Program-made: the position numbers and the translations under genes
Assembly: GCF_003795145.1 (NCBI RefSeq)
Contig: NZ_CP027786.1
Span: 1,736,001-1,800,000 of the forward strand
Direction of reading: 5' to 3'
DNA length: 64,000 nt
Source: Tetragenococcus koreensis
GTDB lineage: Bacteria; Bacillota; Bacilli; Lactobacillales; Enterococcaceae
The notes under the pieces: generated by a model
Seen by the model: only the letters and a program-made list of their open reading frames with translations
Databases searched by the model: none
What the model was told of the DNA's origin: nothing
In this document: one piece after another, positions 1 through 64,000 of the stretch
Position numbering within the stretch: position 1 is the first letter of the stretch
Layout: each line of letters opens with the position of its first letter

Positions 1-952
1 CTTTGGGATCATGCGCTCAAACAAGGATACAAAGGGTATCGTATGCTTACTTTAGGGTTCTCCGATGGCTATTCTTTCATTCCGATTGATTTCGGGTTAC
101 TATCCGGTAAGAAAAAAGTGAACCAAACAATAGCAGAAAAAGATCAACGAACCGTAGGAGCCAAACGATTCAACGAATCAAGTCGTAAAATGCCCGAAGT
201 GGCACTTGAGATGGTTCAACGCGCCTTGAACCAAGGGATTTACGCCACCCATGTGTTGATGGATAAATGGTTTACTTCCCTAAAATGATAGACCAATTAC
301 ACGATATGGGATTCACACCATTGGGATGGTGAAAAATGGAAAAACCAAATACCTTTTTCATCAACGTTTATACAAGCTGGAAGAACTTTATGCCAAATCT
401 ACGAAAGAATATACACAAGAAGCGATTATTTCCTCGATTGTGGTGAAACCAAGCTCCGGCAAAAATCCCGTGAAAATCGTTTTTGTCAAAAATCACAATA
501 AGAAAAGTGCTTGGTTGGCGATTATGACCGATGATCTGGATTTATCTTCCCAAGAAATGGTCAAAACATACTCGGCGAGATGGGACATCGAGACATTTTT
601 TAAGGCATCGAAATCATTGCTTCATCTGACTAAAGAAACACAAACGCGACATTATCAAGCCTTAATTTGTCACACCACCATTGTGTTCACACGGTATATT
701 TTATTAAGCTGGCAGCAGCGCTGTGCCAATGATGAGCGGACCTTAGGTGGCTTATTTTATGAACTGGGCGATCAAATAAAAGAACTCGATTGGTCCGCTG
801 CTCTTATCGAATTAGTACATATTATTCAAGCGGTAAGCGAAGAATCAGGAAGCCAATTACAAGATTTTATTACAAGTCAACTCCAACACTGGGTGGATAC
901 TCTGCCCCGTTATATCAAGGCTTATCTCCCAGATTTGGTGTGCGAAACTTGA
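1..952 (+). pseudogene. IS4-family transposase, 5'-truncated by window edge and frameshifted
   Basis: The reading frame is already open at base 1 (LWDHALKQGYKGYRMLTL). It carries a likely second catalytic Asp in VLMDKWF near base 262, then hits a stop at 286-288. Homologous sequence continues one frame back (PKMIDQLHDMGFTPLG, 279-326) and then shifts again into the frame of MVKNGKTKYLF from 326. The two breaks look like single-base losses near 279 and 326. The C-terminal part keeps the IS4 YREK signature (YSARWDIETFFKASK), which holds the catalytic Glu. With two separate lesions the gene is most likely dead. A single programmed frameshift would not repair both breaks. Confidence 0.85.
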
Positions 953-960
953 GTAAATAA
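1..960 (+). mobile_element. IS4-family insertion sequence, right part (left end outside window)
   Basis: The segment holds the 3' part of a DDE transposase gene and stops where an isocitrate-dehydrogenase-like reading frame on the other strand resumes at about base 961. The family call rests on the Y-x2-R-x3-E-x6-K signature in the transposase. Only the right end lies in the window, so terminal repeats and target duplication cannot be compared. The exact right boundary is inferred from where the interrupted gene stops resembling its family. Confidence 0.8.
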
Positions 961-1296
961 GACTAAATCTAATTTTTCAAATAATGTTTCTAAGGTGCCA
1001 ATAGATTGGACGGGACGGATGTTAGCATACAAATCATACTTTTTTCTTAAAGACACATTCACGCTACGAAATCCTTTACCTATAGGTGTGGTCATTGGTG
1101 CTTTCAAAGCAACTTTATTTTGTTCTAAACTTTCGTACACTTTATCTGGGATGAGCACGCCGGTTTCTTCATAAACCGCTTCGCCAGCACGGACGATATC
1201 CCAAGCAATACCTGCACCAGAAGCGTCAATAACATCCATAGCACTTTGTGCAATTTCTTCCCCAATTCCGTCTCCAGTTATCATTGTTACTTTCAT
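961..1296 (-). pseudogene. NAD-dependent isocitrate dehydrogenase-like gene, truncated by the IS
   Basis: The first 112 residues of an isocitrate/isopropylmalate dehydrogenase family protein remain. They begin MKVTMITGDGIGEE, the family's dinucleotide-binding start. The segment with TPIGKGFRSVNVSLRKK holds the substrate-binding Ser and Arg positions and resembles NAD-dependent isocitrate dehydrogenases more than LeuB. The frame runs into the IS after LDLV, so about two thirds of the usual ~340-residue enzyme, including the metal-binding Asp residues, is missing. It lies 118 bp downstream of a carboxylate transporter in the same direction, suggesting a former uptake-plus-oxidation unit. A tartrate/D-malate-type relative cannot be ruled out from the N-terminus alone. 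Confidence 0.8.
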
Positions 1297-1414
1297 TTTT
1301 TTGCCCCTTTCTTAAACATTACTATTTTTTACCACTAAACAACGCTTAAGAAAACATTGTTCTATCAGTTACACTAATTGCTGTCTAATTATGATATAGC
1401 ACGATAACAGCTAG

Positions 1415-2839
1415 TTACATAAAGCCAATCAAACTAAGCCAGCCTGAACCAACAACCAACCAAATAAATAGGTAGATGATTCCCATAATAAAACATATTC
1501 TCCACCATTCATTCTGCGTAACATAACCTTCCCCAAAAAGCACAGCTGCAGGGCCACTAGCATAATGTGTGGTTGATCCACAAATATTGGTAATGTAGGC
1601 GAGCATCAAGGCAGCATATAGTGGCGGCGCACCAGAAGCTAAAGCGACTCCTAAAAATGCTGGATACATCGCTGTCACATGAGCCGTTAAGCTGGCAAAG
1701 AAATAATGCGTATAAAAGAAGGCTAGACAGAGTGTGATAAATATCGCTATCCAGCTCCAGCCAGTCACTGCTGTGGCAATTGCATCACTGAACCAAGGGA
1801 TAAATCCTAGCTCGTTTAATTGCCCTGCCATCATAACTAAAATCGCAAACCAAATTAAAGTATTCCAAGCGCCTTTTTCTTGAGTAATATCGTTCCATTC
1901 CAAGATTTTCAATAATAGAAGTAAAGAAACAGCTATCAGCGCTACAGTTACTGCACTTAAGTCAATAAACTGTCCTGATACCCACAAGACAATAGCCAAT
2001 ACAAAAATCCATGTCATATTTTTCTCGTCAAAGGTCATCGGCCCCATTTCTTTTCGTTTTCCTTCAGCCCATTCGGGAGCGCCCGGCGTTTCTTTTATTT
2101 CTGGCGGGTAAATTTTAAATAAAATCAATGGGATAAGTATTAACGAAATCAGTCCCGGAGCTAAGGCTCCTAAAAACCAATTCATCCAAGTGATCTCAAT
2201 GCCAAAACCAGCAGCTAACTCTTGTGCTAAGGGCTTAGTCGCACCCGCTGTTAGAAACATCGTAGCCACAATTGTATCGACATGATAAAGACAAGTGATT
2301 AAAAACGCGCCAATTTTCTTGCGAGTTCCATCATGTGGTCTTGAATCATATGTATCTGCCAAACCTTGAACGATCGGCAACATAACGCCTCCAGTTCGTG
2401 CAGTACTACTAGGAATAGCCGGTCCAACCACAATATTTACCCCTGATATAGCATACACAAGCCCTAGCGTTTTCTTGCCAAATATTTCTATTAATATATA
2501 GGCAATTCGAGTGCCTAATCCTGTTTTGATAATACCCTTGGACAAAAAGAACGCTAAAACAATTAACCAAACGCTAGTCCCCGAAAAAGCATCCAAGGCA
2601 GTCTCTGTGCTTAGCGGCCCCATAACTATCGTAATCGTTAAGCCGATTATTGCGACAGCGCCCATCGGCAATGGTTTTAAAATAATAGCTAAAATAGTTG
2701 CAATAAATATTGCTAACATATGCCATCCTTCAACTGGCACCTCTGCAGGTCTCCACGGGAAGAACCAGATAATGATTCCAATCAATATAGGAATGGATAA
2801 GTTAATAAAAAACTGTCTGTTAAATTTTGATTCTGCCAT
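1415..2839 (-). CDS. DASS-family (SLC13-like) di/tricarboxylate transporter
   Basis: A 474-residue integral membrane protein with about a dozen hydrophobic segments. It is an anion:sodium symporter or exchanger of the DASS family, which moves citrate, tartrate, succinate, malate or 2-oxoglutarate. The two repeat motifs of the family are visible: PSSTARTGG near residue 142 and GSTTHYASGPAAVLF near residue 420. The second resembles the CitT/TtdT/plastid DiT1 branch. The substrate cannot be fixed from sequence. The downstream isocitrate-dehydrogenase fragment hints at citrate or a related acid. A NarL-type two-component system lies immediately upstream in the same orientation, 115 bp away, and may control it, but no evidence in the sequence proves this. 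Confidence 0.88.
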   Translation of the reverse strand: MAESKFNRQFFINLSIPILIGIIIWFFPWRPAEVPVEGWHMLAIFIATILAIILKPLPMGAVAIIGLTITIVMGPLSTETALDAFSGTSVWLIVLAFFLSKGIIKTGLGTRIAYILIEIFGKKTLGLVYAISGVNIVVGPAIPSSTARTGGVMLPIVQGLADTYDSRPHDGTRKKIGAFLITCLYHVDTIVATMFLTAGATKPLAQELAAGFGIEITWMNWFLGALAPGLISLILIPLILFKIYPPEIKETPGAPEWAEGKRKEMGPMTFDEKNMTWIFVLAIVLWVSGQFIDLSAVTVALIAVSLLLLLKILEWNDITQEKGAWNTLIWFAILVMMAGQLNELGFIPWFSDAIATAVTGWSWIAIFITLCLAFFYTHYFFASLTAHVTAMYPAFLGVALASGAPPLYAALMLAYITNICGSTTHYASGPAAVLFGEGYVTQNEWWRICFIMGIIYLFIWLVVGSGWLSLIGFM

Positions 2840-2954
2840 TTCTCAAACCTTCTTTCCCCTAACTTTATTAAGTTACCTAGCTATTTTTTTGCAACGTTAA
2901 AAACGTTCAAACATAGTTCATTGTTGATTGAATACAACTTTTTCATTTCATAAT

Positions 2955-3593
2955 CTATCTTTTTAAATTACGTTCCAGTGAATAAATAGCTATTTGCGTA
3001 CGATCCCGTAAATCCAGCTTATCTAAAATAATAGAAATTTGATTTTTTACCGTTCCTACGGACAAAAATAATTTTGCCGCAATTTCTTGATTATTCATTC
3101 CTTGTCCAATGCAAGCAATAATATCTAACTCTCGTTCTGTCAGTGATTCATTTATCTCTACTTTTTCTGTTTGGTCTTTCATCAAAGCAGGCATTACCTT
3201 TGCTGCGACATGGTCTTCAATAACCAATCCGCCTTCTAGTGCGCTTTTAATAGAACGGTTCAAAACTTCTGCGTCGCCATCCTTTAATAGGTAACCATTT
3301 GCTTTATATTTTAATGCTTCTAAAGCGTATTCTTCATCGTTAAATGTTGTTAGCATAAGAATAATCACATCCGGCCAACGTTCACGGATTTTCCGCCCTG
3401 CTTCTAACCCATTCATTTCAGGCATACGAATATCTAAAATGACCACATCAAAAGATTGCTTTTCACATAACTCTATTGCTTCTTTTCCATTGCTGGCTTC
3501 ACCAGTCACCTGAAATTCTTCGTCTACCTCGATCATCAATTTTAATCCTTGACGAACCAGCGTTTGATCTTCAGCAAGTAAAATATTAGTCAT
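2955..3593 (-). CDS. NarL/LuxR-family response regulator
   Basis: A 212-residue two-domain regulator. The receiver domain (about 1-120) has acidic residues D9 and E8, the phospho-acceptor D54 in VVILDIRMPEMNG and the conserved T/K positions (MLTTFND, LLKDGD). The C-terminal LuxR-type helix-turn-helix (about 145-205) reads LTERELDIIACIGQGMNNQEIA. The gene overlaps the upstream sensor kinase by 8 bp, so the two are translationally coupled and form one system. The nearest well-known relatives are of the DesR/LiaR type. Its target genes are unknown; the carboxylate transporter directly downstream is a candidate. Confidence 0.92.
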   Translation of the reverse strand: MTNILLAEDQTLVRQGLKLMIEVDEEFQVTGEASNGKEAIELCEKQSFDVVILDIRMPEMNGLEAGRKIRERWPDVIILMLTTFNDEEYALEALKYKANGYLLKDGDAEVLNRSIKSALEGGLVIEDHVAAKVMPALMKDQTEKVEINESLTERELDIIACIGQGMNNQEIAAKLFLSVGTVKNQISIILDKLDLRDRTQIAIYSLERNLKR

Positions 3594-4659
3594 CGTTTTT
3601 CACCTCCAAGGGAAATTGACCGATTAAATGAAGTTCTTCTCCTGACTGACTTACCGTCAATCTTCCACCAATTTCAGATAAACGTTCACGCATATTCGTC
3701 AATCCAAATCCTTCTGTAATCGTTACTTTTTCTTTCAAAGGATGGGTGACCTGGAAGCGTAAATCTCTTTGAGCAATAATTTGAAATTCTATAGCTGCTT
3801 GACGACTCAAACTATGCCGCATCATATTGGTCAGTGCTTCTTGAATCGAACGGTACAATGTAACTGATTGTTTGTTGGATAACACGATTCCCAAAACACC
3901 TGTTTTCATTGTGATGGCGACTCGAAGTTGACTCTCAGATTCTAATTTCCGTATCAATTGAATAACCGCTTGAATGCCAGCAGTGTCTTCTGTCTTAAAC
4001 GTTTTTACTGCACTTCGTGTGTCTGCTAAACTATCTTGTGCAAGTGTTTTTAATTGCGCAAACGTTTTTTGGCTTTCACTGTCCTTTGCCTGCAATCTCG
4101 CTGCTTCAAGTTGCATCGTCAAAGCGGTCAAACGATGACCTACTGAATCGTGAATTTCTCTGGCGATTTGATTTCTTTCTTCTTGTCTAGTTACCTTTTC
4201 CAAGTCTCCCACCTGTCTCTTTGAAGAACGATATAAGCTATAAATTGACTCGTATTGATCTTTATACGTTTCGCTTTTAGCATCCGCTTGTTTCCAATTT
4301 ATAATAGTAAAAGAAAAAAGGGCTGAACCTAGGAACGCGACAAAAGCCAGTAACCATTCTTGCTCAAGTATAGGTGCCAAAACTACGATAGCTGTTAGGT
4401 ACAACAAATAAAGGTACAATGATCGGAAAGATAGATATAGACTTGCATACACGACGATGGTCCCTATTACCATCCAAAACAATAAAAAATGATCAAAAAT
4501 AATTAAAACTAAAAGAGGTAATAATCCTAAATCGATTATTTTATAGGGATTTTTTAAAATCGGAATGAGGAAATAAAGAACAAAGAAAAACGCGCTAAAA
4601 AGAAAAAAATCACTTGCGACTCTTGTTGTATACGTTTCTAAAAACCATGCGGCTAACAT
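3586..4659 (-). CDS. Sensor histidine kinase, HisKA_3 (NarX/DesK) type
   Basis: A 357-residue kinase. The N-terminal ~120 residues form several membrane segments with no large extracellular loop, as in DesK/LiaS-like sensors that read the membrane itself. The dimerisation and phospho-acceptor helix holds EERNQIAREIHDSVGHRL with the phosphorylated His at residue 170. The ATPase domain shows the N box (QEALTNMMRHS) and the G box (GFGLTNMRERL). It precedes and overlaps the response-regulator gene, its probable partner. The stimulus is unknown. Confidence 0.92.
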   Translation of the reverse strand: MLAAWFLETYTTRVASDFFLFSAFFFVLYFLIPILKNPYKIIDLGLLPLLVLIIFDHFLLFWMVIGTIVVYASLYLSFRSLYLYLLYLTAIVVLAPILEQEWLLAFVAFLGSALFSFTIINWKQADAKSETYKDQYESIYSLYRSSKRQVGDLEKVTRQEERNQIAREIHDSVGHRLTALTMQLEAARLQAKDSESQKTFAQLKTLAQDSLADTRSAVKTFKTEDTAGIQAVIQLIRKLESESQLRVAITMKTGVLGIVLSNKQSVTLYRSIQEALTNMMRHSLSRQAAIEFQIIAQRDLRFQVTHPLKEKVTITEGFGLTNMRERLSEIGGRLTVSQSGEELHLIGQFPLEVKNDD

Positions 4660-4914
4660 TATAACCGAATTTATCCAAAAAAAGATTGTCCTTCCCTCCT
4701 CCTTTTAAAAACACTAATATGTACTATTTCTAGCCAAACTACAACGTTGTTTGATAAGCAATTTTTCTTTAAATGAGTGAACTAACAAACTACCTTTATC
4801 CATTTTATCAAACTTGTGGTATTTTTTCTCTCATTTTTTTGTTTGATCTGGTTGTCGTCCTATTAGCTTGCTAGCTTTGTTCGTTTTTCCTATAAATTCA
4901 ATCCTAAAAAAACC
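4660..4914. other. Intergenic, divergent promoter region
   Basis: A non-coding AT-rich stretch between the minus-strand kinase and the plus-strand ribU leader. I see no open frame or strong hairpin in it. It presumably holds the kinase promoter, but I could not pick one with confidence. Confidence 0.5.
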
Positions 4915-4943
4915 TTGACTTTATTTGCAGTCCATGTGAAAAT
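4915..4943 (+). promoter_or_regulatory. Candidate sigma-A promoter for ribU leader
   Basis: TTGACT at 4915-4920 is followed after 17 bp by GAAAAT at 4938-4943, a weak -10. It sits 15 bp before the start of the FMN riboswitch. The -35 is good and the -10 poor, so the exact hexamers are uncertain. TATACA at 4945 is too far away for normal spacing. Confidence 0.5.
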
Positions 4944-4957
4944 GTATACAAATAAAC

Positions 4958-5068
4958 ATTCTTCAGGGCAGGGTGTAATTCCCGACCGGCGGTAAAAGTC
5001 CGCGAACCTTACGAGGTTGATTCAGTGAAATTCTGAAACCGACAGTATAGTCTGGATGGAAGAAGGAT
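4958..5068 (+). promoter_or_regulatory. FMN riboswitch (RFN element)
   Basis: The conserved RFN core is plain: TTCAGGGCAGGGTG near 4963, CCCGACCGGCGGTA at 4981, GTCCGCGA near 4999, GAAACCGACAGTATAGTC near 5035 and the closing GGATGGAAGAAGG. It precedes ribU and is followed by a terminator hairpin at 5144-5175. The architecture fits FMN-induced premature termination that lowers riboflavin uptake when flavin is plentiful. Confidence 0.96.
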
Positions 5069-5143
5069 GGATCAATAGTTTAGAGATTGGATAAGTACGA
5101 TTTTTTGTGTTGTTCAATTTTTCTGGATCGATTGGTTTTTCTC

Positions 5144-5175
5144 AAGCCCTGCTGAATGTGCAAGGCTTTTTATTT
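5144..5175 (+). terminator. Riboswitch-controlled terminator before ribU
   Basis: AAGCC-C-TGC pairs with GCA-A-GGCTT around a seven-base loop and is followed by TTTATTTT. It lies between the RFN aptamer and the ribU start, where the expression platform of this riboswitch class belongs. Confidence 0.8.
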
Positions 5176-5201
5176 TGCTAAAAAAGGAGAGAAATCATGA
5201 T

Positions 5202-5804
5202 ATGAAGAAAAATTCTGCCCAGAAAGTTGTCTTTGTCGCCGTTTTAGGAACCATTGCTTATTTATTGATGCTGCTGCGTTTCCCATTACCATTTATGCCG
5301 CCTTTTATGGATTTTGATTTATCAGGAATCCCGGAAATGATCGGCACATTCCTCTTAGGACCTAGTTCAGGTATTTTCATTGCTTTGCTTAAAAACCTAT
5401 TGAAATTAGCAACAACCGGATCTAGTTCGATGTTTACCGGCGAAGCAATGAACTTTCTTTTGAGTGTCAGCTATTTGTTACCCGCTTGGTTATTTTATCG
5501 AAAACAAAAAACAAAAAAAGATGCTATTATTGGGATGATCATCGGTACATTCGTCGCAACAGTTGTAGCTTGTTTGGCCAATATCTACGTAATCCTTCCA
5601 TTTTATGGGGAACTGTACAATTTACCGATGGATGAAATTGTTGCCATGACTGAATCCGTTAACCCTTACGTAAACAGTGTCTCTAGACTAGTTGTCATCG
5701 GCATCGCCCCCTTCAATCTTATAAAAAATGGGGTTACAACCATACTGATTGCCCTCTCCTTAGATCGTTTAAAGAAAATATTTAAAAGGCGGGTGAAAAG
5801 TTAA
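5202..5804 (+). CDS. ribU: Riboflavin ECF transporter S component RibU
   Basis: A 200-residue membrane protein with about six hydrophobic segments. It is the substrate-binding S component of an energy-coupling-factor importer for riboflavin and works with a shared EcfAAT module that is not in this window. RibU-like features include MPPFMDFDLSGIPEMIG near residue 30 and LKNLLKLATTGSSSMFTGE near residue 65. I place the start at the ATG at 5202 (MKKNSAQ), after AAGGAGAG at 5185-5191. An upstream TTG at 5175 falls in the terminator. The FMN riboswitch upstream confirms the ligand. The stop overlaps the next start by one base (TAATG). Confidence 0.95.
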   Translation: MKKNSAQKVVFVAVLGTIAYLLMLLRFPLPFMPPFMDFDLSGIPEMIGTFLLGPSSGIFIALLKNLLKLATTGSSSMFTGEAMNFLLSVSYLLPAWLFYRKQKTKKDAIIGMIIGTFVATVVACLANIYVILPFYGELYNLPMDEIVAMTESVNPYVNSVSRLVVIGIAPFNLIKNGVTTILIALSLDRLKKIFKRRVKS

Positions 5805-6259
5805 TGGAATTCCAAGAAGCCGTAAATATTTGTTTCAAAAAACTCGGGGAAAAGAAAATCATGGCCTTAGCTAGTAGCGTGGAAGATCAAGTAATGATTC
5901 GCAATGTCAGCTGTATTATTAAAGATCGCCGGATATTCTTTAAAACCGACAGAAACTTTCGCAAGACAAAACAACTACTCACCAACCCTAATGTGGCCAT
6001 CTGTTATAACGGCGTACAAATTGAAGGCACAGCACTTGTGCATGGAGCGGTTGTGCAACCAAAGAATCAATTTTTCCAAGAATTATACGAAGCCTATTGG
6101 AAGTATAGTTTCACTTCATACGCTCATAAAAAAGATGAAATTCTAGTTGAAATCTATCCGAAAGTCATCGAAATTTGGGATCAAGACGAACAAAATAATG
6201 GATTTCAGATTTTAATTGATATAAAGGGAAAGGATGCCAAAGTTTTTGAGTATGATTAA
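5804..6259 (+). CDS. Pyridoxamine 5'-phosphate oxidase-family flavoprotein
   Basis: A 151-residue split-barrel FMN-binding fold protein of the PPOX family. The N-terminal half has the usual pattern of core strands (KIMALASSV, RNVSCIIKDRRIFFKTDRN) followed by KTKQLLTNPNVAICY. It overlaps ribU by one base and so shares the FMN riboswitch, consistent with a flavin-dependent enzyme. Substrate and reaction are not evident. PPOX-like proteins include F420- or FMN-dependent reductases and heme-related proteins as well as true PdxH. At this length it is unlikely to be PdxH, which is longer. Confidence 0.85.
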   Translation: MEFQEAVNICFKKLGEKKIMALASSVEDQVMIRNVSCIIKDRRIFFKTDRNFRKTKQLLTNPNVAICYNGVQIEGTALVHGAVVQPKNQFFQELYEAYWKYSFTSYAHKKDEILVEIYPKVIEIWDQDEQNNGFQILIDIKGKDAKVFEYD

Positions 6260-6341
6260 TGATAGACATTGGGTATTCTCATAAACTACGAAACCTTCAA
6301 CGTCCCAAATATAATTATCCCTGTTATAAATTAAGCTACTA

Positions 6342-6377
6342 AAAAAGTCGAAGTCCAATATTGGGTTTCGGCTTTTA
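6342..6377 (+). terminator. Bidirectional terminator after the ribU operon
   Basis: AAAAGTCGAAGTCC pairs with GGGTTTCGGCTTTT (two G-T wobbles) around AATATT. T-rich tracts lie on both strands, so it can end the ribU transcript and also the minus-strand small gene at 6403. Confidence 0.85.
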
Positions 6378-6402
6378 TTATGTATTAGAAAAAATAGCAA
6401 GT

Positions 6403-6594
6403 TCACACTCCAAGTATAGATAGGATCATCAAAATAATCCCCAAAATAGCTAATACGAACAAAAGACCATAAAAAAATTCAAGGTATTTAAACTTACCTT
6501 TTATTTTTTTTGCTTTTCTAAATTTAAAAAAGAAATATGCGTCTATAAACAAGAGCACAACAAATACGCCTAAAATTAGGAAATCAGGTAACAT
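6403..6594 (-). CDS. Small two-helix membrane protein, unknown function
   Basis: A 63-residue protein made of two hydrophobic helices (about residues 4-24 and 41-62) joined by a strongly basic loop (KFRKAKKIKGKFK). AGGAG lies about 12 bases upstream of the ATG, rather far for an optimal site. It is followed by the bidirectional terminator at 6342. I do not recognise a family. Composition and context look like a real small membrane protein rather than a chance frame. Confidence 0.6.
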   Translation of the reverse strand: MLPDFLILGVFVVLLFIDAYFFFKFRKAKKIKGKFKYLEFFYGLLFVLAILGIILMILSILGV

Positions 6595-6663
6595 TAAGCA
6601 TTAATACTCCTTTCATTTGCGTTATATTATAAAATATCACAAATAAACCTAGATACTTTTCAC

Positions 6664-6816
6664 CTATTTTACTTTTCTATATAAATACCAATTGAACAAA
6701 AGCCCTGCTATCATAAGTGCTCCGCCGATCCAATTAAAGGTTTTGAACTGATACAACATAAATGCAGCAAAAATAATTAACGAAATAAAAATAATATCAA
6801 CAAGTTTCTTAAACAT
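6664..6816 (-). CDS. 50-residue small membrane protein
   Basis: A short frame, MFKKLVDIIFISLIIFAAFM through NWYLYRKVK, with two hydrophobic helices split by a short polar stretch (YQFKTFNWIGG). GGAGGGG lies 10 bases before the ATG, a strong ribosome-binding site. It has the same length class, orientation and layout as the 63-residue neighbour downstream, so the two may be co-transcribed. Function unknown. The good ribosome site and the positively charged ends support a real gene. Confidence 0.6.
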   Translation of the reverse strand: MFKKLVDIIFISLIIFAAFMLYQFKTFNWIGGALMIAGLLFNWYLYRKVK

Positions 6817-6895
6817 TTAATGTCAACCCCTCCAAGCATCCATATTATGTTAGTCCACACGACGATTCACTCAAGCATATCATAATGACTGCTTT

Positions 6896-6926
6896 AAAAA
6901 AAAGACCGGGAAGTAATTTCCCAGTC
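6896..6926 (-). terminator. Minus-strand terminator
   Basis: GACCGGGAA pairs with TTCCCAGTC (one mismatch), and eight Ts follow on the minus strand. It ends a transcript coming from the right, yet no gene stops just before it. The source could be read-through from the LysM gene or an unannotated small RNA in 6927-7156. Confidence 0.75.
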
Positions 6927-7156
6927 TCAATTAGTGTCAACTTCTGTATCAACTATATGATAGTAAGCATAAGACGTCAGCAAGTATACAGAAAAATAGC
7001 CCTTATCCCAATAAGATAAGAACACTTCTAAAATTTACTGCTTTATCTACAAAATCAATACAGCAAGATATGTTTATAGTCTATTTAAAAAATATGCGTT
7101 CATAAAATTGTTAGTAACTTTGAGTGGAGCTCAATCCTTTGTTTAAGATATAAATA
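6927..7156. other. Non-coding stretch between two terminators
   Basis: About 230 bp with no credible open frame, bounded on both sides by hairpins with T tracts on the minus strand. An independent small RNA is possible, since a free-standing terminator (6896-6926) needs a transcript. I found no convincing promoter. Confidence 0.35.
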
Positions 7157-7200
7157 GATAAAATAAAGACACTTTCCTATTTTAGAAAGTGTCTTTATCT
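7157..7200 (-). terminator. Terminator downstream of the LysM gene
   Basis: GACACTTTC and GAAAGTGTC, extended by AGATAAA/TTTATCT, form a long stem around an eight-base loop, with T-rich sequence on both strands. It lies about 95 bp past the end of the minus-strand LysM gene. Confidence 0.85.
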
Positions 7201-7294
7201 ACATACTATCTTATTTGATGAAAAATATACTAGTTTTAAATTTAAGCAATGTGCTTAGTTATCAACTGCATTTTTCATTAAATTGATAGTAAGC

Positions 7295-7960
7295 TTATGC
7301 AGTTACCCATTGGCTAGCGCCAACTTCATTATATAATTTTTGAGCTGCTGCGTCTTGAACTTCTTCAGGTGCTTCTGCAGGAGAAGTACCTTGGTATTCA
7401 GGCGATACTACAGAGTCCCATGTAGGTTGTAAGAATTGATATTTACCTGCCGCACCTGATGATGGATTAATCGCACTAGTATCTCCACCAGATTCACGTT
7501 GAGCAATTTGTTTCAAATGATCGTTCACTTCAACTGATGAATCGCTAGAAGCTTCAGCTTCTGGAGCTGGTGCTTCTTCTTCAGCTGCTGGTTGTGCTTC
7601 TTCAACCGGTTGTTCTTGTGCTTCTGGTTGTTCTTCAACTGGCTCTTGTTGTTCAGGTTGTTCTTGAACTTCTGGAGCCGGAGCTGGTGCTTCTTGTTGT
7701 ACAGGCGCTTGTTCACTATCGCCGTCAGTTGGAATAGTTAATTCTTCGCCTATATAGATCATGTTTTTATCTTTAATGTCATTTGCTTCGACAATCGAAT
7801 CTACCAAGCTTTTATCTCCAACAAATTGTTTTGAAATTTTTGCTAATGTATCATCTGATTGAATTGTATAAATTTCATCCGCGTTTGCACTAGTCGTACC
7901 AATTGCAAAAACAGTACCTGCTGTTAATGCTGTTCCTAGTAATAGCTTCTTAAGTTTCAT
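7295..7960 (-). CDS. Secreted LysM protein with transglycosylase-like C-terminal domain
   Basis: A 221-residue secreted cell-wall protein. The signal peptide is [19 protein letters not shown] with likely cleavage after ANA at about residue 27. A LysM domain (about 29-77, [17 protein letters not shown]) binds peptidoglycan. Then comes a 70-residue Pro/Glu/Gln/Ala-rich linker. The C-terminal 75 residues resemble the Rpf/SLT-like transglycosylase fold of small LysM proteins in lactic acid bacteria ([24 protein letters not shown]), with a candidate catalytic Glu in QRESGG. CTTGGAGG precedes the ATG. It probably cleaves or remodels peptidoglycan during growth. Single gene with its own terminator. 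Confidence 0.9.
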
Positions 7961-8269
7961 GAGTTAATACCTCCAAGATTTTTTAACTTATGTGGCTTTG
8001 CCAACCACGATAGTTAATTTAACATACATAGAGGCTTTGTGTGTTAAAGTGAAATAACAATTCATTACTTTTATGACAAAGCGAAAACATTTTGAAAAAT
8101 TCAATTGTCCAATTCTAGTTAAAAAGCGACCAAAGCCCCTCAATATAGGATTTTTCTTCGACGCTTTTTCTTACTAAAAAACTTGCCAATATCTCTTGAT
8201 TCATAAAATTTTTGGTTGACTTCTTAAAAAAAGGGGTTGAAAAGCAAGAATTACATGTTTATTTTGTCC
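7961..8269. other. Intergenic, LysM-gene leader
   Basis: This stretch should hold the promoter and leader of the LysM gene. A short hairpin (GTGG/CCAC around TTGGCAAAG) lies at about 7990-8010. I see no open reading frame and cannot assign the promoter hexamers safely. Confidence 0.4.
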
Positions 8270-8298
8270 AAAAAACCCTCCTCATTATCTGAGAAGGG
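8270..8298 (-). terminator. Terminator of the TcaA-like gene
   Basis: CCCTTCTCA and TGAGGAGGG (one mismatch) pair on the minus strand and are followed by six Ts, seven bases past the stop at 8305. Confidence 0.85.
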
Positions 8299-8304
8299 AA
8301 CTTT

Positions 8305-9381
8305 TTAAATTTCACCTTGGCTTTTTTGTCCTTCTTGCCAACGCGCCTTATTAGCATCTGGTAAGGTGATTTTACTTGTATGCGACCATTCATCCGGCTG
8401 TTGTGTATATGTCTCAAAGTCAATTGATTGAATCAACCATTCTTCTGCTCCTTGGTCAAATTGCATCGTAACTACCGCATTATTTGAAGCATTCGTTATC
8501 TCTTCAGTTTTTTTATCTGCAGTCTTTGCCTCGACAGACAAACTAGTATCTGTATAAAGATCAAAGATTGCTGTAGGTTCATCGTCACTACCCTCAATTT
8601 TGAGTGATTCGCTGTTCATAATAAACTCTTGAAAGGTTTGCTCCACTGATTCAACATAGGGGCGAAGGCCATCGAATGTTTGCTGTAATGTGGCCTTTGT
8701 CTTATCTTCTGCGCCAGTAACTTCACTAAAGTCTAAATTATTTTGGATCCCTTGGTTCATTGAACTATAATACGAAACCACCTGATTTAACAGTTTCTCT
8801 TGAAAAGTTGTATCTGCAATAAACGCCTCTTTTTCTTCTAAAGTAAACGTTTGGTTTTCGCTAGTTAACTTTGCTTTATGGTCTTGTTGTAAATCTCCAT
8901 AAACGGGACTATTAATAGCATAAGACATTGAATAATCCGCACCAATTAATGGACCCACTTTTGCATTTTCAGTCGTCAATAAATGGTTGCCTACAGAAAT
9001 AGTTGCTTCCGTATTATCTTCAGTTTCAAGCGTCAAATAACGTGGACGAGGCACGAATTTAGTTGGAGTAAACCAACCATCTTGCCCCATTTGTTCAAAT
9101 ACAGTCTTACTATTTGTATATTTTCTAATTTCATTTTCTTTATTTTTTTCAGGGAAGCTTTCAGCAAAAATCAAAAAGGTCTCTTTATTTAATGTTTTAC
9201 CATCATTAAATGACGGCGAGATTTCATGAAATTTTTCATAGTCTTTTTGAGCAATTGCCTCGGTTAAAAGTTTCATTTGATGTTTAGTCGAATTTTGCCA
9301 ATAAACAGCACCTAAAACAACCACCAGTATAAACAAAAATACACCAACAACTAAAATTATTTTGTTTATTTTACTACTCAC
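8305..9381 (-). CDS. TcaA-like membrane-anchored extracytoplasmic protein
   Basis: A 358-residue protein with a short cytoplasmic N-terminus, one membrane helix (about residues 7-28) and a large outside region. The first outer segment (EAIAQKDYEKFHEI through DGKTLNKETFLIFAESFPE) resembles the repeated domain of TcaA/YvbJ-like proteins, which affect glycopeptide susceptibility in staphylococci. It lacks the zinc-ribbon start usual there. The C-terminal ~120 residues resemble an NTF2-like fold. The start overlaps the end of the upstream lipoprotein gene by 8 bp, so they form one operon. Function here is not known, and the family link is by pattern only. Confidence 0.65.
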   Translation of the reverse strand: MSSKINKIILVVGVFLFILVVVLGAVYWQNSTKHQMKLLTEAIAQKDYEKFHEISPSFNDGKTLNKETFLIFAESFPEKNKENEIRKYTNSKTVFEQMGQDGWFTPTKFVPRPRYLTLETEDNTEATISVGNHLLTTENAKVGPLIGADYSMSYAINSPVYGDLQQDHKAKLTSENQTFTLEEKEAFIADTTFQEKLLNQVVSYYSSMNQGIQNNLDFSEVTGAEDKTKATLQQTFDGLRPYVESVEQTFQEFIMNSESLKIEGSDDEPTAIFDLYTDTSLSVEAKTADKKTEEITNASNNAVVTMQFDQGAEEWLIQSIDFETYTQQPDEWSHTSKITLPDANKARWQEGQKSQGEI

Positions 9382-10477
9382 GTAACCCTCCCATAAAACT
9401 TGCCTCTAATTCTTTATAGTCGTAGTTGTCATTTGAATCAGAAGTATCGACTGTCCATTGTTCCTCTTCTTTAGTTAAGTTCAATTTATAACCGTTGCCG
9501 TCCATATATTCTGGTTGGCTTACATCTTCATCACCAAATTTTTCTGGTAATTTTTGTAGTATATATTTTTCTGCATCTTGTTGTGCTTTTTCATAGTCTG
9601 AGTATTTGCCTTCATTTTCGTCAACAAATTGATCGCCAATTGAATCAAAATCGATCTTATTAAAATCAATCACTTCAGGTTTTACATAAACCGTTGCTTG
9701 GTTAGGAGACAAAGAGGCAATATCATATTCCACATTGGCTTTTTCTTGGTTGGCTTTTTCAAAAGCCTCCACTGCTTTTTGTAATTCGCCCGCCGAAGGG
9801 GAATAGGCATAAAATTCTTTTTTCAATGCATCAGAAAAAATTTGGTTAAAGTTTTGATGTTCATCATTTGTATCATTCCCCAATTCAGCAGCGTCTTCTT
9901 CATCTGAATCTTCTGTATTTTCTTGAGCTAAAAAGACTTGAGACACGTACTGCTCAGATAATGTTTCTAATTCTTCTGAAGCGTCCTTATACTTTGAAGC
10001 ATCCACATCAATCTCCACTTCATCTTGATCCTCTGAATCTTCTGCCAATACAGGTGTGTAATGTAATTCGTATTTTTTATCTTTATCTACTTTAAATACG
10101 ACATAACCCGAGACATTTTTTCCACCTGATAAGTTTGTATTATTCAGCATTTCAAAATTTTCATCATCTGTATAAACATCAGCGTTGGCAATCTTATTGT
10201 CATCTTCATCATAAAGCGTTAGATCACCGCTGGATACTTGCATAGTATCTTTCGTATTATTTTTGATAGCTACGTCTAAAGCAAGATAGCCTTCATTTTC
10301 TCCTACGCTTTCGCCTTCTTGTAAAACATAGTCCCCTTGATTAACTTTGATGGTTGCGTCTTCTGTTTGCGCTTCTGACTCATTATTGCTCCCACCACCG
10401 TTTCCGCCATTGCTACAACCTGCTAAAAATAAAATGCTTCCCAACATAAGCATCTTTGTCGTTACTTTCTTCTTCAT
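9374..10477 (-). CDS. Lipoprotein with DUF4352/DUF5105-like domains
   Basis: A 367-residue surface lipoprotein starting at MKKKVTTKMLML. The lipobox LAGC lies at about residues 18-21, followed by a Gly/Asn/Ser-rich linker. The first folded part (about 45-160, YVLQEGESVGENEGYLALDVAIKNN) looks like the immunoglobulin-like DUF4352 fold. The second half resembles DUF5105 proteins of enterococci. It is rich in Asp and Glu, as often seen in exported proteins of salt-tolerant bacteria. I place the start at 10477 because AGGGGGTT precedes that ATG; the frame is open 17 codons further upstream without a ribosome site. Co-transcribed with the TcaA-like gene. Confidence 0.75.
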   Translation of the reverse strand: MKKKVTTKMLMLGSILFLAGCSNGGNGGGSNNESEAQTEDATIKVNQGDYVLQEGESVGENEGYLALDVAIKNNTKDTMQVSSGDLTLYDEDDNKIANADVYTDDENFEMLNNTNLSGGKNVSGYVVFKVDKDKKYELHYTPVLAEDSEDQDEVEIDVDASKYKDASEELETLSEQYVSQVFLAQENTEDSDEEDAAELGNDTNDEHQNFNQIFSDALKKEFYAYSPSAGELQKAVEAFEKANQEKANVEYDIASLSPNQATVYVKPEVIDFNKIDFDSIGDQFVDENEGKYSDYEKAQQDAEKYILQKLPEKFGDEDVSQPEYMDGNGYKLNLTKEEEQWTVDTSDSNDNYDYKELEASFMGGLRE

Positions 10478-10636
10478 ATAAAACAACCCCCTGCTAATAA
10501 AGTATAAAAATAAAATATTATATAACAAATTATACTTTTTTTGCTAAGTAAATACAACCGGAATGTCCGCATGCCAGTGCATAAATCAATTTAATAGTAT
10601 TTTTAAATAATGATTATCTGCTAAAAAATAACATAT

Positions 10637-10680
10637 AAAAGACGACGAAACTAGGTAATGTCTGCTTTCGCCGTCTTTTT
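10637..10680 (-). terminator. Bidirectional terminator after bglP
   Basis: AAAAGACGaCGAAA pairs with TTTCGcCGTCTTTT around a 15-base loop, with T runs on both strands. It lies 16 bp past the end of the minus-strand PTS gene. Confidence 0.85.
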
Positions 10681-10695
10681 TAAATCTATTGTTTT

Positions 10696-12642
10696 TTAAC
10701 CAACCGCAGTAAATAAATAATCTCCATGTTCTAATCGTTTTTCCTCGGTAATTAATACCTCGGTAATCTCACCTGTATTGGTCACAATGATCGGAACATC
10801 TAGTTTATAACCTTTTTGTTTAATTTTATCTATTTCAAAACGAATTAACGGCTGCCCCGCTAATACCTCATCGCCCTCATTTACAAGTTTTTCAAAACCT
10901 TCTCCTTCTAATTCAACGGTATCTAACCCAACGTGAATTAAAATTTCTGTGCCAAGCTCTGTTATCAAACCGATCGCATGACCAGTTTTGAAAATCATGC
11001 TAACTTTGGCGTCGGTCGGTGCATAAATGATGCCTTTACTAGGCATCATCGCAATACCTTTACCCATGGCTCCACTGGCAAATACCTCATCTTCTACATC
11101 TGTTAAATTTTTTAATTCACCATCTAAAGGGCTGGCAATGATCTCTTGCTTGCGACTTGTTTCAAGCTCAGCTTTACTTAAAGGCTGTTTACTATTTTTT
11201 CCACCCGTCTCTTCAGTATTTGTATCAACTTGCGGCGTTTTCATAAACATCTGAATCATAAAAGCGATCACTGTCACTAAGATAAATGAAATCACTCGAT
11301 GCCAAAAGTTCATGGTAATTTGTCCGTCATCAGTAATATAATTCGTGATAGAAAAAATTCCTAAACCTCCGATACGGTAAACGACCACATCAAAAAAGCC
11401 TGTATAAGCTCCACCTATAGCACTAGAGATTAAAGCAATAATAAAAGGTTTCTTCATTGGTAATAATAGCCCGTAAATCCCTGGTTCAGTTACACCGAAT
11501 ATGGAAGCAATTGTGGCTGGAATCCCAATATTTCTCACATTTTTATCTTTATTTTTAATAATAATGGCCAATAAGACCCCTAGTACACCAAAACTGGCGC
11601 TTCCTGAATTAGACAAAATTGGTGTAAAACCTTGTTCAGAAAGCTGTAATATCCCAATAGGAGCCAACCCCCAATGCAAGCCAAACATTACAAGAAGTTG
11701 CCATAAACCGCCGACTAATGCACCAAAAATGAGGGGGCTCAATTTATAAATACCCATAAATACTAAACCGATCAAATCAGTGCCCCAAGTAGCAACAGGT
11801 CCGATAACCAAAATCGCAAGCGAAGCTGCGACTAATACCGTAAAAAATGGGGTTAAGAATGAATTGACCACAGATGGAATAATTTTTTTAAATCCTTTTT
11901 CAACTTTGGCACCAAACCAAATCGCTAAAATCGTTGGAATGACCGTTGAATAATAGCCTCCAGGAGGTAATAACACCGGAATACCTAGAAATGTCGTAAA
12001 TACGTCTGCACTAAATGGCGTTCCTGTAAATAATGTATAAAGCGGTTCTCCTGCGGATAGATCGCTTAAAGATGGATAAACAAGAGCAAAGGCGATTGCT
12101 AGAGCAGAATAAATATTCATACGGAATTTTTTAGCCGCCGTTAACGCAATGACAACCGGTAAAAATTGAAAGAAGCCATCGCCGACTGCATTCAATACCG
12201 CGTAAAACCCGCTATTTGCTTCATTCAGCCCAAAAACGCCCAATAAAGCAACCAAGCCCTTGATCATCCCAGTAGCACTTAGTACCAAAATAAATGGTTG
12301 GAAAATGCCAGAAATCAAATCAATAAATTTATCGAGTAATGTTCGATCCTTATTTTTATTATTGGTAGTAGATTCAGCATGTCTACCATCGATATTAGAA
12401 TTATTTAAAATCGCTTCATAAACCGCGCCAACATCACTACCAATAACCACTTGGTATTGTCCACTTGCTTGAATGACAGTGACAACACCTTCTAAATTTT
12501 TTAAGTAGTCCGTATCCGCTAAGTCCTCATCTTTTAAATAAAACCTCAGGCGCGTCATACAACTATGTAATTCTGAAACGTTATTTTCACCTCCCACATG
12601 TTCGATGATCTCTTTTGCCAGCTTCTTATAATCTTTTGCCAT
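10696..12642 (-). CDS. bglP: Beta-glucoside-type PTS permease EIIBCA
   Basis: A 648-residue fused phosphotransferase permease. The EIIB domain (about 1-90) carries the phospho-Cys C28 in HSCMTRLRF. The EIIC domain (about 105-470) has the channel-forming membrane segments. The EIIA domain (about 500-648) carries the phospho-His in LIHVGLDTVELEGEGF. It imports and phosphorylates a beta-glucoside or related disaccharide; sucrose- and trehalose-type permeases share this layout, so the sugar is not certain. No glycosidase or BglG antiterminator is adjacent, unlike the second copy at 28927. A strong hairpin 145 bp upstream may be an attenuator. Confidence 0.9.
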   Translation of the reverse strand: MAKDYKKLAKEIIEHVGGENNVSELHSCMTRLRFYLKDEDLADTDYLKNLEGVVTVIQASGQYQVVIGSDVGAVYEAILNNSNIDGRHAESTTNNKNKDRTLLDKFIDLISGIFQPFILVLSATGMIKGLVALLGVFGLNEANSGFYAVLNAVGDGFFQFLPVVIALTAAKKFRMNIYSALAIAFALVYPSLSDLSAGEPLYTLFTGTPFSADVFTTFLGIPVLLPPGGYYSTVIPTILAIWFGAKVEKGFKKIIPSVVNSFLTPFFTVLVAASLAILVIGPVATWGTDLIGLVFMGIYKLSPLIFGALVGGLWQLLVMFGLHWGLAPIGILQLSEQGFTPILSNSGSASFGVLGVLLAIIIKNKDKNVRNIGIPATIASIFGVTEPGIYGLLLPMKKPFIIALISSAIGGAYTGFFDVVVYRIGGLGIFSITNYITDDGQITMNFWHRVISFILVTVIAFMIQMFMKTPQVDTNTEETGGKNSKQPLSKAELETSRKQEIIASPLDGELKNLTDVEDEVFASGAMGKGIAMMPSKGIIYAPTDAKVSMIFKTGHAIGLITELGTEILIHVGLDTVELEGEGFEKLVNEGDEVLAGQPLIRFEIDKIKQKGYKLDVPIIVTNTGEITEVLITEEKRLEHGDYLFTAVG

Positions 12643-12786
12643 GATTTTCCTTCCTCTGCTTTATAATACGTTCATCTTGTTCAAAAAATGATAAGTGTAT
12701 GTTTTTAAGTGCTAATTTCTATGTTCTTATCAACGGTAAAAATACGGTTAATATTAAAAATTTAAATCATTTCCCCATTTTTAAAT

Positions 12787-12853
12787 AAAAAGCCTAAACA
12801 AGACAAAAAAGATCATAGCATAACATAGCTAATTTTGTCTTGATTAGGCTTTT
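12787..12853 (-). terminator. Long stem-loop upstream of bglP, terminator or attenuator
   Basis: AAAAGCCTAA-CAAGACAAAA and its complement pair almost perfectly over about 20 bp around a ~25-base loop, with T runs on both strands. It lies 145 bp upstream of bglP, and no gene ends just before it on the minus strand. It could be a leader attenuator, or a plain terminator of a transcript crossing the repeat array. No RAT-like sequence overlaps it that I can see. Confidence 0.7.
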
Positions 12854-12944
12854 CTTTTACATAAATAATTTGACGTTTTTTAGTACACTGTTTTAGTTAC
12901 GGTTAGTAAAGACAATTTTTTATATAGTTAAACACATAAGAATG

Positions 12945-13205
12945 CAAAAGCAGTATGGCTATGGGTAATTAAGGGCAGTAGATATGAAAAACAGTGTACC
13001 TAATTTCCTTTAAGAACAGCACTTTTGAAAAACAGTGTGGCTAATTTACTTATTAAGCGCAAAAAATGCTACATTTTGCTAAATAAGCACACAAGAGTTT
13101 AAAAATAGTGAGACTATCAGTGATTAAGAGCAGTAGATCCAAGAAATAGTGAGGCTAATTTTCTGTAAGAACAGCGTTTTTGGAAAGTGGTGGGGGTAAT
13201 TTAAA
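12945..13205 (-). repeat. Degenerate tandem array A: 41-bp units with 155-bp superperiod
   Basis: A motif close to AAAAACAGTGTGGCTAATTT recurs with its CAGTG/TAGTG core at 12951, 12992, 13033, 13106, 13147 and 13188. The steps are 41, 41, 73 (=41+32), 41 and 41 bp, so any unit matches the one 155 bp on: 12951 with 13106, 12992 with 13147, 13033 with 13188. The two halves agree at roughly two thirds of positions by eye. Read on the minus strand, the units resemble array B at 26064-26530 (TTTnTC then TGCkCTTA). No open reading frame explains it. Confidence 0.8.
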
Positions 13206-13339
13206 CACCTGTCACAAAAGCCGAAAAAATTCAGTTAAAAAAGAAGGTAAGAACTCCTTTTATAATATTGCCTTTACAGATACGATACCTTGTTGTTTTT
13301 CTTTTGCTCTGTGCTATTTCTCTCACTACCATTATCGTT

Positions 13340-13903
13340 TTAGTTATTCAAACATAGAAGCTGTGGCCATTTATCTGCCCAATCCTTTTGTAAGATTCTC
13401 TTTCTATAAGCTGCCATGCGTTTAACATCTTCTTGAAAGTAAGGTGTAGGACATACTTTGAATTGAACAATATCATTAATTCCATAAGGACAAAATAATT
13501 CTACTTCTGTACGGTTATTGTTGAGCTTTGCACCAATAGCTGTACAAATCTCGGGAAATTTTGAAATTGCATCGCAAGAAGATTTATACGGTTGTGTGTT
13601 AGGGTTGTGAGAATGCATATATATTTGATTTTTTACTTCCCAGTTAAATCTGGTGTGCTTTTTGCATAGATTATTTTGGATTTTTAAAGTATTCTCGTAA
13701 CTGATACGCTCATCGTAAAAGATCACATCAACGTCAGTTGTAAAATCAAAATTTCCTTTGCCACTTAGATAATTCCAGATAAGGTTTCTGATCGCCCCTG
13801 CACAAAGCCATGCGTCTTGAAGATTTAACCTATCAATCGTGCATAATATATCCATCATCGTAGAATCTTCTTCTATGATTTTTTTTAGGTCTTTTATGTT
13901 CAT
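13340..13903 (-). CDS. Nucleotidyltransferase-fold protein (NTP_transf_6/DUF925)
   Basis: A 187-residue protein of the COG3575 type, a nucleotidyltransferase-like fold of unknown substrate. The family start AGAIRNLIW (residues ~36-44) and the metal-binding acidic pair in TTDVDVIFYDE (~56-66) are intact, and length is normal. It stands alone, with the degenerate repeat array downstream and a broken acetyltransferase gene upstream. A plus-strand frame overlapping its 3' end looks like a chance frame. Biological role unknown. Confidence 0.85.
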   Translation of the reverse strand: MNIKDLKKIIEEDSTMMDILCTIDRLNLQDAWLCAGAIRNLIWNYLSGKGNFDFTTDVDVIFYDERISYENTLKIQNNLCKKHTRFNWEVKNQIYMHSHNPNTQPYKSSCDAISKFPEICTAIGAKLNNNRTEVELFCPYGINDIVQFKVCPTPYFQEDVKRMAAYRKRILQKDWADKWPQLLCLNN

Positions 13904-14025
13904 TTTCTCTTCCTTTTATAATTGCTTCTTTGCTAAATAAAGCCATAAGCCTTTTTAATAAATCCATAGTTTCCAAAAAATTTATGCATATCTATCAATA
14001 AAATCTCTCCTAATTCTTTGTCCGT

Positions 14026-14555
14026 TCAAGTCATTTCGTCTTTTAAAATTCCATACATGTATTCATCGCCATAAGTACCGTCTTTTCGTACTATCTGTTG
14101 GCGTAGTGTTCCCTCCAACTGCATTCCAACATTACTTAAAACCAAGCTAGAAGCAGTGTTAGCAACATCACACCAGCCAATAATACGACGGTAACCCACT
14201 TGTTTAAATAAAAATGCGACTACACAGTTTGTCGCCTCGGTCATTACTTGCTTAAGACATAACCAATGCCACACACTTCTGCTTCTTCATCCACTTGAAT
14301 AACTGAGATCATCCCAACCAAGTTCTTTTGATACTCAATTCCCCAGCAGTAATAATTTAGTTCATTATAAGGACGAACGACCATCTTTACATATTCTTGG
14401 GTGACCTCTTCAGATTGATGAGCATACCAAGTTGTATACTTTGCTACTTCTTTATCACCCGCCCAATTGTTAAATATATCATGGAAATCTTCTAGCTTTA
14501 ATTTTCGTAAAGTCAATCTTTTAGTTGTTAATTCTTGTGTGCCCACATGATTCAT
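14026..14555 (-). pseudogene. GNAT acetyltransferase (RimJ/RimL type), frameshifted
   Basis: Two overlapping frames together make one acetyltransferase. The first (14555 to 14244) begins MNHVGTQELTTKRLTLRKL and ends IGYVLSK with a stop. The second, from about 14250 to 14026, continues with QVMTEATNCVVAFLFKQVGYRRIIGW. In intact relatives the join reads roughly GYxLSKxYWxxGxMTEA, so about five residues are missing at the break along with the frame. That points to a small deletion in the acetyl-CoA-binding region, which would abolish activity even if the frame were restored. The N- and C-terminal parts are otherwise well kept, so the loss looks recent. Confidence 0.85.
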
Positions 14556-14690
14556 ACACTCATCCTCCTCGTAAAATTTTCTTATTCATTTCATACAAAA
14601 TTATCATTGTTATTCATTTAAGTCTATCACACAGATGTAATGTTTGGCGGCAAATTTTAAATTGTATTAAAAAAAATAGGTCATTTGACA

Positions 14691-14730
14691 AAGAAAAGCG
14701 CCTTCCCATGGTTTCCCACAAAAAGGCGTT
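14691..14730 (-). terminator. Terminator of the CAP-protein gene
   Basis: AACGCCTT and AAGGCGCTT pair on the minus strand around a loop of about 16 bases and are followed by TTTCTTTG, 10 bp past the stop at 14740. Confidence 0.7.
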
Positions 14731-14739
14731 AGTTCTCGT

Positions 14740-15825
14740 TTATTGTGTTAAAAAGTTTTCCGTATAAAGCGGCTGGTTATCTTCATTAAAATCAACGCCA
14801 ACTCCTAGTTCTGAAAAACCGTCGTTTACAATATTTTTACGATGACCTTCAGAGTTCATTAGTCCTTGATGAGCGAAGATACTACTGGTTTGTCCTTGTG
14901 CTAAGTTTTCACCAGCGCTCATAAAAGTAATCCCATCTGCTTGCATCCGGTCAAATGGTGATTGTCCTTGTTGGTTAGTGTGATCGAAATAATCATTTAC
15001 TGCCATATCGGTACTATGTTTTCTAGCCGTCTCTCTTACTTCTTCGTTCCAATCCAACACATTTAACCCACGTTTAGAGCGTTCAGCGTTAGTGATATCA
15101 AATAGCTGGTATTCAAAACCTTCTTTTAAAGCATCACTAGCATCAGCATAAGGAGAGCTTTTCGTTGTTTCTAATGATTCTTCCACAATTTGCATTGCTG
15201 TCACTTCGTCATTTTCATGTACATCATAAAAAATGGTTACATAATTCCCGTCGATCCGATAAGTATCATATTCGCCATCACTATTTGTTTGCATATTAAA
15301 ACCGCTATGTCGAACCGCATTTTCTGCTTCGCCCAGTTCCTCATGAACTTCAGATTTTGTTGTTCCCAAGGCAATATCATTTTGAGAGGCCACTAAATCC
15401 TGGTTGGTATACAATCCTTGGACTATTCCTTGCTGGTCGTAAGCAATCATCAAGAAATTTTGATAATCTTCATGATAACTTGCCCACTCAAGCCCATATT
15501 CATTGGTCGTTTCACGAGCTGGTTCTCCAGCTGTCTCTTCAATTACTTCTCTACTATCCCCAATTTCAACATTTCCAATTGAAAAAGTCTGTTCTTCCGG
15601 CTGAGATAATTCTAGTGACTTTGTTTGACTTTGCTCGTTACTTTCATCATTTCCCGTAACTGAATCATATAATGACGCTGCTTGTTCTTTCACATAATCA
15701 AAGCTTAGCTCTTGACCAAAAACTTGTGTCGTGAAATTTTCTACAGGTTCTTCCCAAAGCGGTTTTGTCCAAACCGCAATCAATACAATGACAATTAATT
15801 TAGCTAATTTTTTAAAGATAGTCAT
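14740..15825 (-). CDS. CAP-domain (SCP/PR1) secreted protein
   Basis: A 361-residue exported or membrane-anchored protein, with a single N-terminal hydrophobic segment (about 5-22). A CAP-associated domain spans about 85-225. The C-terminal CAP domain (about 235-361) holds the family's conserved cavity residues: NAERSKRGL, ARKHSTDMAVNDYFDHTN, GENLAQG and MNSEGHRKNIV. The His and Glu of the putative metal site are present. Proteins of this layout (YlbC/YkwD-like) occur in many Firmicutes; their biochemical role is unsettled. Monocistronic, with AAGGTGG before the ATG and its own terminator. Confidence 0.88.
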   Translation of the reverse strand: MTIFKKLAKLIVIVLIAVWTKPLWEEPVENFTTQVFGQELSFDYVKEQAASLYDSVTGNDESNEQSQTKSLELSQPEEQTFSIGNVEIGDSREVIEETAGEPARETTNEYGLEWASYHEDYQNFLMIAYDQQGIVQGLYTNQDLVASQNDIALGTTKSEVHEELGEAENAVRHSGFNMQTNSDGEYDTYRIDGNYVTIFYDVHENDEVTAMQIVEESLETTKSSPYADASDALKEGFEYQLFDITNAERSKRGLNVLDWNEEVRETARKHSTDMAVNDYFDHTNQQGQSPFDRMQADGITFMSAGENLAQGQTSSIFAHQGLMNSEGHRKNIVNDGFSELGVGVDFNEDNQPLYTENFLTQ

Positions 15826-16043
15826 TCCACCTTCTAATATCTATACAAAAACGGAGCAGCTTGTTCAAGTTCTTTTCCAGTCTATTGCCCGATTGCTTAC
15901 TCTATTATTTTAACCATTAATGTCCACTTGAAGACAATACTTTTGATCCTTTGTTATGAATTTCTATACTATATTAAGAAAATATAAATAAATGACAAGC
16001 TTTATAACTTGTGCCACCTTTTAATTAACCTAACAACAGTGTG

Positions 16044-16078
16044 CAAAAAACAAGAACCAGAGAGTCCCTGATTCTTGT
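16044..16078 (-). terminator. Terminator of the deacetylase gene
   Basis: ACAAGAATCAG and CTGGTTCTTGT (one mismatch) pair on the minus strand and are followed by six Ts, just past the stop at 16082. Confidence 0.85.
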
Positions 16079-16081
16079 CCT

Positions 16082-17362
16082 CTATTGATCCCGCTTATGA
16101 TCGTAGACGTCTTTTACATTCATAAAATCTTCCAATACATCATTTTTTCCGTCCAATTCAGACTTGAACCGAATCCCATCAAGGTTGATGCGCGCGTTGC
16201 GATAATAATTTGAATTGAATTGTCCCCAAGAAGGTACAGAAGCATCTACGTTACAAAAAATACGAAACCCTTGCTGCTTCAGATAATCATATTTCGGATT
16301 TTCATCATAAGGGTGGAAATCGCTGATATCTGCCCCGTGTGGATAAATTAAGACATCGGTGTCGCCTATAATTGGTGCAACCTCGTCTTTCCAACGTTGT
16401 GTGTCCTTAGCTATCTGTTCTTTCCCATTTTCTGCCATATTAATGTGTCCCCAAGTATGAGAAGCAAACGTCCAACCAGTATCTTTTAAACGATTGGCAA
16501 CTTGTTTTGCTTTTTCGATCTCCTGATTGGTTTTTTCATTATTCCCATATTCAGACTTAGATGTTCGATAGCCGAGCGCTCCATTATAACCCGTCAAGGC
16601 TAAAATACCTTTGGAACCATGGTAAGAAAAATCAGGATGTTCTTCGACAAATTCATCCAATATAGGTACCATGTCATAATCGCCGGTTTTTTCTTGTCCG
16701 TTATCTTCATAGGTATTTTTGACTTTACCTTCTTTGTCTACAACCAATTTATCGGCAAAGCCAGCACCTTTCATATATTCATAATAGTTGACATCATCTT
16801 GGGAAAATATCAAAGGCTTTTTCCCTTCAGGCAAACGAACCCCTTTAAACTGCAATTTACCATCTGAATTTTCTTCAACTAGGTCTTCAAATGTCACAAG
16901 AACATAATCGTTATCGTAAAGTTGCTGAATGGTTCTCTTAAATTCAGTAATCGTAATCATATAATCTTTATAACCCTGCGCTTGTTCTTTATCGTTAAAC
17001 GCTTTTTGCGGGTCAACAATCAGACTGTGTACAAATACATGTGAAATTTCCTCCGGGTCTTGCCAAGCCACAAGTTGGCCCTTCTCTTTTTCAAATGTTG
17101 TCTTTAGCTTATCAGCTGACTTTGTATCTTCATCTTCTAATACCTTGATAGCTCCGTCATAATTATAGTGTTGGGCAAGTAATTTTGCTTGTTCGAGCTT
17201 CTTATTCGCTCTTTTTTTAGCAGGAACGGTGGAAGTTGTTGCAACCGTTTCTTGTTTTTTTGATTTTGTTTTGTTATTTACAAACAGGTTAAAACTAAAA
17301 CCCAGTGCTAAAATTGCGACTACCGCCAACAGTGCTACAAGCCATTTTTGAACTTTTGTCAT
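16082..17362 (-). CDS. Membrane-anchored polysaccharide deacetylase (NodB fold)
   Basis: A 426-residue protein with an N-terminal membrane anchor (about 8-28), a Lys/Ala-rich spacer and short helical repeats, then a NodB-type domain from about residue 105. The catalytic Asp and first metal ligand lie in IFSQDDVNYY, and the His pair in ASHTWGHINMA. The terminal motif YPHGADISDFHP fits the substrate-groove strand. The family removes acetyl groups from chitin-like or peptidoglycan sugars. It resembles the larger enterococcal deacetylases with inserted loops. The likely target is cell-wall or surface glycan. Single gene. Confidence 0.88.
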   Translation of the reverse strand: MTKVQKWLVALLAVVAILALGFSFNLFVNNKTKSKKQETVATTSTVPAKKRANKKLEQAKLLAQHYNYDGAIKVLEDEDTKSADKLKTTFEKEKGQLVAWQDPEEISHVFVHSLIVDPQKAFNDKEQAQGYKDYMITITEFKRTIQQLYDNDYVLVTFEDLVEENSDGKLQFKGVRLPEGKKPLIFSQDDVNYYEYMKGAGFADKLVVDKEGKVKNTYEDNGQEKTGDYDMVPILDEFVEEHPDFSYHGSKGILALTGYNGALGYRTSKSEYGNNEKTNQEIEKAKQVANRLKDTGWTFASHTWGHINMAENGKEQIAKDTQRWKDEVAPIIGDTDVLIYPHGADISDFHPYDENPKYDYLKQQGFRIFCNVDASVPSWGQFNSNYYRNARINLDGIRFKSELDGKNDVLEDFMNVKDVYDHKRDQ

Positions 17363-17493
17363 ACTCCGCCTTCTTTTTCATACTGTACCTAACTTTTCCC
17401 ACATTTGCCTAAAACTGCCTCAATTGACTCCTTATGAAAAGTCTATCGGTTTTTTACAACAATAACAAGGTATAAAGTAAAACAATCGCTTTG

Positions 17494-19647
17494 TTATTTT
17501 TTGATTTTAGCAAGTTTTCTGGTTAGCTCAAAAATCAATTTGCGTTCTTGTTCGTCTACTTCTGCCACACTACCGTAAAGGCTCTTTTCATAACTATCCG
17601 TAAGCTTGATGAAAGTTCCATTAAATTCAGGATAACGTTCTTCAAAAATTTGCGCATACTGATTTAACGGTTGCTCAGGGGTGCGAAAAACAAATTTTTC
17701 GGCTCTGTTCAACAATTTTGGATAAATTTTTAAAATAGATGCGTTATTTATTTTAATTAAAACTAGCATGTACAAATAAAAATAGTTTCTCCATAATATA
17801 TAAACAAGCCCTAGTATCGCTACAATTAATCCCCCATAAAGAATGTTTCTGACAAATGGAGAGATTTGCAGGAACCGATTATTCGTTGGTCCTGTTCCTT
17901 CCTCTGTTTCTGTTGCTGTCGTACTTTCTGTTGACGTTGTACTACTGCTTTGTGTAGAGCTTGTTTCAGTTGTTTCTTCTGTCGTTGAACTGTTAGTCGT
18001 CGAACTGTCTGTGTTATCATTTGCCGCAGCATCTGTTTGTTCTAATGGTTGTGAAAATGATGGCGTTGGTTCAAATGGCAGCCAACCATATCCTTCAAAA
18101 TATACTTCTGGCCAAGAATGAGCATCACTATTACGTACAACATAACGATCCTCACTTACTTCTTCGCCACTAGAAAAACCCTTGGTCCAACGTGCTGGAA
18201 TGCCGACAGAGCGTAGCATCACAACCATCGCGGAAGAAAAATTATCACAATAGCCCACCTGAGAATTAAATAAAAAGTGATCCACATAATCTTGGTTTTC
18301 TGTAGGAAAGCCGGCATCGATTTTCGAATAACGGAAATTTCCCGAATTTTTCAAGTAATCTTGAATCGCTGTTACTTGTCCAATCAAGGTATCTTCTTCG
18401 GCTGTTAACTCTTCAGCTAAATCACTCACCCGTTCTGGCAATTGTTCTGGTAGTTGCAAATAATCAAGTGCTGAATCTGGTGTTGCTAAAGACACATCGG
18501 CAAGTTCTTCCATCGTATAGTCAAAATCTTGCCAATCGATTTGAAACGAATCAGGTTGGGACGTATTTTGAAAATCCACGCGTTGTGTTTCTTGGTTCAC
18601 ATAAAGTTCAGTTGTCGCATCTTCAACCCTTACCTGCTTATTGCCGTAAGGTAAAGGTAGATAAGAATCTAGCACTTCACGATTGAGCCTGATTTCTTCT
18701 TTCTCGGCAAACGAACCTTGATAGTCATTATTAGGCAACTCGATTTGTGTTCCGTTATAGGCATCGAGCACAGCATCTTCAGACCCCAAACTTTCCCAAC
18801 CAGAGCCAGTATAGCGACTCTTACTGTCTATGCGCCAATAGTGGGGTGATCGTTGTTGTGCTTCAAGAATTATTTGATTATCATCTAAAAGCGGCCCGCC
18901 TAATACTTCGTCATTTTCACTAAAACCACTACGAGACAAATTTCCTGCGCCAGTTTCTTCGATAAATTGATAAAAACCTTTGGTATTCAAATAATTCCTG
19001 AGCGTAGCGCTGGGCTCCAACATTTTCGTTTCGATAAATTCACTAGGAATCGCCAGCGTAACTAGTAAAAATACGCTAAGCAACGCTGTAATAACCAAAT
19101 AATTTTGTTTATTTTTCTTATGAACAATCAGAAAACGTTGTAATAAACCTAGACTAGCAAAAAGAACGATTTCTACATGCAATTCGATATCATTATAAAT
19201 TGTCAAAAATAACATATAGCAGATAATAATTAGGTAACTTATGACCACTCGTTCGTATTCAATTACCAATTCTATTAACAAAATCATGAAGAAAAAAACC
19301 AAACTAACAGCAATTTCTTCAGGTAAATAGCCAATTCTTCCCATAATAAATAGTTGATTTAAATTAACCAACCGCTCCCAAAAAATTGCCCCCCAGTTTA
19401 AAGAAAAGGACATATTTTGCGGAAAGTTTAAAAACAAGCCACTGTACAAGACCAGAAAATAAAGAGGAATTTTCAAAAACCATCTTGGAATAATGCCTGC
19501 AATCAAACAAAACAGCGCAATGACTACAATATTATAATTTAGCTGATTTTCCATATGGTAAAACTTTAGAAGTTGGTAAAATGCAGTCGAAAAAGTGAGA
19601 AACGTAAGAATCATTGGGGTTGCTTTATTATAAATTCTTTTGCGCAT
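17494..19647 (-). CDS. TgpA-like membrane transglutaminase-fold protein
   Basis: A 717-residue protein. The N-terminal third (to about 210) has six or seven membrane helices. The large outside region contains a transglutaminase/protease-like domain with the triad Cys in VGYCDNFSSAM (~residue 470), His in SDAHSWPEVYFEG and Asp/Glu nearby (GYGWLPFEPTP). A Ser/Thr-rich linker (about 545-600) precedes a final membrane helix and a cytoplasmic tail. It is the last gene of a MoxR-DUF58-TgpA operon, four bases after the DUF58 gene. Such operons are common, and their role is linked to cell-envelope processes but not settled. Confidence 0.9.
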   Translation of the reverse strand: MRKRIYNKATPMILTFLTFSTAFYQLLKFYHMENQLNYNIVVIALFCLIAGIIPRWFLKIPLYFLVLYSGLFLNFPQNMSFSLNWGAIFWERLVNLNQLFIMGRIGYLPEEIAVSLVFFFMILLIELVIEYERVVISYLIIICYMLFLTIYNDIELHVEIVLFASLGLLQRFLIVHKKNKQNYLVITALLSVFLLVTLAIPSEFIETKMLEPSATLRNYLNTKGFYQFIEETGAGNLSRSGFSENDEVLGGPLLDDNQIILEAQQRSPHYWRIDSKSRYTGSGWESLGSEDAVLDAYNGTQIELPNNDYQGSFAEKEEIRLNREVLDSYLPLPYGNKQVRVEDATTELYVNQETQRVDFQNTSQPDSFQIDWQDFDYTMEELADVSLATPDSALDYLQLPEQLPERVSDLAEELTAEEDTLIGQVTAIQDYLKNSGNFRYSKIDAGFPTENQDYVDHFLFNSQVGYCDNFSSAMVVMLRSVGIPARWTKGFSSGEEVSEDRYVVRNSDAHSWPEVYFEGYGWLPFEPTPSFSQPLEQTDAAANDNTDSSTTNSSTTEETTETSSTQSSSTTSTESTTATETEEGTGPTNNRFLQISPFVRNILYGGLIVAILGLVYILWRNYFYLYMLVLIKINNASILKIYPKLLNRAEKFVFRTPEQPLNQYAQIFEERYPEFNGTFIKLTDSYEKSLYGSVAEVDEQERKLIFELTRKLAKIKK

Positions 19648-19651
19648 CGCC

Positions 19652-20647
19652 TCACTCCTTTAGTTGCTGCAGTAGCTGCTGATAATCATATACTTGAATG
19701 GGTCGCAGTGTTGTAGGTTGTAGATTGATTTCTGGAACAAACAGGATAACTTGCTTTTGCCCAAAATCAGGAATTTTAACTTCCTGTTCTAAGGGTTGAA
19801 TAAAAGCAAAATCTTCTTCCGTTATACGCATTTGATCGCTAACCTGTTGGCCTAAAAGAACAAATCGGACATCTTGATTTAATAATTCTTGCCATAAAGA
19901 ATAAAACAAACTCAAAAGATGCTCAAAATAAGGACTATTCGCACCATAAAAAAGTAAGATTGTCTCACTTGGTTCTTTCTGTTCGTATTCACGTAAAATC
20001 AATTCTTGTTGCTTACTTGATATTTTCCAATCAACCTGGCCAAGCCGATCACCTGGTTGATAAGGACGGAATTTCTTTATTTTAAAAGAATGCTCGCCGA
20101 AATTTTGAGCATTACTTGATAATTTTTTTTGAAAAAAATAAGACGCTTGCTTATTTAACGGGTGCACAGGTGGCAATACAAGCCAATCAACTGTAAAACG
20201 GTGAATGGCCTCTTTTTTAAACCAGCCAAAAAGGTCGGAGCCTACGAGATGAATCGTCTGTTTTTTTACTGGACCGCGCGCTTGTGGTTTCCAAGTGACT
20301 CTCAATTGTTTTTGTTGACCGTGATAAAATAAATAAGTAAATGTTTCCAGATACTGAGATGAAGAAAGCTGGAGATTAGCTAGCCAGAGAATTTTCCCCC
20401 GGTGTTTTCTCATCTTGATTTTAACGGGAACTGATTTACCCGCGTGTACCAGTAGATAAGATTGCGCGCTAAATTGAATATTTTGTAGCGCACCAACCAA
20501 GCTAAAAGCTTCTGTCAAGACAACTAGCGTAGCAAATATGAATAAGAACCAACCAGTGTCAGAAGGAAACGCCAGCGCATAAACGCCGATAAACAAATAA
20601 ATAAACAGTAGGATTAGCCAGCGCCAAATCTGCTGAAGGTACTTCAT
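19652..20647 (-). CDS. DUF58 (von Willebrand A-like) membrane protein
   Basis: A 331-residue protein with two N-terminal membrane helices (about 8-45) and a cytoplasmic part. It contains the DUF58 hallmark RPYQPGDRLGQVDWKISSKQQELILREYE (about 197-226) and a C-terminal part resembling a vWA fold. It overlaps the MoxR gene by 4 bp (ATGA) and is followed closely by the TgpA gene, so the three are translationally coupled. DUF58 proteins are thought to partner MoxR ATPases in assembling or activating envelope proteins. That is family knowledge, not shown here. Confidence 0.9.
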   Translation of the reverse strand: MKYLQQIWRWLILLFIYLFIGVYALAFPSDTGWFLFIFATLVVLTEAFSLVGALQNIQFSAQSYLLVHAGKSVPVKIKMRKHRGKILWLANLQLSSSQYLETFTYLFYHGQQKQLRVTWKPQARGPVKKQTIHLVGSDLFGWFKKEAIHRFTVDWLVLPPVHPLNKQASYFFQKKLSSNAQNFGEHSFKIKKFRPYQPGDRLGQVDWKISSKQQELILREYEQKEPSETILLFYGANSPYFEHLLSLFYSLWQELLNQDVRFVLLGQQVSDQMRITEEDFAFIQPLEQEVKIPDFGQKQVILFVPEINLQPTTLRPIQVYDYQQLLQQLKE

Positions 20648-21588
20648 TTTTTCACCTGCCGAACAGGAATCGGCACTTCCTCGACCAGTTGATCTGTCAC
20701 CGCCCTAAGCTGTTTAGCATCATGAGATCCACCTTTTAGTTGCAAGCGGTGACCAAATGTTGCAGGAAGGATAGTTTGTAAATCCTCAGGGGTGACATAG
20801 TCTCTCCCTTGGGTTAATGCATAGGCACGTGCACCATGCAGAAAAGCTGCACTGCCTCGAGGGCTGACTCCTAGTGCGATCGCCGAATGGTTTCGGCTGG
20901 CAGTAACTAATTGTAACGCATATTTTGCCACTTGTTCGTCAACATATACCTTAGCTACTAGCGTTTTTAGTTCTTCGACTTCCTCTGCACTAACAATTTG
21001 TTTAATTTCCACTTCAGCTTGTTGATCATTGAACATTAATCTCAACTCGTCGTCAAAAGAAGGATAGCCAATTGATAAGCGGAACAAAAAACGATCTAGC
21101 TGAGCTTCGGGCAAAGGATATGTTCCTTCATAATCAACTGGATTCTGGGTAGCTAAAACAAAAAAATGAGAAGAGAGCGGATAGGTGTGATTATCGATCG
21201 TTACAGCTCTTTCCGACATAGCTTCTAGTAAAGCCGCTTGAGTCCTGGGCGTCGTTCGGTTAATTTCATCTGCCAACAAAACCGTGGTAAAAATAGGTCC
21301 TGGACGGAATTCAAACTGATTCGTTTGTGAATTTAAAATTGTGACACCGGTAACATCACTGGGTAATAAATCTGGAGTAAACTGGACACGCGAGAACGTT
21401 CCTTTTATGGCCTTAGCTAACGTCTTAATCATCATTGTTTTTCCTACACCAGGAACATCTTCAAAAAGTACATGACCGCCCGCTAGTAGCGCTGCAATCG
21501 TTAATTGAATGACTTTTCGTTTACCGAAGATCACTTTTTCAACTTCGTCAATCAAACGAGGAATCTTATTTATTTTTTCATCTTGCAC
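20644..21588 (-). CDS. MoxR-family AAA+ ATPase
   Basis: A 314-residue AAA+ ATPase. Walker A is EDVPGVGKTMM (~residues 39-49), Walker B LLADEINRTTP (~108-118), sensor 1 FVLATQNPVDYEGTYPLPEAQLDRF (~145-170) and sensor 2 near SPRGSAAFL. The length is typical. It is the first gene of the MoxR-DUF58-TgpA operon and presumably acts as a chaperone-like ATPase on the DUF58 partner or its clients in the cytoplasm. Confidence 0.93.
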   Translation of the reverse strand: MQDEKINKIPRLIDEVEKVIFGKRKVIQLTIAALLAGGHVLFEDVPGVGKTMMIKTLAKAIKGTFSRVQFTPDLLPSDVTGVTILNSQTNQFEFRPGPIFTTVLLADEINRTTPRTQAALLEAMSERAVTIDNHTYPLSSHFFVLATQNPVDYEGTYPLPEAQLDRFLFRLSIGYPSFDDELRLMFNDQQAEVEIKQIVSAEEVEELKTLVAKVYVDEQVAKYALQLVTASRNHSAIALGVSPRGSAAFLHGARAYALTQGRDYVTPEDLQTILPATFGHRLQLKGGSHDAKQLRAVTDQLVEEVPIPVRQVKK

Positions 21589-21703
21589 AATATCCTCTCC
21601 TTACCGCATTTAAAACGAGTTTTGGGAGTAGCTAAATAGATTCTTTTTATTATACTTCATGAAGTAGGGTTTATGTCAAATCTCTTCTTAAAAGTAACTA
21701 TTT

Positions 21704-22111
21704 TTAATTTTTAAACCGACGATACATCCCGGTAGAACCATGGGCAATTACCTCAGTAAAACCAAACTGTTCGTACAGTTTATTTGCGGGCTTATCCGCA
21801 ATTAAACTTACATAGGCCCCAGGGTAGACATGTTATTCCAGGTAGGAAACCAATTCATTCATGATTTTCTTACCTAGGCCATTCCCTTGGTAAGCCGGAT
21901 CGACAACAACATCCACAATTTGATACACCGTACCTTTGTCACCAATAATCCGTCCAAACCCGACCAATGAGTCTTGTTCCCACAAAGATACTGAAAATAA
22001 GCTGTTTTCCAGTCCAACTTTGGCCCCTTCCCATGATTTTGAACTTAAACTGCCAGCTAACCGTAGATCGATATAGTCTTGAGGCTCAGGTGATTTATAA
22101 TCAATTTTTAT
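21704..22111 (-). pseudogene. GNAT acetyltransferase with lost start and internal stop
   Basis: The minus strand encodes KIDYKSPEPQDYIDLRL, then GFGRIIGDKGTVYQIVDV and the acetyl-CoA loop DPAYQGNGLGKKI. An in-frame TAA follows at 21833-21835 (codon 93), and then the expected rest of the domain (GAYVSLIADKPANKLYEQFGF through TGMYRRFKN) to a stop at 21704. The codon where the family starts is ATA (22109-22111), a single change from ATG. The reading frame is otherwise perfect over 135 codons. Two point lesions in an intact frame suggest recent inactivation, or rarely an ATA start with a truncated product. Confidence 0.88.
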
Positions 22112-22167
22112 TTGTGAATTTAAAATCTTCCTTTCAAATCAAACGAATGATTGTTGTAAGTTGTAAA

Positions 22168-22207
22168 AAATAGATCTCTGGCAATAGTAAAAGCCAGAGA
22201 TCTATTT
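22168..22207 (-). terminator. Bidirectional terminator
   Basis: AAATAGATCTCTGGC and its exact complement form a perfect 15-bp stem around a ten-base loop, with T-rich tracts on both strands. It touches the stop codon of the minus-strand gene at 22207 and serves as its terminator. Confidence 0.9.
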
Positions 22208-23169
22208 TAATCATCCAAACTCCAGTCTAATTCTGGACCCACTGGTACAATACCATTTGGGTTAATCGTAGGATGGCTTCTATAATAATGATTTTTGATA
22301 TGATAAAAATCAACTGTGTCTTTAACCCCAGGGTAATTATACAATTCTCTGGTATAGCGCCATAAGTTTTTATAATCTGTTAATGCGTGAATATTGCATT
22401 TGAAATGTCCGAAATAAACACTGTCAAAACGCACCAAAGTAGTAAATAAACGCCAGTCTGCTTCCGTTAATTGATCCCCCACCAAATAAGGCTGTTGCGC
22501 TAGCCTTTCTTCTAATTCATCCAAAACAGTAAAGACGTTTTTGACTTCTTGTTCATAAACGTTTTGTTCGGTTGCAAAGCCGGTTTTATATACCCCATTA
22601 TTCACGTTATTATAAACTTTATCATTGATTGCATCAATTTCTGGACGCAATTCTTCAGGGTAATAATCCCCAGCTTCAGCGCCTACTTCATCAAAGGCAG
22701 AATTGAACATCCGCATAATTTCAGAAGACTCGTTACTGACAATCTTGTTTTGCTTTTTGTCATATAAAACCGGAACAGTAACTCGTCCACTATAATCCGG
22801 ATCTACGTGAGTATAGATTTGGTATAAATAGTCTGCCTTTAATATTGGATCTGGAATAACCCCTTGGTCCTCTGCAAAAGTCCAGCCATTTTCACCCATA
22901 TAAGGATTAACGACAGACAGTGTAATCATGTCTTCCAACCCTTTAATCTTACGCACAATCAACGTACGGCTCGCCCAGGGGCAAGCTAAAGAAACATATA
23001 AATGATAGCGATCTGGTTCGGCTTTAAATCCGCCTTCACCTGTCGGACCTGCACTACCATCTTTTGTTACCCAGTTACGAAATTGTGAATCACTGCGAAT
23101 GAAACGTCCTCCTGTACTTTCAGTATCATACCATTGATCGTACCACTTGCCATCAACTAGTAATCCCAT
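22207..23169 (-). CDS. Glutathionyl-hydroquinone reductase-like (YqjG/ECM4) protein
   Basis: A 320-residue xi-class glutathione S-transferase family protein. The thioredoxin-like N-terminal half has the catalytic Cys in SLACPWASRTLI (~residue 50). The SNESSEIMRMFN segment is the glutathione-binding element. The helical C-terminal half ends with YHIKNHYYRSHPTINPNGIVPVGP, typical of this class. Such enzymes reduce glutathionyl-quinones. I set the start at 23169 (MGLLVDGKWY) because AAAGGGGAG lies just upstream; the frame is open 19 codons further but without a ribosome site. Stand-alone gene. Confidence 0.9.
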   Translation of the reverse strand: MGLLVDGKWYDQWYDTESTGGRFIRSDSQFRNWVTKDGSAGPTGEGGFKAEPDRYHLYVSLACPWASRTLIVRKIKGLEDMITLSVVNPYMGENGWTFAEDQGVIPDPILKADYLYQIYTHVDPDYSGRVTVPVLYDKKQNKIVSNESSEIMRMFNSAFDEVGAEAGDYYPEELRPEIDAINDKVYNNVNNGVYKTGFATEQNVYEQEVKNVFTVLDELEERLAQQPYLVGDQLTEADWRLFTTLVRFDSVYFGHFKCNIHALTDYKNLWRYTRELYNYPGVKDTVDFYHIKNHYYRSHPTINPNGIVPVGPELDWSLDD

Positions 23170-23278
23170 AATGCTCCCCTTTCTCGTCTTTTCTTTTATT
23201 ATACCTACATTTTTAAACAAAACCAAAAATGTTGTCTTTTGAATAGCGATCCCTTATTCTTAAAGAAAGAAGGTGATA

Positions 23279-23764
23279 ATGATGATTTACATGAATAAAA
23301 CAGACAGTCCTCTAGGTCCATTGGTTTTGACTAGCGATGGCGAAAATTTAACCGGTTTATGGTTTGAAAATCGTTCAACCATTCAAGAAAGCTGGCAGGA
23401 AAAAGAACTTCCGATTTTTACTGAAACGCAATCCTGGTTGCAGGAATATTTTACTGGTAAAGACCCTGCTTGGATGTTGCCGGTAAAACCTGAAGGAACT
23501 GATTACCGTAAAAATGTATGGAAAGCATTATTAGAAGTTCCTTATGGAGAAACTACCTCTTATAAAGACATTGCTCAAATGGTAGACGCAGCCTCACCTG
23601 ATAGAAAAACTTCTGCTCGAGCTGTGGGCGGCGCCGTCGGGAAAAATCCGATTTCGATTATCATCCCTTGTCATCGCATCATTGGTAGCGATGGTGATTT
23701 AACTGGCTATGGCGGCGGTATAGATCGGAAAATAAAACTTTTGGAATTAGAAAAAAGTTTATAA
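23279..23764 (+). CDS. ogt: Methylated-DNA--protein-cysteine methyltransferase
   Basis: A 161-residue DNA repair protein that takes alkyl groups from O6-alkylguanine onto its own cysteine. The active site IIPCHRIIG (~residue 125) and the helix-turn-helix with the arginine finger (TSARAVGGAVGKNP) are intact. The N-terminal domain is short, as in Gram-positive Ogt. I chose the ATG at 23279, five bases after AAGG; a GTG two codons upstream and an ATG one codon downstream are alternatives. It is divergent from the reductase-like gene at 22207. Confidence 0.93.
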   Translation: MMIYMNKTDSPLGPLVLTSDGENLTGLWFENRSTIQESWQEKELPIFTETQSWLQEYFTGKDPAWMLPVKPEGTDYRKNVWKALLEVPYGETTSYKDIAQMVDAASPDRKTSARAVGGAVGKNPISIIIPCHRIIGSDGDLTGYGGGIDRKIKLLELEKSL

Positions 23765-23825
23765 AAAGAAAGCTAAACTTAGGTTCGGAAACCGATCTTG
23801 CGAACTATCCAAACAAGCCACCAAC

Positions 23826-25145
23826 TTATCCATTTTTTTCATGCCACTTTTTAATAGCCTCCAGTTGTTTTTTAAAGCGATCCTCTTTGCCTTCTTCTGT
23901 TGGAAAATAATACTCATGTCCTTCTAAGGATGGCGGCATTGTCTTCATTGTTGATAGCTTGTCTTCTTGTTGGTGGGCATATTGGTAGTCTTTTCCGTAA
24001 CCTAGATCTTTCATCAAATTGGTAGGAGCATTTCTAATTTGCAAAGGGACGGGTTCATTGATTGATTCTTTGATATCCTCTTCGACATTCAGTCTTGCTT
24101 TATATACCGCATTTGATTTGGGCGCAAGTGATAAATAGATAACAAGTTCTGTTAAATGAACGTCACATTCCGGCATGCCTAGAAATTGACAAGCTTGGAA
24201 AACATTAACGGCAACATTTAAGGCATTGGTGTCTGCTAAGCCGATATCTTCACTAGCAAAACGAACGAGGCGTCGAGCAATATAAAGCGGATCTTCTCCA
24301 CCTTCAAGCATGCGTGCTAGCCAATAAATGGCCGCATTGACATCACTGTTTCGCATCGATTTATGCAAAGCAGAAATGATATTATAATGCTCTTCGCCTG
24401 ACTTGTCGTAAAGCAGTGATTTCTTGTTAATAATTTGTTCCAAAGTGTCCATCGTTACAGCGATCTGCGCACCGTCTTTTTCGCCATTTAAAACCGCCAT
24501 CTCCAGTGTGTTCAACGCATTGCGCGCATCCCCGTTAGCAAAGCGAGCGATCGCTTCAATCGCTTCATCGTCAATATTTATTTGATAATCGCCGAAGCCA
24601 TCGGGATTTTTAATGGCTTTATTTAGCAACTCTCTAATATCAGACACATCTAATTCTTTTAAAACAAATACTTTACAACGCGAAAGTAAGGCGGAGTTAA
24701 CTTCAAAGGAAGGATTTTCAGTCGTTGTACCAATTAAAATAATACTTCCTTGTTCTACATAAGGTAAAAATGCATCTTGTTGGGCTTTATTGAAACGGTG
24801 GATTTCATCCACAAAAATAATGGTCTTTTCGCCATAATCACGATTGGTTTCCGCTTCTTCCATCAAACCTTTAATTTTTTTAATACCACTATTTACCGCG
24901 CTAACTGTAATAAATTTTGCTTCCGTTTTGCGTGCAATAATCTCAGCCAATGTCGTCTTGCCCACACCAGGAGGCCCCCAAAAAATCATTGAGGAGACCT
25001 GATCTTGTTCAATAATTTCACGTAAGATTTTCCCTGGCCCTAGTAACTGTTCTTGCCCCACAAAGTCATCAATCGTTTTAGGTCGTACTCTGCTAGCTAA
25101 AGGGGTTGTACTTTTTCGATTGGAAAAAAGAGAACCTTGTTCCAT
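23826..25145 (-). CDS. rarA: Replication-associated recombination protein A
   Basis: A 439-residue AAA+ ATPase of the clamp-loader group. Walker A is FWGPPGVGKTTLAE (~residues 54-67), Walker B IFVDEIHRFNKAQQD (~109-123) and sensor 1 IGTTTENPSFEVNSALLSRCKV (~138-160). The C-terminal tetramerisation part contains RLVRFASEDIGLAD. RarA/MgsA acts at stalled replication forks. It lies six bases downstream of nnrE in the same direction, so the two are probably co-transcribed. Confidence 0.95.
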   Translation of the reverse strand: MEQGSLFSNRKSTTPLASRVRPKTIDDFVGQEQLLGPGKILREIIEQDQVSSMIFWGPPGVGKTTLAEIIARKTEAKFITVSAVNSGIKKIKGLMEEAETNRDYGEKTIIFVDEIHRFNKAQQDAFLPYVEQGSIILIGTTTENPSFEVNSALLSRCKVFVLKELDVSDIRELLNKAIKNPDGFGDYQINIDDEAIEAIARFANGDARNALNTLEMAVLNGEKDGAQIAVTMDTLEQIINKKSLLYDKSGEEHYNIISALHKSMRNSDVNAAIYWLARMLEGGEDPLYIARRLVRFASEDIGLADTNALNVAVNVFQACQFLGMPECDVHLTELVIYLSLAPKSNAVYKARLNVEEDIKESINEPVPLQIRNAPTNLMKDLGYGKDYQYAHQQEDKLSTMKTMPPSLEGHEYYFPTEEGKEDRFKKQLEAIKKWHEKNG

Positions 25146-25151
25146 TGTCGT

Positions 25152-25787
25152 TCACTCCTCATAGAAAAAACCGATGTCATCCACTGTAATGTGTCCAAAG
25201 TAATCCTGCAATTCATCTTTTTCCATGCCGTGTTTGTAAAAGCCAAAGGTGATCGTCTCATCTGCTATGATACAAGTTCCTAGCGCTTTTCCTTCCACCG
25301 AAGAAATTCCGGATGGCGCATCGATAGCATAAACACGAGCTTGTTTAGCTGCATTCATTTTTTCGATCGCTTTTAAAGGTTTTCCTTCTACCGGTCGGTT
25401 CAATCCGATACCAAATAAGGCGTCGACAATTACCGTAGCTGTTGTAAAATCAATTCCGTCTAAATCAGTTTTAATCGATGCTCCGTATCCTTTAGCAATT
25501 TTTTGTTGCAAACGATTTTGTTCAGAATAATGATCAGGGTTTCCTACTACCAAAATTTCTACTTGAAAGCCTTCATTATGCAAAATTCGTCCTACTGCAA
25601 TCCCATCGCCGCCGTTATTACCACCGCCAGCTACGATAACGATTTGATCTTTTTTAGTTATCGTTTGTTTCATTTGAGCAGCAATTGCACGTGCTGCACA
25701 TTCCATCAATACGTTCGAGGGTACACCTTTGTCGTTCATAATTTTTTCTTCATAATGATACATTTCTTCTGCAGTCAGTGTTTTCAT
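25152..25787 (-). CDS. nnrE: NAD(P)H-hydrate epimerase (YjeF_N)
   Basis: A 211-residue stand-alone YjeF N-terminal domain, which interconverts the R and S forms of hydrated NAD(P)H so the dehydratase can repair them. The nucleotide-binding motif VAGGGNNGGDG (~residues 52-62) and the potassium/catalytic Asp region VDALFGIGL (~119-127) and AIDAPSGISS are intact. The partner dehydratase NnrD is not fused and not in the window. It sits just upstream of rarA. The 905-bp mobile element is inserted about 75 bp upstream of its start. Confidence 0.93.
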   Translation of the reverse strand: MKTLTAEEMYHYEEKIMNDKGVPSNVLMECAARAIAAQMKQTITKKDQIVIVAGGGNNGGDGIAVGRILHNEGFQVEILVVGNPDHYSEQNRLQQKIAKGYGASIKTDLDGIDFTTATVIVDALFGIGLNRPVEGKPLKAIEKMNAAKQARVYAIDAPSGISSVEGKALGTCIIADETITFGFYKHGMEKDELQDYFGHITVDDIGFFYEE

Positions 25788-25852
25788 ATCATCTATCTCC
25801 TGTTCTCTTTGCTCTCATCGTATCACGACTACTTAAGGAATTCCAAAAAGAG

Positions 25853-25861
25853 CCATTCAAT
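25853..25861. repeat. Left target-site duplication
   Basis: CCATTCAAT, identical to 26767-26775, directly abuts the left inverted end of the 905-bp element. Confidence 0.8.
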
Positions 25862-25883
25862 CTAAGTGTAAAATCGATTGAGG
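25862..25883 (+). repeat. Left terminal inverted repeat
   Basis: Begins CTAAGTGTAAAAT and ends GATTGAGG. It matches the complement of 26745-26766 at 20 of 22 positions. Confidence 0.85.
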
Positions 25884-25889
25884 TTTCAT

Positions 25890-25992
25890 AACGTAAGAAA
25901 GAAACGAGTACCCTTTTTATTAGGCTGTAACAAACGCCAATGATAGAGGCAATCTCTTGCGGAAACGGTCATAAAGAAAAGACTCTTACGTT
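25890..25992. repeat. 103-bp segment with 10-bp inverted ends
   Basis: AACGTAAGAA at 25890-25899 and CTCTTACGTT at 25983-25992 are inverted copies matching at 9 of 10 bases. The enclosed sequence is less AT-rich than its surroundings and is open on the minus strand for about 37 codons without a clear start. It could be a nested small element, a structured RNA or part of the original mobile element. No flanking duplication is visible. Confidence 0.5.
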
Positions 25993-26063
25993 GTAGAAAA
26001 AAATATATGAGATGCTAATGAAAAAGTAAATTTTTGACAAGGGCCGAATTTACTGGAATTATA

Positions 26064-26530
26064 CCATGACTTTCATAAACTGGTGGATTAAGGATGAATT
26101 AACCTCATTAGTTTGTCGTTCCTATGCGCTTATTTCCTTTTTAGCACATGATTTTGTCATTCTTATGCGCTTAATCTATCTAAATTGAGCTTACTTGACT
26201 CCTTTTTTTGAATTAAGCTCATAGCTTGGTCAATCTGGTGGGCTTAGCATGAATTAACCCCACTAGTTTGTCGTTCCTATGCGCTTATTTCCTTTTTAGC
26301 ACATGATTTTGTCATTCTTATGCGCTTAATCTATCTAAATTGAGCTTACTTGACTCCTTTTTTAGAATTAAGCTCATAGCTTGATCAAACTAGTGTGCTA
26401 AGGATGAATTAACCTCACTAGTTTGTCAATCTGGTGGGCTTAGCATGAATTAACCCTACCAGTTTGCCATTCTTATGTGCTTATTTCCTTTTTAGCACAT
26501 TATTTCTTCAACTAGCGGGCTAAATCGTTG
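26064..26530 (+). repeat. Tandem array B: 155-bp superunits built from 41-bp steps
   Basis: The marker GTTTGTC/GTTTGCC recurs at 26111, 26266, 26421 and 26462. The first two intervals are exactly 155 bp. The two full superunits differ at about 8 of 155 positions by my count, and the first ~97 bp are identical. Inside a superunit, TTTGTC-like boxes recur after 41, 41, about 32 and 41 bp. The third superunit has collapsed to its last 41-bp step (26421-26461), then a partial unit follows. Each superunit offers two hairpins: CAAACTAGTG/CACTAGTTTG-like, and ATGCGCT/AGCACAT around TATTTCCTTTTT. Confidence 0.9.
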
Positions 26531-26744
26531 CTAGTTATTCTCCTTAAAAATTTTTCTATCTTTTGCTTCTCAGAAAGGTTGTTTGCGGTTGCGTTCATTA
26601 TTTTTCCTAACAGAGAGTCAGTTTTAGCGAGAGGATGTTACTAATTATTTTATAATAGAATCCATAAGAAACCGTCATCTTTGTTATTAATACTTGACCG
26701 TTCAATAACAAGCGTAATAATTTCTTTTTTTATCCTTTAGAAGG

Positions 26745-26766
26745 CCTCAATAAATTTTACACTTAG
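26745..26766 (-). repeat. Right terminal inverted repeat
   Basis: Begins CCTCAATAA and ends TTTTACACTTAG. It is the inverted counterpart of 25862-25883. Confidence 0.85.
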
Positions 26767-26775
26767 CCATTCAAT
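26767..26775. repeat. Right target-site duplication
   Basis: CCATTCAAT, identical to 25853-25861, immediately follows the right inverted end. Confidence 0.8.
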
Positions 26776-26783
26776 TCATAAAT

Positions 26784-26812
26784 TTGAACAATTCCACAGA
26801 AACAGATACCAT
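26784..26812 (+). promoter_or_regulatory. Candidate promoter of the phosphatase gene
   Basis: TTGAAC at 26784-26789 and TACCAT at 26807-26812 are 17 bp apart and lie 45 bp before the start codon. It sits just outside the mobile element, so the insertion left it intact. Confidence 0.55.
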
Positions 26813-26856
26813 AGAAGTGTAGGATACGTTTTCAAATGTAAGAAAGGAGCTATTTT

Positions 26857-27405
26857 ATGGCTACAACATATAATCTACGCGGACATCCAATTGACAAAGA
26901 TATGAAGGCAATTGCGCTGTCACATCCAGAAGCGTTGGATTATGAACCTTTGCCAAATTCCGTTTTGATTTCTTACGCAGGCTATGATCGAGGACAAATG
27001 GCAACACCAATGCCTGACAATGTCAAAAATCGCTATAAAGCAGTATTAGAACTGCCCGTTGACGACATTGAGCAAAAAAGCGGTAAAATCCGAGAAATGT
27101 TTGATCGATTATATCCTGATAGTAACTACCATATTTTTGATGAAGATGACTATGAAAAAACACGTAATTTTATCGAAAATCATAAAGACAGTCATTTTGT
27201 TGTCCATTGCGATGCTGGCGTAAGTCGTAGTTCTGCTACTGCTTTAGCAATTACCAAAGAATTGGCGCCAGAGGATTATCAAAAACTGCTTGACCTAGGT
27301 ATTTATTTTCCTAACGTATTGATCTATAGTTATTTGGTAGAAGGTAAATTCAACGATAAACTGTATAAAAAGTACAGTAAACAATTACACCCGTGGGGTA
27401 TTTAA
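26857..27405 (+). CDS. Cysteine-based (dual-specificity-like) protein phosphatase
   Basis: A 182-residue cytosolic protein with the HCX5R phosphatase loop VVHCDAGVSRSS, where the nucleophile is C118 and the phosphate-binding Arg R124. A general-acid Asp is probable in the acidic loop IFDEDDYE (~93-100). It resembles the compact tyrosine/dual-specificity phosphatases found in some Firmicutes and phages. The substrate is unknown and could be a protein or a small phosphate ester. AGAAAGGAG precedes the ATG. Monocistronic, with its own terminator. Confidence 0.85.
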   Translation: MATTYNLRGHPIDKDMKAIALSHPEALDYEPLPNSVLISYAGYDRGQMATPMPDNVKNRYKAVLELPVDDIEQKSGKIREMFDRLYPDSNYHIFDEDDYEKTRNFIENHKDSHFVVHCDAGVSRSSATALAITKELAPEDYQKLLDLGIYFPNVLIYSYLVEGKFNDKLYKKYSKQLHPWGI

Positions 27406-27406
27406 A

Positions 27407-27449
27407 AAGAACGCTGCTTTTCAAATTTTGAAAAGTGGCGTTCTTTTTA
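27407..27449 (+). terminator. Bidirectional terminator between phosphatase and bglA
   Basis: AAGAACGCtGCTTTTCAA pairs with TTGAAAAGtgGCGTTCTT around a very short loop, with T tracts on both strands. It ends the phosphatase transcript and the convergent bgl operon. Confidence 0.9.
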
Positions 27450-27455
27450 TTATTT

Positions 27456-28913
<1,458 letters not shown>

Positions 28914-28926
28914 TCATCTTCCTCCT

Positions 28927-30792
28927 TTAATTAACTGCTACCGATAGTTCTGCTCCAGAAGCAATATCATCTTCTTTATATACCGGTAGTATTTTTAAAT
29001 AATCATTGCTATTTGTGACAATTGTCAAGACAACCGGATCGTAACCGGCTTCTTTGATCGCCGCTACATCCATGTCCATCAATAAATCACCAACTTTTAT
29101 CTGATCACCTGTTTGGACTTTAGGTGTAAAGCCGTCCCCTTTTAATTCAACAGTGTCAATACCCAAATGCAATAGGATTTCTAGCCCGTCGTTACTTCTT
29201 AGGCCAATGGCGTGTTTGGTTTCTGCGATCATCACAACTTCACCTGCTATCGGCGAGGTAATTTGATCACTGTCTGGGATAATTGCCACGGTATATCCCA
29301 TAATTTGTTCAGCAAAAGTAACATCTGACACTGTTTCAATAGGTTGGATCTTTCCAGCAACGGGAGCTTCGATACTCAGTTGATTCCCTGTTTTATTTCT
29401 TTCTTCTTTGGTATCCGCCGTTTCCTCTTCAAAACCTAAAACCCAAGCGACTACAAATGCCACTACAAAAGCTAGTAAAGAAGCGATAATTGCAAAAATA
29501 ATATTACTACCATTGGTGGAATCAATGTAACCTGGTATAGCAGTCAACCCTGGCATAGCCATACCAAAGCTAGCTACATTTGTTAAATTAATAAAAGCAC
29601 CAGCAATTCCGCCTCCGATCATGGCTGCGTAAAACGGTTTTTTCAGCTTCAACGTTACCCCATACATCGCAGGTTCAGTAACACCAACCACAGCTGAAAT
29701 CCCCGAAGACAACGAAATTTGTTTCATATTTTCATTTTTAGTCTTAAAAAACACCCCAAAGGTTGCACCAGCTATAGCAAACGTTGCAGCCAACATAGCT
29801 GGCATCATCGAATTATCAAAGCCATATTGCGAAAAGTTATTAATCATAATAGGTGACATAGCCCAGTGCATCCCGGTCATCACAAGTATTGGGTAAAAGG
29901 CTCCAATAAAAGCGGCTGCTAAAAAGCCAATATGATCAAATAACCAAGTAACACCCACAGCTAAGCCTTGGCCAATATATGTGCCAATAGGCCCTAACAC
30001 AACCAAAGTAATTGGGATAACAATCAATAATGTTACCATAGGTGTAAACATGATCGAAATTGTTTTAGGCATCCATTTTTTGACAAAGTCATACACGAAT
30101 TTTAATAAATAAGTAGCTAAAATAATCGGAATAACTGATGAACTATAGTTTAAATAAGGGATCGGCAATACACCGAAAAGACTAAGGTCCTGCGCTGCTT
30201 GGCCGGCAGAAACTGCCTCAAAGCCTTCCATCATCGTTGGATACATCAACACTCCAGCGATACACAATGCTAGATATTCGTTAGTCTTGAATTTGCGCGC
30301 ACTGGAAACAGCCAAAATAAACGGCAAAAAGTAAAATGCACAATCGGAAATCATGATTAAAATCTGGTAAGCTGAACCATCTACTTGAATCCAATTGAAC
30401 GCTTCTAATAAAGCAATAACTCCTTTAAGCAATCCTGTTCCGATTAAAGCAGGGAGCGCTGGAGTAAAGATACCAGAAATAACATCCATCAAACCACTGA
30501 TGATCCCCTTTTTCTCAGACCTTTCGCCCTCGCCGCCTAATAAATGACCTAATTGTTTATCAACTTCTTCAAAAACACTTTCTACATCGTTTCCGATAAT
30601 AATTTGGAACTGCTCACCGGAAAATTGTGCCCCCATTACACCTTTTGTCTGTTTGATATCGTCAATACGCACCTTGTCATCGTCCACTAAGTTAAAACGC
30701 AAGCGCGTCACACAATGCCACGCGTTAGTTATATTTTGTTTGCCGCCGATTAAATCAATCAGTGTGCTCGCTAGTTCTTTATAATCTGCCAT
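28927..30792 (-). CDS. bglP: Beta-glucoside PTS permease EIIBCA
   Basis: A 621-residue fused permease. EIIB (about 1-85) has phospho-Cys C27 in WHCVTRLRF. EIIC (about 95-450) has about ten membrane helices. EIIA (about 475-621) has the phospho-His in LLHLGIDTVELKGDGF. It shares the fold of the first copy at 10696 but is clearly a different paralogue. It sits between licT and bglA and is preceded by its own RAT/terminator switch, so expression needs antitermination by LicT. Imports aryl- or alkyl-beta-glucosides with phosphorylation. Confidence 0.95.
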   Translation of the reverse strand: MADYKELASTLIDLIGGKQNITNAWHCVTRLRFNLVDDDKVRIDDIKQTKGVMGAQFSGEQFQIIIGNDVESVFEEVDKQLGHLLGGEGERSEKKGIISGLMDVISGIFTPALPALIGTGLLKGVIALLEAFNWIQVDGSAYQILIMISDCAFYFLPFILAVSSARKFKTNEYLALCIAGVLMYPTMMEGFEAVSAGQAAQDLSLFGVLPIPYLNYSSSVIPIILATYLLKFVYDFVKKWMPKTISIMFTPMVTLLIVIPITLVVLGPIGTYIGQGLAVGVTWLFDHIGFLAAAFIGAFYPILVMTGMHWAMSPIMINNFSQYGFDNSMMPAMLAATFAIAGATFGVFFKTKNENMKQISLSSGISAVVGVTEPAMYGVTLKLKKPFYAAMIGGGIAGAFINLTNVASFGMAMPGLTAIPGYIDSTNGSNIIFAIIASLLAFVVAFVVAWVLGFEEETADTKEERNKTGNQLSIEAPVAGKIQPIETVSDVTFAEQIMGYTVAIIPDSDQITSPIAGEVVMIAETKHAIGLRSNDGLEILLHLGIDTVELKGDGFTPKVQTGDQIKVGDLLMDMDVAAIKEAGYDPVVLTIVTNSNDYLKILPVYKEDDIASGAELSVAVN

Positions 30793-30811
30793 TCTTTTTC
30801 CTCTTTTCTAT

Positions 30812-30860
30812 AAAAAAACCAAACATCACAAAAAGCGCAAGCTCTTTTGTAATGTTTGGT
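30812..30860 (-). terminator. LicT-controlled terminator between licT and bglP
   Basis: ACCAAACATtACAAAA and its near-complement pair on the minus strand, followed by seven Ts. Its first bases overlap the 3' end of the RAT sequence at 30858-30887, the usual arrangement for mutually exclusive antiterminator and terminator. Confidence 0.9.
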
Positions 30861-30887
30861 AATGCCTGATCGTATCAGTAACAGTCC
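30858..30887 (-). promoter_or_regulatory. RAT antiterminator site 2
   Basis: On the minus strand it reads GGACTGTTACTGATACGA then TCAGGCATTACC, matching the ribonucleic antiterminator consensus bound by BglG/LicT proteins. It overlaps the terminator just downstream. Confidence 0.92.
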
Positions 30888-30893
30888 ATTTTA

Positions 30894-31751
30894 TTAATTT
30901 TGTCTTTGCGTTACTCGGTCAATATGTAGCGTTAGGTAAAAAAGTTCGTCCGTGTTTACTTCACAATTTTGAGTTGTTTCGATCATTTTCCCTACTTTTT
31001 CAGCTGCTTGATAAGCTTTTCGATAATTCTTTTTGACTACCTCAATCAGCTGTTCATCAATTTTGGGTATCTTATCGTTTTCATGATTGATCTGTCTCAA
31101 AATGAAGTATCGCAAATGCGTCACAAAACGAATGTAATTCACTGAATTTTGATTAAGTAACGTTTGATAATGATATTGAATGATTTCTACTGCACGATTG
31201 ACTAATTCGGTTAATTTCTTGGTTTGGATATTAATATCTGAGTCATATTGAGCATTCACAAAATGGTATGTCAGAAAGGTTTGTTCACTTTCTGGCAAAC
31301 GAACGCCCGTCTTTTTTTCAATTAAATACAACGCATCAACTGCTGCGTCATGTTCCTTAGGATACAGCTTTTTGACTTCCCAACGAAGATTTTCAGGGTA
31401 ATCAATGGTATCTGTATCACTGCGTTTCATTGCATAGTTTAGATGATCTGCTAAAGCGAGAAAATGATTGTCGTCAAACTTATCAATACTAAGTAAAGCC
31501 GCCGCCTGATCGCTTATTTCTTCTGTTAATAAAAAAGTGTCTGCTGAAATATTTTCTAATGCTTGGCGCATTGATGCGGATATCTCGTCGACTTTCTTAT
31601 CATCGGTAAAAATACGTTCGATTTCTGCTAACGTCACATTATCGCCTGCTTGTTTCCCAAAGGAAAGCCCTTTACCAATAGCAATCACACGTTCATTATG
31701 ATCATCAATAATCCATGCCACATTATTATTGATCTTCTTTTGAAACTTCAG
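30894..31751 (-). CDS. licT: BglG-family transcriptional antiterminator LicT, probable CTG start
   Basis: The RNA-binding CAT domain (about 1-55) is followed by two PTS-regulated domains with their regulatory His in DHLNYAMKR, PKEHDAAVD, THLRYFILR and LHIDRV. The first common start codon in frame is GTG at 31721, but that would remove the first ~10 conserved residues. Upstream, in frame and after GGAGG, lies CTG AAG TTT CAA, giving (M)KFQKKINNNVAWIID, which matches the family start M-K-I-x-K-x-I-N-N-N. I therefore extend to a CTG at 31751. With that start it is 285 residues. It controls two RAT switches here. Confidence 0.9.
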   Translation of the reverse strand: MKFQKKINNNVAWIIDDHNERVIAIGKGLSFGKQAGDNVTLAEIERIFTDDKKVDEISASMRQALENISADTFLLTEEISDQAAALLSIDKFDDNHFLALADHLNYAMKRSDTDTIDYPENLRWEVKKLYPKEHDAAVDALYLIEKKTGVRLPESEQTFLTYHFVNAQYDSDINIQTKKLTELVNRAVEIIQYHYQTLLNQNSVNYIRFVTHLRYFILRQINHENDKIPKIDEQLIEVVKKNYRKAYQAAEKVGKMIETTQNCEVNTDELFYLTLHIDRVTQRQN

Positions 31752-31770
31752 AAAAATTGCCTCCTTCCCA

Positions 31771-31820
31771 AAAAAAATACGTTAAGAATATTGCTGAAAC
31801 GGCAGCAATTCTTTAACGTA
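31771..31820 (-). terminator. LicT-controlled leader terminator upstream of licT
   Basis: TACGTTAAAGAATTGCTG pairs with CAGCAATATTCTTAACGTA around a short loop on the minus strand and is followed by seven Ts. It directly follows the RAT at 31821-31850. Confidence 0.9.
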
Positions 31821-31850
31821 GGTAATGCCTGATCGAATCAGTAACAGTCC
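31821..31850 (-). promoter_or_regulatory. RAT antiterminator site 1
   Basis: On the minus strand it reads GGACTGTTACTGATTCGA then TCAGGCATTACC, a near copy of the RAT at 30858 (one base different) and a good match to the LicT/BglG target. Confidence 0.93.
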
Positions 31851-31866
31851 GTATTCCAATGAGTTC

Positions 31867-31895
31867 ATCTTAGCTCAAACTGTAATCGTTGTCAA
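31867..31895 (-). promoter_or_regulatory. Promoter of the licT-bglP-bglA operon
   Basis: On the minus strand, TTGACA (31895-31890) and TAAGAT (31872-31867) are separated by exactly 17 bp, starting transcription about 10 bases before the RAT. Confidence 0.85.
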
Positions 31896-31902
31896 CGTTT
31901 TT
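31890..31902. promoter_or_regulatory. Candidate cre site (CcpA) over the licT -35
   Basis: TGTCAACGTTTTT matches the catabolite-responsive consensus TGWAARCGYTWWC at 11 of 13 positions and overlaps the -35 of the operon promoter. Binding of CcpA there would repress the operon when glucose is present. Assignment is by pattern only. Confidence 0.6.
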
Positions 31903-31916
31903 GAAATTAAAATTTT

Positions 31917-31966
31917 GCACACCTTAAGCCAGAAAGTATTAGTACCTTCTTTCGCTTAAGATGTGC
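31917..31966 (-). terminator. Hairpin after the ABC permease gene
   Basis: GCACAtCTTAAGCgaaAGAAg and its near-complement form a long stem about 12 bp beyond the stop at 31978. The minus-strand tail is AAAATTTT rather than a pure T run, so termination efficiency is uncertain. Confidence 0.7.
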
Positions 31967-31977
31967 TCATTTAATGA

Positions 31978-34900
31978 TTAATCAGCGGACTGCAGTGCTT
32001 CTAACATGTCGATATTTTTTAATTTCCGATGGATCACAAACATTAAAATGAAAGTAATTAATAGTGTAATGCCTGCTGACAAAGCGAAATTAGAAAGTTG
32101 CAGCCCCGGGCTAAACATCGCTTCATCCGGAGGTAACGTCTGCATAATAAATCCATGTAAGAAATAGCCAACGACATATCCCACTAAAATACCTAAAATA
32201 GAAAGCAAGATCGTCTCACGATAAATATACATCGTTACTTCGCGATCATAAAAACCTAATACTTTGATTGTGGACAATTCACGAATCCGTTCGGAAACAT
32301 TGATATTGGTTAAATTATAAATGACCACCATCGCAAGTAGAGTCGCACAAGTAATTAAGACTAAGATAACATTATTTAAACCATCAATAACATTATCAAT
32401 TTGTTCGCTAATGGCACTCGATTGCACAACGCCTTGAGTACCGTCTAAATCCATAAACGCCTCTGATTGTTTATCAATATTCTCTTGAGACGTATCGTTT
32501 AACGTTACTAGATATCCATTAGGTTTTCCATCAGAGTCAAAGGATTGTTGATAAGCGTCCTGGCTCATGTAGGCATAATGCCCCATATACATTTCGGTTA
32601 TTCCGGCAACTTTTACTTGATGACCTTGATCATCTTCATCTTTTAAAGTCACGGTATCACCGGTTTGTGCGCCTAGCAGATCAGCCAGTTTTTCAGATAA
32701 GATGGCGCCGTCGTCTGGTAATGACAATTGTTTTTGACTCTGACGATCTACCATCTCCACATCTTGACTGAAAGCTTGTTCATCATCAGGAACCAACAAG
32801 GTGATATCTTGCGTATCGTTATTTTCTCCTGCTCGCACGTTCAACTCTTCGTAATGTACATCAGTATCATTACGAATATCATTTTGTTCCAGTTTTTCAT
32901 CGATTTGTTCTTGTTCATCATCAGATACGTCGTCATTTTTGCTGACAATTAAATCGTATTTGACTAAATCATTGAATTGATGGTCTACAATACCAGTTAA
33001 TGAATCTCTAATACCAAAACCAGTAATCAGTAGTGCTGTACATCCAGCTACCCCGAAAATAGTCATAAACATCCGTTTTTTATAGCGGAACAAATTACGC
33101 GCAGTGACTTTGTAAGTAAAGCTCAAGTGGTTCCAAAGCGGCGTAATACGCTCCAATAAAATTCTAGAACCTTTTTTAGGCGGTTTAGCTTCCAAAAGCT
33201 GTGCCGTTTTTTCTTTTAACTCTCTATTGGCTACCAGATAAGCTGACAGTGTCGTACATATTATAGCAATGGCAAAACCGATAAAGGTATAAAACGGTGA
33301 AAAGTTCAACGTAACTTGGCTAAAGGTTGAAGAAGCCGCGTACGCTTCAAAGATAACTGTCGGCAACAAAGTGTGCCCTAAGGCTGTTCCTATCAATGCA
33401 CCCAGTGAACTTGAAACTATACCGTAAACCACAAATTTTTTCTTAATGTCCCAATTGCTATATCCTAAAGCTTTAAATATTCCTGAATTAGTACGTTCTT
33501 CATCAACAAAACGAGTCATAGTTGTTAAACTAACTAAAGCTGCAATCGCAAATAGAAACACAGGAAATATATTGGATAAAATATCAACCCGTTGTGAGTT
33601 TTCCAAATATTGTTTGTAGCCTGGATTACCATCTTTACGATCTTCAAAAGTATACTCAGGGGCTTCTAAATCATCAAGTTCATCCTGCGCATCTTTTAGT
33701 TCTTGTTCTTTATCAGGTAACTCTTCGTCTGCTTTTTGTTTTTGCTCTTCATATTCGTCTTTATTTTCTTCGTATTCTGATTTTTTATCGGCCAATTCAG
33801 CTTGAGCTTGTTCAAGTTGCTCTTGTCCTTGAGCCTGCGTATCTGCCAAGGTATTTTTAGCTTCTGTCAATTCAGCTTCTTTATTGCCTAGTTCACGTTC
33901 GGCAGCGGCTATATTTTGCGCGTTTTTTTGATATTCAGCAGAATTTTCATTTAATGTATTCATGCCTGCAACCCAAGCAGCCAGACCTTCTTCATATTCC
34001 TCTTTATTTTGATTGAAAGATTGCACTCCTGCGTTGTATTCTTCCAAACCACTTTGATATTCTTGCTCTTTTTGTTCAAGCTGTGTTTGCTTTTGACCGA
34101 GCTCTTGTTTGGCTGAATCTAATGTCTGTTGCCCTTGTTCAGTTTCGCTTTGCACACTAGCAATTTCCTCTTGCTTTTCATCTAGTGTTGCATCTAGCGT
34201 CGATTGAGCAGTATCACTTTCTTGTTGCAGGGAATCAGATGCAGCAAGCGCTTGTTGATACGATTGTTGGGCCGTTTCAATTTCATTTTGTTTCACTTGA
34301 ATCTGTTCATCCAACTGCTGAAGTGTATCTTCATCCTGATCTTCTGCAACTTGTTCTTTTTGCTCTTCTAACTGCGCAATATCCGATTTGTTTTCAGAAG
34401 CTGTTTGCTCATAAGTAGCTTTCAAGGGTTCAACTTGTTGTTGGAGCTCATCGGCTTTAGTTTTGAGCTGTTCGACCTCTCCTTGCTTTTCATCTTTTTG
34501 TTGCACTAATGTCTCTTGTTGCTGTGCAACTTGCGATTGTCCTGCTTGTAATTTTTGTTCATTTTCTTCAATTTTTTGTTGGCCATTCGCAAGCTGTGTC
34601 TTTCCTTGCTCTAGCGCAGCAGCTCCTTGATCAAGTTGTCCTTTATTTGAAGCTAACATTGATTGAGCATTGTCTAACTGGCCTTTAGCAGATTGTAACT
34701 GCGTCCATTTTTCATTTAATGTGGTTTCACCACTATCTAATTGATTTTTAGCCTGAGATAACTGGTTCTGCGCAGTAGAAATCGAATCTTTTCCTTGGTT
34801 CAACTGTTGCTGACCGTCATCAATTTGACTTTGAGCGTCTGCAACTTCACTATCCAACGCTGCTTGATTTTCCTCGATTTCTTCTTGCGCTTCTTGAATT

Positions 34901-35796
34901 TGACTATCAGCGTCATCAAGTTGTGATTGGGCATCATCTAATTCTTGCTTGGTATCATTTACTTCTTCCCAGCCATCGTCAATATCTTGCTGCCGATCAT
35001 CCTTCACATCAGACAAACGCTTATCATCTTGCCCATCAAATAATTCTTCAACAGAATCTTGATGCTTACGAATTAATTGATCATATTTATCGCTATAGGC
35101 ATTCAAGTTCTGCGTATCAGCAAAGTCCATCCGCGCAATCATATAGACATCAGAATCAAAGTTTTCTTCTGGCACAACACCGTAACTATCTAATTGACCC
35201 GTGCCAACAGTTGTTTGTCCGATATTCGATGTCTCGGTAATCTCACTAGATTTAACAAAACCAACGACTTTATATGAAGTCCTATCTAAAATTTCTTGAG
35301 CAGATTCGTCCGTCTCATCATCTGAATCCTCTGAGTCATCTGCTTCTTCTTGATCAAGATCAATCGTGTCGCCTATTTTAAAGTTGTTTTGTTGTTGATA
35401 ATCTAACACAATTTCATCTGCAGCTTGAGGCATGTTCCCTTTAACCACTTCATATTGCGAGAGATTTTCTGGCGCTGAAAAGATCCGCATGCTCGTATCG
35501 GTATCTTTTATTGTCACATCTTCTAAATAACCATACTCTACATCTTCTAGCTGATCAGCTTGGGCTAAAAGATCCTGATCAGAATCATCTAATCCCCAAG
35601 TTGAAGTCAATGTCATATCAGCTAAATTAGTTTGTTCATAAAAGTCTTCAGCGGTAGCCCGCATATCAGGTCCAGTTACTTTTAACCCCACAAACGCAAA
35701 GGTTCCTAAAGCCATTAAACTTAAGATCGAGAAAAACCTACCCCAAGAACCAGTAATCGATCGCCTAATATCTTTCCAAAGTTTTTTCTTACGCAT
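31978..35796 (-). CDS. FtsX-type ABC transporter permease with giant extracytoplasmic coiled coil
   Basis: About 1272 residues. A first membrane helix (about 15-35) is followed by a MacB-like outside domain, then some 500 residues (about 265-730) rich in Gln, Glu, Ala, Asp and Leu with heptad-like spacing (QLDQGAAALEQGKTQL, AELADKKSEYEENK). Next come three membrane helices of an FtsX domain, a second outside domain and a final FtsX domain. I prefer the ATG at 35796 (MRKKKLWKD), since AGGTGAG precedes it; an ATG five codons upstream overlaps the ATPase stop but lacks a ribosome site. Export or mechanotransmission substrate unknown. Partner ATPase is directly upstream. Confidence 0.88.
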   Translation of the reverse strand: MRKKKLWKDIRRSITGSWGRFFSILSLMALGTFAFVGLKVTGPDMRATAEDFYEQTNLADMTLTSTWGLDDSDQDLLAQADQLEDVEYGYLEDVTIKDTDTSMRIFSAPENLSQYEVVKGNMPQAADEIVLDYQQQNNFKIGDTIDLDQEEADDSEDSDDETDESAQEILDRTSYKVVGFVKSSEITETSNIGQTTVGTGQLDSYGVVPEENFDSDVYMIARMDFADTQNLNAYSDKYDQLIRKHQDSVEELFDGQDDKRLSDVKDDRQQDIDDGWEEVNDTKQELDDAQSQLDDADSQIQEAQEEIEENQAALDSEVADAQSQIDDGQQQLNQGKDSISTAQNQLSQAKNQLDSGETTLNEKWTQLQSAKGQLDNAQSMLASNKGQLDQGAAALEQGKTQLANGQQKIEENEQKLQAGQSQVAQQQETLVQQKDEKQGEVEQLKTKADELQQQVEPLKATYEQTASENKSDIAQLEEQKEQVAEDQDEDTLQQLDEQIQVKQNEIETAQQSYQQALAASDSLQQESDTAQSTLDATLDEKQEEIASVQSETEQGQQTLDSAKQELGQKQTQLEQKEQEYQSGLEEYNAGVQSFNQNKEEYEEGLAAWVAGMNTLNENSAEYQKNAQNIAAAERELGNKEAELTEAKNTLADTQAQGQEQLEQAQAELADKKSEYEENKDEYEEQKQKADEELPDKEQELKDAQDELDDLEAPEYTFEDRKDGNPGYKQYLENSQRVDILSNIFPVFLFAIAALVSLTTMTRFVDEERTNSGIFKALGYSNWDIKKKFVVYGIVSSSLGALIGTALGHTLLPTVIFEAYAASSTFSQVTLNFSPFYTFIGFAIAIICTTLSAYLVANRELKEKTAQLLEAKPPKKGSRILLERITPLWNHLSFTYKVTARNLFRYKKRMFMTIFGVAGCTALLITGFGIRDSLTGIVDHQFNDLVKYDLIVSKNDDVSDDEQEQIDEKLEQNDIRNDTDVHYEELNVRAGENNDTQDITLLVPDDEQAFSQDVEMVDRQSQKQLSLPDDGAILSEKLADLLGAQTGDTVTLKDEDDQGHQVKVAGITEMYMGHYAYMSQDAYQQSFDSDGKPNGYLVTLNDTSQENIDKQSEAFMDLDGTQGVVQSSAISEQIDNVIDGLNNVILVLITCATLLAMVVIYNLTNINVSERIRELSTIKVLGFYDREVTMYIYRETILLSILGILVGYVVGYFLHGFIMQTLPPDEAMFSPGLQLSNFALSAGITLLITFILMFVIHRKLKNIDMLEALQSAD

Positions 35797-35804
35797 CTTC
35801 TCAC

Positions 35805-36506
35805 CTACCATTCAATATCTGCAATATTATTTGGTTGATCATTTTTTTCAACCTGGCTAATTTTAGCGTCACTCATTCGAATCACTCGATCAGCAATAGG
35901 CGCAATTGCGGCATTGTGTGTGACAATAATAACCGTTGCCCCTTCTTTTCTACTGCGATCTTGTAAAATCTGCAAAATTTGTTTGCCGGTTTGTGAATCA
36001 AGAGCACCGGTAGGTTCATCACAAAGTAAAATTTTAGGGTTTTTAGCAATTGCCCTTGCGATTGAAACACGTTGTTGCTCTCCGCCCGAAAGTTGTGCCG
36101 GAAAATTATCGATACGTTCATTTAAGCCGACATCTTTTAACACTTCTTCAGGATCTAATGGGTCTTTAGCAATTTCTGAAGCCAATTCCACATTTTCTTT
36201 GGTAGTCAAATTTTGGACGAGGTTATAAAATTGAAAAACAAAACCTACGTCATACCGCCGATAAGTAATCAATTGCTTATTAGAGTAGTTAGAAATATCA
36301 TGATCATCAACAATAACTTGCCCGCTATCATTGGTATCCATACCGCCTAGAATATTCAATAGTGTGGATTTCCCAGCTCCTGAAGCCCCTAAGATCACCA
36401 CTAATTCGCCTTTTTCAACCGAAAAGGATAAGGCGTCATTAGCAATAATTTCTGTATCGCCAGTCTTAAATTTTTTGGTACTATCTTTTAATTCAATATA
36501 AGCCAT
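35805..36506 (-). CDS. ABC transporter ATP-binding protein (MacB/LolD type)
   Basis: A 233-residue ATPase. Walker A is [14 protein letters not shown], the signature [14 protein letters not shown], Walker [13 protein letters not shown] and the H loop VIIVTHN. The class pairs with FtsX-type permeases, here the giant permease that begins eight bases after its stop. AAGGAGGAG precedes the ATG. The promoter region faces a divergent TetR gene, which is its likely regulator. Together they form an exporter or a membrane-tension-type transporter for an unknown substrate. Confidence 0.94.
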
Positions 36507-36541
36507 TTGAAAAGCTCCTCCTTATATGAACAACTTGTTGA

Positions 36542-36553
36542 GTTCCACGGAAC
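36542..36553. promoter_or_regulatory. Palindrome at the ABC-operon transcription start
   Basis: GTTCCACGGAAC is an inverted repeat of five-base arms around AC. It lies immediately downstream of a minus-strand TATAAT (36559-36554), where a repressor would block initiation. Candidate operator for the TetR-like protein. Confidence 0.45.
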
Positions 36554-36612
36554 ATTATAGTATGCTTACGCTCAGATTTCCATAAACAGCTCGCCATTTT
36601 TTGTCCATTTAA

Positions 36613-36624
36613 GTAATTAATTAC
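36613..36624. promoter_or_regulatory. 12-bp palindrome in the divergent ABC/TetR region
   Basis: GTAATTAATTAC is a perfect palindrome between the two divergent promoters, a plausible operator for the TetR-like regulator. AT-rich palindromes also arise by chance, so this is tentative. Confidence 0.45.
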
Positions 36625-36689
36625 ACATCATGTTGATTTTACCTATAATTTCATTGTACACTATAATCAAAAAGACAAGGGGGATATAC

Positions 36690-37268
36690 ATGCAACGCAA
36701 CACACAAACTAAAGTGAAAATTAAGCAAGCTCTGATTCAACTGCTTAATCAGAAGCATTTAGAAGAAATCACGGTAAGCGATATCACTCGTAATTCACAA
36801 ATTAATCGGGGAACTTTTTATCTTCATTATCTAGATAAATACGACTTAATTGAAAAACTAGAAAAAGAGATCTTATCAAATATTCAGCAAATATTTGATC
36901 AACCCGTCAAAAAAGAAGAAGAAAATCCACTAATACCGGATAGATTAATCCTTGATGCCCTTTATTATGTCAAAGATGACTTAGCTTTTATTAAAGCGTT
37001 AGTAGAAGAAAATGGAGATCCTAAATTTGTCTCTACTTTTAAAAAGTTATTAACGAATACTGTAAATAAATACATCGCTCTGCATGAAACGAATCAGTTA
37101 CCAATTGAAAAGATACCTAATGATTATGCCGAAGAAATTCTGCTATCAAGTACAATTTCTATTTTGTTACTATGGATTAAAAAAGACGGACAAGAGTCAC
37201 CCGAACAGCTGTTAAAATATATTAACTATGCCCGCGATACCTCGCCAGCAGCGTTATTACAACCATAA
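36690..37268 (+). CDS. TetR/AcrR-family transcriptional regulator
   Basis: A 192-residue regulator. The N-terminal helix-turn-helix (about 8-55) reads KIKQALIQLLNQKHLEEITVSDI then RNSQINRGTFYLHYLDKYDLIE. The C-terminal ligand domain resembles the TetR_C_8-like group seen beside Gram-positive exporters. The start at 36690 follows AAGGGGG; the frame is open 20 codons further up through the promoter TATAAT at 36662. It is divergent from the ABC exporter operon, the usual place for its local repressor. Confidence 0.88.
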   Translation: MQRNTQTKVKIKQALIQLLNQKHLEEITVSDITRNSQINRGTFYLHYLDKYDLIEKLEKEILSNIQQIFDQPVKKEEENPLIPDRLILDALYYVKDDLAFIKALVEENGDPKFVSTFKKLLTNTVNKYIALHETNQLPIEKIPNDYAEEILLSSTISILLLWIKKDGQESPEQLLKYINYARDTSPAALLQP

Positions 37269-37305
37269 AAAAGAGCCCTTGCAAACTTGCAAGGACCCAT
37301 TTTTT
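37266..37305 (+). terminator. Bidirectional terminator
   Basis: CCTTGCAA and TTGCAAGG pair tightly around a two-base centre, with A and T runs on the two sides. It separates the convergent TetR gene and the Gls24-type gene at 37316. Confidence 0.88.
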
Positions 37306-37315
37306 TGTCTTTTCC

Positions 37316-37840
37316 TTATTCCACTCTAGGTTCACGGTTTTCTTGGATATTTTCGACATCTTCATTGATATTTTGCGTTGCCTTGCTTGTTTGTTGTGAA
37401 ATATAGTGACCGGTAGTTTTTCCAGCGCTAGTTACTTTATCTTGCACCGTTTCACTTTCTTCTTCATATTCTTCTTGCGTCTTAATATCAACCACATTCA
37501 CATTTACTTCGACTACATCTAGATGTGTCATTTCGCTAACATCTTTTGAAATTAGTCGTTTGATTTCATCATAAATATGACGGCTATCTTTGCCGTACTC
37601 AACAACGACATCCATATCGACAGCGACTTGCTTTTTCCCAACTTCAGCGTTAATACCGGTGGTAACATTGTTAGTATTCACTAGTTTTTCAGCAACATTA
37701 GAGAAAAATCCACCATTGATAGTTAATAGTCCATCAATATTATCCATTGCATAACCGATAATTTTTTTAATTACCTTTTCGGCAAAAGTTAATTCACCTG
37801 AAATATTATTCGTGTTTACTTTATTTTCTTGTCTTTCCAT
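37316..37840 (-). CDS. Asp23/Gls24-family envelope stress protein (second copy)
   Basis: A 174-residue Asp23/Gls24 protein. The core (about 15-125: GELTFAEKVIKKIIGYAMDNIDGLLTINGGFFSN onward) is closely similar to the other copy at 38734, and then comes a polar tail (about 125-174) rich in Glu, Thr and Gln. Such proteins sit beneath the membrane bound to AmaP and support cell-envelope integrity under alkaline, salt or bile stress. It is the last gene of the four-gene operon. Confidence 0.92.
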   Translation of the reverse strand: MERQENKVNTNNISGELTFAEKVIKKIIGYAMDNIDGLLTINGGFFSNVAEKLVNTNNVTTGINAEVGKKQVAVDMDVVVEYGKDSRHIYDEIKRLISKDVSEMTHLDVVEVNVNVVDIKTQEEYEEESETVQDKVTSAGKTTGHYISQQTSKATQNINEDVENIQENREPRVE

Positions 37841-37858
37841 GTCAACGTCCTCCTAATT

Positions 37859-38053
37859 TTACCTTCTAGGTCCTTTGAACCGGTCGAAAACACCGATCCC
37901 ATTCAAATAAAGCCCAATAAACGCACCTAAAACCGTGCATGCAACGACTAGTAGCGTTTTTGCAAAACCAATCGTTAGCAGAAGAATTGCCAAAACTAAG
38001 CCAATCCCGCCGCCAATGATTCCATAACGATAGCGCTGTAATAATTCTTGCAT
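37859..38053 (-). CDS. DUF2273 small integral membrane protein
   Basis: A 64-residue protein with two membrane helices (about 12-30 and 33-52) and a basic C-terminus (RFKGPRR). DUF2273 proteins always accompany Gls24/AmaP genes in enterococci and relatives. It lies between amaP and the second Gls24-type gene, with AAAGGAGG before the ATG. The role is presumed to be at the membrane with AmaP; the mechanism is unknown. Confidence 0.9.
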   Translation of the reverse strand: MQELLQRYRYGIIGGGIGLVLAILLLTIGFAKTLLVVACTVLGAFIGLYLNGIGVFDRFKGPRR

Positions 38054-38066
38054 TTGGCAACCTCCT

Positions 38067-38627
38067 TTATTTTACCCGTTCGGCATTTTTTTCTGCGGGT
38101 TTCCGATAATTTTCAAGAGACACTTCCGTTTTGATATTTTCTGTGGTTCCCATTAACGAAGAGACTTGCGATTGAATTTCATCTACAAGTTCGTTTTGTT
38201 TATCCGGAATTGCCATAACTTTTTTCATATAGCCTGAAACTTTTATCCGAATTTTTTTATTATACATTTTCACTTTTATTGCCGGGTTCTCAACAAAAGG
38301 CTCTTGATTTACAATTTGCAGCACAAAATTTTCTACTGCTTTTTTTTGAATTTTTAACGTTCCTTGTCCTTGCTCTAAAACTAAGGTATTTTTCTTTCTA
38401 GGATAAAAAATCGTGATGACTAATAATAAAACGGTCAATACAAGCAACAAGGCGCTAAACCAAAATAGCAACTGCTGCATATACATGCCAATCCATGGAT
38501 AGTCATACATAGAAATAAAGCGCACCGGCAATTGCACAGCCTCTTGATTTTCAACCAGCACAAAGAAAAGTGTGAAAATCAAAAGCAACAGCAGGATGCC
38601 AATTAAGCTTTTGCGTAGCTTACCCAT
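38067..38627 (-). CDS. amaP: Alkaline shock response membrane anchor protein AmaP
   Basis: A 186-residue protein. Two membrane helices (about 8-25 and 52-75) lie in the N-terminal half. The cytoplasmic C-terminal part (about 85-180) resembles an Asp23-like fold and would tether Gls24 proteins to the membrane. Order in the operon (Gls24, amaP, DUF2273, Gls24) is the usual one. AGAGAGGGTGAAG precedes the ATG. Confidence 0.92.
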   Translation of the reverse strand: MGKLRKSLIGILLLLLIFTLFFVLVENQEAVQLPVRFISMYDYPWIGMYMQQLLFWFSALLLVLTVLLLVITIFYPRKKNTLVLEQGQGTLKIQKKAVENFVLQIVNQEPFVENPAIKVKMYNKKIRIKVSGYMKKVMAIPDKQNELVDEIQSQVSSLMGTTENIKTEVSLENYRKPAEKNAERVK

Positions 38628-38643
38628 AGCTTCACCCTCTCTA

Positions 38644-38707
38644 ACAACGATTCAAGTTAGTCATACAAAATTTACTAACCTCCATGGTTACATGAGCTAA
38701 TCGTTGT
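38644..38707 (-). promoter_or_regulatory. Inverted repeat between the first Gls24 gene and amaP
   Basis: ACAACGATT at 38644 and AATCGTTGT at 38699 are exact inverted copies 46 bp apart, and GTTAGT/ACTAAC pair inside. There is no T tract, so it is probably not a terminator. It may be an RNA processing or stability element that sets different levels of Gls24 and AmaP. Confidence 0.45.
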
Positions 38708-38733
38708 ATTCATAATAAAAACTTGCTTATATT

Positions 38734-39189
38734 TTAGTTATCCGATTCATCCGATTGTTGTTCATCAGATTTTTTATCTTGTTCGATTTCTTCTCTAGTT
38801 TTGATGTCTTCTACATGAACATTTACTTCAACTACATCTAAGTGTGTCATTTTCTTAACTTGCTCTGCAGCAACTTTTTTAATTTGCTCATAGATATTTT
38901 CTGCATCTTTACGATATTCAATGACAACATCTAAATCCACAGCAACTTCTTCTTTACCCACTTCGGTGTCAATACCGCTGGTTACATCGTCTGAGTTAGA
39001 GATTCGTTCTGCCATATTTGAGAAAAAGCCGCCATCAACGCGTAACAAACCATCAACTTTTTCCAAAGCAATTCCGATAATTTTTTGGATCACTTTATCC
39101 TCAAATGTTAATTCCCCAGAAACTTGTTGTTGATCTTTCTTTTCATTAACTCCATTGGTTGATACAGTTTTACTTGTTTGATCTGCCAT
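38734..39189 (-). CDS. Asp23/Gls24-family envelope stress protein (first copy)
   Basis: A 151-residue Asp23/Gls24 protein. Its core QVSGELTFEDKVIQKIIGIA through VEVNVHVEDIK matches the copy at 37316 over about 110 residues, with a different acidic tail (DKKSDEQQSDESDN). It opens the operon, with TTAGGAGG before its ATG. The paralogous pair probably arose by duplication and forms the AmaP-bound layer under the membrane. Confidence 0.92.
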   Translation of the reverse strand: MADQTSKTVSTNGVNEKKDQQQVSGELTFEDKVIQKIIGIALEKVDGLLRVDGGFFSNMAERISNSDDVTSGIDTEVGKEEVAVDLDVVIEYRKDAENIYEQIKKVAAEQVKKMTHLDVVEVNVHVEDIKTREEIEQDKKSDEQQSDESDN

Positions 39190-39348
39190 GTCCTTTTCCT
39201 CCTAAATATTTTTCTTAATTGTTAAAAAACAACTTTACATATTTATAATAAAGCAAAGCTGTAAAAATTTAAACCAAAAAGGGTTATAGCTTAATACTGC
39301 CAAACAATGTTAGGTGCTTTCGTTGATTTAAAATGCATTAAATAGTTG

Positions 39349-39377
39349 TTGACAAACGTATATGAGTATTATATATT
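39349..39377 (+). promoter_or_regulatory. Promoter of the ppdK operon with CcpN-like box
   Basis: TTGACA at 39349-39354 and TATATT at 39372-39377 are exactly 17 bp apart. The spacer and -10 carry GTATATGAGTATTATATAT, which resembles the TRTGHYATAYW boxes bound by CcpN. As ccpN is the second gene of the operon, autoregulation is likely. Confidence 0.8.
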
Positions 39378-39424
39378 TATTTAAGCTTAAGTAATACGCA
39401 TTATAAAAGAAAGGTGTGTCATAT

Positions 39425-42055
39425 TTGAAACAAATTTATCGATTCAGTGAAGGTAGTGTCGAAATGAAGGACTTGTTAGGTGGGAAAGGGGCCAATTTAG
39501 CAGAGATGACCCGGCTAGGGCTACCAGTGCCTGCTGGATTCACCATTACAACGGCTGCGTGTATAAAATACTTGCAACAAGAAAATTATTTTGAACAGTC
39601 TTTAAAAGCAGATATTTTGAAAGCGATTAATCAACTGGAAAATGAAGTCGGTAAGTCGTTGTTAAATAATGACCAAATGTTGTTAATTTCGGTACGTAGT
39701 GGTGCCAAATTCTCCATGCCAGGAATGATGGACACCATTCTTAACCTTGGGTTAAACGACGACCGTGTACTGGCTTTTGCAAAGCTGACGAATGCTTCTT
39801 TTGCTTACGATTGTTATCGCCGTCTCATCCAAATGTTTGGTGACGTGGTTTACGGTATTTCCAAAGAAACTTTTGACGACACTTTACACAAATTTGAAGC
39901 AGCCTTTGGTAAAAGTGTCGCTGATTTTTCAATACCAGAACAACAAAAACTGATTGAAGCGTATAAAATACCCTATCACAAGCAGCAAAAAGAATTCCCT
40001 CAAGATCCGATAGATCAACTTTTTATTGCAATTAAAGCGGTCTTTCATTCATGGAACAATCAACGGGCACAAGTTTATCGGAAATTACATGACATCCCCT
40101 TTAGTTTAGGTACAGCGGTAAATATTCAATCAATGGTTTTTGGCAACAACGGTGATAAAAGTGCGACAGGCGTAGCTTTTACTCGAAACCCTGCAACTGG
40201 AGAGAAAAAACTTTTTGGCGAATTTTTACCCAATGCCCAAGGGGAAGATGTCGTTGCGGGCATTCGGACTCCGCAGCCGATTGCTAAACTCAAACAATTA
40301 CTTCCTACCGCTTATACAGATTTTATGCGTTATGCAGAAATTTTGGAAACACACTATAAAGATATGCAAGACATTGAGTTTACAATCGATCAGGGACAAC
40401 TATTCATTCTGCAGACCAGAAGCGGCAAACGAACTGCCCAAGCAGCGCTTAACATCGCCCTAGATCTTGTCAATGATAAAATAATAACGAAAGACGAGGC
40501 GCTTTTACGAGTTACACCGACAATGGTTGAACAGTTGATCCACCCTGTATTTGATCCAACAGAACTAAAAAATGCAACAGTATTAGCCCATGGCCTGCCG
40601 GCAAGTCCAGGAGCTGCTACAGGACAAATTGTATTTACAGCAGAAAAAGCCCAGGAATTTCATGAGCAAGGTAAAAAGGTCATCTTGGTCCGACAAGAAA
40701 CTTCGCCTGAAGATATCGCAGGAATGGTGGTAAGCGAAGCGATCGTTACCTCTAGAGGAGGCATGACCTCGCACGCTGCTGTAGTTGCGCGTGGGATGGG
40801 CACTTGTTGTGTTGCTGGCTGTGAAGCATTAACCGTTGATGAATATACGCGAACGATTACTTGTGAAGAGCAAACATTAACAGAAGGCGATATCATTTCG
40901 GTTGATGGCTCTATAGGGACAATCTACCAAACCGAACTGCAAACAGTCACTCCTGAAGACAATCAGAATCTGCAACGTCTATTAACTTGGGCGGACGAAC
41001 GAGCTGACTTAATGGTACGTGCCAATGCAGAAACGCTACAGGATTTGACAGCAGCGATCCATTTTGGCGCGTCTGGAATTGGCTTAGCGCGCACCGAGCA
41101 TATGTTTTTTGGAGAAGATCGAATTTTAGAAATGCGCCGTTTAATTTTAGCTGAAGAAAAACAAGAATTTGACATAGCGCTCAAACGTCTACTTAGTTTC
41201 CAACAAGATGATTTTTATCAGATGTTACAAACGACCCAAGAAAAACCCATGGTTATCCGGCTCTTAGACCCACCTATGCATGAATTTTTACCTGCTGACG
41301 AGCAAGCGATCAACCAATTAGCCCAGCAACTGAAAAAATCGCCAGTACGCATAACCAATCAAATTACTCAGCTACACGAAACCAACCCAATGCTCGGTCA
41401 TCGTGGCTGTCGCTTAGGAATTACTAAGGCACAAATTTATCAAATGCAAGTCGAGGCAATTTTTACCAGCGCGATTAAATTAGCACAAAATGGAATTGTC
41501 GTAAAACCAGAAATAATGGTGCCTTTGGTTGCTGAAGAAAAAGAATTAATTGAAGTTAAAAACGCTTTGCTTCATACGATTGAAAATTTATTTGAAAAGC
41601 ATGGTATAAACCCCTTTCCTTTTGAAATTGGCGTTATGATTGAATTACCTAGAGCTTGTATGACTGCCGATAAATTAGCTAGCCAAGCGGACTTTTTCAG
41701 TTTTGGTACCAATGATCTAACACAAATGTCTTACGGTTTTTCTCGCGATGACATTGGCAAATTTTTACCTATCTATAAAGAAAAAGGCATTTTATTGCAA
41801 GATCCTTTCCAAACGCTAGATCAAGCAGGTGTAGGACAGTTAATTCAAACTGCAGTTGAAAAAGCACGCCAGACTAAGCCTAATATGATGATTGGTGTAT
41901 GTGGAGAAGTCGGCGGTGACCCTAAATCAATCGCCTTTTTCCAACAAGTCGGTGTAGATTATGTATCTTGTTCGGCTTATCGAATTCCAGCTGCTCGTCT
42001 AGCTTGTGCGCAAGCAGCGCTCAATGATTGCCGATTAGCTGAAGTTGCGCTATGA
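39425..42055 (+). CDS. ppdK: Pyruvate, phosphate dikinase
   Basis: An 876-residue enzyme interconverting pyruvate, ATP and phosphate with PEP, AMP and diphosphate. The nucleotide-binding part has LLGGKGANLAEM and SVRSGAKFSMPGMMDT. The central swivelling domain has the phospho-His in SRGGMTSHAAVVARGMG; the Thr two residues before it is the regulatory site. The C-terminal barrel has the catalytic Cys in MIGVCGEVGGDP. I choose the TTG at 39425 (MKQIYRFSEGS), eight bases after AGGTG, over a GTG at 39416 that would overlap the ribosome site. First gene of ppdK-ccpN-regulator; probably a gluconeogenic or PEP-balancing step. Confidence 0.95.
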   Translation: MKQIYRFSEGSVEMKDLLGGKGANLAEMTRLGLPVPAGFTITTAACIKYLQQENYFEQSLKADILKAINQLENEVGKSLLNNDQMLLISVRSGAKFSMPGMMDTILNLGLNDDRVLAFAKLTNASFAYDCYRRLIQMFGDVVYGISKETFDDTLHKFEAAFGKSVADFSIPEQQKLIEAYKIPYHKQQKEFPQDPIDQLFIAIKAVFHSWNNQRAQVYRKLHDIPFSLGTAVNIQSMVFGNNGDKSATGVAFTRNPATGEKKLFGEFLPNAQGEDVVAGIRTPQPIAKLKQLLPTAYTDFMRYAEILETHYKDMQDIEFTIDQGQLFILQTRSGKRTAQAALNIALDLVNDKIITKDEALLRVTPTMVEQLIHPVFDPTELKNATVLAHGLPASPGAATGQIVFTAEKAQEFHEQGKKVILVRQETSPEDIAGMVVSEAIVTSRGGMTSHAAVVARGMGTCCVAGCEALTVDEYTRTITCEEQTLTEGDIISVDGSIGTIYQTELQTVTPEDNQNLQRLLTWADERADLMVRANAETLQDLTAAIHFGASGIGLARTEHMFFGEDRILEMRRLILAEEKQEFDIALKRLLSFQQDDFYQMLQTTQEKPMVIRLLDPPMHEFLPADEQAINQLAQQLKKSPVRITNQITQLHETNPMLGHRGCRLGITKAQIYQMQVEAIFTSAIKLAQNGIVVKPEIMVPLVAEEKELIEVKNALLHTIENLFEKHGINPFPFEIGVMIELPRACMTADKLASQADFFSFGTNDLTQMSYGFSRDDIGKFLPIYKEKGILLQDPFQTLDQAGVGQLIQTAVEKARQTKPNMMIGVCGEVGGDPKSIAFFQQVGVDYVSCSAYRIPAARLACAQAALNDCRLAEVAL

Positions 42056-42089
42056 TGAAAGTAATAAGAAACACAAGAAAGGAGCTGCT

Positions 42090-42716
42090 ATGGAATTTTC
42101 TGATCGCCAAAAATTAATTATTGAGATTGTTAAGGCTCACGAGCCAATCACTGGAGATAACATTGCGGCCAAACTCAATCTTACCAAACCAACGTTGCGT
42201 AATGATTTATCGCTTCTAACCATGACAGGCGTTTTAGATGCGCGTCCCAAAGTCGGCTACATTTATTCTGGACAAACAATCGAACCATTGCTATTTGAAA
42301 AATTATATACAAAAAAAGTGGACGATATTATGATTCCCGCTGTATTTATTAAACAAGATACGTCGTTAAAAAATGCTATTACTGATTTATTTATGTATGA
42401 TGTAGGCTCTTTATACGTTGTCAATAAAGATAAAAAATTAGTAGGAATTCTTTCAAGAAAGGACCTTTTACGTAGCGTTTTAGCTAATAATGAAGATGAT
42501 ATTCCAGTCGCTGTTGTGATGAGTCGGATGCCAAATGTCATTACAATCACACCCGAAGAAACGATTTTAACTGCTGGAAATACCCTCATGCAACATCAAG
42601 TAGATTCATTACCTGTAGTGGAAAAAGGAACAAATGATAAAATCATTGGCAAAATTACTAAAACCCGTATTATGAACCATTTTATCGAAGAAGGGATTAA
42701 GGTGAAAGCACAATGA
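42090..42716 (+). CDS. ccpN: CcpN-like transcriptional repressor (HTH plus CBS pair)
   Basis: A 208-residue regulator. An N-terminal winged helix (about 1-65, SDRQKLIIEIVKAHEPITGDNIA) is followed by two CBS domains (about 80-205) that sense adenine nucleotides in the family. In Bacillus, CcpN represses gluconeogenic genes and its gene is followed by the PPDK regulatory-protein gene, the same order as here. The start at 42090 follows AGAAAGGAG; the frame opens earlier inside ppdK. It probably represses the operon through the box at the ppdK promoter. Confidence 0.9.
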   Translation: MEFSDRQKLIIEIVKAHEPITGDNIAAKLNLTKPTLRNDLSLLTMTGVLDARPKVGYIYSGQTIEPLLFEKLYTKKVDDIMIPAVFIKQDTSLKNAITDLFMYDVGSLYVVNKDKKLVGILSRKDLLRSVLANNEDDIPVAVVMSRMPNVITITPEETILTAGNTLMQHQVDSLPVVEKGTNDKIIGKITKTRIMNHFIEEGIKVKAQ

Positions 42717-43528
42717 ATAAAAACGATACGCTAAAATTATTTATAATCTCTGATGCAATCGGAGATACTGCGCAAAAAATTACCACAGCCGTTCTTGCGC
42801 AATTTCCCGAATTGACTAATGTCGAAGTTCAGCGTTTTGCCTTTATTGATTCTAAAGAAGAGCTGCTTAAAATCTTACGAGATGCTCTCCAAGAACATGC
42901 CATCGTTGCCAGCACTTTAGTAAAAGATTCTTTCAATGAAGCTGCTCATGAGTTTGCTGCTCGTACTTCTTTAAGTTATGTTGATTTTATGACACCAATG
43001 ATGGAATTAATTCAAGGGAAAACGGGTCTAGAACCTAAGCATGAAGCCCGTGCTCAGCATAAGCTAACTTCAGACTATTTTGCCAAAATAGAAGCCATCG
43101 ATTTTGCCGTAAAATATGATGATGGACAAGATCCAAAAGGTTTCTTAAAAGCTGACTATGTCATTATCGGACCTTCACGTACTTCAAAGACGCCTTTAAG
43201 TATGTATTTAGCCAATAAATCTTATAAAGTAGCTAACTTGCCTTTGATACCAGAAATTCCTTTACCTAAAGAAATTTTTGATGTGCCAAAAGAAAAACTC
43301 ATAGGCTTAGTTGCTACTCCTGAAGTGATTCAACGAACACGCGAAAAACGTTTAAGTTCGCTGGGTCTAGGCGGTAGTTCTTCTTACACTGATGTCGCAC
43401 ACATTAAAGAAGAAATGGATTATGCCAAAGAAATTTATCATGAACTAGGCGCCAAAACCGTAGAAGTGGATGATATGTCCATCGAAGAGATTGCTGAATA
43501 TATTACCCGCTTGCAGATTGACCGCTAA
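42713..43528 (+). CDS. yqfL: Pyruvate, phosphate dikinase regulatory protein
   Basis: A 271-residue bifunctional Ser/Thr kinase and phosphorylase of the DUF299 family. It uses ADP to phosphorylate and phosphate to dephosphorylate the Thr beside the catalytic His of PPDK. The P-loop-like GPSRTSKTPLSMYLA (~residues 151-165) and the start FIISDAIGDTAQKI are intact. It overlaps ccpN by 4 bp (ATGA). With its target two genes upstream, the operon contains enzyme, transcriptional repressor and post-translational switch. Confidence 0.94.
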   Translation: MNKNDTLKLFIISDAIGDTAQKITTAVLAQFPELTNVEVQRFAFIDSKEELLKILRDALQEHAIVASTLVKDSFNEAAHEFAARTSLSYVDFMTPMMELIQGKTGLEPKHEARAQHKLTSDYFAKIEAIDFAVKYDDGQDPKGFLKADYVIIGPSRTSKTPLSMYLANKSYKVANLPLIPEIPLPKEIFDVPKEKLIGLVATPEVIQRTREKRLSSLGLGGSSSYTDVAHIKEEMDYAKEIYHELGAKTVEVDDMSIEEIAEYITRLQIDR

Positions 43529-43546
43529 ACCCGTTGATATTTTTTA

Positions 43547-43600
43547 AAGAAGCAGCGTATCATTGTAATCTGTTTAATGATACGCTGCTTCTTATTTATA
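43547..43600 (+). terminator. Terminator of the ppdK operon
   Basis: AAGAAGCAGCGTATCATT and its exact complement form an 18-bp stem around an 11-base loop. A-rich and T-rich flanks suggest it also serves the minus-strand dehydrogenase gene. Confidence 0.92.
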
Positions 43601-43660
43601 GAAAAAATGCTCAAATTAAGTATTAGTTTTAAAATGCTTATTTTGAACTTCGAGAAGATT

Positions 43661-44617
43661 TTACTCTGTCAGCGCGATGGATTGTTGTATACTGGCTACT
43701 GATTGTGCCAATTTACCTTTTTCCCATGCGTCCAAGGACACAAGTAGTTTTTTCTCTACCCCATCTTTACCTAATATGCAAGGCACACTATAAGCACAAG
43801 GGCCACTAAAACCATATTCATTATCAATCATGGGAACACTGACTGGATAGATGCTTTTTTCATCCAATAAAATACAGCGGGCAATATCAATTGCTGATTG
43901 TGCAACGGCAACATTGGTCACCCCGCTTTTTGCAGCAAAAACATCGTATGCGGCTTGTACCACTTTTTCTTTTATATCTTCAGCTGTTAAGAGTGGAATT
44001 TCAGGAAAATGGTCTGCCAATTCATTATAAGCTAACCCGCCAATTGTCAAATGGCTGAGGACAGGAAACGCAGTATAGCCATGCTCTCCCATCATATAAC
44101 CAGAAACGGATTTAGGATCAACATGGTAATATTGTCCTAGCAGTTGTCGCAAACGCGAAGAATCTAGCATCGTTCCTGTGCTTAAAAGTAAATTTTTAGG
44201 ATAATCATACGATGCGACGATATGAATCACAGTATCTGCCGGATTGGTAATAAAAATTACCATTGCGTCTTGCGTATTTTGCGTGATATTTCCCATAATT
44301 TCATGGATAATCGGCAAATTTTCAATCAGTAATTCATTCCGATCTTCCGGAATCTCTCCTTCTGCATAAACATGAGTAGCAGCCACAATAATAATATCTG
44401 CATCTGCTACGTCTTTGTAAGTTCCTTTGTAGATCGTAATGTTTTTACGGGACAATAAACCGCCGGCATGCGTTTGATCCAATCCTTCGCCAAAAGCAAC
44501 ACGGTCTCTAGGATCAATCAAAACAATTTCACCGAAGAGTTCGGTTTGCACTGCTGTTGCCAACACACTAGAACCGACATGGCCCAACCCGATAATAGCT
44601 AATTTTTTCGTTTTCAT
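43661..44617 (-). CDS. L-lactate / L-2-hydroxyacid dehydrogenase (LDH/MDH family)
   Basis: A 318-residue NAD-dependent dehydrogenase. The Rossmann start is IGLGHVGSSVL with LIDPRD after it. The catalytic His is in GEHGYTAFP (~residue 179) and the substrate-carboxylate Arg in DSSRLR (~154). The active-site loop EGEIPEDRNELL differs from the usual LDH loop, so the enzyme may prefer a bulkier 2-oxoacid, as L-2-hydroxyisocaproate dehydrogenases do. It stands alone between convergent ppdK and a deacetylase gene. Probably a secondary enzyme rather than the main fermentative LDH. Confidence 0.82.
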   Translation of the reverse strand: MKTKKLAIIGLGHVGSSVLATAVQTELFGEIVLIDPRDRVAFGEGLDQTHAGGLLSRKNITIYKGTYKDVADADIIIVAATHVYAEGEIPEDRNELLIENLPIIHEIMGNITQNTQDAMVIFITNPADTVIHIVASYDYPKNLLLSTGTMLDSSRLRQLLGQYYHVDPKSVSGYMMGEHGYTAFPVLSHLTIGGLAYNELADHFPEIPLLTAEDIKEKVVQAAYDVFAAKSGVTNVAVAQSAIDIARCILLDEKSIYPVSVPMIDNEYGFSGPCAYSVPCILGKDGVEKKLLVSLDAWEKGKLAQSVASIQQSIALTE

Positions 44618-44685
44618 CTATTTCTCCTTGTATCCTTTAATTGTTTTTTCATTAATATCTTTATTAGTAATATACAATAAAAGTT

Positions 44686-45429
44686 CTATTCTAATATCGC
44701 TTTAAATTCCTGCAGCGTACACCCATACCACACGGTATCTCGATGTAAAGTTAAGACTGGCGTTTGCCCCGTATTTTCTCCCGCTACCGTGGTAAAAGCA
44801 TAATGAATATTTAGTTTGGCTAACCTTTTGACATCCATTTGTTCATAAATACCAAAAGGATAAGCAAAAACATCCGCTTGATCAACATACTGACCACATG
44901 AAGCTAAGTCTTGATTTAATTCTTCCACTGATACTTTTTGCATTCCAATTGAGCCGTCAGAATAGCGTTGATGCAAGTTTTCCGTATGATTTGCCAACTC
45001 AAAAACATCCCGCATTTTTTCTAGCTCTGATTTTGCCATAACAATCGACTGCCTTGGATCAAATTCTTTGATTTGGTCAAAAAGCCAACCTTTGACTACA
45101 AAACACACCGCATGAAAATTCTTTTGCTGCAAAATCGGATAAGCATATTTATAGATTGACTGATAGGCATCATCAAACGTTAACAAAACTGATTTTTCAG
45201 GCAGATCTTTTCCTTTTTGATAAAAATCTTTGATCTCTTGTAAAGTCAGTGTATGATAATTTTCTTTCTCTAAAAAATCCATCTGTGCTTTAAAATCAGT
45301 AAAATCACAAAATAATTTTGTAGGCAACGCATCTTCATAGGATTGTTTGACCAAAATCGGTGAAGGATTTTGGGTATCAAATGTGCCTTTTTCTCTGATC
45401 TCATGATACATTAATGTGTGAAATCCCAA
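44686..45429 (-). CDS. Polysaccharide deacetylase-family protein (NodB fold)
   Basis: A 247-residue protein without a signal peptide or anchor. It shows the catalytic Asp pair in VLLTFDDAYQSIY (~residue 85) and a His region ANHTENLHQ (~145) where the classic HxxxH metal motif is partly altered (H-T-E-N-L-H). It resembles the short deacetylases near exopolysaccharide or wall genes. It may be intracellular or released without a signal. Substrate unknown. Confidence 0.8.
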   Translation of the reverse strand: MGFHTLMYHEIREKGTFDTQNPSPILVKQSYEDALPTKLFCDFTDFKAQMDFLEKENYHTLTLQEIKDFYQKGKDLPEKSVLLTFDDAYQSIYKYAYPILQQKNFHAVCFVVKGWLFDQIKEFDPRQSIVMAKSELEKMRDVFELANHTENLHQRYSDGSIGMQKVSVEELNQDLASCGQYVDQADVFAYPFGIYEQMDVKRLAKLNIHYAFTTVAGENTGQTPVLTLHRDTVWYGCTLQEFKAILE

Positions 45430-45549
45430 GTCATTCCCTCCATAGCCTTAATTTGTAACTAATTATAACAAAAAAGCAGTCTCAATGTATCCTACTTCCA
45501 AACGTTAGTTTCGCTAACGACTAGTACATAGAACACATTAAACTGTTTT

Positions 45550-46407
45550 TTAATCATTTTGTTCAATAATTTGTACTGTCGTTTTGGTTTGCTCTAATTG
45601 TCCTAATGTTTTATCGTAGTGCTTGGTAGCATAAGCAGAAAATAATACGTCAACACTATACAATTGAACCAATAATGAGTTCGTCGCCGAACTTCTTAAA
45701 CGCGCTTCACCACCGTCTGCTGTATGCAACAACACATCGGCAATCGTTGCCAAAGTTGAGTGTGCTTTGCTCGTCATACAGACAACCGGAATGCCTTGTT
45801 CTTTTGCCAGTAAGGCTAAATTAATAACCTCTTGTTTCTCACCAGAATTTGAAACCAAAAAGAGCCAGGCGGGCATCTCATTGGTTACAATAGCCGTTGT
45901 TAATAAATGATAGTCTTTACTGTAAATAACTTTTTTTCCGATCCGTAAAAATTTCTGCGCAAAATCATCGGCTACAATACCTGAAGCCCCGATCCCGTAA
46001 GTAAACATAAAGTCCGTTGTTTCGAGTAGATTGATCACTTGCTCGATAGATTCAACTTCTAGCTTTTCGCGGTTTTTTTCCAGTCCATCGGTCATTTTTA
46101 ACAATAGCTTCTGTTTAATCGTATCAATGTCTTCATTGGGAACAATATCTGTATACAAATTTCCCTTTATTGCTGGTTGATTAGCAGAAAGTTTTAATTT
46201 TAAGTCAGTAAATCCTTCTAAACCCAGCGAATAACACAACCGCACCACAGTTGCAGGACTCGTTTCGGAAGCTTGTGATAACGCCTTAGCGCTCATATGG
46301 ATGACACTTTCTGGTTGTTCGAGAATCCATTCAGCAAGCTTTTTTTCAGCTTTAGGCAATTTATTTATTTGGTGTTGTATCGTAAACAAAATATTCATTT
46401 CCTGCAC
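45550..46407 (-). CDS. murR: RpiR/MurR-family transcriptional regulator
   Basis: A 285-residue regulator. The N-terminal RpiR helix-turn-helix (about 1-78) has KLPKAEKKLAEWILE and SQASETSPATVVRLCYSLGLEGF. The C-terminal SIS domain (about 120-255) binds a sugar phosphate, in this family MurNAc-6-phosphate. It is the last gene of the MurNAc salvage cluster and most likely its repressor. AGGTGCAGG lies near its start. Confidence 0.85.
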   Translation of the reverse strand: MQEMNILFTIQHQINKLPKAEKKLAEWILEQPESVIHMSAKALSQASETSPATVVRLCYSLGLEGFTDLKLKLSANQPAIKGNLYTDIVPNEDIDTIKQKLLLKMTDGLEKNREKLEVESIEQVINLLETTDFMFTYGIGASGIVADDFAQKFLRIGKKVIYSKDYHLLTTAIVTNEMPAWLFLVSNSGEKQEVINLALLAKEQGIPVVCMTSKAHSTLATIADVLLHTADGGEARLRSSATNSLLVQLYSVDVLFSAYATKHYDKTLGQLEQTKTTVQIIEQND

Positions 46408-46493
46408 CTCAATTTATTCTGCTAAATCTTGTTTTAAACTTTTCATTAGCCCAGAATAACCTTTATTTTACTTGTTTTTATTCCTACAAATAT

Positions 46494-48398
46494 TTAGTCA
46501 TCAGAAACAAATTTAGTTATTTGTTTAAACTGTTCAGTCTTCATAAAATCAGTAATTTCTTTACCTTCCTTGCGTTCATCCATTACGTCGAGTAAGGACT
46601 GCAGCTGGGCATAATCAATCGCTGTTTGTTCCTTTTTATTCGCTTTCATATAATGATACTTAGAATTAACCATATCCACCAATTTACTATTGTTGGCTGA
46701 CTGATTGTCTTCTTTGTTGCTATCAAAAGCTAGCGTTGCGATCAAACCATATTGACCTGTTAAAAAGTGATCACCGACAAAATCATTGGGATCATTCTTA
46801 TTATCAACGACTGGAGAATTTTTAGTATTCGTCAACAATACGACAGACATATTATTGACCGAATCAATCACTGTCAACGTTCCCGTCCAGCCGGTATGTC
46901 CAACCGTATTAGTATTAGCTAAAGGAGAAAAAGCCCAAGAATATAAACGCTGACCTTTACGTCGCCATCCCAATCCAAAACTTGGATCTGTATCTTTAGC
47001 TTGAATAAATTGATCCATCGTATCTTCATCAAAGAATTGATGACTACCGTAACCGCCTTGATTCAAGGTAATTTGCGTCAGTACTGCCAAATCTTTTGCA
47101 TTAGAAAACAGACCGGCATGTCCACTGACACCTTCCATCGAGTAAAAGGCTTTCTCATCGTGGACCTCGCCTTGTACAAGATTTTTCCGGATATTGTCAA
47201 AGTCAACTTCTCCATCACGCGTGTTCCCATGTAGTTCACCTGCAGCAATTTGTTCCTTTTTAAAATTATGATCTAAAGGTTTAAAAACCGTGTGTTGTAG
47301 GTTTAACGGCTGATAATAACTTTGGTCCATATATTCATCCAAATTCTGTCCAGTTACTTTTTCAATAATAAAACCAAGCAGCATGTAATCAACATCTGAA
47401 TACATCGTTTTTGTCCCTGGTTCATATTCTAAAGGTGTAGCAATGATTTTTTCCATGACGTTATTTCGATCCTGCGTATAAAGTTCTTTATTGGCATTTG
47501 GTGTGGATAGATCTTCTGCGTCAGGGTCATAGTTTTTATTGTGATATTGTGGATCTGCCGGAAAGCCAGCTTGATGCTGAAGGATTTCCTTGATTGTTAA
47601 GTCATCTTTTCCCTTTATTTCGTCAGAATTTTTATCCTTAAAGTCGGGGAAAATCTCACTGACTTTCTGGTTAATATCTAAATCTCCCTCTGAAACTAAC
47701 TTTTGAATAGCATAATTGGTCGCATACATCTTTGTGTTACTAGCTAAATCATACAAAGTGTTTTCGGTTACTTTTGCACTATTTTTCTGTGGGTTGCCTT
47801 GTTGATCATAGGCATTCACGTTCCCGTAAGCACTGGATTTAACAATTTTGCCATTTTTGGTGACTACCAATTGGGCCGAGGTAAAACCATTTTTTATTTC
47901 TGCGTTAATAAGCTGATCGATGAATTTGAAATTATCATTATCTGCATAATCTTTTGTCTTGTCTTTTAAAACAGGATAAGGAATTTTTATATCGATTTTT
48001 GCTTTATCCTCGTTTTCCGCCTGGCTCACTTGCAGATGATTATCTCCATTTTTAGTGAAATCTGAAATGTCGACTTGCTGCCACTTTTTATCCGATAAAT
48101 CAGCAAGTACTTCATCGCCATTTACATAAATCTTGAACGCTTCACTATCATTCGTTTTTATTAATAAATTTCCTTGGTCTTTATATCCATGAAATGTCTG
48201 CATCTGATTTGTCAAAAGTGAGCTGTCAAATGCCTCATCAGTTGCTTTTATTGGATAAGTCTGACTAAATTGATAAGTACCTTTAGGTTGGCTAATTTTT
48301 TTCACTTCCGTTTTTTCTTGCAGCACACAGGCACTCGTAAAGAGTAAAATACTGAGTACTACGCAAGACATAATAATCTTTTTCCCACACTCTTTCAT
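46494..48398 (-). CDS. Beta-lactamase-fold serine hydrolase lipoprotein (YbbE/PBP4-star-like)
   Basis: A 634-residue surface lipoprotein. A lipobox (FTSAC, ~residue 24) is followed by a ~110-residue beta domain of unknown role and then a class C beta-lactamase/esterase domain. The catalytic Ser and Lys are in DLASNTKMY, the Tyr in MYSDVDYML and the third motif in GHTGWTGT. A serine hydrolase of this kind (YbbE) also lies in the Bacillus MurNAc cluster. Lying inside the mur operon, it probably trims muropeptides outside the cell. I start at 48398 (MKECGKK), after AGAAGGA; the frame opens 29 codons upstream without a ribosome site. Confidence 0.85.
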   Translation of the reverse strand: MKECGKKIIMSCVVLSILLFTSACVLQEKTEVKKISQPKGTYQFSQTYPIKATDEAFDSSLLTNQMQTFHGYKDQGNLLIKTNDSEAFKIYVNGDEVLADLSDKKWQQVDISDFTKNGDNHLQVSQAENEDKAKIDIKIPYPVLKDKTKDYADNDNFKFIDQLINAEIKNGFTSAQLVVTKNGKIVKSSAYGNVNAYDQQGNPQKNSAKVTENTLYDLASNTKMYATNYAIQKLVSEGDLDINQKVSEIFPDFKDKNSDEIKGKDDLTIKEILQHQAGFPADPQYHNKNYDPDAEDLSTPNANKELYTQDRNNVMEKIIATPLEYEPGTKTMYSDVDYMLLGFIIEKVTGQNLDEYMDQSYYQPLNLQHTVFKPLDHNFKKEQIAAGELHGNTRDGEVDFDNIRKNLVQGEVHDEKAFYSMEGVSGHAGLFSNAKDLAVLTQITLNQGGYGSHQFFDEDTMDQFIQAKDTDPSFGLGWRRKGQRLYSWAFSPLANTNTVGHTGWTGTLTVIDSVNNMSVVLLTNTKNSPVVDNKNDPNDFVGDHFLTGQYGLIATLAFDSNKEDNQSANNSKLVDMVNSKYHYMKANKKEQTAIDYAQLQSLLDVMDERKEGKEITDFMKTEQFKQITKFVSDD

Positions 48399-48486
48399 GT
48401 TGAGATATCCTTCTCTCTTTGTATTCGATTTCAGGATTGATAAAAGTGAAGCAATCGTCTCATTAAAACAAAACGATTGCCTCAAT

Positions 48487-49116
48487 TCAAATTAAATCTA
48501 ACAACTGTTTAGTTGATTCAATCTGATAAGTGGCTTGTGACTGGTCGATAGCAAATTGTTGACTTTTTAAAGCTGCAACGGACAAATTAGCCCGTCGTGC
48601 AGCTTCGATCCCAAATGCCGAGTCTTCAATCACTAAACAATCACTAGGCTGTAAATCAAGCTTAGATACTGTATATTGATAAATCTCAGGATTGGGTTTG
48701 CTACGTGCAAACATCTCACCACTTGTAATTAATTCAAAATAATTTTTGATTTGGTTGACTTCTAATATTCGATAGATATTTTCCAAGGGGCCTGAAGAAG
48801 CTACGGCTAAACGAATCCCATTTTTGACTAAGCCATCCAACGTAGATAAAATATCTGGATTAAACATTTCTTGGTAATTAATTGGATACTGCCTGCGAAA
48901 TTCTTGATAAGCTTGCAATAATTCTTTCCTTTTTTTTATATCAGCTGGAATTAATTGTTCAAACATATCAAAAGCATTAGATCCGACAAAATGTTCTTGC
49001 ACTTCTTGTGATACTGGCAAACCATTTTTCTCAAAGAAAATAGCTCGTCGCTTTTGGTAGGCCTTTTCTGAAAAAACGATCACACCGTCTACATCAAAAA
49101 TGACTGCTTTTTTCAT
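48487..49116 (-). CDS. HAD-superfamily phosphatase / beta-phosphoglucomutase-like protein
   Basis: A 209-residue HAD hydrolase. Motif I is AVIFDVDGVIVFSE, motif II VASSGPLENI, motif III a Lys in RSKPNPEIYQ and motif IV VIEDSAFGIEAA. The helical cap at about 15-75 places it with PgmB/YcjU-like enzymes. It overlaps murP by 4 bp. Its substrate may be a sugar phosphate from the MurNAc pathway or glucose 1-phosphate from disaccharide cleavage. I cannot decide from sequence. Confidence 0.82.
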   Translation of the reverse strand: MKKAVIFDVDGVIVFSEKAYQKRRAIFFEKNGLPVSQEVQEHFVGSNAFDMFEQLIPADIKKRKELLQAYQEFRRQYPINYQEMFNPDILSTLDGLVKNGIRLAVASSGPLENIYRILEVNQIKNYFELITSGEMFARSKPNPEIYQYTVSKLDLQPSDCLVIEDSAFGIEAARRANLSVAALKSQQFAIDQSQATYQIESTKQLLDLI

Positions 49117-50585
49117 ATAATATTACCTTCTCGAATATCTTCGTTCGTACCAAAGAAATAAGTTAATACAAAACCACCAATATAGCCGGCAATCAGACTA
49201 ATCACATAGTTAAGCATTGGTGTAGTACCTCCGTCAATTAAAGGGATCAACGCAAGTCCGCTGGGGCCAATTGAAATCGAACCGACACCACCAAGCAAAC
49301 CAACGACAGCGCCACCGATACCGCCTCCTAAACAGGCAGTGATGAATGGCCGACCTAGAGGGAGCGTCACCCCATAAATCAAGGGTTCACCAATACCCAA
49401 AATACCTACTGGTAATGCTCCTTTGATCATCTCTGTTAATTTTTTATTATTGCGACAACGTATCCACAAAGCGATGGCTGCACCAACTTGTCCTGCACCA
49501 GCCATTGCCAAAATTGGCAACAAAGTTGTACTGCCATACGTGGCAATTAATTGGAGATGAATCGGGGTCAAAATCTGGTGAAGTCCAAACATGACCATCG
49601 GTAAAAATAAGGCACCCAGGACAAAACCAGAAAAAGCGCCACCGACACCCAAAACCCAACTAATACCACCTACAAGACCATCAGAAATCCAACCAGCCAA
49701 AGGCATGATAAAGAAGATTGTAACAACACCCATAGCAGCTAATGTAAGTACTGGTGTCAAAATAATATCAACTGCATCTGGCACCACTTTGTGCAACCAT
49801 TTTTCCACTTGCGCCATTAAAAAAACCGCAATAATGACACCGATCACGCCACCTTGGCCTTCAGCTAACGGTTCACCAGTAAAAATATTAGGAAGTGGCA
49901 GGTCTTCACTCATACCAGTTAGCAGGGTGACGCCCCCAATAACACCGCCCAAGCTTGGCGAAGCGCCAAATTCACGTGCAGCATTAATCCCCACGTAAAT
50001 AACTAGGTAAGTAAATACACCACTTTGAATAATAGAACCAACACTTACGATATTTACCCACATATCGCCAGAAATCGTTCCAGCTTCCAACATATTCGTT
50101 AAAACAGAGGCGATCCCACCAATAATCCCGGCACCAACAAAGGCTGGAATTAATGGAACAAAGATATTAGCGATTGATTTTAAAACCTTTGACCAAGGTT
50201 TTTGGTTTTTCTTTTTCACTTCGGCATGGACTTCTTCTGCTTTAGCATTAACGTCTGCTTTTCCACTTGATGGGTCTTCTTCTGTAGGCGATTCATCCAT
50301 AGGGGTTCCATCTGGACGTTCTTCGCCTAATTCCACTCCTGCCATATTGGCCATCTTTTGCGCGACTTTACTAACTGTACCAGGTCCCAGTACAATTTGT
50401 AGGGTTTCATCTTCGACAACTCCCATTACGCCTTCGACTGCTTTTAGCCCCTCAACGTCTACTTTACTATTATCAATAACGCCCATGCGAATACGAGTCA
50501 TACAGTTGACGATTTTATTAACATTGTTTACGCCACCGACGTGCTCGTAAATTTCTTCTGCTAGCTTTGTATTTTTATCTGCCAC
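49113..50585 (-). CDS. murP: N-acetylmuramic acid PTS permease EIIBC
   Basis: A 490-residue permease with EIIB (about 1-85, phospho-Cys C28 in VNCMTRIRMG), an acidic linker (about 90-130) and EIIC with about ten membrane helices. It has no EIIA domain, as usual for MurP, and would borrow a glucose-type EIIA from elsewhere. It imports MurNAc, or the MurNAc-GlcNAc disaccharide in the MupG pathway, with 6-phosphorylation. It lies between murQ and the HAD gene. Confidence 0.93.
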   Translation of the reverse strand: MADKNTKLAEEIYEHVGGVNNVNKIVNCMTRIRMGVIDNSKVDVEGLKAVEGVMGVVEDETLQIVLGPGTVSKVAQKMANMAGVELGEERPDGTPMDESPTEEDPSSGKADVNAKAEEVHAEVKKKNQKPWSKVLKSIANIFVPLIPAFVGAGIIGGIASVLTNMLEAGTISGDMWVNIVSVGSIIQSGVFTYLVIYVGINAAREFGASPSLGGVIGGVTLLTGMSEDLPLPNIFTGEPLAEGQGGVIGVIIAVFLMAQVEKWLHKVVPDAVDIILTPVLTLAAMGVVTIFFIMPLAGWISDGLVGGISWVLGVGGAFSGFVLGALFLPMVMFGLHQILTPIHLQLIATYGSTTLLPILAMAGAGQVGAAIALWIRCRNNKKLTEMIKGALPVGILGIGEPLIYGVTLPLGRPFITACLGGGIGGAVVGLLGGVGSISIGPSGLALIPLIDGGTTPMLNYVISLIAGYIGGFVLTYFFGTNEDIREGNII

Positions 50586-50599
50586 TTTTTCTTCCTCCT

Positions 50600-51490
50600 T
50601 TAAAGTGTATTTCTGACAAACCCTTTTCCTTCAACTAGTTTTTTCTTTGCTTCATTTTTGTCTGCTCCGGTCAAAATCATAACGATTGCCAGTTTTACAT
50701 TTTCTTCTGCCTGATAAAAAGTTTGATCGGCTTGTTCATAACGACAATCCGTTGCTTGCATAATAATTCGTTTGGATCGTTCTACTAGTTTTTCATTGGT
50801 GGGACGTACATCCACCATCAGATTTTTATACACCTTTCCGATGCCAATCATTGAAGCTGTTGAAAGCATATTTAATACTAATTTCTGAGCTGTCCCTGAT
50901 TTAAGGCGAGTCGATCCGGTCAAGACTTCTGGACCTACTTCAACTTCGATAGGAAATTGAGCGTGCTGGCTGATTTGGGCTTCATTATTACATGCGACTG
51001 AAGCGGTAGTAGTGCCCACTTCTTTGGCGTAATCCAAACCACCAATCACATACGGCGTCCGCCCACTAGCAGCAATCCCCACAACAATATCATCTTGGTT
51101 CAAGCCTGCTTGTACCAGATCATTTTTAGCTAATTCCGGGGAATCTTCTGCTCCTTCAACTGCCACCGTCATCGCTTTCATGCCGCCTGCGATCAACCCT
51201 TGTACCATTTCTGGTTCGGTACCGAATGTAGGTACGCATTCAGCCGCATCAAGCACGCCTAAACGACCGCTTGTCCCAGCGCCAATGTAAAATAGCCGTC
51301 CTTTTTTATTAAACGTCTGGATAATTTGTTCAACAGTTTTTTGGATCTGCGGCAACGCTTTTTCAATCGCAAAGGGCACGCTCTTATCTTCATCGTTCAT
51401 TGTTTGTAATACTTCCAAGATGCTCATATCATCCAAAGCCATTGTTTTTTGATTTCTAGTTTCTGTTGCTAATTTTTCTAATTCACTCAA
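50600..51490 (-). CDS. murQ: N-acetylmuramic acid 6-phosphate etherase
   Basis: A 296-residue SIS-fold etherase that removes the lactyl ether of MurNAc-6-phosphate, giving GlcNAc-6-phosphate and D-lactate. Family motifs are intact: [24 protein letters not shown] with the catalytic Glu, [15 protein letters not shown] and [17 protein letters not shown]. It overlaps mupG by 8 bp. Length and motifs are normal. Confidence 0.96.
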
Positions 51491-52562
51491 TACTATCCCT
51501 GCTTTCTCTTAATTCAAACCGGTAACCAGAAGAAATATAATCAATTAAAGCACGATCTTTTTGAATAACCTTAGCTGCCACATTCACTTTCTCATCAGCT
51601 GGTAAATCACGTTTGGTGATCTGTACTTCTCCCATATAACGTAAATAGCTTTTATTATCAATCGTCACAGACCCTTGTCGTCGCATTTGGTTATTTTCAG
51701 GTTCAATCATCTGTTGGTTATTTTTTCGGGCTTCTTGGCTTCTAACCACATCTTGCGCATCATCAACCCGATTGGTGTGCTCGCCCAGAATAAGCGAGCT
51801 ATAAGTATTTGCCAGCAATTCAACTTCAAGCAGCAATTTTTTATGTTGGAAATAGCCAGTAAATTGCTCTCTAACTTTTTTTGAAAGTCCACTATCTCCA
51901 ATATGAACAGCATCGCAGCCATAATGTTGAAATAAATCAATTGCAGCGGCCAGGGGGTGCTCGCGGCGATGCTCCTCCAAGGTTGGCAAGCCTGCATACA
52001 ATGGTCCACGTAAATTTTCATCGCCAGGTACAAATGCAACAATCTTAAAACCTAGTGACTGCCATTTGCGATTTACCGATTGTAAATAAGTTTTTGAAAG
52101 CCCCGTTTCAGGACGCGGATAATAATTATGCCATAATTCCATGTTGGTAAAATCTGCTTGATATGACGTTAATTCGCTCACATCTTGGTCTGTCAAAGTC
52201 GAGGCGTTTAATCCTACTTGCATATGAGAAGAAACAGCAGCAATTGTTTGATTATCAATCCCATAGTCCATGCGTATCCCAGTAACCCCTATATCTTTTA
52301 ACTTGTCACAAGCACCTGGCTGATTAAGATCAATTGCTAAACGACGTAAGCCATCACTTGATATATCTGCCATTAAATCCATCTGCAATTGCTGAATTAT
52401 CTTACCAAGCTGTCGCAAAGTATGGATGACTGCTTGCGGATCATCTTCTGGAATATGCAAAGAAGTAAAAACACGTGTAAAACCTGCATGATTCATTTCT
52501 TCTATATATTGTTTCTTATCTTTTGACAATGGTTCTCCCAAGAAAACTGAAAAACCTAGCAT
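51483..52562 (-). CDS. mupG: 6-phospho-N-acetylmuramidase MupG (DUF871)
   Basis: A 359-residue DUF871 protein. The TIM-barrel N-terminal part starts [16 protein letters not shown] and contains [11 protein letters not shown] and GIRMDYGI; the C-terminal ~110 residues form a cyclophilin-like domain. MupG cleaves MurNAc-6P-GlcNAc inside the cell in Staphylococcus, supplying MurNAc-6P to MurQ. As first gene of the operon, directly before murQ, it strongly suggests the disaccharide route. A clear promoter lies just upstream. Confidence 0.93.
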
Positions 52563-52592
52563 GATTTACACCACCTTTACTAATACGGTTTC

Positions 52593-52621
52593 ATTATAAA
52601 CAAAAAGAAACAACATTTCAA
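52593..52621 (-). promoter_or_regulatory. Promoter of the mup/mur operon
   Basis: On the minus strand TTGAAA (52621-52616) and TATAAT (52598-52593) are 17 bp apart, with the mupG ATG about 30 bases downstream. Confidence 0.85.
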
Positions 52622-52638
52622 TAGACAAAAGTATATTC

Positions 52639-52658
52639 ACGTTATTCCGAAATAACGT
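52639..52658. promoter_or_regulatory. Inverted repeat upstream of the mup/mur promoter
   Basis: ACGTTATT and AATAACGT are exact 8-bp inverted copies around four bases, centred about 30 bp upstream of the -35. It is a candidate site for MurR or for CcpA. Confidence 0.55.
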
Positions 52659-52663
52659 TTCCG
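52651..52663. promoter_or_regulatory. Candidate cre site of the mup/mur operon
   Basis: On the minus strand CGGAAACGTTATT matches TGWAARCGYTWWC at 10 of 13 positions and overlaps the inverted repeat. A weak match; it may be coincidence. Confidence 0.35.
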
Positions 52664-52814
52664 TATGATCTAATTTAATTTTTATTAAAAAGTGATAAAT
52701 CAATAAATCAGACAAGCTTTGAACCGTCACTAAGGTAGGAAAGGTAATAAAAGAAATGAGAACTCAGTAGAGATAGCCATTGAATTAGCAAAAGCTTTTG
52801 CTAATTGATCGACT

Positions 52815-52852
52815 AAAAAAGCCAGCTAAACGTTATCTCTGCTTAGCTGGTT
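52815..52852 (-). terminator. Terminator of the esterase gene
   Basis: AACCAGCTAA and TTAGCTGGCT pair on the minus strand around a 14-base loop and are followed by six Ts, 25 bp past the stop at 52877. Confidence 0.88.
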
Positions 52853-52876
52853 GTCCAAATATTTTATTGCATTTTT

Positions 52877-53658
52877 TTACAGTGGTAACCACTCTAAAAC
52901 TCGCTTAACCCAATGATCCCAATATACCCAGTCATGTTCGCCAGGGCCATCTTCAAAAGTTACATCATACCCTCGATCCTGCATTTTTTGCATTGTATAG
53001 GTGCTAGCCTGATGTAATGGATCTTCAGTCCCACAGGTAATGAAAAATTTAGGTGCCTGCGATGCATCCAGAGTTTCAATCAAATGGATTAGATCATTTT
53101 CTGACCCTTTAATTCCTGCCAGAGGACCAAAAATCCCTTCCCAATAAGCTTTACTTTTTATTTCTAATAACTGATCGATTCCTTCAGCGATCGTTAAACC
53201 ACCTGAAATAGAGGCAATCGCCGCAAAATTTTCTGGCTTTCTCAATCCAAGTTTTACAGCTCCATAACCGCCCATTGACAAACCAGCCGCAAATGTTCTA
53301 GCTCTTTTCCTCGTTAATTGGGGAAATAACTCATGACAGATCTTAGGCAGCTCTTCGGCGATAAAAGTCCAATAATTCATATCATATCTAGTATTGGTAT
53401 ACCAAGCAAGTTCAGTAGACGGCATAATAACAGCTAAATCCATATCCTTCACATAACGCTCAATTGCCGTACGTCTTTGCCAGACACTATGATTGCCGTT
53501 CATGCCATGCCATGCAATAAATAAAGTACTGCTACATCTTCAGTTGCGCCTTTTGAGTTTGTACCCAATGTCTTTTTGGTTTCTTGCGGTAAGATGACAT
53601 CTAACATAACTTCCATTTCTAACACATTAGAAAAAACATTTACTTGTAAAAGGGCCAT
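52877..53658 (-). pseudogene. EstA/FrmB-type esterase, broken by a 5-bp tandem duplication
   Basis: The gene starts at 53658 (MALLQVNVFSNVLEMEVMLD) and runs in frame to LYLLHGMA, then a stop at 53500-53502. The rest continues in another frame as HGMNGNHSVWQRRT through the nucleophile motif GLSMGGYGA and the His motif GEHDWVYWD. At the join, CATGGCATGGCATG holds an extra copy of ATGGC. Removing five bases restores YLLHGMNGNHSVW, which is the family sequence and includes the oxyanion-hole HG. An internal ATG could give a 208-residue fragment lacking the first strands, probably inactive. Intact relatives hydrolyse short-chain esters. Confidence 0.9.
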
Positions 53659-53717
53659 TCTATTCATTCACATCCTTAGACATTTACTATTTATTGTAGC
53701 AGACTTTTCTTTATAAT

Positions 53718-53753
53718 AAAAAAAGATCCTATTGATTTCTATCAATAAGGACC
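53718..53753 (-). terminator. Terminator of metK
   Basis: GGTCCTTATTGA and TCAATAGGATC pair on the minus strand around six bases and are followed by seven Ts, nine bases past the metK stop. Confidence 0.88.
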
Positions 53754-53761
53754 ATTTGTAA

Positions 53762-54949
53762 TTATTTTACACTTTTTTGTAGAATTTCTACTTTATCAGT
53801 TTTTTCCCAAGGCAGATTAATATCTGTTCTACCAAAATGCCCATAAGCAGCTGTATCTTTATAAATAGGACGACGTAAATCCAACATTTCAATGATACCA
53901 GCTGGGCGTAAATCAAAGTTTTGTCGTATTGCTTCGATCAATTTTTCTTGGGATACTTTACCCGTTCCGAAAGTATCAATAGCAATAGATACAGGCTCAG
54001 CTACACCAATAGCATAAGCAAGTTGTACTTCGACTTTATCCGCTAATTTTGCCGCGACAATATTTTTAGCAATATAACGTGCAGCATAACTTGCAGAACG
54101 ATCGACTTTTGTAGCATCTTTACCAGAAAACGCACCGCCACCATGACGAGCATAACCCCCATAAGTATCTACAATAATTTTACGACCTGTTAACCCAGCA
54201 TCACCTTGTGGGCCGCCAATAACAAAACGTCCTGTAGGGTTAATGAAGTATTTGGTTTGTTCATCTAATAATTCGTTAGGAATGACTACTTTAATGACTT
54301 TTTCAATCATATCGCGACGAATGGTTTCATTCGCAACATCATCGTTGTGTTGTGTACTAATAATGACAGTATCTATTCTTTTAGGTTGGTCATTTTCATC
54401 ATATTCCACAGTGACTTGCGATTTTGCATCTGGACGTAAGTAACTGATTTCTTCTGATTTTCTTAGTTGGGCTAAACGAGCGACAATTTTATGACTTAAA
54501 GAAATCGGCAACGGCATCAATTCTGGTGTTTCATCTGTTGCGTAACCAAACATTAATCCTTGGTCACCAGCTCCGGTTGAATTGATTCGTTCTTCTTTAT
54601 CTTCTCTTGCTTCTAACGATGTATCAACACCTTGGGCAATATCTTGTGATTGTTCGTCAATCGCGACTAAGACCGCTACGTTGTCACCATCAAAGCCATA
54701 CTCTGGTCGATCATAACCAATATCTTTGATTGTTTGACGTACGACTTTTTGCATGTCTACATACGCTGACGTTGAAACTTCACCGAACACTAATACTAAA
54801 CCTGTCGTTACAGAAGTTTCACAAGCAACACGTGCCATTGGATCTTGTTCTAAAAGCGCATCTAAAATTGCGTCACTAATTTGGTCAGCAATTTTATCCG
54901 GATGTCCTTCTGAAACAGATTCAGAAGTGAACAAACGTCTTTCTTTCAT
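53762..54949 (-). CDS. metK: S-adenosylmethionine synthetase
   Basis: A 395-residue enzyme making SAM from methionine and ATP. Conserved elements are all present: [18 protein letters not shown] at the start, [15 protein letters not shown] (~residues 117-131) and [17 protein letters not shown] (~258-274) with the phosphate-binding Lys and Asp residues. Translation is controlled by the SMK-box riboswitch that overlaps its ribosome-binding site. Monocistronic. Confidence 0.98.
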
Positions 54950-54952
54950 GAT

Positions 54953-55026
54953 GATTCCCCCTAAAATATGTTTTTCGGTTACAAGGCATCTTCATTTGAA
55001 ACAATCAAATGAATCCTCTCGGGAAC
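54953..55026 (-). promoter_or_regulatory. metK: SMK-box (SAM-III) riboswitch of metK
   Basis: On the minus strand GTTCCCGAGAGGAT, then a hairpin (TTCATTTGA/TCAAATGAA), then AGATGCCTTGTAACCGA, then GGGGGAAT just before the ATG. This is the class known from enterococcal metK: SAM binding pairs the Shine-Dalgarno GGGGG with the upstream CCC, shutting translation. The linker between CCGA and the SD (AAAACATATTTTA) is longer than I remember for the E. faecalis form. Confidence 0.95.
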
Positions 55027-55130
55027 TTGCAACGGTCTGATTCTAATAGACAATAAAAACAATCTATTTTCATTTCTTTTAAAGAAATGAGACAAAACCG
55101 AAACTGTCAGCAAAAGTCCTCATTTTAGTT

Positions 55131-55160
55131 CTAAAAAAAAGCATCCATCACTGAATGCTT
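55131..55160 (-). terminator. Terminator of the rrn-tRNA operon
   Basis: AAGCATTC and GGATGCTT (one mismatch) pair on the minus strand and are followed by eight Ts, directly after the last tRNA gene. Confidence 0.9.
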
Positions 55161-55162
55161 CA

Positions 55163-55234
55163 TGATCCGTACGGGATTCGAACCCGTGATACCGCCGTGA
55201 AAGGGCGGTGTCTTAACCACTTGACCAACGGATC
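55163..55234 (-). tRNA. tRNA-Glu (UUC)
   Basis: A 72-nt cloverleaf with anticodon loop CTTTCAC. Last gene of the cluster. Nearly identical to the copy at 55945; the first base pair region differs (GATCCG against GGTCCG). Confidence 0.97.
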
Positions 55235-55241
55235 GCTGATA

Positions 55242-55329
55242 CGGGGAAGGAGGGATTCGAACCCTCGCGCCGCGTAAACGACCTACACCCTTAGCAGGGG
55301 CGCCTCTTCAGCCACTTGAGTACTTCCCC
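55242..55329 (-). tRNA. tRNA-Ser (GCU)
   Basis: An 88-nt class II tRNA with long variable arm; anticodon loop CTGCTAA. Present in only one of the two duplicated blocks. Confidence 0.96.
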
Positions 55330-55354
55330 AAAACCAAAAAAGTATTGATTTTCA

Positions 55355-55428
<74 letters not shown>

Positions 55429-55448
55429 ATCATAATAACTACAACAAA

Positions 55449-55519
55449 AGCGGGTGACGAGAATCGAACTCGCGACAACAGCTTGGAAGGCTGTGGTTTT
55501 ACCACTAAACTACACCCGC
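55449..55519 (-). tRNA. tRNA-Gly (UCC)
   Basis: A 71-nt cloverleaf; anticodon loop CTTCCAA. Duplicated at 56123. Confidence 0.97.
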
Positions 55520-55525
55520 CTTATA

Positions 55526-55598
55526 TGGATCGGGACAGAATCGAACTGCCGACACACGGAGCTTCAATCCGTTGCTCTACCGACTGAGCTACCAATCC
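55526..55598 (-). tRNA. tRNA-Phe (GAA)
   Basis: A 73-nt cloverleaf; anticodon loop TTGAAGC. Present in only one of the two duplicated blocks. Confidence 0.96.
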
Positions 55599-55602
55599 AA
55601 AA

Positions 55603-55676
55603 CGGTCTGGACGGGACTCGAACCCGCGACCTCCTGCGTGACAGGCAGGCATTCTAACCAGCTGAACTACCAGACC
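55603..55676 (-). tRNA. tRNA-Asp (GUC)
   Basis: A 74-nt cloverleaf; anticodon loop CTGTCAC. Duplicated at 56198. Confidence 0.97.
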
Positions 55677-55717
55677 AGCTTTGCTGTAAATATAAATACG
55701 TACTTGAAAAAGTACAA

Positions 55718-55791
<74 letters not shown>

Positions 55792-55836
55792 ATAATAAGC
55801 TAATGATCACTTGCATAGATACAAGGATTTTAGTAA

Positions 55837-55926
55837 AGGAGGATAAGGGATTCGAACCCTTGCACGGTTTTACCCGCCTGACGGTTTTCAAGACCGTTCC
55901 CTTCAGCCGGACTTGGGTAATCCTCC
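55837..55926 (-). tRNA. tRNA-Ser (UGA)
   Basis: A 90-nt class II tRNA; anticodon loop CTTGAAA. Duplicated at 56431 together with the flanking spacer. Confidence 0.96.
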
Positions 55927-55944
55927 ATTAATTCCCAAGGCGCA

Positions 55945-56016
55945 TGGTCCGTACGGGATTCGAACCCGTGATACCGCCGTGAAAGGGCGGTGTCTTAACC
56001 ACTTGACCAACGGACC
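55945..56016 (-). tRNA. tRNA-Glu (UUC), second copy
   Basis: A 72-nt cloverleaf; anticodon loop CTTTCAC. End of the upstream duplicated block. Confidence 0.97.
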
Positions 56017-56032
56017 TGTTTGTTTAGTAAAG

Positions 56033-56106
<74 letters not shown>

Positions 56107-56122
56107 AAATGATAATACAACA

Positions 56123-56193
56123 AGCGGGTGACGAGAATCGAACTCGCGACAACAGCTTGGAAGGCTGTGGTTTTACCACTAAACTACACCCGC
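56123..56193 (-). tRNA. tRNA-Gly (UCC), second copy
   Basis: A 71-nt cloverleaf identical to the copy at 55449. Confidence 0.97.
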
Positions 56194-56197
56194 ATGG

Positions 56198-56271
56198 CGG
56201 TCTGGACGGGACTCGAACCCGCGACCTCCTGCGTGACAGGCAGGCATTCTAACCAGCTGAACTACCAGACC
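56198..56271 (-). tRNA. tRNA-Asp (GUC), second copy
   Basis: A 74-nt cloverleaf identical to the copy at 55603. Here it directly precedes Gly, with no Phe between. Confidence 0.97.
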
Positions 56272-56310
56272 AATTTTGTTGTATCATCGATACTTGAAAA
56301 ACAAGTATAA

Positions 56311-56384
<74 letters not shown>

Positions 56385-56430
56385 ATAATAAACTAATGAT
56401 CACTTGCATAAATACAAGGATTTTTAGTAA

Positions 56431-56520
56431 AGGAGGATAAGGGATTCGAACCCTTGCACGGTTTTACCCGCCTGACGGTTTTCAAGACCGTTCCCTTCAG
56501 CCGGACTTGGGTAATCCTCC
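56431..56520 (-). tRNA. tRNA-Ser (UGA), second copy
   Basis: A 90-nt class II tRNA identical to the copy at 55837. The ~45-bp spacer after it is also nearly identical in both blocks. Confidence 0.96.
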
Positions 56521-56549
56521 AACAAATAAATAAAATGATAGTGACGCAA

Positions 56550-56623
56550 TGGACCTTGTAGGACTCGAACCTACGACCTGACGGTTATGAGCCGTCTGCT
56601 CTAACCAACTGAGCTAAAGGTCC
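56550..56623 (-). tRNA. tRNA with CAU anticodon, probably Ile2 (lysidine)
   Basis: A 74-nt cloverleaf; anticodon loop CTCATAA. The body GGACCTTTAGCTCAG matches, from memory, the Bacillus Ile2 whose C34 is changed to lysidine to read AUA, rather than elongator Met. Its position next to tRNA-Met agrees. Confidence 0.75.
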
Positions 56624-56639
56624 AAGCTCTTAATCAAAA

Positions 56640-56714
56640 TCGCGGTGGAGGGGATCGAACCCACGACCTCCCGGGTATGAACCGGACGCTCTAGCCAAGC
56701 TGAGCTACACCGCG
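56640..56714 (-). tRNA. tRNA-Met (CAU), elongator
   Basis: A 75-nt cloverleaf; anticodon loop TTCATAC. The body resembles elongator Met of Bacillus; C1-G72 is paired, unlike the initiators. Confidence 0.85.
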
Positions 56715-56736
56715 AAAATCATTTTATTAAATGATA

Positions 56737-56809
56737 TGGAGCCTAGCGGGATCGAACCGCTGACCTCCTGCGTGCAAAGCAGGCGCTCTCCCAGCTGAGC
56801 TAAGGCCCC
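56737..56809 (-). tRNA. tRNA-Ala (UGC)
   Basis: A 73-nt cloverleaf; anticodon loop TTTGCAC. Almost identical to the Ala gene in the 16S-23S spacer (60823). Confidence 0.97.
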
Positions 56810-56822
56810 AAATTAAAACTCA

Positions 56823-56896
56823 TCGGGAAGACAGGATTCGAACCTACGACCCCTTGGTCCCAAACCAAGTGCTCTACCAAGCTGAGCTACTTCCCG
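56823..56896 (-). tRNA. tRNA-Pro (UGG)
   Basis: A 74-nt cloverleaf; anticodon loop TTTGGGA. Confidence 0.97.
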
Positions 56897-56899
56897 TTA

Positions 56900-56973
56900 C
56901 GCGCCCAGAAGGATTTGAACCCTCAACCTTCTGATCCGTAGTCAGACACTCTGTCCAGTTGAGCTATGGGCGC
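56900..56973 (-). tRNA. tRNA-Arg (ACG)
   Basis: A 74-nt cloverleaf; anticodon loop CTACGGA. The A34 is expected to become inosine. Confidence 0.97.
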
Positions 56974-56988
56974 AATACAATGAAACAA

Positions 56989-57075
56989 TGCCGAGGACCG
57001 GAATCGAACCGGTACGGTAATACACTTACCGCAGGATTTTAAGTCCTGTGCGTCTGCCAGTTCCGCCACCCCGGC
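56989..57075 (-). tRNA. tRNA-Leu (UAA)
   Basis: An 87-nt class II tRNA; anticodon loop CTTAAAA. Confidence 0.96.
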
Positions 57076-57090
57076 GTGGTTTTGGCATCA

Positions 57091-57162
57091 AGCGGAAAAC
57101 GGGATTCGAACCCGCGACCCCCACCTTGGCAAGGTGGTGCTCTACCGCTGAGCTATTTCCGC
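57091..57162 (-). tRNA. tRNA-Gly (GCC)
   Basis: A 72-nt cloverleaf; anticodon loop TTGCCAA. Confidence 0.97.
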
Positions 57163-57173
57163 AGCTCTTTAGA

Positions 57174-57246
57174 TGCCGGCTAAAGGACTTGAACCCTCGA
57201 CCCTCTGATTACAAATCAGATGCTCTACCAACTGAGCTAAGCCGGC
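57174..57246 (-). tRNA. tRNA-Thr (UGU)
   Basis: A 73-nt cloverleaf; anticodon loop TTTGTAA. Confidence 0.97.
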
Positions 57247-57263
57247 GCATGTCTATCATGCCA

Positions 57264-57345
57264 TGCGGGTGAAGGGACTTGAACCCCCACGCCTTGCGGC
57301 GCTAGATCCTAAATCTAGTGCGTCTGCCAATTCCGCCACACCCGC
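57264..57345 (-). tRNA. tRNA-Leu (UAG)
   Basis: An 82-nt class II tRNA; anticodon loop TTTAGGA. Confidence 0.96.
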
Positions 57346-57359
57346 TGATTGATCTAAAA

Positions 57360-57432
57360 TGAGTCGTACAGGGTTCGAACCTGTGACCCTCTGATTAAAA
57401 GTCAGATGCTCTACCAACTGAGCTAACGACTC
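57360..57432 (-). tRNA. tRNA-Lys (UUU)
   Basis: A 73-nt cloverleaf; anticodon loop CTTTTAA. Confidence 0.97.
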
Positions 57433-57434
57433 AA

Positions 57435-57507
57435 TGGAGGTTATAGGGCTCGAACCTATGACCCTCTGCTTGTAAGGCAGATGCTCTCCCAGCTGAGCTA
57501 AACCTCC
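57435..57507 (-). tRNA. tRNA-Val (UAC)
   Basis: A 73-nt cloverleaf; anticodon loop CTTACAA. First tRNA after the 5S gene, only a few bases away. Confidence 0.97.
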
Positions 57508-57513
57508 TGATTC

Positions 57514-57632
57514 CGCGTGGCGACGTCCGACTCTCACAAGGGGATAACCCCTCACTACAATTGGCGCTAAGAAGCTTAACGACTGTGTTCGGCATGGGAA
57601 CAGGTGTCTCCTTCTTGCGATCGCCACCACAC
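57514..57632 (-). rRNA. rrf: 5S ribosomal RNA
   Basis: The minus strand starts TGTGGTGGCGATCGCAAGAAGG, contains the conserved CCCATGCCGAACACAG and ends CGTCGCCACGCGGA, pairing with its start. End positions are accurate to a few bases. Confidence 0.95.
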
Positions 57633-57718
57633 ACAAAATCATGTTGAGTGAACCTTTCGTTCTCTCAAAACTGGATGAAAAACAACCGCCATTTGCAACC
57701 GAAAACCCTTGAACCTGT

Positions 57719-60637
<2,919 letters not shown>

Positions 60638-60822
60638 TACTCGACCTTGCGGTCGAGGGACCAACGATGGTTCTATACTTTTAGCGATAAAAGCCCATCG
60701 ATGGTCGCTTTTTTTTTGAACTCTTTCAAAAACGCGTTCAACGCGATTCTCGGTTGGTGTTGATTGTTGTTTTTCTATCCAGTTTTCAAAGAACCAAAGG
60801 TAACGACCTTAAAGGTCGTTCA

Positions 60823-60895
60823 TGGAGCCTAGCGGGATCGAACCGCTGACCTCCTGCGTGCAAAGCAGGCGCTCTCCCATCTGAGCTAAGGCCCC
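60823..60895 (-). tRNA. tRNA-Ala (UGC) in the 16S-23S spacer
   Basis: A 73-nt cloverleaf; anticodon loop TTTGCAC. The spacer (60638-60965) holds only this tRNA plus the long processing-stem sequences flanking both rRNAs. Confidence 0.97.
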
Positions 60896-60961
60896 CTTGC
60901 GGGGGTAGACCTCTCAAAACTGAACAAAGCGCAAACGATGTGTAAAGCTTCCGTAATTTTT

Positions 60962-62530
<1,569 letters not shown>

Positions 62531-62703
62531 TTGATCGATCAACACCGTTGATCGTTTCAGCTCTTGTTACTTTTACGCTTGCGTCTTGCTTGCGTTGTTG
62601 TTAATGTTTGTTGCTTCTTTTAGAAGCGCCCTACACATTGGTTCGTTTGCTTGCTTTGTTCAGTTTTCAAAGGTCTACTATTTGTCGCCGTAGCAACTTT
62701 TAT

Positions 62704-62732
62704 ATCTTATCAGCGTGACAAGCTTTTGTCAA
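62704..62732 (-). promoter_or_regulatory. rRNA operon promoter
   Basis: On the minus strand a perfect TTGACA (62732-62727) and TAAGAT (62709-62704) are 17 bp apart, followed by an AT-rich discriminator region. It lies about 175 bp before 16S, a normal leader length. Confidence 0.85.
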
Positions 62733-62975
62733 CACTTTTTTAATAAAACTCTTAAAAAGTTTTCTTGTTCACAGCGACTTGATAATCTTACCAAAACTGT
62801 AAACATGCGTCAATCATTTTTGTAAAAAAATGAAAAAGTTTTTCATTGCCACAACCAAATAATAATATATCAATAAAAACCCCTTAGGTCAATAATTACA
62901 ACGCATGTTTTTAAAAGAAATTCTAATCACGATTGATTCAAAAACGAGCTTTTATATTGTTCGTTTTTTTATAAC
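62733..62975. other. Intergenic between lysS and the rRNA promoter
   Basis: Very AT-rich, with no open frame. AT-rich upstream DNA of this kind can act as an UP element for rRNA promoters. A second, more distal rrn promoter is possible, but I could not pick one reliably. Confidence 0.4.
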
Positions 62976-63010
62976 AAAAAAACTGCGGATATCATTAACC
63001 GCAGTTTTTA
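62976..63010 (-). terminator. Terminator of lysS
   Basis: AAAACTGCGG and CCGCAGTTTT pair around ten bases; A and T runs flank both sides. It lies four bases past the lysS stop. Confidence 0.92.
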
Positions 63011-63013
63011 AAC

Positions 63014-64000
<987 letters not shown>

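Follow-up and report, generated by a model that had tools for sequence, protein, structure and literature searches.

BOX elements are modular intergenic repeats, made up of boxA, boxB and boxC parts, in which an internal unit of about 45 nt is repeated. Such elements of Streptococcus pneumoniae are named in passages of PMC10969869. Efa-1 of Enterococcus faecalis has been modelled as a 163 bp element with an adjacent pair of stem-loops, and the passages that describe it (PMC2267715, PMC1590033, PMC3733652) also place Efa elements near gene 3' ends and list EFAR among MITEs. Efa-1 and EFAR would appear to represent one family. BrickBuilt of Porphyromonas gingivalis, as described in passages of PMC4596501, has 19 intergenic copies in one strain and is comprised of 23-nt units without spacers and of ends like those of the IS5 family.

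Arrays A and B, two members of a repeat family of Tetragenococcus, lie in the window, which is the whole stretch of 64,000 nucleotides of Tetragenococcus koreensis DNA that was analysed. BrickBuilt is the nearest precedent for this repeat, and BOX and EFAR are also among the closest kinds. The likeness to BrickBuilt, within the scope of the same passages (PMC4596501), lies in a tandem repeat carried by a miniature transposon-like element, the intergenic location, the variable unit number, the limited host range and the lack of a transposase, and further in the occurrence of copies without leader or tail. Unlike BrickBuilt as portrayed there (PMC4596501), the Tetragenococcus repeat groups its 41-nt dyad units into triads joined by a linker, one of its copies has ISLre2-like ends, its sites are shared across the genus and one array has been replaced. 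By its description, BOX is alike in being modular and intergenic and in repeating an internal unit, but the Tetragenococcus repeat has triads and a linker. With EFAR/Efa-1, so far as the cited passages go, it shares the intergenic location, a host genus of the same taxonomic family and a similar style. No printed description of Tetragenococcus arrays of such kind was met in the open-access literature searched, nor in passages of PMC8249745. Array A is probably an old, drifted copy of this Tetragenococcus-specific modular intergenic repeat, which has spread by transposition and array exchange.

Array A and its surroundings

Array A (12926..13202, + strand) is comprised of six units of 41 nt arranged as 3+3, as identified by profile scans and comparison with shuffles, and is common to L176 and L178 of other species. 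A 40-nt profile trained without array A places the unit starts at 12926, 12967, 13008, 13081, 13122 and 13163, all on the + strand, with a summed six-unit score of 138.1 against a maximum of -60.9 in 1000 shuffles. An earlier note on this DNA had reported an array here with steps of 41, 41, 73, 41 and 41; the array is real and placed as claimed, the steps are the same and the noted cores correspond to the profile starts plus 25. The 73-nt step is made by a linker between the triads (13048..13080, + strand, from the unit coordinates) that has 54-57% identity to the orthologues. The superperiod of 155 bp that the note proposed is equally evident: the array contains two 120-nt copies, 155 nt apart and 73% identical, and at lag 155 as many as 88 of 120 bases agree, the best of 1000 dinucleotide shuffles reaching 58 over lags 30-199. 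The suggestion that arrays A and B are oppositely oriented holds in broad terms, with 6/6 units of array A on the + strand and 6/9 units of array B on the - strand by profile, the strand of any single unit being soft because the units are imperfect palindromes. A CRISPR reading fails, as the 34-nt units have about 7 nt between them, repeat as modules and have no unique spacers.

The array is flanked by a PTS EIIBCA gene (10696..12642, - strand), assigned by Pfam and by its orthologues, from which the orthologous site can be recognised in other species, and on its other side by an NTP_transf_6 gene (13340..13903, - strand; Pfam) for which no match at E <= 0.001 was found among 8 congeners. Array A is intergenic, and 23 of the 24 array loci of the genome overlap no ORF of at least 100 aa, the one that does (L125) overlapping the ORF end by 7 nt. 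A terminator scan at array A found none. Terminal inverted repeats were not found at array A (L001), which has no match to the 26-nt terminal repeat with up to 8 mismatches allowed.

Between the array and the PTS gene there is an inverted repeat with 27-nt arms of 89% identity and a promoter-like site (12782..12859, - strand). The repeat overlaps this site, which lies upstream of the PTS gene, and has the appearance of either a terminator or a promoter with a palindromic operator. By eye, 5 of the 6 upstream regions compared from relatives contain a similar stretch, whether or not they have array A.

Extent of the family and architecture of the module

The scan of the full genome and related genera that the earlier note proposed has been carried out by profile. 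Using a 40-nt model built from 72 units, and BLAST, we have identified 98 unit matches in at least 24 loci of the genome; this is a lower bound because 150 of 2618 first-look candidates were scored, and one pair of these loci represents a single split array. The family is present in 8 of 9 Tetragenococcus genomes (40-nt model, E <= 0.001) and was not found in any of 96 other Enterococcaceae genomes from 16 other genera (E <= 1e-5, stricter filters). In this it would differ from EFAR/Efa-1, which was compared by description. A pattern scan likewise gave no Enterococcus record, and the 96 genomes are not known to include E. faecalis. The first idea, that the arrays are EFAR of Enterococcus faecalis as characterised in passages of PMC2530867, PMC2267715, PMC1590033 and PMC3733652, was dropped; the arrays in the pattern scan are all from Tetragenococcus. 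Loci of two genomes of the genus (G004, G008) have 100% identity to named records, of T. muriaticus (L129) and of Tetragenococcus sp. (L130, L131, L133), and the NCBI taxonomy puts Tetragenococcus within Enterococcaceae. That scan, of an 84,980-species collection, gave 10 stretches, of which 8 are from Tetragenococcus and 2 (L132, L137) are lone matches that by eye seem to lie in coding sequence and have no array. Comparison of array B with 72,556 plasmid and 50,697 phage records, from which near relatives of the genome of the window may be absent, gave no match, and the short unit pattern has none in viral contigs.

One genome of the genus (G006), in which the YjeF protein has 59% identity to that of the window, has no units at E <= 0.001 and weakly matches one end of the element that carries array B. 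The family may therefore have arisen after the split of G006, or have been lost from it.

The claim that arrays A and B are members of a single dispersed family is sustained by BLAST, by the profile and by the 24 loci, as well as by a profile built from only the six minus-strand units of array B. The last recovers the same six starts in array A, where its summed score is 85.0 and the highest value among shuffles is -4.6, far from the chance-level match that the earlier note had named as its refutation. It is hardly credible that the two arrays are simple minisatellites made independently by local slippage. Local duplication does occur, since the modules of array B are 92% alike, but the detection of array A by a profile of array B already contradicts an independent origin; further, the linker step recurs in 7 genomes, two linkers are found in 4/63 arrays only and subfamilies are common to unrelated sites.

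The unit consists of a 34-nt imperfect dyad and a 7-nt spacer. We propose that this is the building block, that it would occur three times and be followed by a linker of about 32 nt to form the 155-nt module and that two modules minus the last linker would give the usual element of about 277 bp. Among 63 tabulated arrays a linker step of 64-75 nt occurs in 46, from 7 genomes, and the full 3+3 layout is contained in 27, from 4 genomes; the 63 are those fetched and not all that exist, three are single units, and several arrays of G004 and G005 are near-identical pairs and so not independent rows. L005, L015 and L023 were excluded as overlapping duplicates. A linker step of 64 nt is found in L140 and L155 alone. 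Compared with L167, theirs is the one case of a linker that is shorter by 10 nt, or close to a turn of the helix.

The unit profile has a single sharp dyad centre with a score of 0.481, the next being 0.328. This symmetry is what would be expected if the arrays were sites for a dimeric host DNA-binding protein, laid out in helix-phased triads, and if array A were kept for working where it stands, for example upstream of the PTS promoter. We consider this unlikely: the candidate protein is putative, and the helical phasing, 41 and 73 nt being near 4 and 7 turns, is arithmetic alone.

Array B and its miniature transposon

Array B (26056..26486, - strand; profile scans) has nine units in a 3+3+3 layout and is the younger copy. 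It is carried by a 905-bp non-autonomous, MITE-like element (25862..26766) with the ends CTAAGTGTAAAAT.../...ATTTTACACTTAG. Both ends resemble the ISLre2 left end, with 72-76% identity over about 100-130 nt. In the genome studied the element is flanked by a perfect 9-bp target-site duplication, CCATTCAAT, the left copy at 25853..25861 and the right copy at 26767..26775. The adjoining YjeF_N gene (25152..25787, - strand; Pfam) marks the empty site in relatives. A single CCATTTAAT is present in L073, L074 and L076, and a diverged single site at the point of insertion in L075 and L078; the empty site was thus read in 5 of 7 relatives, the stretch of L077 lying inside the gene (short contig) and that of L079 being not alignable by eye. 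No units were found near the YjeF_N gene of the relatives.

The terminal inverted repeats of the element therefore resemble those found on an autonomous element in its own genome, and together with the target duplication and empty sites they show that array B arrived by transposition, delivered to its site inside an ISLre2-like miniature transposon. Being a tandem repeat within transposon ends, intergenic and in several copies, it also has the features of a MITE-enclosed minisatellite of the BrickBuilt type, in kind and not as a sequence family, the other loci being mostly without intact ends. The ends match multicopy elements, and the two of these that were examined (L120, L121) encode an ISLre2 transposase. 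The relation to the ISLre2 family (NCBIfam NF033529) lies in the resemblance of the ends to one end of the multicopy ISLre2 of the genome and in the 9-bp duplication found at both L123 and array B, whereas the element itself has no transposase and the array does not belong to the insertion sequence. An ISLre2 transposase acting in trans is likely to have mobilised it.

In G000, G001, G004 and G005 the ends of the element have many equally scoring matches, a pattern to be expected of multicopy insertion sequences. L123 has the 9-bp duplication at its flanks and a broken reading frame. The possibility that the unit ends are copies of the ISLre2 terminal repeat was considered and is too weak to be more than a lead, as scores of the same height are reached by 0.2% of genome positions in the most favourable of 8 comparisons and by 1-31% in the others.

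Intact transposon ends are found at array B alone, with remnants in L013, L016 and L019 (scan without L124-L127), and most arrays have no known mover. Because array A itself lacks transposon ends, its arrival is argued from family resemblance.

RNA folding of the arrays

Efa elements have been proposed to form double hairpins near gene ends, and the arrays could similarly be RNA elements. The consensus of one other subfamily is predicted to form adjacent hairpins, and 12 of 20 arrays, array B included, have a folding z <= -4 on at least one strand. The halves of the unit pair in 73.6% of cells against 70.1% in shuffles, with a covariation score of 0.190 against 0.147 that none of 500 shuffles equals. 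Array A itself, however, with z of +1.05 and +0.10, shows no excess of folding over shuffles, and the same is true of its orthologue with +1.11 and +0.22, so that array A does not have the two adjacent stem-loops of Efa-1 as these are described in the passages cited. Most of the pairing signal within the unit comes from one of nine stem positions, compensatory change is seen in only 2 of the 49 pairs predicted for the subfamily, and neither array A nor array B matches Rfam at gathering scores. A role of the arrays as RNA elements is thus very unlikely.

Array A in other species and the conservation of spacing

Relatives of the PTS gene have 80-89% identity in seven congeners and are partial in G004 and G005. 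In two species, G002 and G003, the place of array A is also occupied by an array, with steps of 41, 41, 73-74 and 41. Aligned with array A over 277 nt, these copies are 65% and 63% identical to it and require one gap base and none respectively, and the flanks of the site hold gaps of 3-36 nt in the same comparisons. Seen from the genome studied, the best match of array A is the paralogue L004 (68%), followed by the orthologues L178 (65%) and L176 (63%). For the copies of G002 and G003 array A is the best match outside each other, so array A may have evolved in place and not been replaced, and our confidence in the copy reading was lowered very slightly on this account.

No units were found at the PTS gene of G001, G007 and G008, which speaks against sites of a dimeric protein that are kept for their function there. 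As an array that G001 shares with G002 is identical in the two (L141 and L145), array A was probably lost in G001.

The proposal that the architecture is kept while the bases drift has been examined in 14 orthologous pairs, counting gaps of less than 100 nt. The arrays have 15 such gaps in 3123 columns with 822 substitutions and the flanks 46 in 3510 columns with 742, a deficit with p of 4e-4 per column and 2e-5 per substitution. L020/L163 was excluded from these totals (one detected unit against six), and the gap rows are not independent, as the comparisons of array A between G000 and G002 and between G000 and G003 have one side in common. With fewer small gaps per substitution in the arrays, spacing is kept better than bases, and the proposal is upheld. 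Such a deficit would follow if the individual loci depended on their spacing; it favours sites of a dimeric protein and counts against selection on source copies only. Most of it is supplied by the 7 diverged pairs (9 gaps to 676 substitutions in the arrays, 29 to 480 in the flanks) and little by the 7 closer pairs (6 to 146 and 17 to 262).

The substitutions bear on the same question. Positions conserved in the family are kept in array A more often than variable ones, with 94/114 against 66/126 in the comparison with G002 and 88/114 against 66/126 with G003, and many array sites are common to several species, both of which are in accordance with binding sites. The paralogues L001 and L004, which lie at different sites, are however patterned as the orthologues are (94/114 conserved, 72/126 variable). 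Closer pairs have little or no excess conservation: L124/L139 retain 111/114 conserved and 118/126 variable positions, and in L176/L178, the closest species pair, differences are found at 6/114 conserved and 1/126 variable positions (108/114 against 125/126 retained). Recent divergence does not spare conserved positions in this pair. L140/L167, with 102/114 against 101/125 (p 0.04), leans toward protection of conserved positions. As the paralogues are patterned like orthologues and L176/L178 show no protection, we take the layout to have been passed on from source copies under constraint. According to the proposed mechanism, the fixed layout and the conserved bases would be maintained by selection on source copies and not by function at array A.

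The earlier note had left a choice between a structure-level function and repeated spread from a common source. Spread is borne out by the terminal repeats, duplication and empty sites of array B and by the replacement at L159/L019 described below. A structure-level function at array A is not, since there is no excess of folding, the array is missing from G001 and the changes in the closest pair do not avoid conserved positions. The arrays thus provide a clean case in which a fixed repeat arithmetic seems functional, yet is explicable by copying from constrained sources. The case rests on shared sites, one replacement with sharp borders and one insertion with a duplication and an empty site. 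The family also supplies a marker for the genus, and raises the question of whether the 41/41/73 spacing is required by a protein, and by which one.

Turnover of arrays at fixed sites

L159 of G008 and L019 of the genome studied occupy the same site, with 86-96% identity outside the array and 38-76% inside, and inside the array L159 has 76-98% identity to array B. The array at this site has been replaced, with sharp borders, by another member of the family. Gene conversion would be the simplest cause, and array replacement at fixed sites in general may proceed in this manner. Since its sister copies include the cargo of a transposon (array B) and a swapped-in array (L159/L019), the layout that array A shares with them favours common descent over a proven local job.

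The similarity set includes both arrays for eight orthologous comparisons. Sister copies apart, L124 (95%) and L140/L167 (84%) match their orthologue best, and it is not the best match for L003 (54%), L009 (59%), L019 (57%) and L144 (45%). A tentative and rather doubtful extension would have the 3+3 arrays as phased dyad sites for a putative Tetragenococcus-specific dimeric protein, either a chromosome organiser or the own recombinase of the element. The arrays would be exchanged as whole cassettes between fixed sites, with the layout selected and the sequence turning over.

Five larger gaps of 109-156 nt at shared sites correspond approximately to three units or one module, and changes in array length may occur via recombination between modules. 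At 1316.7-1318.6 kb of the genome studied, a 7-unit array is split 3+4 into L021 and L017 and is intact in G008 (L158); the intervening stretch has an IS256-family transposase gene and the break lies within the linker.
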